Below are positions 1-43,086 of a stretch of DNA of 43,086 nucleotides, piece by piece. Position 1 is the stretch's first letter, and the number at the start of each line of letters is the position of its first letter. The translations under genes and the position numbers were made by a program. Below the pieces are notes generated by a model that was not told the origin of the DNA, did not search any database, and saw nothing but the letters and a program-made list of their open reading frames with translations. Source of the DNA: Planctomycetaceae bacterium. GTDB lineage: Bacteria; Planctomycetota; Planctomycetia; Pirellulales; Pirellulaceae. The DNA lies in contig PBOG01000136.1 of NCBI GenBank assembly GCA_002724245.1, positions 1 to 43,086 on the forward strand, in the 5' to 3' direction.

Positions 1-699
1 GTGATACTCGGCCGAATCTGTTTGCGGAAAACCTCCGCGAACGATCCCCGACTCTGTCGTCTCTGGAGGTGGGTTATTGCCAAAATCGCTCATGGCGGAA
101 TAGAGATCATCACTTTCATCAGTGACCGCAGCAGCGGCGACAAAATTGTTCAGTCCTTGCCATCCGCCTTCGATACTGAACCCCGGACCCAGCTGAATCG
201 CTGCCGACACACGGAAGCCAATTTCATCGTCGAATTCCAAGTCTTCGGTGCTCAAAGCAACGTCCGGGTCTGCCAAGCCAGCAGCACCATCTGAACTAAA
301 GACGACATTGCGAGACACTTCATCTCGAGTCAAATAAGTTGTCTCGAAATGAATGTCGTACCAGCGTGGTGCACAAATACCACCTTCGCTGTAGGGCAGC
401 AGCATGTTGAGTACGCGGTGCAGTTGGAAGTTCCCACGAAATCCGCCCATTTCTTCGTAGGATTCTGCCGGCGGCTCTTCTCCCTCGGCATAGGTCGCCG
501 GCATCACCGGCGAGCCATAGCCAACAGGGAAACCGCCAGCGGCGGGTGGAGCAAAGCCGGGGGGAATCGTCGGTTGCCAGCCCGGAACTGGTGCCGGACC
601 AGACGCATAGCCCGAATTAATCTGCGTCTGTCCGGTCGCCGCGGTCAAGCAAGCAACGAGCACGATTACCGATATCGTCCACGCCGTGTGCAGCTTCAT
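1..699 (-). CDS. BBP7-like outer-membrane beta-barrel protein, 3' end outside window
   Basis: An uninterrupted minus-strand frame of 233 codons runs off the left edge, so the C-terminus is missing. The ATG at 699 follows a GGAGAG box. The product starts with a signal peptide (about residues 1-23, MKLHTAWTISVIVLVACLTA), then some 50 Gly/Pro-rich residues. From about residue 105 comes a segment with PRWYDIHFETTYLTRD, EDLEFDDEIGFRVS and FSIEGGWQGLNNF. The pattern of a Trp-Tyr strand with TRD, an LEFD..GFRV strand and a GLNN turn resembles the planctomycete BBP7-type putative porins. The role is probably structural or as a channel in the outer membrane. The family call is inferred from these strands only; export and the open frame are seen directly. 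Confidence 0.6.
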   Translation of the reverse strand, partial: MKLHTAWTISVIVLVACLTAATGQTQINSGYASGPAPVPGWQPTIPPGFAPPAAGGFPVGYGSPVMPATYAEGEEPPAESYEEMGGFRGNFQLHRVLNMLLPYSEGGICAPRWYDIHFETTYLTRDEVSRNVVFSSDGAAGLADPDVALSTEDLEFDDEIGFRVSAAIQLGPGFSIEGGWQGLNNFVAAAAVTDESDDLYSAMSDFGNNPPPETTESGIVRGGFPQTDSAEYH

Positions 700-1149
700 G
701 GGTTTCTCTCCGCGTCGGCTCCAATGCCGCCATGTAATTGCGATGTACTCTTCCAACAGAGGTCCGTCCTGGATCGAGTCAGTCCGTGTTACAAGGCCTG
801 AAACCCTTGCCTGCCGTCAATCGCCAGGCAAAATCCACACGACCGGCTCTACCGGAACCACCATCTACATCGGCAAAGTCCGGAGAAGACTCCTGTCTTT
901 CCCCTTTTTACTGACACAAAAAAACGGATGGGCAGAACTACAGGGACCAAATGACCTTTGCGGCCTGCTAGCTGTGCTTGTATTTCAACCTCAAACGCAC
1001 CAATTCACGCAGGCCACTGCCCGCAAAGCCAGCCACCCCGCAAACGCAGATGGAATAGCGGTCCGGTTTTCCGCCACCAGCCGCGACCACGGCTTGCCAT
1101 GGCCGCCGGCTGACACCTGAGCGCCGGCTTGACGACATCTTCGCCGGGC
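700..1149. other. Divergent intergenic region, no gene seen
   Basis: This 450-bp gap separates the divergent porin-like and von Willebrand A genes. Open frames here have no ribosome-binding site and give Cys/Trp/Arg-rich products with no recognisable motif. It should hold both promoters, but I could not identify a convincing -35/-10 pair. Confidence 0.4.
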
Positions 1150-2406
1150 ATGAAAATCTGGCAGCAAACCATGGTCCCTTTCCAGGATGCAAGCATGGTA
1201 AGCCGGTACAACAGGTACTCCAAGCGACGTCCGCAGGCAGCGCAACAGGCTGCGCTGGACATCCTCGATACCCAGTCCATTGAACGTCGACTCCGTCGAG
1301 TGGGCCGTTGGCGTTACCCGAGTGGGCAAAACTGGATTGGATTATCCGAACCGGACAAAACACGGAAAGCCCCTCCACAGATTGGCCGGTCATCCGCGCA
1401 GAGGTTTCGGCTGTGTCAGCGGAAACAGCGCGCGCAAGTCGGACGCTCCATACCCAGTTGGGGAGTTAGTGCTGGAGTCCACGGGCTACTCATCATCTGC
1501 CTGGCGCTGTTCTCGATTGCCAATGAGGAAATGTACCGCTCAGGGCTGGTAATCCTCGCTCCAGCAACACACCACCTGCCAGACTCCCCTGCTCTGCTAA
1601 AACAACCTTCTGCAACAGTATCTTCCCCAACAAACTGGTCAGCACTGGATCGCGCTGCAGAGGATTCACACACCGCTACCTCAACTCCTGAAACAGCGCC
1701 GCACCTTCCCAGGATCGATCGCCAGAGCAAGCAACCCGCCCATCTGTTCCATGATGCACAAACACTTTTTCGTAGCGGTGGCATCGGCTCAACCACGACT
1801 TCCACGACAAAGCCACACTCACACTCCACACACTTTTTTGGAGTTCCCGGAAATGGATCACGTTTTGTGTTTGTCGTTGACTCTTCACGAAGCATGATGG
1901 GCTCCGATTTCAGCGGACGCCCCTGGAAACATGCACAGCACGAACTCCAGCTGGCGATTTCCCGCCTGGGCCCCACTTGCCAGTTCTACGTCATTTTCTT
2001 TGACGGCGCAGCACACTTGATGTTCGATGAAACGCCGGCAGCAATGCACATGCTCGATGCATCGCCAGAGAATGTCACACGCTTTACCCAATGGATGGCA
2101 AACGTGGAAACGGGTTTCAATACAAGTCCACTACAAGCAGTCAAATGCGCGCTCTCCATACACCCGGACGTCATTTACCTGCTATCCGACGGTGAATTTC
2201 GAGACCAAACGGCGCGTTATCTCAAGAAGAACAATCGACCAACGTCCACAACCGGCAACCGGCCATTCGCGAGCATCGTTCATACCATCGGCTTCCACAA
2301 TCGCTCGGCCCAACGAGTCCTGCGCAATATTGCCAATGGCAATGGGGGCACATACAAATTCGTTCCGGATCCACTCATTGCGGCACGCTTAACGGGTGCC
2401 GAGTAG
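1150..2406 (+). CDS. Membrane-anchored von Willebrand factor A domain protein
   Basis: The roughly 418-residue product has a basic N-terminal region, one membrane span at about residues 104-123 (WGVSAGVHGLLIICLALFSI), a 110-residue Ser/Thr/Pro-rich linker and a C-terminal vWA domain. The domain begins with RFVFVVDSSRSMMGSD, a standard DxSxS metal-binding (MIDAS) motif, followed by FYVIFFDGAA, a Thr at the expected second position and DVIYLLSDGEF. vWA domains bind partners through a divalent metal; the partner here is unknown and no neighbouring gene suggests one. Starts at 1150, 1171 and 1195 are in frame. An AGGA seven bases before 1195 makes that one attractive, and the first 15 residues may be untranslated. 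Single-gene planctomycete proteins with this layout are common, usually without known function. Confidence 0.8.
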   Translation: MKIWQQTMVPFQDASMVSRYNRYSKRRPQAAQQAALDILDTQSIERRLRRVGRWRYPSGQNWIGLSEPDKTRKAPPQIGRSSAQRFRLCQRKQRAQVGRSIPSWGVSAGVHGLLIICLALFSIANEEMYRSGLVILAPATHHLPDSPALLKQPSATVSSPTNWSALDRAAEDSHTATSTPETAPHLPRIDRQSKQPAHLFHDAQTLFRSGGIGSTTTSTTKPHSHSTHFFGVPGNGSRFVFVVDSSRSMMGSDFSGRPWKHAQHELQLAISRLGPTCQFYVIFFDGAAHLMFDETPAAMHMLDASPENVTRFTQWMANVETGFNTSPLQAVKCALSIHPDVIYLLSDGEFRDQTARYLKKNNRPTSTTGNRPFASIVHTIGFHNRSAQRVLRNIANGNGGTYKFVPDPLIAARLTGAE

Positions 2407-2494
2407 GTACTGGGACCGTCCCCAGCTATCCACCGTGTTGCACAATGTTGCCCGCGCCGGTCCACCCTGGCGACACACACGCAAGTCACGGTAT

Positions 2495-4117
2495 TTACCG
2501 ATACTCACCCATGCGATCTGTCCCAACGTGACCGATGCGAATACGGCGCCACAGAGCCAGTTGCCAGATCACAGCACCCAAGCACACAAAGCACAAACCG
2601 CTGGTCAATCCGAGTCCTGCGAGTTCGTAGCGAACTCCATAGTGGACCAGGTCAAACACGCGAAACGCTACCGTACTCACACCTGGTGGTAACACCAGGA
2701 TTGTTGTCGCCAAATCCCCCATCCCCATGGCAAACGTCACCAAGGCAGCAACACCAAGTCCTGCTCGACTCGGCCAGACCAACAAATGCCAAAAGATGCG
2801 TCCGCGACTAGCTCCTTCAAGAACTGCCTGATCGATCAACACCTGCGCAACCGCTTGAACATGAATCCATGTCAATAACAAACACATCGGTAGGCAACGT
2901 ATTGCAAGGCAGATGACCGGAGCCAGGATCGTTTTGTCATACAACCAGAACAATGGCTGCAGATTAATCTGTTCAACACACCATATCGACCACAATCCAA
3001 TCAAGGGGCCGGGAATCACCATGGTCACCGCAGCAACCAATAACGCGGGTACACAACGCCAGCCGCCGCGCCGCCCCAACCAGGCAAGGGGCAAAGCAAT
3101 GGAAAAACAGATCAGCGTAGCTGAACCACTAATGGCAAAGGTCCAGAAGAAGTCGGACGAAAACTTCGCCGGCGTCTGTAACACAACCCGCATGAATTGG
3201 ACAACTGACCAATCACGGACAGCATCGACCGACGAACCAGGCCCAATGGCTCCCGCCTTGTAGCAGAGGTTTGCGAACGGTATTCCAGCGACTACGCAGA
3301 GAACTCCCCAGACTGGCAGCCCGACCACCCAACGCCAATACCCGAGCGGAAAAACCCGTGCAGGCCGAAGGATTACCCAGTTACCAGGGGACGGCAACCA
3401 GAACGTTACGAGCAACACGAACCCGAGAAGGCACACCAATAACGACGCCACTGGACCGAAACCGAGTGACGCCTCACCCAAGCTGCTACCCAAAGCAAAC
3501 CCTGTGTAGATCTCTTCGGCGTACGTCCGCACACCAAGCAAGTCAGTGACGGTCATTTCACCGGAAGTGGTGACTAGAATCCAGCATCCGGCCACCGCGA
3601 CCGCGTTAGCCGTTCGTGGCAAGGTGATCTTCAATAACACAGCGCGCGGCGTAGCGTCGAGCAACGCCTGATCCTCTAACTCCGGGTCCATCAATCGTAA
3701 ACCTGTCCCCACAATTAAAGTGACCCACGGAATGGCAGCGACACCATGTATCCAGACTGCCCCCAACCAGGAATGAAGTGGTGGACGGTTCAAACCAGTG
3801 CCGACCGTGTACCAACCCAATCGTCCAAATCCAGCGTCCCAAGCGGTTGCCTGAACAAATAACGGGACCAGCAGCATCCCAGCCAGCACCAAACAGGCAA
3901 GCCTTCTACCGGGCAAATCAGTCCGCACCAGTAAGATCGCGAGCAAAGCACCCAATGGCAAGCTGAGCGCCGAAGCTCCAAGTGCCAGGCGAAACGAACT
4001 GAGTGCCAGCCAGCGTGTCCGTGGGTCAGTTCCCAGGTAGAACCCCCCACCTGCGATCATCAGCAGGAGTCCAGCGCCCAAGCAATAACGCCAGTTAACT
4101 CGAGAGGACCACGTCAT
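2495..4117 (-). CDS. Iron(III)-type ABC transporter permease (FbpB-like, two fused permease domains)
   Basis: At 540 residues with about twelve hydrophobic segments it has the length of FbpB/SfuB-type permeases, in which two BPD_transp_1 domains are fused. Both cytoplasmic EAA-type loops that contact the ATPase are visible: EDQALLDATPRAVLLKITLP in the first half and IDQAVLEGASRGRIFW in the second. Such permeases move ferric iron or similar small substrates across the inner membrane, driven by an ATPase and fed by a periplasmic binding protein. Neither partner is encoded nearby, so it is an orphan permease here. It lies downstream of maf on the same strand, 147 bp apart, with an inverted repeat between them. 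The substrate is inferred from general resemblance only. Confidence 0.8.
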   Translation of the reverse strand: MTWSSRVNWRYCLGAGLLLMIAGGGFYLGTDPRTRWLALSSFRLALGASALSLPLGALLAILLVRTDLPGRRLACLVLAGMLLVPLFVQATAWDAGFGRLGWYTVGTGLNRPPLHSWLGAVWIHGVAAIPWVTLIVGTGLRLMDPELEDQALLDATPRAVLLKITLPRTANAVAVAGCWILVTTSGEMTVTDLLGVRTYAEEIYTGFALGSSLGEASLGFGPVASLLVCLLGFVLLVTFWLPSPGNWVILRPARVFPLGYWRWVVGLPVWGVLCVVAGIPFANLCYKAGAIGPGSSVDAVRDWSVVQFMRVVLQTPAKFSSDFFWTFAISGSATLICFSIALPLAWLGRRGGWRCVPALLVAAVTMVIPGPLIGLWSIWCVEQINLQPLFWLYDKTILAPVICLAIRCLPMCLLLTWIHVQAVAQVLIDQAVLEGASRGRIFWHLLVWPSRAGLGVAALVTFAMGMGDLATTILVLPPGVSTVAFRVFDLVHYGVRYELAGLGLTSGLCFVCLGAVIWQLALWRRIRIGHVGTDRMGEYR

Positions 4118-4183
4118 CGAGATCTCAACCCATGTAACAGTTAAGAACGACAGGAGACCGCCAACAGCGTATCACGTCCCTTC

Positions 4184-4227
4184 ATTACTGACGCCTGCGA
4201 ACTCCGCGAAAACACGCATTCAGTAAT
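4184..4227. repeat. Inverted repeat between maf and the permease gene
   Basis: Perfect 8-bp arms ATTACTGA (4184-4191) and TCAGTAAT (4220-4227) are separated by 28 bp. The repeat lies in the spacer downstream of maf and 67 bp before the permease start. It could be a regulator site or a weak hairpin; there is no T-run, so it is not an intrinsic terminator. Confidence 0.4.
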
Positions 4228-4264
4228 AACTACCGATTGAAACCCGGCTTTCGTCAGAATGATT

Positions 4265-4864
4265 CTACCGATGGTCAAAGGGTGCGTAACCTGCGTCGAT
4301 TAACAACGACGAGAACAACTCCAGAGGCATACCCACGACATTTGAAGCACTGCCCTTTACGATACGAAGCCAGTCAAGGCCATCCTGGTAACCGAATGCA
4401 CCCGCTTTCCCAGCCCATCCTCCACTTTGAAGATATCGTGCCAGCTGCTCATCACTAACTGAGTCCATTACCAGGGTGGTCACTGACACACCCTTCCATT
4501 TCCTGGCACCAGGCATCTCAACCAGGCAGAGCCCACTGTATACCCGGTGTTCTCCGCCCCGAAGCTGCAACAACATGCGACGCGCGTCCGTGACACTCGA
4601 CGGTTTTCCCATAATCGAACCTTTGCATTCGACCACGGTATCACAACCCACGACCACCGCTGTCTCCAAATTTGCTGCCACTGCCAACGCTTTTTGTTCG
4701 GCCAGTCTCTCGACTAACTCTGTAGCGGATTCTCCATCAAATGGTCCTCCTTCGTGATCCGACGCGGGTGGTAATACCCGAAAATCGTACCCCGCGTGCG
4801 TCAGCAGGTCCTTGCGTTGTGGTGATCGGCTAGCCAGTACTAACCTCGGTGGAATCTTGTTCAT
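4265..4864 (-). CDS. maf: Maf-family nucleoside triphosphate pyrophosphatase
   Basis: The 199-residue product has the full Maf fold signature: LVLASRSPQRKDLL at the N-terminus (Ser-x-Ser-Pro-x-Arg phosphate-binding loop), a central GCDTVVECKGSIMGKP with the catalytic Asp, and YSGLCLVE. Near the end are GAFGYQDGLDWLRIVKGSASNVVGMPLELF, the GxxxIxGxxxNVxGLP-type block. Maf enzymes hydrolyse non-canonical or modified nucleotides such as dTTP, UTP or their methylated forms to monophosphates. The ATG at 4864 has AGGA five bases upstream and is preferred over the GTG one codon before. It is divergent from the pseudouridine synthase gene with about 90 bp between starts. Confidence 0.93.
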   Translation of the reverse strand: MNKIPPRLVLASRSPQRKDLLTHAGYDFRVLPPASDHEGGPFDGESATELVERLAEQKALAVAANLETAVVVGCDTVVECKGSIMGKPSSVTDARRMLLQLRGGEHRVYSGLCLVEMPGARKWKGVSVTTLVMDSVSDEQLARYLQSGGWAGKAGAFGYQDGLDWLRIVKGSASNVVGMPLELFSSLLIDAGYAPFDHR

Positions 4865-4956
4865 CACTTTCCTGGAGCTGGGAAGGTGCGGGGAAAAGAG
4901 CCATAATCAGGGCCACCACACCGCCCTTCCTGGTCCGCAAATCCGGTACCCACTGC

Positions 4957-5631
4957 ATGACGGTCTCCCTGGACATACTGTACGAAGATAACCATCTCCT
5001 GGTGGTAAACAAACCGGCCAATCTCCCTACGATGGGAGCAGCGCGGGGAAAGGAGACGCTGGCTGCAATTGCAAAAGGTTATTTGAAAACGAAATACGAC
5101 AAACCGGGCAACGCTTACCTGGGTGTTGTCAGTCGACTTGACGCCGTTGCGACGGGCGTGATTGTGCTCGCACGCACTTCGAAAGCCGCCAAACGGCTAA
5201 CGGAACAGTTTCGCCACGGCGACGTTGTCAAAGAGTACTGGGCAATGGTCGAAAAATGCCCACACCCAACCTCCGCCCAGTGTGTCGATTGGATACGCAA
5301 GAACGAACAGCAACGCAGAATGGTCGTTGTAGAAAATGGGAATCCTGGAGCTCGTGAGGCACGGTTGCGTTACTCCGTCATCCAAGAACAGCCACATGCA
5401 AGCGCCTTACGGGTTTGCCTGGAAACTGGGAGAAAGCACCAGATTCGACTCCAACTAGCGCATCGAGGCTGCCCCATCCTGGGTGACCGCAAGTATGGCA
5501 GTCAACGCAACTTCGCACCTGGCATCGCTCTTCATGCACGTTCTCTCGGACTACAACACCCTGTGCGTCAGGTACAACTAGATTTCCTGGCACCTCTGCC
5601 GCGTTCATGGCGTCCTTTCCAGCTGGATTAA
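4957..5631 (+). CDS. RluA-family RNA pseudouridine synthase without S4 domain
   Basis: Taking the ATG at 4957, the product is 224 residues and begins directly with the catalytic domain (DILYEDNHLLVVNKPANLPT). The catalytic motif is SRLDAVATGVIVLARTSKAA, the family HRLDxxTSG block with its conserved Asp; Ser replaces His and Ala replaces Thr. The GRKHQIRLQLAHRGCPILGD block also fits. Such enzymes isomerise uridines in rRNA or tRNA. The S4 RNA-binding domain of RluC/RluD is absent, giving a short RluA/TruC-like form, so the target cannot be told. The open frame reaches back to 4849, but those extra residues overlap maf and have no family match. Confidence 0.9.
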   Translation: MTVSLDILYEDNHLLVVNKPANLPTMGAARGKETLAAIAKGYLKTKYDKPGNAYLGVVSRLDAVATGVIVLARTSKAAKRLTEQFRHGDVVKEYWAMVEKCPHPTSAQCVDWIRKNEQQRRMVVVENGNPGAREARLRYSVIQEQPHASALRVCLETGRKHQIRLQLAHRGCPILGDRKYGSQRNFAPGIALHARSLGLQHPVRQVQLDFLAPLPRSWRPFQLD

Positions 5632-5677
5632 TACACGCCCGATTTCAGCAAGAGCCAAGACGCCGCCTGTCCTGCAA

Positions 5678-5707
5678 GTGACTTTCCTGACTGATTCGTG
5701 ATACAAT
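5678..5707 (+). promoter_or_regulatory. Possible extended -10 promoter for the kinase gene
   Basis: GTGACT at 5678-5683 (4 of 6 to the -35 consensus) is followed after 18 bp by TACAAT at 5702-5707, which is preceded by TG one base upstream (extended -10). If used, transcription starts near 5714. That excludes the GTG at 5698 as a start and leaves about 170 nt before the ATG at 5887. Confidence 0.35.
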
Positions 5708-5886
5708 CCAGGGCATGGGAAATGGAGGCTGGGGCTCTGGCGGACCGCCACGCCAATCCACTCTTCAACATCTCATCTGTGGTTTGCCGCTCTCTTCGCC
5801 GTTCGGTGATGGCATTGCCGAGTATTGCGTCTCTGTTCGTCAGGATTCCTGCTACCTGTCACCCCGTAGACACTCCGAGACGATTC

Positions 5887-7299
5887 ATGAGCGTTGCCCG
5901 TAAATCCACATTTCGCGCGTCGGCGTTATTGTCCGGGATCGTCACACGAGAACAGCTTAAACAAGCGCTTGATGTGCTTCGTTCCAGCGAAAGTCACGAT
6001 ACACCACGTTCCTCCGTATCCGACGAACGACTGTCACAGCAGTTGGTAGAAATGGAGCTACTGACCACCTATCAGGTGCATCAACTGAAAACCGGCCGTA
6101 CTAAACTCACACTCGGGCCATACGTCATCACGGATTGGATTGGCCAAGGTGGTATGGGCCAGGTCTATAAGGCCGTCCATCAGGTAATGGGACGTGAGTC
6201 AGCAATCAAAGTACTGCCACAAGACAAGTCAACTCCCGAGGCAATCGCAAGTTTCCAACACGAAATCCGCATGCAGGCTCAATTGGACCATGTCAATTTA
6301 GTGCGTGCGTTCGATGCCGGACACGACGGCAATGTGCATTACCTTGTCACGGAATATGTGCCAGGCACTGACTTGCGTCGCCTGCTGCGCTCAGAAGGCC
6401 CGCTTACAATCCAACAAGCGGCAAATATCGCCATGCAAGCGGCGAACGGCCTGGATTACGCGCACCAAAGCGGCCTCATCCATCGCGATGTCAAACCTGG
6501 CAATCTTCTGGTCACCCCCGACGGACGAGCGAAAGTTTCCGACCTCGGACTCTCCGCCTTTATGCACCAACCTGATGATGACCCGCGCGCAGGAAAGATC
6601 GTAGGGACTGTCGACTATCTCTCGCCGGAACAAATCCGCTCACCAAGCGAAGTAACCGCGGCAAGTGACATCTACTCCCTGGGCTGCACCCTGTACTACG
6701 CTGTTACAGGAAAAGTGCCTTTCCCCGGAGGATCCGTGGCAGAAAAGACACGCCGGCATCTTGAAGAAACCCCCTGGCACCCCCGCCGATTCAACCCTGA
6801 TCTCAACGAAGAATTCGTTGAGATCATTGCGGACATGATGGAAAAAGACCCTGGGTTGCGGATTCAATCGGCTGCCGAGGTTGCTGCTCGCCTTGAGCCA
6901 TGGTGTGGTGATTCGGAAACGACACCCTCTTTCCAGATACGGCGGATGCCCTGGATGCCGCCGCCACTGTCCATGGACGTTGAGGACGACGATCTCCAGG
7001 AAACCAATGGTGCAGAAATTCACCCCGTTGACTTTGGAACGATTGACTTCCGCCCAGCGGAAGCGGAAAGCCTGAGCGAACTCTCGCAGGGTACCAATCC
7101 AATCGCGTCCGCAAACGATGAGACCTGGGACGATACCCGCACGCCAGCAACATTGCGGGGAGCCGCCCCCAGCACTACCCCACAGACCAATAGCCTATCG
7201 CAGTCAGCCACCGCGGTCGCCATTGCATTGGCTATCTCGATTCCTGTCTCTTTGCTGCTCGGTACAGTACTCGGGTTCCTGTTGCGGTCAGTCATGTAA
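5887..7299 (+). CDS. Transmembrane serine/threonine protein kinase (planctomycete type)
   Basis: From the ATG at 5887 the product is 470 residues. Residues 1-75 form the helical segment common before planctomycete kinases (LLSGIVTREQLKQAL and LVEMELLTTYQVHQL). The Hanks-type kinase domain follows: glycine loop GQGGMGQVYKA (86-96), Lys108 in AIKVL, catalytic HRDVKPGNLL (199-208), DLG in place of DFG (219-221) and SPE for APE. All catalytic residues are present, so it should be active. A roughly 170-residue acidic linker leads to a C-terminal membrane anchor (AVAIALAISIPVSLLLGTVL). There is no sensor domain after the anchor. The open frame extends to 5698, and ATGs at 5722 and 5809 are possible starts, but the added sequence has no family resemblance. 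Targets are unknown. Confidence 0.9.
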   Translation: MSVARKSTFRASALLSGIVTREQLKQALDVLRSSESHDTPRSSVSDERLSQQLVEMELLTTYQVHQLKTGRTKLTLGPYVITDWIGQGGMGQVYKAVHQVMGRESAIKVLPQDKSTPEAIASFQHEIRMQAQLDHVNLVRAFDAGHDGNVHYLVTEYVPGTDLRRLLRSEGPLTIQQAANIAMQAANGLDYAHQSGLIHRDVKPGNLLVTPDGRAKVSDLGLSAFMHQPDDDPRAGKIVGTVDYLSPEQIRSPSEVTAASDIYSLGCTLYYAVTGKVPFPGGSVAEKTRRHLEETPWHPRRFNPDLNEEFVEIIADMMEKDPGLRIQSAAEVAARLEPWCGDSETTPSFQIRRMPWMPPPLSMDVEDDDLQETNGAEIHPVDFGTIDFRPAEAESLSELSQGTNPIASANDETWDDTRTPATLRGAAPSTTPQTNSLSQSATAVAIALAISIPVSLLLGTVLGFLLRSVM

Positions 7300-7390
7300 A
7301 CCGTTGTCACCTGATTCAGCCCCAGGCGACTGATCGGTTTACCGAACTGCCTCCCGACAGCAATCCGCCGACGCGTCGTATTGCGGCAAC

Positions 7391-7423
7391 AAAAACAGGC
7401 CCGGCCGTAATGGCCGGGCCTGT
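7391..7423 (-). terminator. Strong intrinsic terminator for hsp20
   Basis: A perfect 12-bp stem (7395-7406 with 7412-7423, GC-rich) encloses a GTAAT loop. Read on the minus strand it is followed by TTTTGTT. It lies 37 bp beyond the hsp20 stop codon and between convergent genes, so it may also stop kinase transcripts. Confidence 0.8.
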
Positions 7424-7459
7424 CAAAATGCGACTTGTTACTGAGAGCAACAAGCCAGG

Positions 7460-7903
7460 TTACCGCTGTACCTCAATCCGCTTTGCCGCAACCCGGGGCG
7501 CCTTCGGAATCGTTACGAGCAATACCCCGTCACGGTATGTGGCGTCGATCTGATCGGCATCCACATCCTCACCCAAAACTATCAGTCGCTCAAACTTGCC
7601 ATATCTACATTCCATGCGAAGTCGCTTTTTCGCATTTTCGGACTCCCTCCACTGCCGTTCACCGGAGATAGCAAGCTGACCATCCTTAAACTCAATCTGC
7701 AGTGCCTCAGGTGACACGCCAGGCAAGTCCAGGGCTATCTCTACATGCCCTTCGCCTTCCGAAATATTGAGCGCGGGAACAAACGTCTCTTGGTCAGGCG
7801 ATCGATCGATTCCCAATTGATCAAATAGCAGAGAAATCTCGCCCTGCAGATTGGGAAACAACTTCGAACCATGCCGCCGCTGTGAAGCCTGTAATTGAAC
7901 CAT
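7460..7903 (-). CDS. Hsp20/alpha-crystallin family small heat-shock protein
   Basis: The 147-residue product has a short N-terminal arm and one alpha-crystallin domain, from PALNISEGEGHVEIALDLPG to a TYRDGVLLVTIPKA strand (the GVLxVxxPK signature). LAISGERQWRESE lies in the middle and an Arg-rich strand, RMECRYGKFERLIVL, in the dimerisation region. The C-terminal KRIEVQR tail ends in IEV, the I-x-I/V type motif used in oligomer assembly. It should act as an ATP-independent holdase for unfolding cytoplasmic proteins. The ATG at 7903 has AAGGAG upstream on the coding strand; the longer frame to 7951 is unnecessary. No canonical CIRCE element is visible upstream, but palindromes lie about 340-390 bp away. 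Confidence 0.93.
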   Translation of the reverse strand: MVQLQASQRRHGSKLFPNLQGEISLLFDQLGIDRSPDQETFVPALNISEGEGHVEIALDLPGVSPEALQIEFKDGQLAISGERQWRESENAKKRLRMECRYGKFERLIVLGEDVDADQIDATYRDGVLLVTIPKAPRVAAKRIEVQR

Positions 7904-8239
7904 GCCAATTCTCCTTGCCTGAATACACCCCTTGTCTACTGTGTCGCGCATCCCCCATCTGCTGGGATGTAAAGCGATTGAGAATGCAACGTCGTGATCA
8001 AATCATCACGCGGCTCCTTGTACCCTGTACTGGCATGTTCGCAGCATCGCTGACCATCTCGCCGATCGCCAACGAATTCAGTAACCTCTTCCGGCACAGG
8101 GAATCGGGAGCTGATTCAATGAAATGCAAGAACCGTGCCATTCACCGAGAACAAAAACGCAACCAACTGATATCAAAGGCTTTATGAGTATTCAAATCAC
8201 CAGATAAATTTGTCGTCAAACAAACACGCACCGCCAGGA

Positions 8240-8290
8240 GTGCCATTTTGGCACAAATGTGCAAATAGAGAAATTGGTGCCAATTTGGCA
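8240..8290. repeat. Two similar palindromes, operator-like
   Basis: GTGCCA-TTT-TGGCAC (8240-8254) and TGCCA-ATT-TGGCA (8278-8290) are perfect palindromes sharing the core TGCCA-N3-TGGCA. Their centres are 37 bp apart, about three and a half helical turns. Spacing and symmetry suggest binding of a dimeric regulator. They do not match the CIRCE consensus. Confidence 0.5.
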
Positions 8291-8778
8291 TCCCGAGCTA
8301 CTCTCTGCGGACCAGGTATTGTCAATTACCTTTCCTTCTGGGCAGGAAGCTGGCCGCTGCGTTAGCGTAATGCAAAACAGCGGACTATTCCCTGGCTGTC
8401 CACTCAGTTAAGTGGGGTGCAGTATTTCAGGCGCCATTTCGCCGGTATCAGCAACCGACATCGAATCCAGAACCGGCTTGTGCTGAGCCAAACATCATGT
8501 GGGCATAATGCATAGCCACAGATATGGAGTTACTGCCTGGATGCTTTCACAGTTGAAAAACTCCTCCGACCCCTACCACCCCTGAAACACAAATAAAGAA
8601 GACACACGGACTTACCCGACGCCTGCCAATAAATCTCCTTCTCTGGCTTGGGGGCAGACGACAATAGCCGTGTTCGGGAAAGCTCAAGTGCGGACTTCGT
8701 GCCACATGGAGAGCTGTAGCGTTCCAATTGCAGTGGCCCAGTTCATCAGCAATAACACCCTGGACCATTTCTGTCCTG

Positions 8779-8821
8779 TTTTCTCATGCCAAATTTCTTA
8801 TGCAAATTTTCTGATGCGAAA
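8779..8821. repeat. Three tandem 13-15 bp direct repeats
   Basis: Consecutive copies are TTTTCTCATGCCAAA (8779-8793), TTTCTTATGCAAA (8794-8806) and TTTTCTGATGCGAAA (8807-8821), with no bases between them. They end 117 bp before the start of the lysine-rich repeat protein gene and may be regulator sites for it. Confidence 0.55.
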
Positions 8822-8938
8822 GCTAGCGAATGCGTATATCTCAGATTAGAATTGGGGAAATGGGGCAAACGTAGGCCCAGGATCGATGTTGACGATCAGG
8901 CATTTTAGGTGTTTTTGTTAACTTGGGAGGCATGAGAA

Positions 8939-9268
8939 ATGCAACGCTTGTTTGTAGGATTTGGTTGTGGATTGTTGATGTTCGCGATTTCTGGTTTCGC
9001 CAGCGCCGCTGACGAAAAGCAGAAACCAGCACCGGCCCAGAAGCCCACGCAGAAGGCTGAAAAGAAGCCCACGCAGAAAGCAAAGCCGGCTCAAAAACCC
9101 ACGCAGAAAAAGGCTGTCCAAAAGAAGGTCAAGCCGACGCAAAAACCGGCCCAAAAGCCGACCCAGAAAAAAGCCAAGAAGCCGACCCAGAAGCCGACCC
9201 AGAAGGGTGGCAAGTCCGCACGCGTGCTGAATCGCGTTCGAGGTCGCTTGGTGGCTTACCGCCGCTAG
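8939..9268 (+). CDS. Small exported Lys/Pro/Gln-rich repeat protein
   Basis: The 109-residue product has a clear signal peptide (MQRLFVGFGCGLLMFAISGF, cleavage likely after ASA). About 65 residues follow that are built from seven KPTQ units (QKPTQKAE, KKPTQKAK and similar). The end is a short basic tail, ARVLNRVRGRLVAYRR. A GGGAGG box sits eight bases before the ATG at 8939. The mature protein is extremely basic and low in complexity, like a histone-H1 tail, but the signal peptide argues for a periplasmic or surface site. There it could bind acidic polysaccharide, cell wall or nucleic acid. No catalytic residue pattern is present. It stands alone with its own terminator. Function is unknown. 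Confidence 0.85.
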   Translation: MQRLFVGFGCGLLMFAISGFASAADEKQKPAPAQKPTQKAEKKPTQKAKPAQKPTQKKAVQKKVKPTQKPAQKPTQKKAKKPTQKPTQKGGKSARVLNRVRGRLVAYRR

Positions 9269-9303
9269 GGCTTAGAGTAGCCAAATTGGGTTTACGTTAA
9301 AGG

Positions 9304-9331
9304 CACCCTCCTAGTGAGGGTGTTTTTTTTT
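9304..9331 (+). terminator. Rho-independent terminator after the repeat-protein gene
   Basis: CACCCTC (9304-9310) and GAGGGTG (9316-9322) form a 7-bp stem with a CTAGT loop, followed directly by nine T residues (9323-9331). It is 36 bp after the stop codon. Confidence 0.93.
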
Positions 9332-9730
9332 GCGCCTTGGTTCACGGTATTCAAAAGAACCAGTTTCAGCAGAACAAGGCGTTCCTTCGAGGTTACCCGG
9401 CGGCTCCCTTGAGACTGGGTGAAAATGCCACTACGTTAGGGTGATAAAGTCCTTTACCTGGTAATGGAATTCCCACCCGCCAAGAGTCCGGTTTCCATAA
9501 TCGTTTTTTCTTATGCAACCGACTCAATGCCTACACCGCTTTCCGGATTGCACTAGCGATAACAAGTAATCATCGAACTGAACGGCCGCTGTCGCCGATT
9601 TGATACAAGTCTGAAAGTTGATTCACCTGGACACACTTGTAACATCCAGGCGTTTGTCAAATAGCCCTGATTAATTCGCGCGGGATACTAGTCACGCGTT
9701 GAAGTTTCGTAAGCGAGAAGGATGGATCTG
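9332..9730. other. Intergenic region upstream of the elicitor-like gene
   Basis: I find no gene in these 400 bp. The only structure noted is a small inverted repeat CCTGGA/TCCAGG with a 13-base loop in the last 110 bp. TTGTCA at 9654-9659 could be a -35 but has no matching -10 at normal spacing. Confidence 0.4.
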
Positions 9731-10966
9731 ATGGGAACCACGGCCGTCGCCTTGACGTTACTTGCCGCCGCAATCGCACAGTCACCGGGACGCCGTAGCC
9801 AACCCACCGGAGGGCGTATCCAAAAACAAGAAATCGACTACCAAAAGGAAGCGTTTCAACAGTGGTGGGAAACTGATTTTGTAACCAAGCTGGACGATCT
9901 ACCTACACAGGGTGTGGTCCCCAAACATCGAGTACCTTACTCCGGCCATGACTACCCGGATCGAGGTGGCGGAACTATGAGAGTCCTGCGGAAATACGAC
10001 CGTGCGTTTCACGGCGGCCAAGGCGTAGCCGTCGCCTTTGAACGGAAAGACATTGTTGCTCATCGACGTGGTCTGTTTGGCAGAACGCCGTCGGATAACC
10101 CCCGACCGCGACGTGGTCTCTTTGGACGCAGACTGGACGATACCGGTAACAACCGTTTGTTTTCCAGCGGGCGACGTACCGGCCTTGGTGGCGGCCTGTT
10201 CATTGGGCGAATTCCCGCCTGGCACGGGCACTGCAATGGCTGGACGGCTGCCGCAATTCGACACGCAGAACCGCAAAACAACGTAGTGCGCCGAGGAGTC
10301 GTCTTCACTCCGGCCGATATCAAGGGCCTCCTCGCGGAAATTTACATCTACAACGACACTGAGTTCCTCGGCGGCATGGACTACATCATGAACCCGGCGA
10401 CGATCCACCTGGTTCTCACCAACTGGCTCGGACGCGGTTCACATCCAATCGGCATGGAAACTACCCCGGGTAAAGAGGCCTGGAATTATCCGATTTACTC
10501 GTTTGCGACTGTCTCACAAAAACTACCCGGCGGGCGATACGCAGATGTCGACACCACCGTCGAATACGCTACGAGTACGCCCTCGGAACAGGAACAGTCG
10601 CCCCGCAACAGCGAAAAAATGGAATTTCGATACCGCCTGGAGTTAGACGGCCAAGGCAATGTTATTGGTGGAGACTACATGCGCGGCAGTAGCCGGATCG
10701 ACATGTTGTGGGCACCACTCAACCCGGTCCAAGGCGGAAAGAAAGGGAATGAGCTGGGGAATCCTTACGTCAACGTCAAAGAAGTCCTGGCAATGTGGCG
10801 CGACTCGGTACCCCTGGAAGTTCGCAAGAAATGGTTGAACATTGATCCACCACCCGAAGATCGCGTGTTGGAAACGACCGAAAACTCAGCAGGCTCTCCA
10901 CAGCCTGCCGAACAGAAAGAAGACGCCGTCTCTACAGCAGCTCCCGCAACGGTGCAAACGCCTTAA
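9731..10966 (+). CDS. Secreted transglutaminase-elicitor-like (GP42 family) protein
   Basis: The product is about 411 residues with a short hydrophobic leader (MGTTAVALTLLAAAIAQS). The probable catalytic Cys lies in WHGHCNGWTAAAIRH, matching the CNGW block of the transglutaminase-elicitor family (Phytophthora GP42 and bacterial relatives). VVFTPADIKGLLAEIY follows. The segment EAWNYPIYSFATVS aligns with Pep-13 of GP42 (VWNQPVRGFKVYE), keeping W, N, P, a hydrophobic residue and F in register. An insertion before the Cys repeats RRGLFGR twice. The family forms isopeptide cross-links or uses a related cysteine-protease fold; activity here is inferred. GAGAAGG lies nine bases before the ATG at 9731, better spaced than for the ATG at 9722. 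The 3' end overlaps the stop of the convergent small frame. Confidence 0.65.
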   Translation: MGTTAVALTLLAAAIAQSPGRRSQPTGGRIQKQEIDYQKEAFQQWWETDFVTKLDDLPTQGVVPKHRVPYSGHDYPDRGGGTMRVLRKYDRAFHGGQGVAVAFERKDIVAHRRGLFGRTPSDNPRPRRGLFGRRLDDTGNNRLFSSGRRTGLGGGLFIGRIPAWHGHCNGWTAAAIRHAEPQNNVVRRGVVFTPADIKGLLAEIYIYNDTEFLGGMDYIMNPATIHLVLTNWLGRGSHPIGMETTPGKEAWNYPIYSFATVSQKLPGGRYADVDTTVEYATSTPSEQEQSPRNSEKMEFRYRLELDGQGNVIGGDYMRGSSRIDMLWAPLNPVQGGKKGNELGNPYVNVKEVLAMWRDSVPLEVRKKWLNIDPPPEDRVLETTENSAGSPQPAEQKEDAVSTAAPATVQTP

Positions 10967-11303
10967 AGCGAGATGTCACAATCACCAGCGTGCGTCACGT
11001 GTAGCCGCAGTTTCGGGACTGAATAACCGCCGACGCTCCAGTGAGTGGTTGGTTCGTAGATCTCTTTCCGATTGCCCACGGGCATGGGGGTGGCAAACGA
11101 CCGGGAATCCTGTTTCCAGCGAAACCAACAGGAAGTAATCACTTCGCGTTTATCAGCGCAAATCAACAGCTTTTTGTTGGCATCGAAAGTCGGTTGAACG
11201 TCCGTGGGACCTTGTGAACAACACTACCGTTCCATGCGCACACGACAAACGCATCTCTGGGATTGCACAACCTCCAGCCAAAACTTGGGAAGCTGACAAC
11301 CAC
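10963..11303 (-). pseudogene. Possible small frameshifted gene, unknown function
   Basis: Downstream of the thioesterase gene two minus-strand frames adjoin. One starts with GTG at 11303 and reads MVVSFPSFGWRLCNPRDA then FVVCAWNGSVVHKVP before losing sense and stopping at 11163. The other is open from 11223 to the TAA at 10963 and reads TDVQPTFDANKKLLICADKR, then Trp-rich sequence ending HVTHAGDCDISL. It has no ATG or GTG start near its beginning. A one-base change near 11210 would join them into a protein of about 115 residues. I do not recognise the family. It could be a decayed gene, a sequencing error, or chance open frames. Confidence 0.3.
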
Positions 11304-11327
11304 TCACATTCTGCCACGCTGCGACAG

Positions 11328-11786
11328 TTACGGAATGTCGAAGGAACAGCCTTCCAGGTCTTCAACGGCCCGGCGCAAATCTGCTGCAACAGGGTGGCTC
11401 TGCTGCGTTTGGTAGTCAAAGAGAACCATCACTGACTCTCCGTCGGCAACCAGTTTTTGTTGTTGCTGACTATAAATCGCATGCTGCAACGTCATACTGC
11501 TGGTGCCAATACGCGTCATTCGCCCGCCGATGTACAGGAGATCGGGGTGGCGCACTTGCAGTCGATAATTGCAGCTAACGCGTGCCAGGATAGGTGCAAG
11601 CTCGGGTTCTTGAGGTGCGGCTGCCAGCCCACACCGGGTCGCATACTCCATACGGTTGGACTCAAACCAACGGAAGTAAACCACATTGTTGACATGCCCA
11701 AAGGCATCTTGATCACCCCATTGCACAGATACGGAGGTAATCACCGAATAGTCAGCCAATGCATCCGGTTTATCAATGGTGGGCAT
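11328..11786 (-). CDS. 4HBT-family acyl-CoA thioesterase (YbgC/FcbC-like)
   Basis: From the ATG at 11786 the product is 152 residues, one hotdog domain. VQWGDQDAFGHVNNVVYFRW is the 4-hydroxybenzoyl-CoA thioesterase signature; the Asp before AFGHVNN is the catalytic residue. RVSCNYRLQVRHPDLLYIGG and SMTLQHAIYSQQQQKLVADG are the following strands. Such enzymes hydrolyse short or branched acyl-CoA thioesters in the cytoplasm; the substrate cannot be read from the sequence. The open frame begins upstream at 11906, but those 40 residues overlap the DUF1501 gene and do not belong to the fold. It follows DUF1501 on the same strand by 64 bp and may be co-transcribed. Confidence 0.88.
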   Translation of the reverse strand: MPTIDKPDALADYSVITSVSVQWGDQDAFGHVNNVVYFRWFESNRMEYATRCGLAAAPQEPELAPILARVSCNYRLQVRHPDLLYIGGRMTRIGTSSMTLQHAIYSQQQQKLVADGESVMVLFDYQTQQSHPVAADLRRAVEDLEGCSFDIP

Positions 11787-11850
11787 AAGGCCATGGCACT
11801 CTTGAAATAGTGTCTGACAAATCTGCTCCGCAAACCGCTTCCGCAGGCCA

Positions 11851-13251
11851 TTAGGCGAAGAGCTCCCGAACCACATGGCCGTGGACATCTGTAAGACGGA
11901 AATCACGACCGGCGTAACGATAGGTCAATTTTTCGTGGTCCAAACCCATCAAATGCAGGATCGTTGCATGAAAATCATGCACGTGAACTCGGTCTTCAAC
12001 AACATCAATACCATGATCGTCGGTCGCGCCATAGACGATACCCGGCTTCACCCCCCCCCCAGCAAGCCATGATGAAAAACACTGATGGTGATGCTCTCGT
12101 CCTTTCGCCTTGGGGTCTTGATGGTACGGAGTACGGCCAAATTCCGTAGTCCATACCACCAATGTGTCATCTAGCATACCGCGTTGCTTCAAGTCACGAA
12201 TCAGACCGGCGATCGGCTGATCTACGTTCTTTGCCAACGGCCGATGCGTTGCCATGTCACCGTGCGCATCCCAGTTTGCCGAAGAGCCCACATCAATCAA
12301 CTCAATAAAACGGACCCCTCTTTCGGCCAACCTTCTAGCCATCAAACATTGCCAGCCAAAGCCCTCGTGTTGACCAGGCTGGAGTCCGTACAAATCCAGG
12401 GTCGCCGGCGATTCATGAGAAAGATCAAACGCTTCGGGTGCGGCCTGCTCCATGCCAAACGCGGTTGTAAACGAGCGAATCCGCGCAGCCAAAGATGAGT
12501 CATGGTTTCGTTGAGCAAGGTGCAAGCGATTTAAACGCTGTAATTCTTGCAGCTCCAACGCATGCAGGTCTCGAGGCTGAATCAATGGAGTTACGTTTGC
12601 GACTGGATCGCGGCCTGGCAATACACGGGTTCCTTGATATGCCGCGGGCAAAAAATCGGAACCCCAGGTTTGCGTACCAGCATATGGCGCCTTGGGAGCA
12701 ACAACCATAAACGGTGGCAGGTTGATGTTCTCGGTCCCCAAGCCATAACTCACCCAGGCCCCCAGACTTGGCCGTGCAAAAGTAAACGATCCGGTGTGCA
12801 TTCCCAAGGATGCTTCATAGTGATTGGTGTGATCCGAAGACATGGAACGAATAACGCACAAGTCGTCGACAAGTTCGCGCGTGTGGGGAAACAAGTCACT
12901 TACATGTGTACCGCACTTTCCACCACGCCGAAACTTCCAATCCGGTGTCTTGAAATAGAAGTTGTAGTCCCCGTACTTCCCCTGCCAGTTGTCAATCTTA
13001 ACGGTCTTGCCATGATCCCCGAACAACCTGGGTTTCGGATCAAAAGAATCGACGTGAGACACACCGCCCGTCATGAACATAAAAATCACCCGTTTAGCGC
13101 GCGGCGAAAAATGGGGCGTTTTCGCGCGTAACGGATCCTGAGCCAAATCCTGGCCTTGTGCACGAGCGTGACCAGCAGCAACCAGAGAACCGCTACCTGC
13201 AGCAATGGTCTTCAAGAATGCACGACGACCAGCGAGCGTTTTCCTAGCCAC
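11851..13251 (-). CDS. DUF1501 family protein with Tat signal
   Basis: The 466-residue product begins with a twin-arginine type signal (GRRAFLKTIAAGSGSLVAAG), so it should be exported folded. The body is sulfatase/phosphatase-like: RVIFMFMTGGVSHVDSFDPK, SSDHTNHYEASLGMHTGS, ERGVRFIELID, LVVWTTEFGRTPYHQ, GREHHHQCFSSWLAGGG and HVHDFHATILHLMGLDHEKL. These are the standard DUF1501 blocks, rich in possible metal ligands. In planctomycetes this family usually sits beside a cytochrome-like DUF1549/DUF1553 (PSD) gene; none is adjacent. The GTG at 13251 has GAGG upstream on its strand. The codons for LAGGGV contain a run of ten G (12051-12060), a possible slippage point. Biochemical function is not established. 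Confidence 0.9.
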   Translation of the reverse strand: MARKTLAGRRAFLKTIAAGSGSLVAAGHARAQGQDLAQDPLRAKTPHFSPRAKRVIFMFMTGGVSHVDSFDPKPRLFGDHGKTVKIDNWQGKYGDYNFYFKTPDWKFRRGGKCGTHVSDLFPHTRELVDDLCVIRSMSSDHTNHYEASLGMHTGSFTFARPSLGAWVSYGLGTENINLPPFMVVAPKAPYAGTQTWGSDFLPAAYQGTRVLPGRDPVANVTPLIQPRDLHALELQELQRLNRLHLAQRNHDSSLAARIRSFTTAFGMEQAAPEAFDLSHESPATLDLYGLQPGQHEGFGWQCLMARRLAERGVRFIELIDVGSSANWDAHGDMATHRPLAKNVDQPIAGLIRDLKQRGMLDDTLVVWTTEFGRTPYHQDPKAKGREHHHQCFSSWLAGGGVKPGIVYGATDDHGIDVVEDRVHVHDFHATILHLMGLDHEKLTYRYAGRDFRLTDVHGHVVRELFA

Positions 13252-13606
13252 GTCCTACCTCACTTCTCAAAAAACGACCGAACACACAAAGTAAGCTCAT
13301 CGACGCTACCAAGTATCCGGTGTCGGCATGCCAGTACAACTCTTCAGAGCAACGAACTCAACTGTGGATATATCGATCATAATAGCTCGACCAAAACACC
13401 TTGCCAATTCGGCCTAGTCGCAGCTTACCGGCAGCTGACACCTGCGTGAGTGTCTTTCCACCAGGCTAGACCTTGACTCTTGCGTCCACAGTGCCCAGCA
13501 GTCGACAGTGCCGCCGGACAACCATCACAAAATTTGTCGAAATCCAAGCACAAAATCATAAATCCAACCCGGGCCGCGTGGTCTCCCAAACAGAACGCCA
13601 ATAGTT
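13252..13606. other. Intergenic region between uvrA and the DUF1501 gene
   Basis: No gene is seen in these 355 bp. The region contains a good minus-strand promoter at 13379-13407 and should also hold the end of the uvrA transcript, for which I see no clear terminator hairpin. Confidence 0.5.
13379..13407 (-). promoter_or_regulatory. Sigma70-like promoter for the DUF1501 gene
   Basis: Read on the minus strand, TTGGCA (13402-13407, 5 of 6) is followed after exactly 17 bp by TATTAT (13379-13384, 5 of 6). The start would be near 13372, leaving about a 120-nt leader before the GTG at 13251. Confidence 0.55.
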
Positions 13607-16510
13607 TTACGAATCATCATCTGCATCACTGTCCGCCAATATCTGACACAAGAATTGGCCAGTGACTGACGCGGAGTGCGCACTAACCTCCTCCGGAGTC
13701 CCCACCACAACGACTTTTCCACCACGCTGCCCGGCTCCTGGACCTAAGTCAATCAGATAATCCGCGGCACGGATCAATTGCAGATTGTGTTCAATGACGA
13801 CTAGCGAATGCCCAACCGAAAGTAATGCATCAAAACAGTCTATTAATTGAACAACGTCGGAATAGTGTAATCCCGTTGTCGGTTCATCCAACAGAAAGAG
13901 GGTACGATGGCGCGTCGTAGACGCCGTATGTGCTGCCAGTTTGAGCCGCTGGGATTCTCCGGACGACAACGTATTGGCTGGTTGTCCAAGGCGTAGATAA
14001 TCCAGTCCCACATCAATCAACGGCTTCAATCTGGCTTGCACCTTGGGATAGCCCCGAAAAAATGAAAACGCATGCCGCACCGTCATTTCCAGAACTTCAG
14101 CAATGTTGCGGTCGCGGTGCCGAACCGCCAGGATCTCTTGCCGATAACGGGTTCCAGCACATTGGCTGCATTTCATGAATACATCCGCAAGGAATTGCAT
14201 GTCGATCTCGACATGCCCCACGCCTTTGCACTGGCTACAACGCCCGCCATCAACATTGAAGCTGAAATGCCCCGGCGTGTAATTGTGAGTGCGAGCGTCA
14301 ACTGTCTCCGCGAAAACCTTGCGGATTTCATCAAACGCCTTGATGTAGGTCACCGGATTAGACCTGGGAGAACGCCCGATCGGACTTTGGTCAACGAAAA
14401 TAACATCCTCAATCTGGCCATCACCGAAAACTTCTGAGTAGGGTAACGGATTTTCTGTTTTCTTCTGTTTCCGTCGACACAATGCCGGGAACAGCGTCTC
14501 TTGAACAAGCGTACTCTTTCCCGAGCCGCTCACACCCGTTACGACACAAAGCACTCCCAGAGGAAACTCCACCGTCAGATCTTGCAGGTTGTGCCCACAG
14601 GCACCTTCCAAGCGAATTTTCCCGCGACCGGGGGGACGCCGTTCATTCGAAAACACCCTTCCCCGACGCCCCATCAAATAATCGCCAGTAAGACTGTTTC
14701 CCTCCTCGCAAAGTTCCTGCAGCGTACCCTGACACACCACTTCACCACCATGGTCTCCAGCTCCGGGCCCAATTTCAATCAGCTGGTCAGCTGACCGTAA
14801 AACGGCCTCTTCATGCTCTACCACCACGACGGTATTACCACGTTCTTTCAGGGCATCAATCGCGGCAATCAAGTTCTTCGTATCTTGCGGATGAAGGCCA
14901 ACAGAAGGCTCGTCGAGCACATACAACATATTGACCAGATTCGATCCCAGTGAAGAACTGAGAGCAACACGTTGCGCTTCCCCACCACTTAATGAACTGA
15001 TCGAACGGTCCAATGTGAGATACCCCAGACCTACAGACTCCAAAAACAACAATCGCGACTGAATCTGCTCCAGCAAGACTCGAACAATTTGCGTTTCGCG
15101 TTCAGTCCAATCCAATCCCGAAAGAAACGCGTTCGCTTCTTTGACCGTCAGGCAGGTTACTTCAGCGATATCCTTCTTACCAATTTGTGTCGCCAAAGCT
15201 TCTTTGCGCAGCCGCCGACCCTGACAAGCAGAACATTCCTCATAGTTCTGCCACTGCTTGATAAAAGCTGAATTCCGACTGCCTACGGAGCTACGTTTCA
15301 AACGTTCGAAGAACCCTAGAACACCGACAAAATCGGACTCCACCACGCCGTGGTAAACCATCTCCCAATGGCTCTGACTTAACTCTGCAACCGGTGTATC
15401 AACAGGCAAACCAAGAGATCCAGCAATCGCGAGTAATTGCTGCAATTCTCCCGTATGAGCTGACACCGTCCATGGCGCAATTGCGCCGTCTCGAATCGTC
15501 TTCCCCCGATCGGGAAAGACCAGTTCTGGGTTAATCGCAAGGATAGTCCCAGTCCCCTCACACTCTGGGCATGCGCCCAACGGACTATCAAAACTAAATA
15601 ACCGTACCTCGGGTGAAGGATATTCCAATTCACAGCGTTCACAATTCCAACTGGCACTGAAACGGACGAGTCTCCAGGGCTCCCCAGAAACGGTAGACAA
15701 TTCACTTTCTTTCAAGTTGTCGATAACGCGACCGCCCTCGACGAATAACGCGCAACGCCCGCTCCCATTTTCAAAGGCAGTTTCCAGTGAATCGAGTAAT
15801 CGTGCCTCATCAATTGATCGAGTCGAGAAACGGTCAACCACTACCCACAGGTGCGGAGATGCCCCCTGATCGCTCAGCCGTCCAATCGATTCCGAAGACA
15901 AACGCATCAACTCTGAATTACAGATGACACGCACAAACCCCTCTTTGCGCAAGCGTTCAAGCACACCTGCGAGTGATTCCCGCTCAGAGACATCCAAGGG
16001 AAATACCAACATCGCCCGTACGTCTGGCGAGCATTGTTGCAACTGATTGGCAATGGTAGCGGGAGAATCACACTGGATCCGCACGCCACAATCTTGACAA
16101 ACAACCTGCCCAGCTTGCGCGAACAGAACCCGCAAGTGATGCAGAATTTCAGACGCCACCCCAACCGTATTTCGAGTATTTCGGTTCAGAGTCTTGCGTG
16201 TCACGGCAATCGCTGGTGGGATTCCATCGATGCAATCCGCGACGGGCTTGTCAAGTTGGTCCAAAAATCGTCGAGCATATGCAGAAAAGCTCTCGATGTA
16301 CCTCCGTTGACCTTCCGCGTACAGAGTATCTAACGCCAAACTGGTTTTGCCACTTCCGCTGACACCACAAATGACGGTCAATTCTCCGTGTGGTATGTCC
16401 AGGTCCACTCCCTTAAGGTTGTGGACCTCGATACCCCTGAGGACAATTGCCGCGGGCCTCTCCGTTTCCGCAATCAGAGGATTGTTCACCAAACTACAGC
16501 CCCATTCCAC
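13607..16510 (-). CDS. uvrA: Excinuclease ABC subunit UvrA (possibly a second paralogue)
   Basis: The 967-residue product has both UvrA ATPase modules. The first has [20 protein letters not shown] and, far downstream, [18 protein letters not shown] with [14 protein letters not shown]. The second has [29 protein letters not shown] and [14 protein letters not shown]. Zinc-binding CxxC pairs are present (CERC/CPEC and CSQC/CSQC). A region at about residues 135-260 occupies the UvrB-binding position, though it is divergent. UvrA scans DNA for bulky damage and loads Uvr[21 protein letters not shown] differs from the usual LSPAISIEQKTTSHNPRS block, which suggests a divergent or second UvrA. The start is uncertain: GTG at 16510 or at 16489, neither with a strong ribosome-binding site. 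Confidence 0.93.
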
Positions 16511-16747
16511 AGAAATGCCACGACGACAATCTGGCCATCGTAACGCGTTGCCGGTAATCCGTCCAAGTTGGACAGATCCCAGAATTGCTCTGACAGACGA
16601 CGAGAACTACGTATACGCCATCAACACCAGAGACCTTTGAAAATGTCATCGCAGGCACTTCCACTCATTCAGGCGGACTGACAGGTCGCAATCCAAAGCA
16701 GAGCGTTATCCGGCCATATCTTTCAGGCTAACTGGGGAACATAAATC

Positions 16748-17719
16748 GTGACTGAAAAAGTCAAGTGGGGCATCCTCGGTTGCTCGCGTATTGCACGCAC
16801 TGCATTGATCCCCGCACTGCGGGCTTCTGATCAAAAAACAGAACTCACCGGGATCGCTAGCCGAGATCTCCAAACCGCACGCAATTGGGCAACTGAATTC
16901 GGGATCCCTCGTTTCTACGGAAACTACAACGATCTCGTGCGAGATCCCGACATAGATGTTGTTTACATTGGCCTGCCGAATCATTTGCACTGTGAATGGA
17001 CATTGTCCGCAGCCCAAAATGGCAAGCATGTACTTTGTGACAAGCCACTGGCATGTCACCTCGCTGAGGCAAAACAAATGGCTGCTTGCTGCAGCCTGAA
17101 CAACGTCATGCTCATGGAAGGATTTATGTGGCGACACCATCCACGAACTCAACGGCTGGCAGAGTTCGTGGATCAGGGCAAGATTGGAAGATTGCAAATG
17201 ATTCGCTACTCTTTCGCATTGCCAATGCCGCAAAACGATTGGAGATGGAATCCCGCGACGGGTGGTGGTGCCTTGTGGGATATCGGTTGCTACGGAGTGA
17301 ATACCGCACGTTTGCTATGTAACGCTGAGCCTGTCGGCATCCAGGCATTTGCACATAAAGAGCCGAACAAAGTCGACGTTACCACTGTGGCAACGCTCCT
17401 GTTTCCCGACAATGTGCTAGTCCAAATTGACTGTGGATTCACTTCTCCGTTTCGCCACCGCGTCGAAGTGATTGGCAGTGACGCCACCTTGCTCGTCACG
17501 CGTGAATCTCTATCAGGACCTCCGCCACAGCTGTATTTCTGCATTGATGAACAAGTTCGACCAATCCACTTTGGGGACGACGACCAATTTGTGAGGATGG
17601 TGAAACACTTTACTGAAGACATTCAAGCTGGCTGCGGCTTGCGTCCACCCGCAGAAAACGGCGTCGCCAACATGCAGGTACTGGATCACATCGCTGGTGC
17701 AATCGCCACACGGCAATAA
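16748..17719 (+). CDS. Gfo/Idh/MocA family NAD(P)-dependent oxidoreductase
   Basis: The 323-residue product begins with the Rossmann motif WGILGCSRIARTALIPAL. The cofactor-domain blocks DVVYIGLPNHLHCEWTLSAA and KHVLCDKPLACHLAEA follow; DKP stands in place of the more usual EKP. The C-terminal sheet domain has EGFMWRHHPRTQRL and GGGALWDIGCYGVNTAR, where the D-x2-C-Y..N pattern supplies the usual Asp of the active site. Such enzymes oxidise or reduce sugars and polyols in the cytoplasm; the MWR.HP and DIGCY blocks resemble dihydrodiol or glucose-fructose oxidoreductase relatives. The GTG start at 16748 follows a GGGGA box. It stands alone, so the substrate is unknown. Confidence 0.9.
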   Translation: MTEKVKWGILGCSRIARTALIPALRASDQKTELTGIASRDLQTARNWATEFGIPRFYGNYNDLVRDPDIDVVYIGLPNHLHCEWTLSAAQNGKHVLCDKPLACHLAEAKQMAACCSLNNVMLMEGFMWRHHPRTQRLAEFVDQGKIGRLQMIRYSFALPMPQNDWRWNPATGGGALWDIGCYGVNTARLLCNAEPVGIQAFAHKEPNKVDVTTVATLLFPDNVLVQIDCGFTSPFRHRVEVIGSDATLLVTRESLSGPPPQLYFCIDEQVRPIHFGDDDQFVRMVKHFTEDIQAGCGLRPPAENGVANMQVLDHIAGAIATRQ

Positions 17720-17988
17720 TCTGAGCTATGCCTGGGACACAAGCCAATCCGGGACTATCAGGCGTCTGACGTGTACGAATCCGCTCCAATCAACATAACC
17801 GGAAAAGGTTCGCACGCCTGGCTTTCGAATCTCCCTCCCCTTGTAGCACTGATCGCTTTTCGTAGGATTGGCATCGCGTCTCCCCGCTTCTATTCGGTCG
17901 CTCGCACAACTGACAACGCAGCAGCCGAATCGAAACATCGATTGTTTGAGCGGGCGACCGTTCTGAAACACCTGGCAAAATATCTGGC

Positions 17989-18912
17989 ATGCCTCCGACA
18001 ATTCTGATTGTCTATTGTTTGGTTGTTACACTGGCGTCGCTCGCCGGCGGTTGGATCCCTCGTTTCTTTCGTCCAACCCACATCCGAATGCAAGTCGCCA
18101 TGAGTTTTGCTGGGGGATTGATGCTAGGTGTTGCAGTGTTACACCTACTGCCCCACGCTATCGAGGAAGCTCATTCTGTACATCACGCTGCAGGCTGGAC
18201 GATGGTTGGCATGCTGACCATGTTTTTCATGATTCGGCTTTTTCATGTACATGAACACGGGCATCACGACCCTTCGTTTCATTCGCACCCGAAGCAAGTC
18301 AATGACTCAACACCGGCTGAAGATAGCTGTGGGCACACACATGACGCACCACATACAGCTGCTTCGTCAGGCATTAGTTCACTGGGGCTGTTTTTCGGAC
18401 TCGTACTGCATACCTTGATTGACGGCAGCGCGCTCGCAGCCAGTGTTGCGGCTGGAGCAGAAAATGATTCCACTGCGGGACTCATTGGCTTGGGCACGTT
18501 TATGGCAATCTTGCTACACAAACCGCTTGACTCCTTAGCGATCACCTCAATGATGACTGCCCAAGGCTGGAGCCCGACTTGGATTACCCGACTGAATGTA
18601 ATTTTTGCGCTCGTTTGTCCGGCAGGGGCTCTGGCGTTCTTTACCGGTGTCAATCACCTCACAGGTGCACAACCCGTGATTGGCGCAGCTTTGGGATTCT
18701 CCGCTGGCATGTTCCTGTGTATCGCGTTGGCAGATGTACTTCCCGAAGTACAGTTTCACCGGCACGACAAGATTAAATTATCCGCAGCAATCCTCTCAGG
18801 AGTAATGCTGGCGGTGTTAATTGGCATCTGGGAACCAGACCATGCTCATGAACATGATCATGAGCATGAGCATGAGCAGCCACCAGCAACACGGGCGGAA
18901 CATGCCGATTAA
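17989..18912 (+). CDS. ZIP family divalent metal transporter
   Basis: The 307-residue membrane protein has about eight hydrophobic segments. The two metal-binding helices can be read as LFFGLVLHTLIDGSALAASV (HTLIDG where most ZIPs have HNFPEG) and AILLHKPLDSLAITSMM (HKPLDS where most have HEIPHE). His and acidic residues are kept but Pro/Glu positions differ. A His-rich loop between the third and fourth spans (HVHEHGHHDPSFHSH, CGHTHDAPH) and a His/Glu C-terminal tail (HAHEHDHEHEHE, written by near-repeated CATGAG codons) fit zinc sensing or buffering. It should import zinc or another divalent ion through the inner membrane. No metal regulator is adjacent. Confidence 0.88.
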   Translation: MPPTILIVYCLVVTLASLAGGWIPRFFRPTHIRMQVAMSFAGGLMLGVAVLHLLPHAIEEAHSVHHAAGWTMVGMLTMFFMIRLFHVHEHGHHDPSFHSHPKQVNDSTPAEDSCGHTHDAPHTAASSGISSLGLFFGLVLHTLIDGSALAASVAAGAENDSTAGLIGLGTFMAILLHKPLDSLAITSMMTAQGWSPTWITRLNVIFALVCPAGALAFFTGVNHLTGAQPVIGAALGFSAGMFLCIALADVLPEVQFHRHDKIKLSAAILSGVMLAVLIGIWEPDHAHEHDHEHEHEQPPATRAEHAD

Positions 18913-19057
18913 TGAATGCAAGTCCGCCATAAGCGGGTGTCGCACTGCCGAACGATATCGCACAAACGCACCCGTGCAAAATGGTGCCGCGAGAAATTGA
19001 GAGTCGCCGGTGGCACGCTTTTTGGCGACATTTCTGACCGCAACACCGCACACGCTG

Positions 19058-20689
19058 TTATTTGGTTTGTTGCTTCCGAGCAACATCCAAAGCCACGGAA
19101 AATGCGGCGTCGTTAGCTGTTTTGACGCCAGCCAACACACCGTAAGACTTTGCAACAAGCTGTACGCGAACGTGCGGCTGCACTCCGTGCCCACTGATTG
19201 CCTTGCCGTTCGGCGAATAGAATTTGGCCGTTGTCAGACGAATTCCACCGTTCATCGAATGCAATGGGAAAATCCCCTGGACACTACCTTTGCCGTAACT
19301 CCGTTCTCCCACAATCGTCCCCCGCCGCTGATCGCGAATCGCGCCGGCCAGAATCTCGCTAGCACTCGCTGACTCTCGGTCAAGAAGGACGACTAGCGGC
19401 ACTCTCCAGGTCCCAACCAGCCGCGCTTGATAATCCATATCTTCCTGGAACCCACGGCCACGCGTAGAGACAATCGTACCTGCATCCAAGAATTTGTCGG
19501 CTACTTCGACCGCTGCATCGAGCAAGCCGCCAGGGTTTCCACGTAAATCAATGATCAGTCCACGCATCCCCTGTTTGTTGAGTTCCCAAAGCGCGTAGTC
19601 CAGATCACGGCTCGTTGTTTTCTGGAAACTCGTCAAACGCAAATACCCAATCCCCATTTGCTGATCAACAATCGAGGCGCTCTCAATACTAGGTACTTCA
19701 ACACGGCGACGAACAATCCGCAATGCTTGTGGCTGCCGCGCCTCTCGCTGTATCGCAACGCTTACCTCAGATCCTGCTACCCCTTTCAGCATGTCAGCTG
19801 CCGTATCGGTTGTTGTGGCACCTACGCGTGTCCCGTTCACTGCCACAATCCGATCTCCTGCAAGCATCCCAGACTCTGCTGCCGGGCCACCGGGAATCAC
19901 GCGAACAACCAGTAGCGAATCCTTCTGCGACTTGATCTCAATTCCCAATCCAACAAAATTTCCCTCGATCTGTGAAAACACGTCGTCTAATTGACTGCCC
20001 GTTAGATACGCTGAGTATTCATCTAACGCACTAGCGGCGGCACAAATAAACTCGGCGTAGACCGCTGACTCTGGAAATCCAACTTGCCGATTGAAAACCT
20101 GTGCTGCGTAAGACGCAAAATTGCGAGCCTGTTCACGCGTCCTTACCGGTCGGTCCGCGAGCATCCGTCGCACATTATCGAATACCGGTACAACATCGCC
20201 GAAAGAAACTCTCAAGGCATGTTGCTCTCGGCACTTGTTTTCCGTTAATGCTACCTGAACATTCGTCAAACCGCGTTCAACCAGAGAATGCCAATCCGAC
20301 AGGTTAACGTAGTGACTTTGGATTTTCGCCAGCACTTCCGAATAAACCCCCAGCCACTCGTCGCTGTTCATTTTTCTCAGCGAACGAAGAAAACTGTGAT
20401 CGGCATAACGGCGCGCCAAATCCAAATGCGTACGAGCGACAATTAGCCGATTCTGTAGTTCACGATACCCCGGGTGTCTGTCAACCGCCTGTTCGTAGTG
20501 AGTCACCGCCTCAGTCCACTGGCGCGTGCTCTCCAGTTGACTGCCCTGACGAAATACCTCGTTTAATGCCGCAGTACCAGACGTTGCTTGCGCAGGAATA
20601 CGAACCTGCGCTGAAGCCGACGGCCCAAACGACATTAACAACGGGACAATCGCGACAGAAAGGCGAAGAAGATCCAACAAGCTGCGCAT
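19058..20689 (-). CDS. S41 family C-terminal processing protease with PDZ domain
   Basis: From the ATG at 20689 the product is 543 residues: a signal peptide (MRSLLDLLRLSVAIVPLLMS to SASA), a TPR-like helical region (RQWTEAVTHYEQAVDRHPGY), a PDZ domain (FVGLGIEIKSQ to MLAGDRIVAVNG) and the S41 protease core. The catalytic pair is visible as Ser442 in RESASASEILAGAI and Lys467 in ERSYGKGSVQG, with the 25-residue spacing seen in Prc/Tsp. GMRGLIIDLRGNPGGLL is the conserved strand before them. It should cut periplasmic proteins near their C-termini, perhaps for envelope quality control. The longer open frame to 20833 lacks signal-peptide character. It converges on the ZIP gene. Confidence 0.92.
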   Translation of the reverse strand: MRSLLDLLRLSVAIVPLLMSFGPSASAQVRIPAQATSGTAALNEVFRQGSQLESTRQWTEAVTHYEQAVDRHPGYRELQNRLIVARTHLDLARRYADHSFLRSLRKMNSDEWLGVYSEVLAKIQSHYVNLSDWHSLVERGLTNVQVALTENKCREQHALRVSFGDVVPVFDNVRRMLADRPVRTREQARNFASYAAQVFNRQVGFPESAVYAEFICAAASALDEYSAYLTGSQLDDVFSQIEGNFVGLGIEIKSQKDSLLVVRVIPGGPAAESGMLAGDRIVAVNGTRVGATTTDTAADMLKGVAGSEVSVAIQREARQPQALRIVRRRVEVPSIESASIVDQQMGIGYLRLTSFQKTTSRDLDYALWELNKQGMRGLIIDLRGNPGGLLDAAVEVADKFLDAGTIVSTRGRGFQEDMDYQARLVGTWRVPLVVLLDRESASASEILAGAIRDQRRGTIVGERSYGKGSVQGIFPLHSMNGGIRLTTAKFYSPNGKAISGHGVQPHVRVQLVAKSYGVLAGVKTANDAAFSVALDVARKQQTK

Positions 20690-21407
20690 TGCGTCAATCC
20701 ACCGATGGACAGTGATACGGTGCCGGCAGCACTCGTAGCGGGAAAGGCGGGAAATCTTGCAAACCGGTTGCCGGAGTAACCGATTCAGGTGGGGTTTGTG
20801 CAGGGCCTGAAGGCCCCCACGTGGCCAAATCAAATACGCTCAACCACGGGGTTACCACCCATTCGCCGAGCGTTCTTCAAAGTCAGCCAAAGGGAATATA
20901 GGACGTGCAAACGGGCTGTCAAAAAAACAAAACAGAGTTTTTGCGGCCAATCCGTACGACCGGTACAACCTTAGTGGCGACAATTCCATTGTGACGGTTA
21001 AGAGTGTCACAACGGCAACTCACTGACTGCCTGGCGGAATCGATCTACGCGCATCGCATCAGTTCAGGCAAAGCCACCGTCCTGGCACTCACCCACAGGG
21101 AAGAACCAATCTTGCCGACAGATTCAGCAATGATGAAAGCTGATTCAATTCTCTATCAACGGTCGTCGTTCAACACAGAGGTCTCGACAACGCCCCGCGC
21201 GTCACCGCTCAGAGACTGCAAACGGCAGGTGCGCACCTAACCGCTGATGCACTGCTACAAAGCTGCAATCCTCAGTAACACTGCGACCAGCCCAACCGGC
21301 TGTTTTCCGTTCCCACCTAAACGAACAACAACCTGATCGCTACATGCCAACCAAGTGGCGCGAGATTCGCCTTTGGTGCAATTGCAGAGGTCGCGCAACC
21401 ATCTGTC
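20690..21407. other. 718-bp intergenic region, nothing convincing
   Basis: Short open frames on both strands lack ribosome-binding sites and family motifs. The region lies between two minus-strand genes. It should hold the protease promoter and the end of the DsrE transcript; I could not place either with confidence. Confidence 0.4.
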
Positions 21408-21878
21408 CTAGTAGGTAAATACTGAGGTATTCGCTCCAATGTGCGCGAACAGCTTCGGACGTGTAGTGACTTGGGCCCCCGCCATCACATCAGCCGGCTC
21501 CACACCAAGTGCTTTCATACAAATAGGACATACATGAACTTCGGCGCCTCGTTCGATCAGCTTTGCGAGTTGCTCCGCAATGGGAAGATTGTCCTGGAAT
21601 GCAAGGTCATTTGGCAATGTTCGCGTGGGGACATGAACACCTTTAACATTAAAGAAAAGCGCTACAGTACGACCTTCATCCAGGGCAAAACCGGCCAGTT
21701 TCAGCGCCATATCGACAGCCTGCGGCCGGCCTTTGTCACCTTCAACACCACTAGTGACATTCACCAACACCGTCGAAGGAGCTGAGTCACCAGTTCCAGC
21801 CTGATTGGCTGACCTGCTGTCAGGCGAACAACCCAGCACACAACAATACAAAAGACCAAGACAAATCGCATTCTTCAT
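21408..21878 (-). CDS. DsrE-family lipoprotein
   Basis: From the ATG at 21878 the product is 156 residues. It opens with a lipoprotein signal, MKNAICLGLLYCCVLGCSPD, whose lipobox VLGC predicts lipidation and membrane anchoring outside the cytoplasm. The rest is a DsrE/DsrF-like fold: VLVNVTSGVEGDKGRPQAVD, KLAGFALDEGRTVALFFN, LIERGAEVHVCPICMKALGV and a final short strand. The CPIC pair lies where DsrE-type proteins carry their reactive Cys. DsrE proteins usually pass sulfur or act in small complexes in the cytoplasm, so an exported form is uncommon. It is divergent from the double hydrolase gene with about 195 bp between starts. The role is inferred. Confidence 0.8.
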   Translation of the reverse strand: MKNAICLGLLYCCVLGCSPDSRSANQAGTGDSAPSTVLVNVTSGVEGDKGRPQAVDMALKLAGFALDEGRTVALFFNVKGVHVPTRTLPNDLAFQDNLPIAEQLAKLIERGAEVHVCPICMKALGVEPADVMAGAQVTTRPKLFAHIGANTSVFTY

Positions 21879-22073
21879 CAGAGGAGTTCCGTCGGGGTTA
21901 GGGGGAGCAAGTCGCTGTGGTGTCACGGGTTTGCTCTACAGCGCAGGCCTGCGAGCTACCTCGATCTTAATGGGTGGAATCGCCCATCACCAGCCTCCGC
22001 TATACTGAAACACCGAGTGTCACCAGAGCTATCAAGAATAGACCATGTCACACACCACACCTCCGACAACAAT

Positions 22074-24959
22074 ATGATGCAAATTCACACCGTCCGACTG
22101 TCAATCACCCTCTATCTGCTTGTCTGCGCGTCGCTGCGTGCGGACCCAATTCCCCCAATCCAACGCTACCTGCCACCGACCGGCCTCCAGCCACCCAATG
22201 CTCTGAGCACACAATTACAAGAACGGCTGTCACGCCTGCGTATGGAACTCGCTGCAATCGGGTCTCCAGCCAATCCAAATCCTGACGTCGAGATCTATCT
22301 GAAAGCCGTTGACTACGCGCTAAGACACCGCGAATTCTACAAAGAAAAAGACTTTGATTTAGCAGCACGTTTGCTTGACCAGGCAGCCACGAGAATCGCC
22401 TTTCTTCAACAAGGCAAGACTCCCTGGGAAAACCGTCGTGGACTCGTCGTACGTGGCTATCGATCTTCCATTGACGGTTCCGCACAACCTTATGGAATGG
22501 TCATACCGAAAGAACTCGATTTGGGGCAACCAGCTCCTTTATATGTCTGGCTCCACGGGCGCGGAGACAAGACAACCGACTTGCATTTTATTCATACACG
22601 CCAAACACGCCTGGGAAGAATTACCCCGCCCGGTGCAATTGTCCTGCACCCCTTTGGCAGACATTGCGTCGGGTTCAAACACGCCGGAGAAATCGACGTC
22701 CTCGAGGCGATCGAATCCGTTTGCACTCGTTACCAGATCGATACCGGAAACATCGTGTTGATGGGTTTTTCCATGGGTGGTGCAGGCGTTTGGCATATCG
22801 GCGCTCACTATACGGACCGTTTTACTGCGGTTAGCCCTGGTGCCGGCTTTGCAGAAACGGCTCGCTACAACCGTTTTGCCGCGAATGCGTATCCTGTCTG
22901 GTACAGCCAAAAACTATGGACCACATACGACGTACCAAATTACGCGCGTAATTTCATGAACCTGCCGGTCGTCGCCTACAGCGGTGAACACGACAAACAA
23001 ATGCAAGCTGCGCGCGTCATGGAAACTGCGTTCGCAAGCCATGGTCAAAAACTAACCCACTTCATCGGACCGAAGATGGGACACAACTACGATCCACACA
23101 GCCTGTCTGAAATCCTCCGACGTATGCAGCATGCCGTTGAAGCAACAGATCCTGCACCTCGTTCCTCGGTACATTTGCAGACGCGCACACTGCGATACAA
23201 CCGTATGCACTCCGTCCAGATACTCGAAATGAAACGACATTGGGACGACACACGAGTAGACACCGACTGGCAACAGAATTTTCTTACCGTCCAAACCAGG
23301 AACGTTGTCAGCTTAAGACTGGATCTGCGCGCCGCGTGTCGCCGTATTGTTATTGACAACCAAACAATCGCGCTCACGCCAAAGTCTGCTGGCAGCTTTA
23401 TCCGGCTAACAAATCGCGATGGTTCCTGGCAAATTCTCGATCATTGGAAACCTCTTGAAGAACTCACTTCGCAAGACGCTCTTCGAAAACGCCCCGGTTT
23501 ACAGGGCCCGATCGATGACGCATTCCTCACACCATTTATCGTGGTCACACCCTCTCAACGATCAAAACATTCCCAGATTGACCGTTGGGTAAAGTTCGAG
23601 CTCAAGCATCTCTCCGAACGCTGGCGGGCATTGATGCGAGGTGAACTACCGGTGAAGCAAGATATTCACATTACGGCTGAAGACATTCGAACAAAGAACC
23701 TGATTCTCTGGGGTGACGTTCACTCCAATCAAATCATTGCAGATTTGACCAAGACACTTCCGATTGAATGGAACGAAAAAATACTCCGGGTTGGCGAGCA
23801 GGTGTATAGTGCTGCGCACCACATACCCGCGTTCATCTATCCCAACCCCAGAAATCCGGGCAAGTACGTGGTCTTCAACAGTGGGCTGACCTTTCGTGAA
23901 GGCCACGATCGGACCAATTCCTTGCAGAACCCAAAGCTCCCCGACTGGGCGGTCATTGACACATCACAAGCACCAGATGCGCTGATGCCCGGAAAAGTCG
24001 TACGAGCTGACTTTTTCGACGAATCATGGCGACTCATCACAAAACCAGCACAGCCTCATCGACTCAAGGTTCACGTCCCCAGTTCAATCGATGCAACGGA
24101 GCAACCCTGCTATGTCATACTTCCTCCGTCGTTTCGTCCAGGGGCAGCACCAACTCCCCTACTGGTTTCTCTTCACAGTTGGAGCGCTGGCGTCGAGCAG
24201 CGTCGCGAAGACCTGGAACAGCAGGCGGCGGAGCGCGGTTGGATTTGCCTTTTGCCGCATTTTCGCGGCCCGAACAATCACCCGCATGCGTGCGGCTCAG
24301 AACTGGCGCAACAAGATATTCTGGATGCGATCCATTGGGTACAAAGTCGTTATGCAATCGACGCCCGCCGCATCTACCTGACAGGCGTTTCTGGTGGTGG
24401 TCACATGACAATGTTGATGGCAGCACGTCACCCTGACTTGTGGGCAGCCGCAAGTGCGTGGGTGGGAATCAGCGACCTGAAAGCCTGGCATCGCAAGCAT
24501 GCCCGCACCAACTATGGCAGGATGATCAGAAACAGTTGCAGTGGTGTTCCAGGCGACAGTGAATTCGTCGATCGACAATACCGTAACAGGTCACCATTGA
24601 CATTTCTTCACCAGGCCACCGGTGTGCCACTCGACATCGCAGCTGGAGTCCATGATGGCCACCAGGGATCGGTACCAATACGGCACTCCATTGATGCATT
24701 CAACACTATCGCCCGTAGTGGTCAGTATCCCACGGTCAGTGAGGAAGAAATTCAGCAACTCAGTCAGCCCAATGGACGATTGACGAATCCGCAACCGTCG
24801 GATCTCGTCCAGGACCCTGCTTTTGGCCGCCCAATCTATTTACGCCGGCGCGCAGCTCGATCCCGAATTACCATCTTTGAAGGAGGACACGAAGGTATCG
24901 ATACCGCTGCAATCGACTGGCTCGCGCAACACTCGCGCGGCGCGAAGCAACAGAAGTAA
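22074..24959 (+). CDS. Exported fusion of two alpha/beta-hydrolase (prolyl-oligopeptidase-like) domains
   Basis: The 961-residue product has a signal peptide (IHTVRLSITLYLLVCASLRA) and two complete hydrolase heads. Head 1 has the oxyanion motif YVWLHGRGD (157-165), nucleophile Ser233 in GFSMGG, probable Asp307 in GEHD and His337 in KMGHNYD. A linking region (about 360-655) contains a beta-rich part with PRNPGKYVVFNSG, typical of planctomycete esterase-like proteins. Head 2 has LLVSLHSWSAG, Ser773 in GVSGGG, probable Asp861 in VHDGH and His939 in EGGHEG. Both triads look intact, so two hydrolytic activities are expected, on peptides, esters or acetylated sugars. ATGs at 22074 and 22077 are equivalent; the GTG at 22017 would bury the signal peptide. 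Each half resembles a full-length family member, which points to gene fusion. Confidence 0.87.
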   Translation: MMQIHTVRLSITLYLLVCASLRADPIPPIQRYLPPTGLQPPNALSTQLQERLSRLRMELAAIGSPANPNPDVEIYLKAVDYALRHREFYKEKDFDLAARLLDQAATRIAFLQQGKTPWENRRGLVVRGYRSSIDGSAQPYGMVIPKELDLGQPAPLYVWLHGRGDKTTDLHFIHTRQTRLGRITPPGAIVLHPFGRHCVGFKHAGEIDVLEAIESVCTRYQIDTGNIVLMGFSMGGAGVWHIGAHYTDRFTAVSPGAGFAETARYNRFAANAYPVWYSQKLWTTYDVPNYARNFMNLPVVAYSGEHDKQMQAARVMETAFASHGQKLTHFIGPKMGHNYDPHSLSEILRRMQHAVEATDPAPRSSVHLQTRTLRYNRMHSVQILEMKRHWDDTRVDTDWQQNFLTVQTRNVVSLRLDLRAACRRIVIDNQTIALTPKSAGSFIRLTNRDGSWQILDHWKPLEELTSQDALRKRPGLQGPIDDAFLTPFIVVTPSQRSKHSQIDRWVKFELKHLSERWRALMRGELPVKQDIHITAEDIRTKNLILWGDVHSNQIIADLTKTLPIEWNEKILRVGEQVYSAAHHIPAFIYPNPRNPGKYVVFNSGLTFREGHDRTNSLQNPKLPDWAVIDTSQAPDALMPGKVVRADFFDESWRLITKPAQPHRLKVHVPSSIDATEQPCYVILPPSFRPGAAPTPLLVSLHSWSAGVEQRREDLEQQAAERGWICLLPHFRGPNNHPHACGSELAQQDILDAIHWVQSRYAIDARRIYLTGVSGGGHMTMLMAARHPDLWAAASAWVGISDLKAWHRKHARTNYGRMIRNSCSGVPGDSEFVDRQYRNRSPLTFLHQATGVPLDIAAGVHDGHQGSVPIRHSIDAFNTIARSGQYPTVSEEEIQQLSQPNGRLTNPQPSDLVQDPAFGRPIYLRRRAARSRITIFEGGHEGIDTAAIDWLAQHSRGAKQQK

Positions 24960-25039
24960 CAACCACCCGACGCCACCCAAGCTCTTGATGCGTTGGATTG
25001 CCTGGCTCGCTGGCCGAATGATCGTTTCAGTGAGTGCCT

Positions 25040-25924
25040 CTACCGCCGTGGGCTCCATTCTGGAACCGACTCAACTGGCACCCGCACCCGACTGGTCATC
25101 GTCGCCGAAGCGGCACGGACTGCGTTATCCCGAGAGCGGCTGGCCGGAGCACGTCGGGACCAGCGACTGGGTTCAGCTGGCTCCAAAAAACGAAGCGGAC
25201 ACTGCGCTTCCAATCGCCTTCCGTCGGCAGTGACGTAGCGCACAAACAGATCCAAGTCCTGTCTTTCGCCCCATTCCCCAGATCCTGGCAAGGGAACGTG
25301 AAGACCTGCATCGCGCGACGTTGCTTCAATCCACTGCCGTGTCTGAGACGCACCAAACTCCCATCGTGCCACACGTGTACGCAGCTGCGGATTCAAAACA
25401 ACAAGTGTCAAAGCCCCGGCTACCGGAACCACATTTTCTGCCTGGTCACGAGGCTGCACGATGACCTTCAAGACCGTATCGGTGTTGTCATTAGAACGAC
25501 CGGGAATCGACACCTTACGCACGTCCAGTCCGAGGTGGGTAATAGACGCTGCATCGCGAGTTGCCGTCGGATCCGCCACTTCCTCCGAACGGAATGACGC
25601 ACTCGCAGAATCACCTTCCACTGCTCGCGCGGGTTCTAGTTCCGCAGGAATCCGCGGCGTACTTGATCCGTCATCCTCAAGTGGCAGTTCGATATTCAAA
25701 TCATCCGTATTCGTCTCGCCAGCGGGTTCATCTGCCGCACGCGATTGCGTCGCTCTGAGCTTTGCGTTTTCGTGCTCTAACTCAGCAATAATGTCCTCAT
25801 ATGCAACAATTTCATTGTTCTTCATATTGATCCAGCGTTGTACTGAACGTCTGGAAACAACACACCCGGTAGACATTGTCGAGAACACGACTAGCGTGAT
25901 CGTGATCAGCCAGCGTCCGGTCAT
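25040..25924 (-). CDS. Coiled-coil lipoprotein of unknown function
   Basis: The 294-residue product starts with a lipoprotein signal, LITITLVVFSTMSTGCVVSR, with lipobox STGC at residues 18-21. A short coiled coil follows (NNEIVAYEDIIAELEHENAK), then about 80 acidic, Ser/Pro-rich residues. A beta-rich domain begins near residue 130 (LGLDVRKVSIPGRSN, LKVIVQPRD, GALTLVVLNPQL, ARWEFGASQTRQWIE, LDLFVRYVTADGRRLEAQCP), and an Arg-rich tail ends the protein. GAGGG precedes the ATG at 25924 by six bases. Proteins of this layout recur in planctomycetes, but I know of no assigned function; the beta domain may bind a partner at the outer membrane. It converges with the double hydrolase gene. Confidence 0.8.
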   Translation of the reverse strand: MTGRWLITITLVVFSTMSTGCVVSRRSVQRWINMKNNEIVAYEDIIAELEHENAKLRATQSRAADEPAGETNTDDLNIELPLEDDGSSTPRIPAELEPARAVEGDSASASFRSEEVADPTATRDAASITHLGLDVRKVSIPGRSNDNTDTVLKVIVQPRDQAENVVPVAGALTLVVLNPQLRTRVARWEFGASQTRQWIEATSRDAGLHVPLPGSGEWGERQDLDLFVRYVTADGRRLEAQCPLRFLEPAEPSRWSRRAPASRSRDNAVRAASATMTSRVRVPVESVPEWSPRR

Positions 25925-26025
25925 CCTTGACCCTCGCTCAGTAGAAGAGACTCACTGCAGCCCGACACTACAAGGCTGAAGAGAAAACAAAATTATCCTT
26001 TGCGTTATCCGGACTGGTGCTCAGT

Positions 26026-26622
26026 TCAATCCGTTTCCGCAGCCATCTGCTCAATCACATTGTCAATCAGGCTGTATTCTCTGGCTTCCTCTGCACTCAT
26101 GAAACAATCGCGATCGGTATCCTTTTCGATCTTGTCCAGTGGATTCCCGGTATGTTTCAGTAAGATCTCATTCATACGGTGCTTCACCCGTTGCAGCTCT
26201 TTGGCGTGAATCATGATCTCTTCCGCTGTGCCTTGCATCCCCGCTAGCGGTTGGTGGATCATGATTCGGGCATTTGGCAGGGCAAAACGCTTACCGGGTG
26301 CGCCAGCGGTCAGCAAAACTGCCCCCATCGAAGAAGCCTGCCCCAAACAATACGTTGCCACGTCGCATGTAACAAACTGCATTGTGTCGTAAATTGCCAA
26401 CCCTGCTGTCACACTTCCCCCTGGGGAGTTGATGTAGAAATGTATTTCCGCTTTTGGGTCGTCAGACTGCAAAAATATCATCTGAGCGACAATAGAGTTC
26501 GCCACCTCATCATTAACAGCGGTTCCGAGAAATATGATGCGATCTTTTAGCAGCCGGCTGTAAATGTCGTAGGCGCGCTCTTGCTGCCCATTTTTCTCGA
26601 CAACATAGGGAATCAAAGGCAT
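26026..26622 (-). CDS. clpP: ATP-dependent Clp protease proteolytic subunit (second paralogue)
   Basis: From the ATG at 26622 the product is 198 residues with the full ClpP triad: Ser98 in [11 protein letters not shown], His123 in [11 protein letters not shown] and Asp172 in [10 protein letters not shown]. These are almost the canonical ClpP positions. [20 protein letters not shown] is the substrate-strand region. ClpP forms the barrel that degrades proteins fed by ClpX or ClpA/C. Its ribosome-binding site, AAGGAG, lies within the last codons (Asp-Lys-Glu-stop) of the upstream clpP, and the start is only 7 bp past that stop. The pair is therefore probably translationally coupled. No clpX is adjacent. 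The longer open frame to 26658 overlaps the upstream gene and is rejected. Confidence 0.95.
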
Positions 26623-26629
26623 CGGCGGT

Positions 26630-27259
26630 TTACTCCTTGTCGTCGATCTCGTCGTCAATATCTACTTGAGGCTTGGAGAGCAAATCATCTACCAAACCGT
26701 ATTCCTTGGCTTGTTCAGCACCCAGGAAAAAGTCCCTGTCCGTATCTTCAGCAATGCGTTCCAAGGGTTGGCTTGTGTGGTCCGCAAGAATCTGATTTAG
26801 CATCTCACGATTTCGCAGGATCTCGGCGGCCTGAATTTCGATATCACTGACCTGCCCACTGACACCCCCGAATGGCTGATGCAACATAATGCGTGCGTGC
26901 GGCAGGGCAAAACGCTTGCCTTTAGTGCCGCCGGCTAACAACACCGCAGCACCACTAGCTGCCTGGCCAACACAATAGGTAGCAACTGGACATCCCAAAA
27001 TCTGCATCGTGTCATAAATAGCCAACGTCGACGCGACATCACCACCAGGTGAATTCAGATAGAAATGGATATCCTTGCGGCGGTTTTCACTCTGCAAGTA
27101 AAGCAGTTTCATTACCACTTCGTTTGCATTTCCGGTATAGATTTCACCCTGCAGAAAGACGATTCGGTTCTCTAGTAATAGATCGCCGAGCGTCAATTGC
27201 CGCTGGCGCTGATAACTCTGATAAGAATACGAGTTGGATAGTGGCAAGCTTGATTGCAT
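26630..27259 (-). CDS. clpP: ATP-dependent Clp protease proteolytic subunit (first paralogue)
   Basis: From the ATG at 27259 the product is 209 residues. The triad is Ser102 in [11 protein letters not shown], His127 in [11 protein letters not shown] and Asp176 in [10 protein letters not shown]. The residues after the Ser are Gly-Ala where most ClpPs, including its neighbour, have Met-Gly. The N-terminus is Ser/Tyr/Gln-rich ([18 protein letters not shown]), unlike the usual axial-loop sequence, and the C-terminus is acidic ([10 protein letters not shown]). It may assemble with the second ClpP into mixed rings, as in other bacteria with two paralogues. An AGAAGGA box precedes the start. It lies 282 bp downstream of tig on the same strand. 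Confidence 0.95.
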
Positions 27260-27541
27260 TATTGAGATTTCCTTCTCTGCCGATAACTTCGACAACCAGA
27301 CACCGGCAGGCAACCGCCTGTTACAAGCCAGTCTTAGACACCGTGAAAAACACCCGGAGGGCTGAAGCCAAATATTGCCAGATGATTCTTCACGCAGTAC
27401 ACAATCGTTGCACCTGTTGGGCCAGAATTGCTGCTTGCCTAGATGACATGACGTCTAATTAACTTGTCGCGTCAGCCTGGCCGCACCTCCACTTAAAGCG
27501 CCTTCGGGGCAACGCGAACCATTCCACACCAGCACGTGCCG

Positions 27542-29053
27542 CTAGGAACGGTCTGCTGGTTGCTGTAGTGCTTGGGCATCTCCTCCATGTTTTGCCACGG
27601 GAATGTCCGATTCGTCGCTCGGCACAACTGCATGATCCATTGCTGTTGTGTCAACGACAGAGCTCTCAATTTCAACTTCGGAGAACTTCGCCTTCGAACA
27701 AATCAACTCGATCACCTTACGTTCTACGATGAGATTGGACAGCGTGTCCATCTGCCCGCGTTTTTCCATGCGTGCGCGCACTCGTCGGGGCGATTCGTCA
27801 CTCTGAATTGCAATATTCCGAATTTCATCGTCGTAATCCGAATCCGTCGCCTCGATACCTTCGTCTTCAGCGATGCGTTCGAAAATAAAATGTTCCTTGA
27901 GCGCTTTCCGAGCAGATTCCTGACTGTTTTGTTGAAACGAATTCGCATAAGCCTGAATCGTCTCGTCGTCCAAACCGGCAGACCGCAGCTCCATCACTGC
28001 CCTCTGCAACTCACGACTCGATTGGCGCTGAAGCAGATCAGGAGGCAGCTCCCAGTCCGCTGAAGCGGTCAAAACAGCTGTAATCTGCTCCCGCATACTC
28101 TGATTTTGCCTCTGTTCCAGCTCACGTTGCAACTGTTCTTGAATTGCGTCGCGCAAATCGCCTTCGTCGGAAAATCCACCAATCTCGTCGAGGAATGCTG
28201 GGGTCAGCTCAGGGTATTCGAGATGCTGCACCTCAAGGACGTCGATTTCCAGGTCCACTTCCTGACCGCGCAATGCTTCGTCAGCTAACTGATCGCCGAG
28301 GGTAAGCTTGGTCTCACGTCGCTCTCCAGCGCTAGCACCGACAACGACGCTCCCAAAATCTTCGATCTGAGCATCTCGAAGACTTAACTTCGGTCGCAAT
28401 TGAATGTTTTCGCCCTCTAGCTCAGACAACACCTTGCCGTCGTGCTTGAAAACGATGTCAAGCGTCAAATAGTCGTCCAATTCAACGGCTTCTGTTTTCG
28501 TTTTCCGCTCTGCGTATCGCGACAACGACCTCTGCAAACGTTCATCGATGTCTGCGCTACCAAATTCGCGCACTGGCCTTTCCAGCTCAAGATCCTTCCA
28601 TTCCGGCAATTCAAACTCGGGACGAACCTCGATATCAAACTCAAATGTAAAGTCACCTTCCTGCGGCAACTCCACGGAGCCAATATCGAGATCTGGTTCG
28701 CTAATTGCGGAAAACTGATGTTCTTCGCTCACTTGCTCCAGACTATCAAGCAACAAAGATCCTTTGACTTTGTCCGACACCTGGTCTCGGAATCGTTTGG
28801 CAACCAGTTGGCGGGGAGCCCGACCGGGGCGAAAACCTGGGACCTCAGCAGTCGGAATGAGCTCGCCTAGCTCGCTTTCTACATAGCGATCGATATCAGC
28901 CCGTGATACCGTCACTGTGACATGCCGCTGACAATCGCCCGGACTTTCAACCTGAACCTCAAGAGACAACCGATCTGGCCCCTCTTGCTCGGCCGCCAGT
29001 TCTTCCGCTTCAAGTTCGTCAGGCGTTACTTCGTCAGTAATATCGCTACTCAT
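27542..29053 (-). CDS. tig: Trigger factor, ribosome-associated chaperone
   Basis: The 503-residue product is longer than typical trigger factors (about 430). After an acidic N-terminal extension of about 30 residues comes the ribosome-binding domain with the signature VPGFRPGRAPRQLVAKRF. A PPIase-position domain follows (DDYLTLDIVFKHDGKVLSEL) and then the long helical C-terminal arms (DEIGGFSDEGDLRDAIQEQL onward). About 45 poorly structured residues end the protein. It binds at the ribosome exit and shields nascent chains. The ATG at 29053 has GGTGGA close upstream. A tRNA-Gly gene precedes it and the two clpP genes follow, the tig-clpP order being common in bacteria. Confidence 0.95.
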   Translation of the reverse strand: MSSDITDEVTPDELEAEELAAEQEGPDRLSLEVQVESPGDCQRHVTVTVSRADIDRYVESELGELIPTAEVPGFRPGRAPRQLVAKRFRDQVSDKVKGSLLLDSLEQVSEEHQFSAISEPDLDIGSVELPQEGDFTFEFDIEVRPEFELPEWKDLELERPVREFGSADIDERLQRSLSRYAERKTKTEAVELDDYLTLDIVFKHDGKVLSELEGENIQLRPKLSLRDAQIEDFGSVVVGASAGERRETKLTLGDQLADEALRGQEVDLEIDVLEVQHLEYPELTPAFLDEIGGFSDEGDLRDAIQEQLQRELEQRQNQSMREQITAVLTASADWELPPDLLQRQSSRELQRAVMELRSAGLDDETIQAYANSFQQNSQESARKALKEHFIFERIAEDEGIEATDSDYDDEIRNIAIQSDESPRRVRARMEKRGQMDTLSNLIVERKVIELICSKAKFSEVEIESSVVDTTAMDHAVVPSDESDIPVAKHGGDAQALQQPADRS

Positions 29054-29195
29054 ACATCCACCCATCAAAGCCAGACGGCCAAAGAGACAAAGAGAAAGCG
29101 CTCTGTACAGGCCTTATGCATGATACGAAACGCCGCCGGCGACGGGGGCACAGCAATCTTGACTTCCCGTCGCTACGGATGCGCCGCTCCACCAG

Positions 29196-29268
29196 AGCGG
29201 GTGATGGGATTCGAACCCACGACAACAACGTTGGCAACGTTGTGCTCTGCCAACTGAGCTACACCCGC
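29196..29268 (-). tRNA. tRNA-Gly(GCC)
   Basis: On the minus strand a 73-nt cloverleaf can be folded: acceptor GCGGGTG/CACCCGC, D-arm with AGCTCAGTTGGCAGAGC, and anticodon stem CAACG/CGTTG around TTGCCAA, giving anticodon GCC. The T-arm is GTGGGTTCGAATCCCAT. The discriminator base is T and CCA is not encoded. It lies 142 bp upstream of tig on the same strand. Confidence 0.96.
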
Positions 29269-29332
29269 AATTCACCACATCGCCAAGGCCCCGAGCCGAC
29301 TCGAATGCCACCAACGACACGCTGAATTACGG

Positions 29333-29360
29333 ATTATAGGACGGTCGTTCCCGCTTGCAA
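29333..29360 (-). promoter_or_regulatory. Sigma70-like promoter for tRNA-Gly and perhaps tig
   Basis: On the minus strand TTGCAA (29355-29360) is followed after 16 bp by a perfect TATAAT (29333-29338). The expected start is about 60 nt before the tRNA 5' end. With no clear terminator between tRNA and tig, read-through into tig is possible. Confidence 0.7.
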
Positions 29361-29537
29361 GGGCAGTTAAGGGGACTTGAAACAGGTTGTCGGCCTCCCC
29401 AAATGACCTTGAAAACCAATGGGGCTTCCCCTATTACTCGCCAACTCTCTTCCTGAAAAACGCCCATTCGGCAAAACCAGCCACGAAATCAGCGCCAGCG
29501 TGCGCCGGCAGCGTCCCACTGTAAGGCATTTTCGCCT

Positions 29538-30812
29538 ATGCATCAGCGTTTGCTCCCAAATCGTTTGAGACACTCGGCCAAACCGGTTCGCACTCTCTTC
29601 CATGGGGCGAGTGTCGCCCTCTGCCTGTGGTGCTGCCTGGCTTCGGCAGGGCGTGAGCTGTCCTCAAAACCCAAAATCGACTTTGTCGCCACGGGTTCCG
29701 CAGTGTTACGGGCGGGCCCAGGCAAGCACTTTTACGCCACGAATCGGATTCCGAGAAATACTCGGCTGGAATGCTATCAAAAGGCTTCGGAGGACTGGGT
29801 AGCGGTAAGGCCTGTCGAATCGAGTTTCAGTCTCGTTGCGAAAGAAGACATTCTCGTCACAGACGATCATCGTGTGGGGCAAACATCTTCGGCGAATGTG
29901 AAGTGCTGGATTGGCTCTCGCCTCATGGGAACATTCAACTTGCAGTCGGTCGTACAACTCAAACAGGGTGAGCGTCTGCTGATTCGAGGCGTACGAACTG
30001 TGACACTTCACCACGGCGTTCCCTCCCAGACGATGTATGAAATTGCACCGCCTAGCGGTGAATTTCGCTGGATCCACAAATCAAATCTCCGGTCCGAACA
30101 TTCCGGTCGGTTGTCGCGAGCAGAGCACAGCAAGCCAGTCTCTGGCCTCGCTGACTCATTTGTGGCTCGCTCCACATACCACCGGCCTATAACCAATCCA
30201 AACGCGCAGATATTGTCGCCAGCTGCAACATCCCAAGCAGCCGACCCCAACAACGGACAGGCAACGATTAACGGGCTGGTACTTCAACTCACCTCCACAA
30301 TCGCTCAACCGATGGAGCAATGGACTTTCGACACATTGCACCATGAAACTGCCAGGTTGGCCAAATATGGCAAGAACATTGTGACACGGGCCCGCGCCCA
30401 CAAATTACTGACGCGCATCGACCGTCTTTCCAGCCTGAAAAAAGAAGCTCTCTCTAACCCTTTGCGGATTCAGTACAAACGATCCAATGAATCGAGTATC
30501 TATGACGGTCAACAAGGACCGGTGGGCACAGGTGTGAGACAACCAGGTGCCAGTCGCACTGCAGGAGAGCAAAACGGTTGGCTACTACCGACCGTTTCAA
30601 AAGTCGATGCTCAAAAGCGAATCCCCCCCTACGTGCTCAAGAATGATCTCGGCAAGATCACCGCATTCGTCACTCCCTCACCCGGGTTAAATCTACACCG
30701 CTACTGTAAGCAACGAGTACGTATTCGTGGCAAACGGGAATTCTTGAGGCACTCGCAGGTGCCACACGTGACGGCCACACGCGTCATTCAGAGCACTCAC
30801 AGACAGTACTAG
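29538..30812 (+). CDS. Exported SH3-like domain protein, function unknown
   Basis: The 424-residue product has a long basic N-region and a hydrophobic core (ASVALCLWCCLASAG), fitting a signal peptide. Residues about 46-110 read as a bacterial SH3-like domain (IDFVATGSAVLRAGPGKHFY, LECYQKASEDWVAVRP). A second beta-rich stretch (VKCWIGSRLMGTFNLQSVVQ to FRWIHKSNLRSEH) resembles another SH3-like unit. The rest is Ser/Thr/Gln-rich with one helical part (TARLAKYGKNIVTRARAHKLL, then TRIDRLSSLKKEAL). SH3-like repeats often bind peptidoglycan or other envelope polymers; no catalytic domain is attached. It converges on the oxidoreductase gene at 30920. Similar exported proteins recur in planctomycetes without assigned roles. 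Confidence 0.75.
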   Translation: MHQRLLPNRLRHSAKPVRTLFHGASVALCLWCCLASAGRELSSKPKIDFVATGSAVLRAGPGKHFYATNRIPRNTRLECYQKASEDWVAVRPVESSFSLVAKEDILVTDDHRVGQTSSANVKCWIGSRLMGTFNLQSVVQLKQGERLLIRGVRTVTLHHGVPSQTMYEIAPPSGEFRWIHKSNLRSEHSGRLSRAEHSKPVSGLADSFVARSTYHRPITNPNAQILSPAATSQAADPNNGQATINGLVLQLTSTIAQPMEQWTFDTLHHETARLAKYGKNIVTRARAHKLLTRIDRLSSLKKEALSNPLRIQYKRSNESSIYDGQQGPVGTGVRQPGASRTAGEQNGWLLPTVSKVDAQKRIPPYVLKNDLGKITAFVTPSPGLNLHRYCKQRVRIRGKREFLRHSQVPHVTATRVIQSTHRQY

Positions 30813-30825
30813 AGCTATCGCCCAT

Positions 30826-30855
30826 AGGACAACACGGGCCCGTGTCAATTGTCCT
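30826..30855. terminator. GC-rich hairpin between convergent genes, possible terminator
   Basis: Outer arms AGGACAA (30826-30832) and TTGTCCT (30849-30855) enclose the palindrome ACACGGGCCCGTGT (30832-30845). There is no following T-run on either strand, so termination is suggested mainly by position between converging stop codons. Confidence 0.35.
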
Positions 30856-30919
30856 CCTGCGGTGATCCGCTATCGGCCGCGGTCAACCACAACCATTTAT
30901 GGCCATCGCTTGTTGCGCA

Positions 30920-31945
30920 TCAGGCCTGTGGATTGGCCAACATATCGACAACAGCACGTACTCCCGCACGACCATCAAGCGCCGTCCCAACTCCACTTTC
31001 CATCCCCTGCGACGCTTGCACGAAAGCTTCCATTTGGCCGCAGTACGCCTGCATACGCCCCATTTCAAATGCCGCGTTGGCATTGTCAAATTCGACTGGG
31101 GGCTGTTTGTGCACGGTTTCCCACTTTCCACCACGTGCCACACGAAGTTCGTCAAATGGATTCAAATCAATCAATCCATCGTCACCCATAATACGAAAAC
31201 GAAAATCTTCTCCGGAGAAACCGGGCGTTGGCACCATGCTGGAAGACCAAAATGTGGCCATGGCGCCATTCGCAAAAGACAATAATGCCATTGTCGTATT
31301 TTCATTCGGGTTGTCTTCTCTCAATGTGGCAGAGTGTCCCACGGCACTACTGACCTCTGTGCCCATCCACCAACGACACAAATCGACATTATGTGGAGCA
31401 CTGTTCAACAAATGGGCGACACTTCGCGGATCTCGCCACCATCCCCAGTCGCCACCAAAACCGGAGTCCGCTCGCATCGCCTCAGCATCAAAAAGCGCTG
31501 ACATCTGAATGCAGCGGACAGACCCGATCGCACCAGATTGGATTAACTCACGCGTAAGCAAATTCGAGTCCCTGAAACGCTGGTGGTAACCAACCGACAA
31601 AGTTAGCCCACGTTGATCGAACGCCTCAATCAGCCGGTCACAATCTTCCAGAGACGTTGCCAGGGGCTTCTCGATGAGTGCATGCTTGCCAGTCTCCGCC
31701 GCCAACAAACCTTCCTCAACGTGACAATGGTGCGGCGTCGCAATCACAATCGCGTCCAAATCATCTCGACGGATAAGGGAAGCTGTGTCCGGTTCCCAGG
31801 CAATTTGATAATCCGTAGCAAGCTTGACCGCCCGCTCGCCACCTGCCACTGCGACGATTTCCGTTGTTTCCAAACGATGTGCAGCATCAACGTGCGTCCG
31901 CCCCATGAATCCTGATCCCGTTACACCGATCCTAACACGTGCCAT
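30920..31945 (-). CDS. Gfo/Idh/MocA family oxidoreductase (myo-inositol dehydrogenase-like)
   Basis: The 341-residue product has the Rossmann start RIGVTGSGFMGRTHVDAA, LDAIVIATPHHCHVEEGLLA and the signature KHALIEKPLATSLEDCDRLI with the conserved EKP lysine. The sheet domain has VGYHQRFRDSNLLTRELI and RSVAHLLNSAPHNVDLCRWW, in which the NxxxHNxD-like pattern carries the probable catalytic His. The arrangement resembles inositol or scyllo-inositol dehydrogenases, but the substrate is not determined. GAGAGAGG precedes the ATG at 31945 by eight bases. It lies 108 bp downstream of the ABC permease/protease gene on the same strand, with a 10-bp-stem hairpin between, so it is probably transcribed separately. 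Confidence 0.9.
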   Translation of the reverse strand: MARVRIGVTGSGFMGRTHVDAAHRLETTEIVAVAGGERAVKLATDYQIAWEPDTASLIRRDDLDAIVIATPHHCHVEEGLLAAETGKHALIEKPLATSLEDCDRLIEAFDQRGLTLSVGYHQRFRDSNLLTRELIQSGAIGSVRCIQMSALFDAEAMRADSGFGGDWGWWRDPRSVAHLLNSAPHNVDLCRWWMGTEVSSAVGHSATLREDNPNENTTMALLSFANGAMATFWSSSMVPTPGFSGEDFRFRIMGDDGLIDLNPFDELRVARGGKWETVHKQPPVEFDNANAAFEMGRMQAYCGQMEAFVQASQGMESGVGTALDGRAGVRAVVDMLANPQA

Positions 31946-31991
31946 GAATCATACCTCTCTCTATGGGATAACAGGTCCTGACTAGCGAAAT

Positions 31992-32020
31992 CCTCAACGC
32001 GTGTGGCCTGCGCGTTGAGG
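31992..32020 (-). terminator. Stable hairpin downstream of the ABC/CPBP gene
   Basis: CCTCAACGCG (31992-32001) and CGCGTTGAGG (32011-32020) form a perfect 10-bp stem with a 9-base loop. It starts 33 bp after the stop codon of the permease gene. The T-run on the minus strand is poor (ATTTCGC), so termination may need Rho or be partial. Confidence 0.5.
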
Positions 32021-32053
32021 CCGAACAAGAATGCGCGCACTCGGCTGGCACGA

Positions 32054-34366
32054 TCAAGGCGTCTCTACTGGTTCCTGATGATTGCTGGACGGGAGCAAAT
32101 ACCTGGTTGCCAACCCAAGCATACCAAGACCAACAAGCACCGATGCCAACGACACAACAAGCCACGCCAACGGCAAATGAGCTCTTTCATCATGGCCGAA
32201 ACCCAGGTCTTCCAGCTCACTCTGGTAATAGGCAATCAAGAGAACAGAACCATTGTGACAGGTGTGAATCAGGATTCCAGGCAAGATGCTTCGCGTACGC
32301 CAGCAGACCCAGCCCAACACGATACCCAAGAAAGTACTCGGCAAGAATCGCTCCAGCGCCAGGACACTTGTGACAACATGAAAAGCTCCGAACAAGGTCG
32401 CCGAAAACAATATCGCTCGGGCCGGCGAAGTCACGCGAGACAGCGAACTGAACAAGTAGCCACGAAATAGCCACTCTTCACAAATTGCCGGACAAACCGC
32501 CAACGCAACAATCAATAAGGCCACATTCACTTCCCGCCATGACCGCAACTGCTGGTTCACGGTTTCGATCAAGTCAGGACCAAATGACAACAATCCCAGC
32601 CATTGATTCAATAAACAAATTTCGTAGGCCAATGGCCAGAGCGCAAGCCCCAGTAACAGACCGGCAGGAAACGCAATCCAAGGAGGTCGCCGGAGTCGAA
32701 AAGTCTCTGCCAAGTTGAGCCGCTGTAAACGTGCCACTACCCAGGGCAAAAAACCAAACACGAGTAACGTCGTCGCGCCGGCCATCAACAATTGATAGTA
32801 AACGCCCGACCTTGCGCCCCAACGCCCCAGTAAGTTGGCGCCGACAAAGTACACCGGAAACACCAAGGCAACACAAAATAACGCGGCAGACACACTCGGA
32901 ACTTCTGGGCGGCGTTTGGTTGGACGCAACAACTCAAGCCAGGTTACCTGGCTTCCGTAAAGCACGGCATCGGTACCAAAAATCCTCCCTGCCAGACCGA
33001 GCGCCGCCATAGCGTAGAACAGTGTCGAAAGAATCGTCGCTGTCGCGAGTGCAGGATTCACGGCGTCCTGAAACAAGTCCCTGGCCAACAACACTACATT
33101 GATGACTGGAACAATCGCCAAGAGCTGGTTGAATACCAACCCTGGAGTCAATGCCAGTACTCCCGGAAACAACGCCAACAAAATGACAGGAATCAAATAC
33201 GATTGCGCTTCTTTAAAACTGCGAGCAAAACTGGTTAGTGCCAACAGAATCGCGGCAAAGAACGACGCGAACAACACCATTAAACCAAGAGTCTTTGCCA
33301 ACACGCTCAGACTCATGCCGCCGGGCCCGAACACCATTTGCTCTACGCCTGTCACTACGATCGTCAACGCCATCGCGCCCAAATTGACGACAGCCGTCAA
33401 GAGTGACACCGTAACCACCGCAACGTATTTCCCTGCCAATAAGCCAAGACGTGGCACGGGAGCAGCCATCAATGTTTCCAGGGTGCCGCGTTCACGTTCG
33501 CCTGCAGTCAGGTCAATAGCTGGGTAAACAGCACCCGTGACCGTCATCAAAATGAGAATTAGTGGAATCAGTGTGCTCGCAAATGAAACCGGTTTCGCGT
33601 TGACCAGTTCATGTTCCATTGCCACCGGTAATTCAAGCGGCCAATTCAATCTCAACATCGCAGGCAAGCGACGCTCGACAAAATCCTGATTCAGCAGATC
33701 CAACCGCTCCTCGCAATAACGCACTGCAGCTTCACTGATTGGAGAAGCAGACCGGTAAACGTAAACTCCAGTTAGTGGACGAGGCCGATTAGGCCGGTCC
33801 GACCGGGAAACGTTTGTCAGACGCAATCCCAGGTCAATCACGCCCTCGCGAACAGCTTCATCCAAATAGCCCGGACGAATCACAACGATGCTCACGCGAC
33901 GAACTTCAGGAATGGCCGGGTTTTGCAGTAGTTGATCTGACAACTCTGGGGACTTTTCGACCGCTGGCTCCGGAAGGCTTTTTGCATCCTCGCCAAGCTC
34001 AGTATCAGCCAGATCCGCTCCACCAGCCCCTTGTACGGCAGCCAGCTTCTCATCTCGCTGCAACTTGAATATTCGGTTCCCTTCAGACAAGAACGACTGC
34101 AAAGAAGTTCTGGCTTCCTCGGACTCTACACCGATCTGCAATTCAACACGACCCAACGGTTCAAACGCGGTCATGATGAACTTCTGGAAGGCAAGCCCTA
34201 GAAGCGAATAAAGCAAGGGGGGCATCAGGAGCAACGTCACGATCGTCCGACGGTCTCGCAAGGTCTCACGCAACTCCTTGAGACACAATCGAAGCAAACG
34301 CGTCGGCATTCCGCGCACAGATCGTCTGCGTTGCCGAGATTCGAAGCCTGCTGGATTGTCGACCAT
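32054..34366 (-). CDS. ABC-2 (NatB-like) permease fused to a CPBP intramembrane protease
   Basis: The 770-residue product joins two membrane proteins. Residues 1-540 are an ABC-2 exporter permease of NatB type: RLLRLCLKELRETLRDRRT, a large extracytoplasmic domain of about 200 residues, and the membrane half with LTAGERERGTLETLMAAPV. The last 200 residues are a CPBP/Abi-type protease with its motifs: EEWLFRG (Glu630, Glu631), FGAFH (His663) and HTCHN (His701, Asn705). All metal and catalytic positions are present, so proteolysis is likely. The ATPase gene lies 18 bp upstream. Such fusions are known among planctomycetes and relatives; the transported substrate and protease target are not. An ATG at 34309 is an alternative start and fits the usual permease N-terminus better. 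Confidence 0.9.
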   Translation of the reverse strand: MVDNPAGFESRQRRRSVRGMPTRLLRLCLKELRETLRDRRTIVTLLLMPPLLYSLLGLAFQKFIMTAFEPLGRVELQIGVESEEARTSLQSFLSEGNRIFKLQRDEKLAAVQGAGGADLADTELGEDAKSLPEPAVEKSPELSDQLLQNPAIPEVRRVSIVVIRPGYLDEAVREGVIDLGLRLTNVSRSDRPNRPRPLTGVYVYRSASPISEAAVRYCEERLDLLNQDFVERRLPAMLRLNWPLELPVAMEHELVNAKPVSFASTLIPLILILMTVTGAVYPAIDLTAGERERGTLETLMAAPVPRLGLLAGKYVAVVTVSLLTAVVNLGAMALTIVVTGVEQMVFGPGGMSLSVLAKTLGLMVLFASFFAAILLALTSFARSFKEAQSYLIPVILLALFPGVLALTPGLVFNQLLAIVPVINVVLLARDLFQDAVNPALATATILSTLFYAMAALGLAGRIFGTDAVLYGSQVTWLELLRPTKRRPEVPSVSAALFCVALVFPVYFVGANLLGRWGARSGVYYQLLMAGATTLLVFGFLPWVVARLQRLNLAETFRLRRPPWIAFPAGLLLGLALWPLAYEICLLNQWLGLLSFGPDLIETVNQQLRSWREVNVALLIVALAVCPAICEEWLFRGYLFSSLSRVTSPARAILFSATLFGAFHVVTSVLALERFLPSTFLGIVLGWVCWRTRSILPGILIHTCHNGSVLLIAYYQSELEDLGFGHDERAHLPLAWLVVSLASVLVGLGMLGLATRYLLPSSNHQEPVETP

Positions 34367-34384
34367 ATTGAGATTGTGCCCAGA

Positions 34385-35185
34385 TCAGCCCTTCTGCGGG
34401 TCACTTGCTTCTGGCTGGGGTGCGAATGTCTGCGGTGCCGGTGGCGCGGCTCTTCGATCACCGCGAAAAAGCTGTGTAAACATTGCGACCAGCGTATTAC
34501 AGCCGGTATTGCGCTGCAGCTCAGCTAATGTCCCCTCTTGCCACAATCTGCCTTGATGCAAGAGGCCAAAACGATTGCACAATCGTTGTGCCTCGTCGAG
34601 TCGGTGTGTGCTGACCAAGACAGCAACACCCTGTTCCCTCAAATACTGAATGTAATCAAAAACAACCTGGCTGCCGACAACATCAAGCCCTCGTGTGGGT
34701 TCATCCAGTAACATCACGGGCGGGGAGTGCATCAGAGCTCTCGCCATAATCACGCGCTGACGCTGGCCAGTACTGATCACACTGCAACGACGGTTCAGGT
34801 AATCACCAAGGTCGAACAGGGTAACCAGTTGATCCAACCGTTCCGCTGCAGCGTGTGGAGACACTCCGTACAAATCAGCAAAAAACAGCAGCATTTCGCG
34901 CACAGTTAACCAGGGATAAATACCATCGTTGGCGGAGACAAGACCGAGGCGGGCCTTGACTTCATCCGCATCGGAAGAACTGCGAAAACCATCTACCAGC
35001 GCATACCCCTCATCCGGTTGCAAGAGCCCCACGATCATACGAATGGTCGTTGTTTTACCAGCACCATTTGGCCCCAGAAGCCCGTACACTTCACCTTTCC
35101 CGATAGAAAACGAAAGTCGGTTCACCGCGAGCACTTCCTGTCCCCCGCTATGAAACCGTTTAGTGAGATTGGTCACTTGAATCAT
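34385..35185 (-). CDS. ABC transporter ATP-binding protein (NatA-like)
   Basis: The 266-residue product carries Walker A GPNGAGKTTT (about 38-47), a Q-loop region LGLVSANDGIYPWLTVREML, the signature ISTGQRQRVIMARAL (STGQR rather than SGGQQ, as in NatA/CcmA relatives), Walker B PPVMLLDEPTRGLD and the switch His in VSTHRLDEAQRLC. A Pro/Ala-rich C-terminal tail follows. It should power the adjoining permease/protease fusion, which begins 18 bp downstream on the same strand; the two form an export operon. The ATG at 35185 is the natural start (MIQVTNLTKRF). Confidence 0.95.
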   Translation of the reverse strand: MIQVTNLTKRFHSGGQEVLAVNRLSFSIGKGEVYGLLGPNGAGKTTTIRMIVGLLQPDEGYALVDGFRSSSDADEVKARLGLVSANDGIYPWLTVREMLLFFADLYGVSPHAAAERLDQLVTLFDLGDYLNRRCSVISTGQRQRVIMARALMHSPPVMLLDEPTRGLDVVGSQVVFDYIQYLREQGVAVLVSTHRLDEAQRLCNRFGLLHQGRLWQEGTLAELQRNTGCNTLVAMFTQLFRGDRRAAPPAPQTFAPQPEASDPQKG

Positions 35186-35503
35186 GCGCTATCCAAACCC
35201 ATTTCAACCGAATTGCTCATCTCACCTGACAATTTTCTGCTCCAAATCTGGCCAGTGACACTCACCCCGTTCAACGCAACGGGGCAATCACCTGGTGCTG
35301 CGTATCAAAACAACCTCGGCAAAACCACCGGCTCCCTCATTCTGGTCTCTGAAACGCTAACTGGCAACGTTCACATGATATGTACTGGCCTGCCGGTGAG
35401 ACGCCGCAGTACGATTGGTCAGCAAATCGATGAAACCGAGCCACGCAGATAATTGGCAGTGGACTGATGAACCCTCCCCACCAACCAGCCGCTGCGTCAT
35501 CAA
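35186..35503. other. Intergenic region with a short hairpin
   Basis: No gene is seen in these 318 bp. CCCCGTT (35265-35271) and AACGGGG (35278-35284) form a 7-bp hairpin with a 6-base loop, 80 bp before the ATPase start and downstream of the MFS gene. It lacks a T-run and could be an attenuator or a weak terminator. Confidence 0.4.
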
Positions 35504-36943
35504 TCAAGAGAGTCTGATCCGATGCGAGGGTCGATAGAAAATCGCCACCGGAAGAATCACTGCGGCGAGCACGCCGAACGTCCAACTTACTGGACTTAGC
35601 AGAACCGCGCACAGATAGTAGAACACGGAGGCCGCAAGGATGGCGATCCAGTTAATGAGATTCATTGCACCAATCATCCGTCCCTTATGTTCTACCGGTG
35701 GTCGTGTCTGCATAAAAACCTGCAGTGGAACGACAAACAAGCCTGCGGATACGCCCAACTCAACCAGGAGCATCCACGCAATCCACTCGACGGGTGCGAT
35801 GGAGAACGATGTTCCTACGGCGGATGCGTCAGTGGCCGGCTCCGCTTCGGCAGGTGCGACGACAACCAGTTCCTCAACGGCAGACACGTCAGCAGCTGAT
35901 TCCGCCTGGGCAGGCATTGCTGCGAAATCAAATAGCCCAAGTCCCGCCAGACAACACAAACCGAACACTAGTCCCCAGGAGCCAAAGGTGACTAATTCAA
36001 AACGGATCCGAGACTGGGACAACTTGCCGGCCAACGCACAGCCCGCCGCGATGCCAAATCCAATACTAGCTGACATGATGCTGGTACGACTGTCACCAAT
36101 TCCCAGCTGGTTCTTACCGAAGGCATTGACCGCCGGCAGGAGAACACCACCAATCATCCAGAACAATGAAGAAACCAACAGGACTCCAAACAACGTGCGG
36201 TCACGAACCAGCATTTTCCAAGTGTCGCGATTCACGAGCAAGGAAGACGGGTCAAACTGCAAGGTCGGCTGTGCTGGTGAAGTCCGACGTATTAACAAGG
36301 AAGTCAGCGTCCCTAGGATTGCAATCGCCAGACAACCGACAGAGATAATCCACAAATCTTCTCGAAGCAGGTCCTTTCCGTAACCGGCGGCGGCGGTCCC
36401 GAAAATGATGGCCAGAAAGGTCGTCATTTGAATGGTTCCATTTGCTGCTGGCAAGTTTCGTTCGGAGAGTAACTCGGGGAGGATCCCATACTTCGCCGGT
36501 CCAAAAAAAGCGCTCTGGGTGCCCATCACTGCCAGAACGCAGAACAACAGGACAAGCGAGGGATCGGCCGAACTTCGAGCCAGCAAAAATACGCACATGC
36601 CAGCCAGCATCACGCCAATCTCAATTCCCTTGCAGAGGACTACGATTCGACGTTTGCTAAGGCGGTCAGAAAGAAAGCCTGCGAAACCGGAAAACAATAC
36701 AAAAGGCAAAGCAAACAGGGCCTGGGCAACTGGCTGATAAACATCGCTTGACTCTGTCTTCTGTGCTACGTCAATGCAAATAAGCAAGACCAATTGCTTG
36801 AAGAGGTTGTCATTGAAAGCACCCAGGAACTGGGTGGCTGTCATCCCTTGAAAAGACCTGTCGTACCGTAACTGGCCAGGACCGGCCGCACTCTCCGCTG
36901 GCAGACTCACCAACCGCGTTTCATGTTGGTTTTCCTGCCCCAT
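35504..36943 (-). CDS. MFS transporter, lysophospholipid transporter (LplT)-like
   Basis: From the ATG at 36943 the product is 479 residues with about twelve spans. FLGAFNDNLFKQLVLLICID in the first helix and SAFFGPAKYGILPELLSERN are characteristic of the LplT group, which flips lysophospholipids across the inner membrane for re-acylation. FAGFLSDRLSKRRIVV is the MFS loop 2-3 motif. An unusual acidic Ala/Val/Glu-rich loop of about 40 residues (AESAADVSAVEELVVVAPAE and onward) lies between later spans. In many bacteria LplT is next to or fused with an acyltransferase; none is adjacent here. CGGAG precedes the start. The longer frame to 37075 is basic and Cys-rich and is rejected. Confidence 0.85.
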   Translation of the reverse strand: MGQENQHETRLVSLPAESAAGPGQLRYDRSFQGMTATQFLGAFNDNLFKQLVLLICIDVAQKTESSDVYQPVAQALFALPFVLFSGFAGFLSDRLSKRRIVVLCKGIEIGVMLAGMCVFLLARSSADPSLVLLFCVLAVMGTQSAFFGPAKYGILPELLSERNLPAANGTIQMTTFLAIIFGTAAAGYGKDLLREDLWIISVGCLAIAILGTLTSLLIRRTSPAQPTLQFDPSSLLVNRDTWKMLVRDRTLFGVLLVSSLFWMIGGVLLPAVNAFGKNQLGIGDSRTSIMSASIGFGIAAGCALAGKLSQSRIRFELVTFGSWGLVFGLCCLAGLGLFDFAAMPAQAESAADVSAVEELVVVAPAEAEPATDASAVGTSFSIAPVEWIAWMLLVELGVSAGLFVVPLQVFMQTRPPVEHKGRMIGAMNLINWIAILAASVFYYLCAVLLSPVSWTFGVLAAVILPVAIFYRPSHRIRLS

Positions 36944-37265
36944 CCCACAGCTCCGCTGTTTGCACAAGCTTCTCAAGTTGGCCAACCAAAAACAGGTGGC
37001 GTGAGTTGAAACACTCCATCGGCTGAACCACCCGAGACACCGCGACGAATTCTGACGAATCGGCTGTCCATGCACAACACCCGTTGCCCCGCACCTGCAT
37101 CACAATCGGAAAATCCACGATGTCGCTTCGACACCCTCTTCTATCGTTGCACACGAGCACGATTCGCCCTTGACCGGTCAACGACGTCGTGGTACTTACC
37201 CCAGCCGCGGACTTTGTTCTTGCCCCTGGTTTCCCCCTGTCTGACGACACAACCTGAGCCAAACC
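36944..37265. other. Divergent intergenic region
   Basis: No gene is seen in these 322 bp between the divergent MFS and DUF6268-like genes. A perfect 12-bp palindrome TTGACCGGTCAA lies at 37170-37181, 85 bp before the GTG at 37266. It could be an operator or contain a -35 box, but no matching -10 is found. Confidence 0.4.
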
Positions 37266-38543
37266 GTGCCTTCTCACACGTGCCGGTTCTCACTGTTGAT
37301 CGCCCTGTCGCTATGCTGCGATATTGCCAGCGCAGAACCTCCATTGGTGCGGATTCCGAAATCAGCGCCAATGGCGCAAACCGCCTTTCAGCAACGTCGA
37401 CCCGCTAGTGAATTCAGCAGCCAACCACCAGCGACGCCAGCAGCCACATTGCAGGCTCCGAGTTGGGATCCCTACGCGACCAATCCCCAATCCGGCAACC
37501 AGCCTCCATCCACATTCGTACCACCCGCCGTCATCAGCCCCCCTGCAAACACTCAGATTCCACCACCTGCTGTCCCACCTCCAATAGGAGCTGCTCCCAC
37601 AGCACCATACGCTGTCTACCCAGGCGCAGCACCAGCTGACTCCCTCTTTCCCGATGGCTGGAAACCAAGTAATTGGTTCGACCCGAGTTTCCAACCCTTG
37701 CAAAATCCACTCGGCAAATCCAATCGCGTCGTTTACGCGCCCAGGTTGCGACACACCTGGCTGGTTGGCGGACAGAGTGACCGGCAACTGCAGAGCCATG
37801 ACACAGACCTCAGTCTCCCTTTCTCATTCCCAGACTTCCTGACTTCCAACCAACCCTTGTTTGTCATTCCCTCATTTTCCCTGCACCTATGGCAAGGTCC
37901 AAGCAATACTTCCCCTGAACTTCCTTCCAAGGCCTATAGCTTTTTCGTTGATTCATCCTGGTCCTCGGATCCCAACCGTGTCATGGGTGTGGAACTCGGC
38001 GTGCGCACCGGGTTCTTCTCAGACTTCCAAACATTCAATTCACAGAGTTTTCGCATCCTCGGACAGGGACTGGTACGTTTGCGGGTAACACCCCAAGCGA
38101 CCCTGAAAGCAGGCGTAGTCTATCTGGACCGCTTGGACCTTAAACTGCTCCCCGCAGCAGGTCTGATTTGGGAGCCAGACGACCAGGCCCGCTTCGATTT
38201 GTACTTTCCCAAACCCAAGGTCTCGCAATACTGGACTTCGCTTGGAAATTACGACCTTTGGTGGTATATGGCGGGAGAGTACGGAGGTGGCAGCTGGACC
38301 GTGGAACGCATTGCCATGCCACCGATCACCGAGAATGCGCACAGTGACCAAATCGACATCAATGACGTCCGTCTCATTCTTGGTATGGAATGGGGCTCGG
38401 AGGCCGAATTACGCCTGAGACGTCGGCGCGGATTTCTTGAGGTCGGATGGGTCACCGGCCGGGAAGTTCTCTATCGGAAAGATCCCAGCGAGAGCTTCGA
38501 AATGAACGACACATTGATGATCCGCGCCGGCATCTTGCGCTAA
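37266..38543 (+). CDS. DUF6268-like outer-membrane beta-barrel protein
   Basis: The 425-residue product has a signal peptide (CRFSLLIALSLCCDIASA), a roughly 90-residue Pro/Ala/Gln-rich segment and a C-terminal beta-rich domain starting near residue 150. Alternating strands are clear: FVIPSFSLHLWQGPSNTSPE, KAYSFFVDSSWSSDPNRVMG, GVELGVRTGFFSDFQTFNS, LVRLRVTPQATLKAGVVYLD and ELRLRRRRGFLEVGWVTGRE. The SPELPSKAY and GFFSDF blocks fit the DUF6268 putative outer-membrane proteins of planctomycetes. It probably forms a small barrel in the outer membrane. The start is a GTG with a weak ribosome-binding site, chosen because it gives the signal peptide. It converges with sucD. Confidence 0.75.
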   Translation: MPSHTCRFSLLIALSLCCDIASAEPPLVRIPKSAPMAQTAFQQRRPASEFSSQPPATPAATLQAPSWDPYATNPQSGNQPPSTFVPPAVISPPANTQIPPPAVPPPIGAAPTAPYAVYPGAAPADSLFPDGWKPSNWFDPSFQPLQNPLGKSNRVVYAPRLRHTWLVGGQSDRQLQSHDTDLSLPFSFPDFLTSNQPLFVIPSFSLHLWQGPSNTSPELPSKAYSFFVDSSWSSDPNRVMGVELGVRTGFFSDFQTFNSQSFRILGQGLVRLRVTPQATLKAGVVYLDRLDLKLLPAAGLIWEPDDQARFDLYFPKPKVSQYWTSLGNYDLWWYMAGEYGGGSWTVERIAMPPITENAHSDQIDINDVRLILGMEWGSEAELRLRRRRGFLEVGWVTGREVLYRKDPSESFEMNDTLMIRAGILR

Positions 38544-38678
38544 TTCCGATCCGTCGTGGGCATTAGCACTCTGCCCAGAAAAAAATCAGACCGCCAAACC
38601 GCAGGTACAGTCTGTTCTTCCCAGATTCCTGGCTACTACGGCACGACAAGCACACCAGCAGGTTATTCGAACCAACTG

Positions 38679-39581
38679 CTAAGCCTGGCGAGCGATCGCG
38701 CGTTGCATCGCCTCGCCCATATCGGCTGGACTCTGTGCCACTTCGATACCGACGGCTTCCAAAGCCGCTACCTTCTCAGCAGCAGTCCCTTTCCCACCAG
38801 AAATGATCGCACCGGCGTGCCCCATACGCTTGCCAGGTGGTGCAGTCCGCCCCGCAATAAAGGCCGCCACCGGTTTGGTCACCTTTTCCTTGATGTACTC
38901 AGCCGCCTGCTCCTCAGCGTTGCCACCTATTTCTCCAATCATCAAGATGGCTTCCGTACCCGGATCGTTCTGAAATAGATCGAGCAGATCAATGAAGTTG
39001 GTACCAATGATTGGATCGCCACCAATGCCAACGCACGTCGATTGGCCTAACCCAACGCGTCCCATTTGCCACGCAGCCTCATAGGTCAAGGTACCGCTAC
39101 GACTGATCAGTCCCACGGTGCCCTGCGTGTGAATATAACCGGGCATGATGCCAATCTTTGCCACACCAGGGGTAATGACCCCGGGACAATTCGGCCCAAC
39201 AAGGCGGCTATCTGTCTGGTCGATATAATTCTTTGCGCGAACCATATCAAGAACCGGAACACCTTCGGTGATCGCGACAATCAACTTAATGCCCGCATCG
39301 GCAGCTTCGATGATTGCATCGGCACAAAATCGCGGGGGCACAAAAACCATTGATGTGTTAGCACCGACCGCCTCGACTGCGTCAGCGACTTTGTTGAACA
39401 CCGGAAAACCGTCAACCTCGGTTCCCCCTTTTCCGGGTGTCACGCCACCCAGAAACACCGGACTATCGCGCCGACATTCGTCACGCGCATACTCGCGGCA
39501 CTTCTGGCTATGAAATAATCCCGCTCGTCCAGTAAGTCCCTGGCAAATTACGCGAGTGTCTTTGTCAACAAGAATACTCAT
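38679..39581 (-). CDS. sucD: Succinyl-CoA synthetase, alpha subunit
   Basis: From the ATG at 39581 the product is 300 residues. The CoA-binding Rossmann part begins [20 protein letters not shown], with [18 protein letters not shown] and the [10 protein letters not shown] block. The phosphohistidine lies in [18 protein letters not shown], and [18 protein letters not shown] and [14 protein letters not shown] are intact. There is a short insertion ([15 protein letters not shown]) before the GGVTPGKGG block. With SucC it makes ATP or GTP and succinate from succinyl-CoA in the TCA cycle. It follows sucC by 59 bp on the same strand. The open frame to 39644 adds a basic N-terminus absent from the family. 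Confidence 0.97.
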
Positions 39582-39640
39582 TGGTCTGTCTTTCCGTCTC
39601 TTTGAGCTACTCTTCTGGAAACGACGAGCAGGTGCAAATG

Positions 39641-40828
39641 TCACGCAATGAGGGTTGCCACCACTTTCTTGGCCGCATCCGTCAAATCCGTTGCTGTAAT
39701 GATGTCTCGATCGCTGTCGGCCAACATAGTACGCGCCAATTCAACATTCGTGCCTTCCAGACGGACGACTAATGGCACGCTGAAACCTACCTTTTCGTAC
39801 GCTTCCAGAATCGCTTCGACAATCGTGTCGCACTTCATAATGCCGCCAAAGATATTGACCAGCACCGCCTTCACATTGGGATCATCCAAGATGATCCGAA
39901 AGGCCTCGGTTACCGCTTCGACGTTAGCGCCACCACCAACGTCCAGGAAGTTTGCAGGCTCTCCACCATGAAGCTTAATCAAGTCCATGGTACTCATGGC
40001 AAGTCCGGCGCCATTGACCAGGCAACCAATGTTTCCATCCAGATTGACGTAACTGAGACCGGCGTTACCCGCGCGGACTTCCGCTGCATCCTCCTCGCTG
40101 AGGTCACGCAACTCGGCAACCCCCTCATGCCGAAATAATGCGTTGTCATCAAAGCTGACTTTGGCATCCAACGGAGTCAGCTCACCTTCGGCAGTCACAA
40201 CCAATGGATTGATCTCAGCCATACTGCAGTCATTCTCAACAAAAAACTGGCAGAGCTTTGGCAAGAAGACTTCTGCGCTACGTGCTGCTTGACCTTCCAG
40301 CCCAAGTTGGTCGGACAGGCTTTGAACCTGGCTTGGCAGCAAACCAACACCAATATCAAACGCTTCCCGGAAAATCTTCTCAGGCGTTTCAGCCGCAACT
40401 TCTTCGATCGCCATTCCACCTTCGGACGAAGCGATCACAACCGGACCACCCGACTCCCGGTCGACCACAATTCCCAGGTAAAGTTCGCGGGCAATGTTCA
40501 AACCCTGCTCGACAAAGAGCACGTTGACCGTTTTGCCTGCTTCACCTGTTTGAATCGTCACCAAAGTGTTACCCAGCATCCGCTCGGCATTCGCCCGTGC
40601 TTCATCCGCAGACCGAATCAACACGACACCCGGCTGGTCAGGCTGTTCCTTAAAGCGTCCCTTACCGCGTCCCCCCGCGTGAATCTGAGATTTCATCACG
40701 GCGATTTCACCACCCAGTTCGGTAAAAGCGGCAGCCGCTTCATCGGGTGTCCTGGCAACAATGCCACGTGGCACCGTAACCCCGGCAGCAGCCAGAAGCT
40801 GTTTGCCTTGATACTCATGGATCTTCAT
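39641..40828 (-). CDS. sucC: Succinyl-CoA synthetase, beta subunit
   Basis: From the ATG at 40828 the product is 395 residues and starts [20 protein letters not shown], the standard N-terminus. The ATP-grasp part has [17 protein letters not shown], and [20 protein letters not shown] holds the metal-binding residues. The C-terminal domain has [43 protein letters not shown] and [16 protein letters not shown]. Together with sucD it forms the complete enzyme. A TTGCCG-N17-TATAAT promoter lies just upstream, inside the end of the MoaD-like gene. Expression can therefore be independent of the genes before it. Confidence 0.97.
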
Positions 40829-40874
40829 ATCGTCGGGTCCGTAATCTGGCTCGAAAGAATCGAACAAGCCGCGG

Positions 40875-40903
40875 ATTATAGGATGGCCTCTAACCACCGG
40901 CAA
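40875..40903 (-). promoter_or_regulatory. Sigma70-like promoter for sucCD
   Basis: On the minus strand TTGCCG (40898-40903) is followed after exactly 17 bp by TATAAT (40875-40880). It overlaps the last codons of the MoaD-like gene and would give a leader of about 40 nt before sucC. The -10 core TCCTATAATCCG is identical to that of the tRNA-Gly promoter. Confidence 0.7.
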
Positions 40904-41150
40904 CTGGCGCAAGCAACATCAATTCATCGCCGTCCCCCAGAGAAACCGCAGAATGTGAGGCAATCGTCCCCACATGCTTCCCCGATACGGCAATCAGACA
41001 GGAGCCGGGAAAGCTCGCGCCTGGGGACAACAACTCTCCAAGTCGATCAATCGCATCATCCAATGATGCCGCTTCCTGTAACTCCAAAAACTCGGGCAAG
41101 CCCTCAGTTTCGTGATAGTGGCGCCCCATCGTAACCACACGAATCTTCAT
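40890..41150 (-). CDS. MoaD/ThiS-like ubiquitin-fold sulfur carrier or modifier
   Basis: The 86-residue product has the size of MoaD and ThiS proteins and ends exactly in Gly-Gly ([12 protein letters not shown]), the tail adenylated by E1-like enzymes. [16 protein letters not shown] is the first hairpin, [18 protein letters not shown] the helix, and [17 protein letters not shown] the middle strand. It may deliver sulfur for molybdopterin, thiamin or another cofactor, or be conjugated to proteins. GGGGAG precedes the ATG at 41150. The E1-like gene ends 30 bp upstream on the same strand, so the two should act together. No other molybdopterin or thiamin gene is in the window. Confidence 0.88.
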
Positions 41151-41180
41151 TGCCGCATCTCCCCTAAACCGGCCAACGTC

Positions 41181-41918
41181 TCAAAGGCCCCCACAACACG
41201 GACAAGCCTCAGTACGCGTTAATTCCATAGTCGTGACGCGTCCTTGAAAACCATCATACGTCAACATCTTCCCAAATAGCGGGTTCCCGGTTCCGGAGAG
41301 GATCTTTATTGCCTCCAATGCCGCTAGGGAACCAATCGCAGAAGAAATCGCGCCTACGACAGGAAAAAACTCCTCAAACGGAGGTGGCTGAGGATAGACG
41401 CATTGCAGACAAGCGGTCAGCCCTGCCCGGACGACCATCATCGTTCCCGTCATCCCCCATTGGGCTGCGTCGATCAACGGGACACCAGCTTTCGTAGCCG
41501 CCCGATTGAGCCGTAAACGCTCTTCAAATGTGGGCGGGCAGGAAAGCACAATATTTGATTTGCATGCCAGTTCCAGGGCTTCACTGTCGGATGGCTCATG
41601 GTCAACGTAGTCGACTTCAACAAAGCGATTCATCGATCTCAGGTAATCCGCAAAATGCGGGGCACGAGGTCGATCGATTACCGCTTCAGAACCCAACACC
41701 TGGCGGTTGAGGTCTGGTGAGATCAAGTCGCCTCCATGGGCAATAATCACCCGCCCAACTCCAGCCATGGTCAGCATCAACGCCGCAGGGCCTCCCATCC
41801 CACCCACTCGAGTGACCAGTGCAGTAGATCGACGTAAATTCAACTGCGCTTCTTCGGAAAGCACCCCCGCACCCAACTGGCGTGAATACCGTTCCTGTTC
41901 TGCAGGCGAAAGATTCAC
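41181..41918 (-). CDS. E1-like ThiF/MoeB family adenylyltransferase
   Basis: The 245-residue product has the E1-like layout: ERYSRQLG at the N-terminus, a glycine-rich ATP loop GGMGGPAALMLTMAGVG (39-55), NRQ (71-73) with the conserved Arg, and a zinc site from C170-x2-C173 and C239-x2-C242. It should adenylate the Gly-Gly tail of the adjoining MoaD-like protein. Where MoeB and ThiF have a strand ending in D-x-D (ribose and metal contacts), this one reads IIAHGGDLISPDLNRQ, with His and Gly at the two Asp positions by my alignment. Catalysis may be altered. AGGAGGG, six bases before the GTG at 41918, gives strong support for that start. It follows aat on the same strand. Confidence 0.9.
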   Translation of the reverse strand: MNLSPAEQERYSRQLGAGVLSEEAQLNLRRSTALVTRVGGMGGPAALMLTMAGVGRVIIAHGGDLISPDLNRQVLGSEAVIDRPRAPHFADYLRSMNRFVEVDYVDHEPSDSEALELACKSNIVLSCPPTFEERLRLNRAATKAGVPLIDAAQWGMTGTMMVVRAGLTACLQCVYPQPPPFEEFFPVVGAISSAIGSLAALEAIKILSGTGNPLFGKMLTYDGFQGRVTTMELTRTEACPCCGGL

Positions 41919-42014
41919 ATGCAGCCCTCCTGTACTTTGAAATTAACCACCATACTTCTTGTCACCGTTTCTATTCCGGACGCCACTATCATGGCGCACC
42001 GCCCCAACACCCAA

Positions 42015-42716
42015 TCACGTACACAGCAAGATATCGTCATCTGAACAATCACCAAATGTCACGGGTAATGTCAACGCGCTGTTCAAACGCAACAAAAACT
42101 CTGTCCGGGGTATTTCCACCGCCCCCATACTCTTTGAGTGGTTGGTTTGCTGCTGAATGTCAAACAACGTAAATCCTCTTTGACGGAGATGTGATTGCAG
42201 GCAAAACAACGCAATCTTGGAGGCATCTCGTTCCCTATGGAACATAGACTCTCCCGCAAACATCCCACCAAGCGCGACACCGTACAAGCCGCCTACCAGC
42301 TTCGTCTCACTCCACACCTCTACGCTGTGTGCATACCCCAACTCATGCAAACGCTGATAAGCACTACGGATTTCTGGAGTAATCCAAGTCCCACAGTCAT
42401 CTCGCCGCGGCGCCATGCAACCTGAGATGACTCCAGAAAAATCACGATTCAACGTAACCTGAAACTGGCCGCTGCGAATGCGGCGCGCCAAACGCCGAGA
42501 GACATGTAAACCATCCAATTCTATGACCGCTCTGGGGTCAGGTGAAAACCACGCGAGCACCTCCCACTCGTCCTCAATGACGGGCCAAGGAAAAATCCCA
42601 CGTCCATAAGCAGCCAACAACCAGTCTGGCGTTAACTGCCCCCCGACACGCAACAACCCACCTTCCAGAGCCGTAGTCACTGGAGGAAAATAAATCGGCT
42701 CCCCAACTTCAGCCAT
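42015..42716 (-). CDS. aat: Leucyl/phenylalanyl-tRNA--protein transferase
   Basis: From the ATG at 42716 the product is 233 residues. Family blocks are LLRVGGQLTPDWLLAAYGRG, IFPWPVIEDEWEVLAWFSPD, DFSGVISGCMAPRRDDCGTW, AHSVEVWSETKLVGGLYGVA, GGMFAGESMFHRERDASKIA and GFTLFDIQQQTNHSKSMGAV. The enzyme adds Leu or Phe to proteins with N-terminal Lys or Arg, marking them for ClpS-ClpAP degradation (N-end rule). The usual DCQ motif reads DIQ, keeping the catalytic Asp and Gln. AGGTG lies nine bases before the start. The role links loosely to the clpP genes elsewhere in the window. Confidence 0.94.
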   Translation of the reverse strand: MAEVGEPIYFPPVTTALEGGLLRVGGQLTPDWLLAAYGRGIFPWPVIEDEWEVLAWFSPDPRAVIELDGLHVSRRLARRIRSGQFQVTLNRDFSGVISGCMAPRRDDCGTWITPEIRSAYQRLHELGYAHSVEVWSETKLVGGLYGVALGGMFAGESMFHRERDASKIALFCLQSHLRQRGFTLFDIQQQTNHSKSMGAVEIPRTEFLLRLNSALTLPVTFGDCSDDDILLCT

Positions 42717-42806
42717 TACATTCTGCACCTATACACACTTTCGCTGACCATCTATACACGACCCTGCAAGAACAGCCGGTTCACAGCCGGCAATTTGTAT
42801 TGCCAC

Positions 42807-42836
42807 AACACATGGTGATACGCGCACGGCTATAAT
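42807..42836 (+). promoter_or_regulatory. Possible promoter for the right-edge gene
   Basis: A perfect TATAAT lies at 42831-42836. The best upstream -35 match is AACACA at 42807-42812 (3 of 6, 18-bp spacer), which is weak. The leader to the ATG at 42932 would be about 90 nt. Confidence 0.4.
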
Positions 42837-42931
42837 ACAAGACACCCCACGGCATCAGAGCGATAACACAAACGCTCGCCCATTTTCCAAATCACCTTGG
42901 TCAGTCGTCACTCACTCGATCGGAGCGGTTC

Positions 42932-43086
42932 ATGGAATTTGACTCGCCGCAGCAAGAGCCGTCTCGGAGTCCGGGTACCTGGCGTCCTCCCTCAACAGCA
43001 ACTCCCTCAACAGCAACTCCCTCAACAGCAACTCCCTCAACAGCAACTCCCTTAACAGCAACTCCTCCAGCAGCAACTGCCCCAAC
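42932..43086 (+). CDS. Unknown protein with N-terminal PSTAT repeats, 3' end outside window
   Basis: An ATG at 42932 follows GGAG by eight bases and opens a frame that runs off the right edge (51 complete codons). After MEFDSPQQEPSRSPGTWRP the codons are a 15-bp repeat giving PSTAT units, then PLTAT and PPAAT. There is no signal peptide, so the visible part should be cytoplasmic. Proline-rich cytoplasmic N-termini occur in front of membrane or zinc-ribbon domains in planctomycetes, but nothing here identifies the family. Confidence 0.6.
   Translation, partial: MEFDSPQQEPSRSPGTWRPPSTATPSTATPSTATPSTATPLTATPPAATAP
42989..43078 (+). repeat. 15-bp coding tandem repeat
   Basis: Four identical units CCCTCAACAGCAACT (42989-43048) are followed by one with a single change (43049-43063) and a more diverged sixth (43064-43078). 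The unit length is a multiple of three, so copy-number change would keep the frame. Confidence 0.9.

Follow-up and report, generated by a model that had tools for sequence, protein, structure and literature searches.

A two-headed alpha/beta-hydrolase in a marine planctomycete genus and the sulfatase fusions of its relatives

Does a single frame carrying two sets of alpha/beta-hydrolase motifs encode one two-headed enzyme, and if so, on what would such an enzyme act? The question is raised by a gene in a 43,086-nucleotide stretch of planctomycete DNA, referred to here as the window. The reading frame is open over 22017-24959 and encodes 961 aa when counted from the ATG at 22074; a promoter scan found nothing. 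The gene and its segments are as follows.

22074-24959, + strand: whole fusion gene, 961 aa and stop; collinear in G001 and G002
22074-22142, + strand: apparent signal peptide, residues 1-23; judged by eye, helix 2-20 in the unit 1 model
22143-22433, + strand: helical N-terminal region, residues 24-120; model helices 42-62, 70-84, 93-112 and 117-120
22434-23147, + strand: first alpha/beta-hydrolase head, residues 121-358 (Ser233, Asp307, His337); Pfam, model, structural and profile matches, conservation
23166-23438, + strand: beta-rich module, residues 365-455; nine model strands, no Pfam match
23511-24029, + strand: mixed alpha/beta lobe, residues 480-652; integral to the first unit, highly conserved and without a Pfam match
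24030-24056, + strand: junction, residues 653-661; the end of the first unit abuts the start of the second without a long linker
24057-24947, + strand: second alpha/beta-hydrolase head, residues 662-958 (Ser773, Asp861, His939); Pfam, model, structural and profile matches, conservation

The first unit comprises the signal peptide, the helical region, the head, the beta-rich module and the mixed lobe, and reaches to about residue 656. The junction was placed from relatives, whose first units stop at about 653-658 and whose second units start at about 660-665 in query numbering, and from the alignment of three fusions. Alpha/beta-hydrolase families of Pfam matched both parts. The top match was Peptidase_S9 (80.4 bits over two stretches, above its cut-off), and Esterase (43.6 bits, cut-off 22) and BD-FAE (42.8 bits) likewise exceeded theirs; a CE1-type carbohydrate esterase is thereby one candidate among several. 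No Pfam family covers residues 365-658.

Each head has its catalytic motifs in order: HGRG at 161-164, GFSMGG with Ser233, Asp307 and His337 in the first, and LHSWS with His701, GVSGGG with Ser773, Asp861 and His939 in the second. The triad residues are invariant in all 82 aligned rows of the first unit and all 44 of the second. On the oxyanion side of head 1, His161 is kept in 81 of 82 rows and the adjacent Arg163 in all 82. Arg196, also near the active-site motifs, is invariant, and Lys202 is found in all rows but one; our guess is that these three basic residues would suit an anionic sugar. The frame holds two complete catalytic triads, as do two-headed esterases of the DmCE1B type. Together with the apparent signal peptide, this supports the sequence-only reading of the gene as encoding one exported polypeptide with two complete, ordered triads.

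Predicted models placed the triad residues of both heads where the fold requires them. When unit 1 was folded alone with a 65-row alignment, the mean pLDDT was 94.6 and the pTM 0.93; Ser233 lies between strand 222-231 and helix 234-245, Asp307 follows strand 299-304 and His337 follows strand 328-332. The full-length model was confident only in the C head, where most 10-residue blocks exceed pLDDT 90 and Ser773, Asp861 and His939 follow strands 762-772, 853-858 and 930-935. Its N half was weak (mean pLDDT 72.7, pTM 0.45) because the alignment put N-only rows on the C head.

The best structural matches were S9 peptidases for both unit 1 (Z 20.8, 2.8 A, 232 residues) and the C head (Z 26.7, 3.0 A, 246 residues). 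Foldseek with the full-length model returned nothing beyond the C-head structural matches, and the structural searches barely reach residues 365-658. Sequence profiles against the PDB gave LC-Est1C as the best solved relative of both heads; further relatives included peptidases, a PHB depolymerase, an acetylxylan esterase and several esterases, feruloyl esterases among them. Both heads look like members of the feruloyl-esterase/PHB-depolymerase/S9 group of esterases.

The heads are homologous to each other. BLASTP aligned them at 32% identity over 147 aa (E 5e-10), profile comparison gave a probability of 98.6%, and they have in common an SSID..QP entry strand as well as their best PDB relative. 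The protein is therefore built from two members of one broad group that diverged long ago. A recent tandem duplication was considered and rejected, since in trees the nearest out-of-genus relatives of each head are separate genes. The earlier description of the protein as two kinds of hydrolase rather than a duplication was correct in that no recent duplication took place, but the kinds are related.

Full-length matches were found, among those listed for 60 genomes, only in G000, G001 and G002, which belong to the window's genus; all three sampled genomes of this genus have the fusion. Two of the three are marine Planctomycetaceae MAGs (SP141, NAT155). Both collinear copies are diverged from the window fusion (83% identity in G002, 71% in G001), and the copy in G001, cut off by the end of its contig, is missing about 12 residues at its start. 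For G000 against G002, dN/dS was 0.108 in the N head, 0.141 in the module and lobe and 0.106 in the C head; in other genome pairs silent sites are too diverged for firm values in most regions. Both heads are under purifying selection. An assembly artefact, which the sequence-only reading had named as a possible refutation, can be rejected: the fusion is present again in G001 and G002, where its neighbours are conserved as well, and it is under purifying selection.

In trees the three fused first units form one group nested within the first units of the family (support 100), and the fused second units likewise cluster with one another among its second units (support 94/81). The simplest history would be that two native genes fused once, following a rearrangement, in the ancestor of the genus. 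That the gene unites two families kept as separate genes elsewhere is supported by the genomes of relatives.

Among the matches listed, 12 of 57 out-of-genus genomes have a second unit together with a close first unit, and in none are the two neighbours: in G004 they lie 78 kb apart on a single contig, in G021 they are separated by 568 kb of one chromosome, and in the remaining ten genomes they are on different contigs. The stretches of about 7 to 20 kb around 18 first units contained no second unit, and those around 20 second units no first unit; weak cross-hits there fall within the unit genes themselves. The window's own subfamily gave no sign that the halves were once neighbours or belonged to an operon from which a stop codon was lost. 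Missing around the separate units of relatives are also the close neighbours of the window gene, namely an S41 peptidase, a DsrE-like protein, a hypothetical protein and three others, presumably two ClpP-like and one trigger-factor-like.

Separate halves that are neighbours, which the sequence-only reading had envisaged, occur in g84, and there the second unit is adjoined, convergently, by a distant first-unit paralogue. This arrangement is present in 8 of 13 genomes sampled at their second-unit locus, and two more such genomes lie outside the sample. All eight loci in which the units adjoin also contain a sulfatase, whereas none of the four tested loci lacking the first unit does; in three loci a CsrA-like gene lies between the units. 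The genes between and around them encode a regulator, a dehydrogenase, an asparagine synthase and a kinase, which does not make a polysaccharide locus; because the loci share one genus and common descent, they count as one observation and not eight.

The first unit or a paralogue is present in at least 166 of 241 genomes of the window's family and the second unit in at least 84 of 241; in a sample of the phylum the numbers are at least 55 and at least 44 of 392. The units co-occur to a modest extent. Among the matches listed, a first-unit relative accompanies the second unit in 75 of 84 genomes, against 91 of 157 genomes without a second unit; counted by genus this is 28/33 against 20/35 (p about 0.012, uncorrected for descent and genome size). 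For the close first-unit subfamily the corresponding values, again among the matches listed, are 39/84 against 27/157 genomes and 19/33 against 9/35 genera (p about 0.007, likewise uncorrected).

To hold both a first and a second unit, an open frame must reach about 930 aa. Of the second-unit matches listed for the family, only those in G000, G001, G002 and G096 are as long as this, and the partner in G096 is an SGNH hydrolase. Among those listed for the phylum, only G000, G707 and G803 have frames long enough; the partner in G707 is a sulfatase, and G803 has no recognisable first unit. Between 2 and 14 candidates per genome were scored in the searches, which makes the absences provisional. 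Other long frames were discarded: L146 to L155, L157, L159 and L160 are extended by upstream reading only, without a recognised partner, and L145 is a first unit of ordinary length. In L135 a first-unit relative runs over two overlapping frames, possibly through an assembly frameshift.

Relatives of each unit are joined to other enzymes, as listed below.

L049:9011-12331 and L045:16522-19791, - strand: SGSH_C-type sulfatase then first unit (g3, g6); Pfam scan
L099:1679-5071, + strand: SGSH_C-type sulfatase then first unit (g3, g6); Pfam scan
L140 to L144, e.g. L143:2138-5641, + strand: Sulfatase_C-type sulfatase then first unit (f8); two of two scanned
L161:7476-10211, + strand: second unit then sulfatase with CAPAR motif, HEAT repeats at the end (G707, 912 aa)
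L079:1036-3783, + strand: SGNH hydrolase then second unit (G096); multi-headed hydrolase
L072:8503-10701, + strand: glucuronyl-esterase-like hydrolase then second unit (G048); multi-headed hydrolase
L080:3072-5030 (- strand), L081, L083 and L084: part of about 330 residues then second unit (g24); two of five scanned

In g3 and g6 we found 11 first-unit frames of 1,094-1,142 aa, and in all three that were scanned the first unit is preceded by a PF00884 sulfatase with SGSH_C at its end; the closest PDB match of this part was an S1_8A sulfatase. Family f8 has five first-unit frames of 1,190-1,307 aa with a different, Sulfatase_C-type sulfatase in front (2/2 scanned). The two kinds of fusion form separate clades in the 82-row tree (short-search support), so the first unit was joined to a sulfatase at least twice, or once with later replacement. 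A propeller-like part precedes the first unit in G147, and a PQQ-type propeller lies behind the second unit in G587. The front part in g24 has no Pfam or PDB sequence match and by eye looks like a glycosidase-like propeller.

There are thus nine architectures in all, the window fusion counted once, and three of them contain sulfatases. With sulfatases estimated at about one to two per 100 genes, this exceeds expectation, in what is a small and non-random sample. PF00884 matches numbered at least 51 in G000, at least 94 in G004 and at least 69 in G707, and ranged from at least 31 to at least 94 over nine genomes of the window's family and others, two partial f8 genomes aside. Distant first-unit relatives (25-30% identity) in L171 to L178 have about 300-400 other residues in front and some of them 150-250 behind; these are other architectures, and they gave no match to the sulfatase seeds. 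In the literature, subscription journals and supplements aside, we found no report of the present fusion or of sulfatases joined to either unit. Prolyl-oligopeptidase homologues are described in one report as having many domain architectures, one of them with a formylglycine-generating-sulfatase domain (PMC4522959), and these may overlap with the sulfatase fusions described here.

Around the window gene itself no recognisable polysaccharide-utilisation genes were found by Pfam among eight neighbours, which matched ZIP, S41, DsrE, oxidoreductase, UvrA-like and ABC-2/Rce1-like families, two having no match. A 770-aa frame at window positions 32054-34366 (- strand) matches both an ABC-2 membrane permease and an Rce1-like protease family. 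Planctomycetes often lack polysaccharide-utilisation loci. Sulfatases were not enriched near stand-alone copies: they occurred in 2 of the 16 regions around first units and in 3 of the 20 around second units.

What, then, would the two-headed protein do? The reading that we favour, and to which we give about an even chance, is that of a secreted esterase whose two heads strip ester groups off one sulfated polysaccharide and were joined in the ancestor of a marine planctomycete genus. Two native genes would have been fused head to tail, the second losing its signal peptide. Each head would act as a serine esterase with a nucleophilic serine, an Asp-His relay and an oxyanion hole. Both would work on one sulfated polysaccharide with acyl or uronate esters and remove different ester groups, or groups at different positions. 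Separate sulfatases and glycoside hydrolases or lyases would do the remainder, including cutting of the backbone, and the joined heads would bring two decoration-removing activities to one chain. The shared target is suggested by the partners found elsewhere (sulfatases, SGNH and glucuronyl-esterase-like hydrolases). A two-step breakdown by deacetylation followed by cleavage, as the sequence-only reading proposed, gained no support: both heads appear esterase-like, and nothing in the present results marks either as backbone-cleaving.

Several observations speak against parts of this. The propellers in G147 and G587 and the g24 module do not point to sulfated sugars. The reading is also weakened by stand-alone copies without sulfatase enrichment, by the lack of recognisable polysaccharide genes beside the window gene and by co-occurrence that is only modest. 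The halves could instead be separate enzymes that came to share a chain by a chance rearrangement, one that is tolerated and brings no coupling of the heads. They are unlinked in relatives and often apart, among the matches listed (9 of 84 second-unit genomes lack a first-unit relative, and 91 of the 157 other genomes have one), and the gene order of the window resembles the surroundings of neither partner. We nevertheless consider such an accident unlikely, since the fusion was kept in three species down to 71% identity with both heads conserved, and the units were elsewhere repeatedly joined to the same sort of enzymes.

The esterase reading is itself challenged by the top Pfam hit and the highest structural Z scores, all to S9 peptidases. 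The heads, chiefly the second, might then be S9-type peptidases that trim glycoproteins or peptides. The catalytic alpha/beta-hydrolase domain of S9 prolyl oligopeptidases is present, but the beta-propeller that would stand before or around it is absent from the unit 1 model, which shows a helical region, the head, a nine-strand module and a mixed lobe; neither head is preceded by a propeller in the model. Sequence-based PDB matches, moreover, rank LC-Est1C and esterases first, and a common fold is no proof of function; of the alternatives we rate peptidases as the least probable. Slightly less improbable, though still doubtful, is that one or both heads are PHA-depolymerase-like or general carboxylesterases acting on polyesters or lipids outside the cell. 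The best NCBIfam model was that of extracellular scl-PHA depolymerase type 1 (NF050058), and a PHB depolymerase is among the PDB relatives; however, the 96.4 bits for the whole protein fall below that model's cut-off of 150, neither NCBIfam cut-off (150 and 107.85 bits) was reached, and most of the partners in fusions are sulfatases or carbohydrate-esterase-like enzymes.

A secreted two-headed esterase of the kind that we favour has counterparts. DmCE1B of Dysgonomonas mossii has two CE1 heads, 35% identical, with a CBM48 bridge, and its C-terminal head is little active on model substrates (PMC8040265). Like it, the present protein is apparently secreted and has two homologous, diverged heads (32% over 147 aa here) with a beta-rich module between them, and the authors of that report also conclude that there was no recent duplication. 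DmCE1B differs in belonging to Bacteroidota and to a xylan locus and in its CBM48 bridge; the planctomycete first unit has its own beta and alpha/beta part of about 300 residues without a Pfam match, the gene stands alone, and its relatives are joined to sulfatases. Acetyl-feruloyl esterases of the CE6-CE1 type from Bacteroides ovatus and Flavobacterium johnsoniae likewise carry two esterase heads on one secreted chain, and for one of them intramolecular synergy was demonstrated; as CE6 is an SGNH hydrolase, their heads are of unlike folds, and their substrates are xylans (PMC7110780). Fll4 of Flavimarina is similarly marine, with several esterase heads per chain, one of them lacking a known substrate, but it has three heads (one CE6, two CE1) and belongs to a xylan locus of Bacteroidota (PMC12247016). 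The fusions in relatives are comparable to P36 of Formosa, in which a sulfatase and the next enzyme of marine polysaccharide breakdown form one protein; there, an S1_25 sulfatase of the ulvan pathway is joined to a GH78 rhamnosidase and not to an alpha/beta-hydrolase (PMC8511951). Pirellulales and Planctomycetales are reported to abound in carbohydrate esterases and sulfatases (PMC11131199). Bacteroidota thus already provide the two-headed design; the novelty lies in the pair of families, in the phylum and in the connection with sulfatases.

The joining of relatives to sulfatases is a more interesting result than the fusion itself. All three pairs occur: first with second unit in the window's genus, first unit with sulfatase in g3/g6 and, separately, in f8, and second unit with sulfatase in G707; in g84 all three share a locus. 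It is possible, although we lean against it at present, that these two undescribed hydrolase families of planctomycetes work together with S1 sulfatases as a trio on a polysaccharide that is both sulfated and acylated, in which the two-headed protein would remove acyl groups and so open the polymer to the sulfatases. Sulfatase and hydrolase genes of planctomycetes are scattered and not clustered, so working partners are hard to find, and natural fusions indicate which of these enzymes work together. If the trio is real, two uncharacterised, widespread families would be tied to the breakdown of sulfated glycans, with enzyme pairs that can be tested directly.
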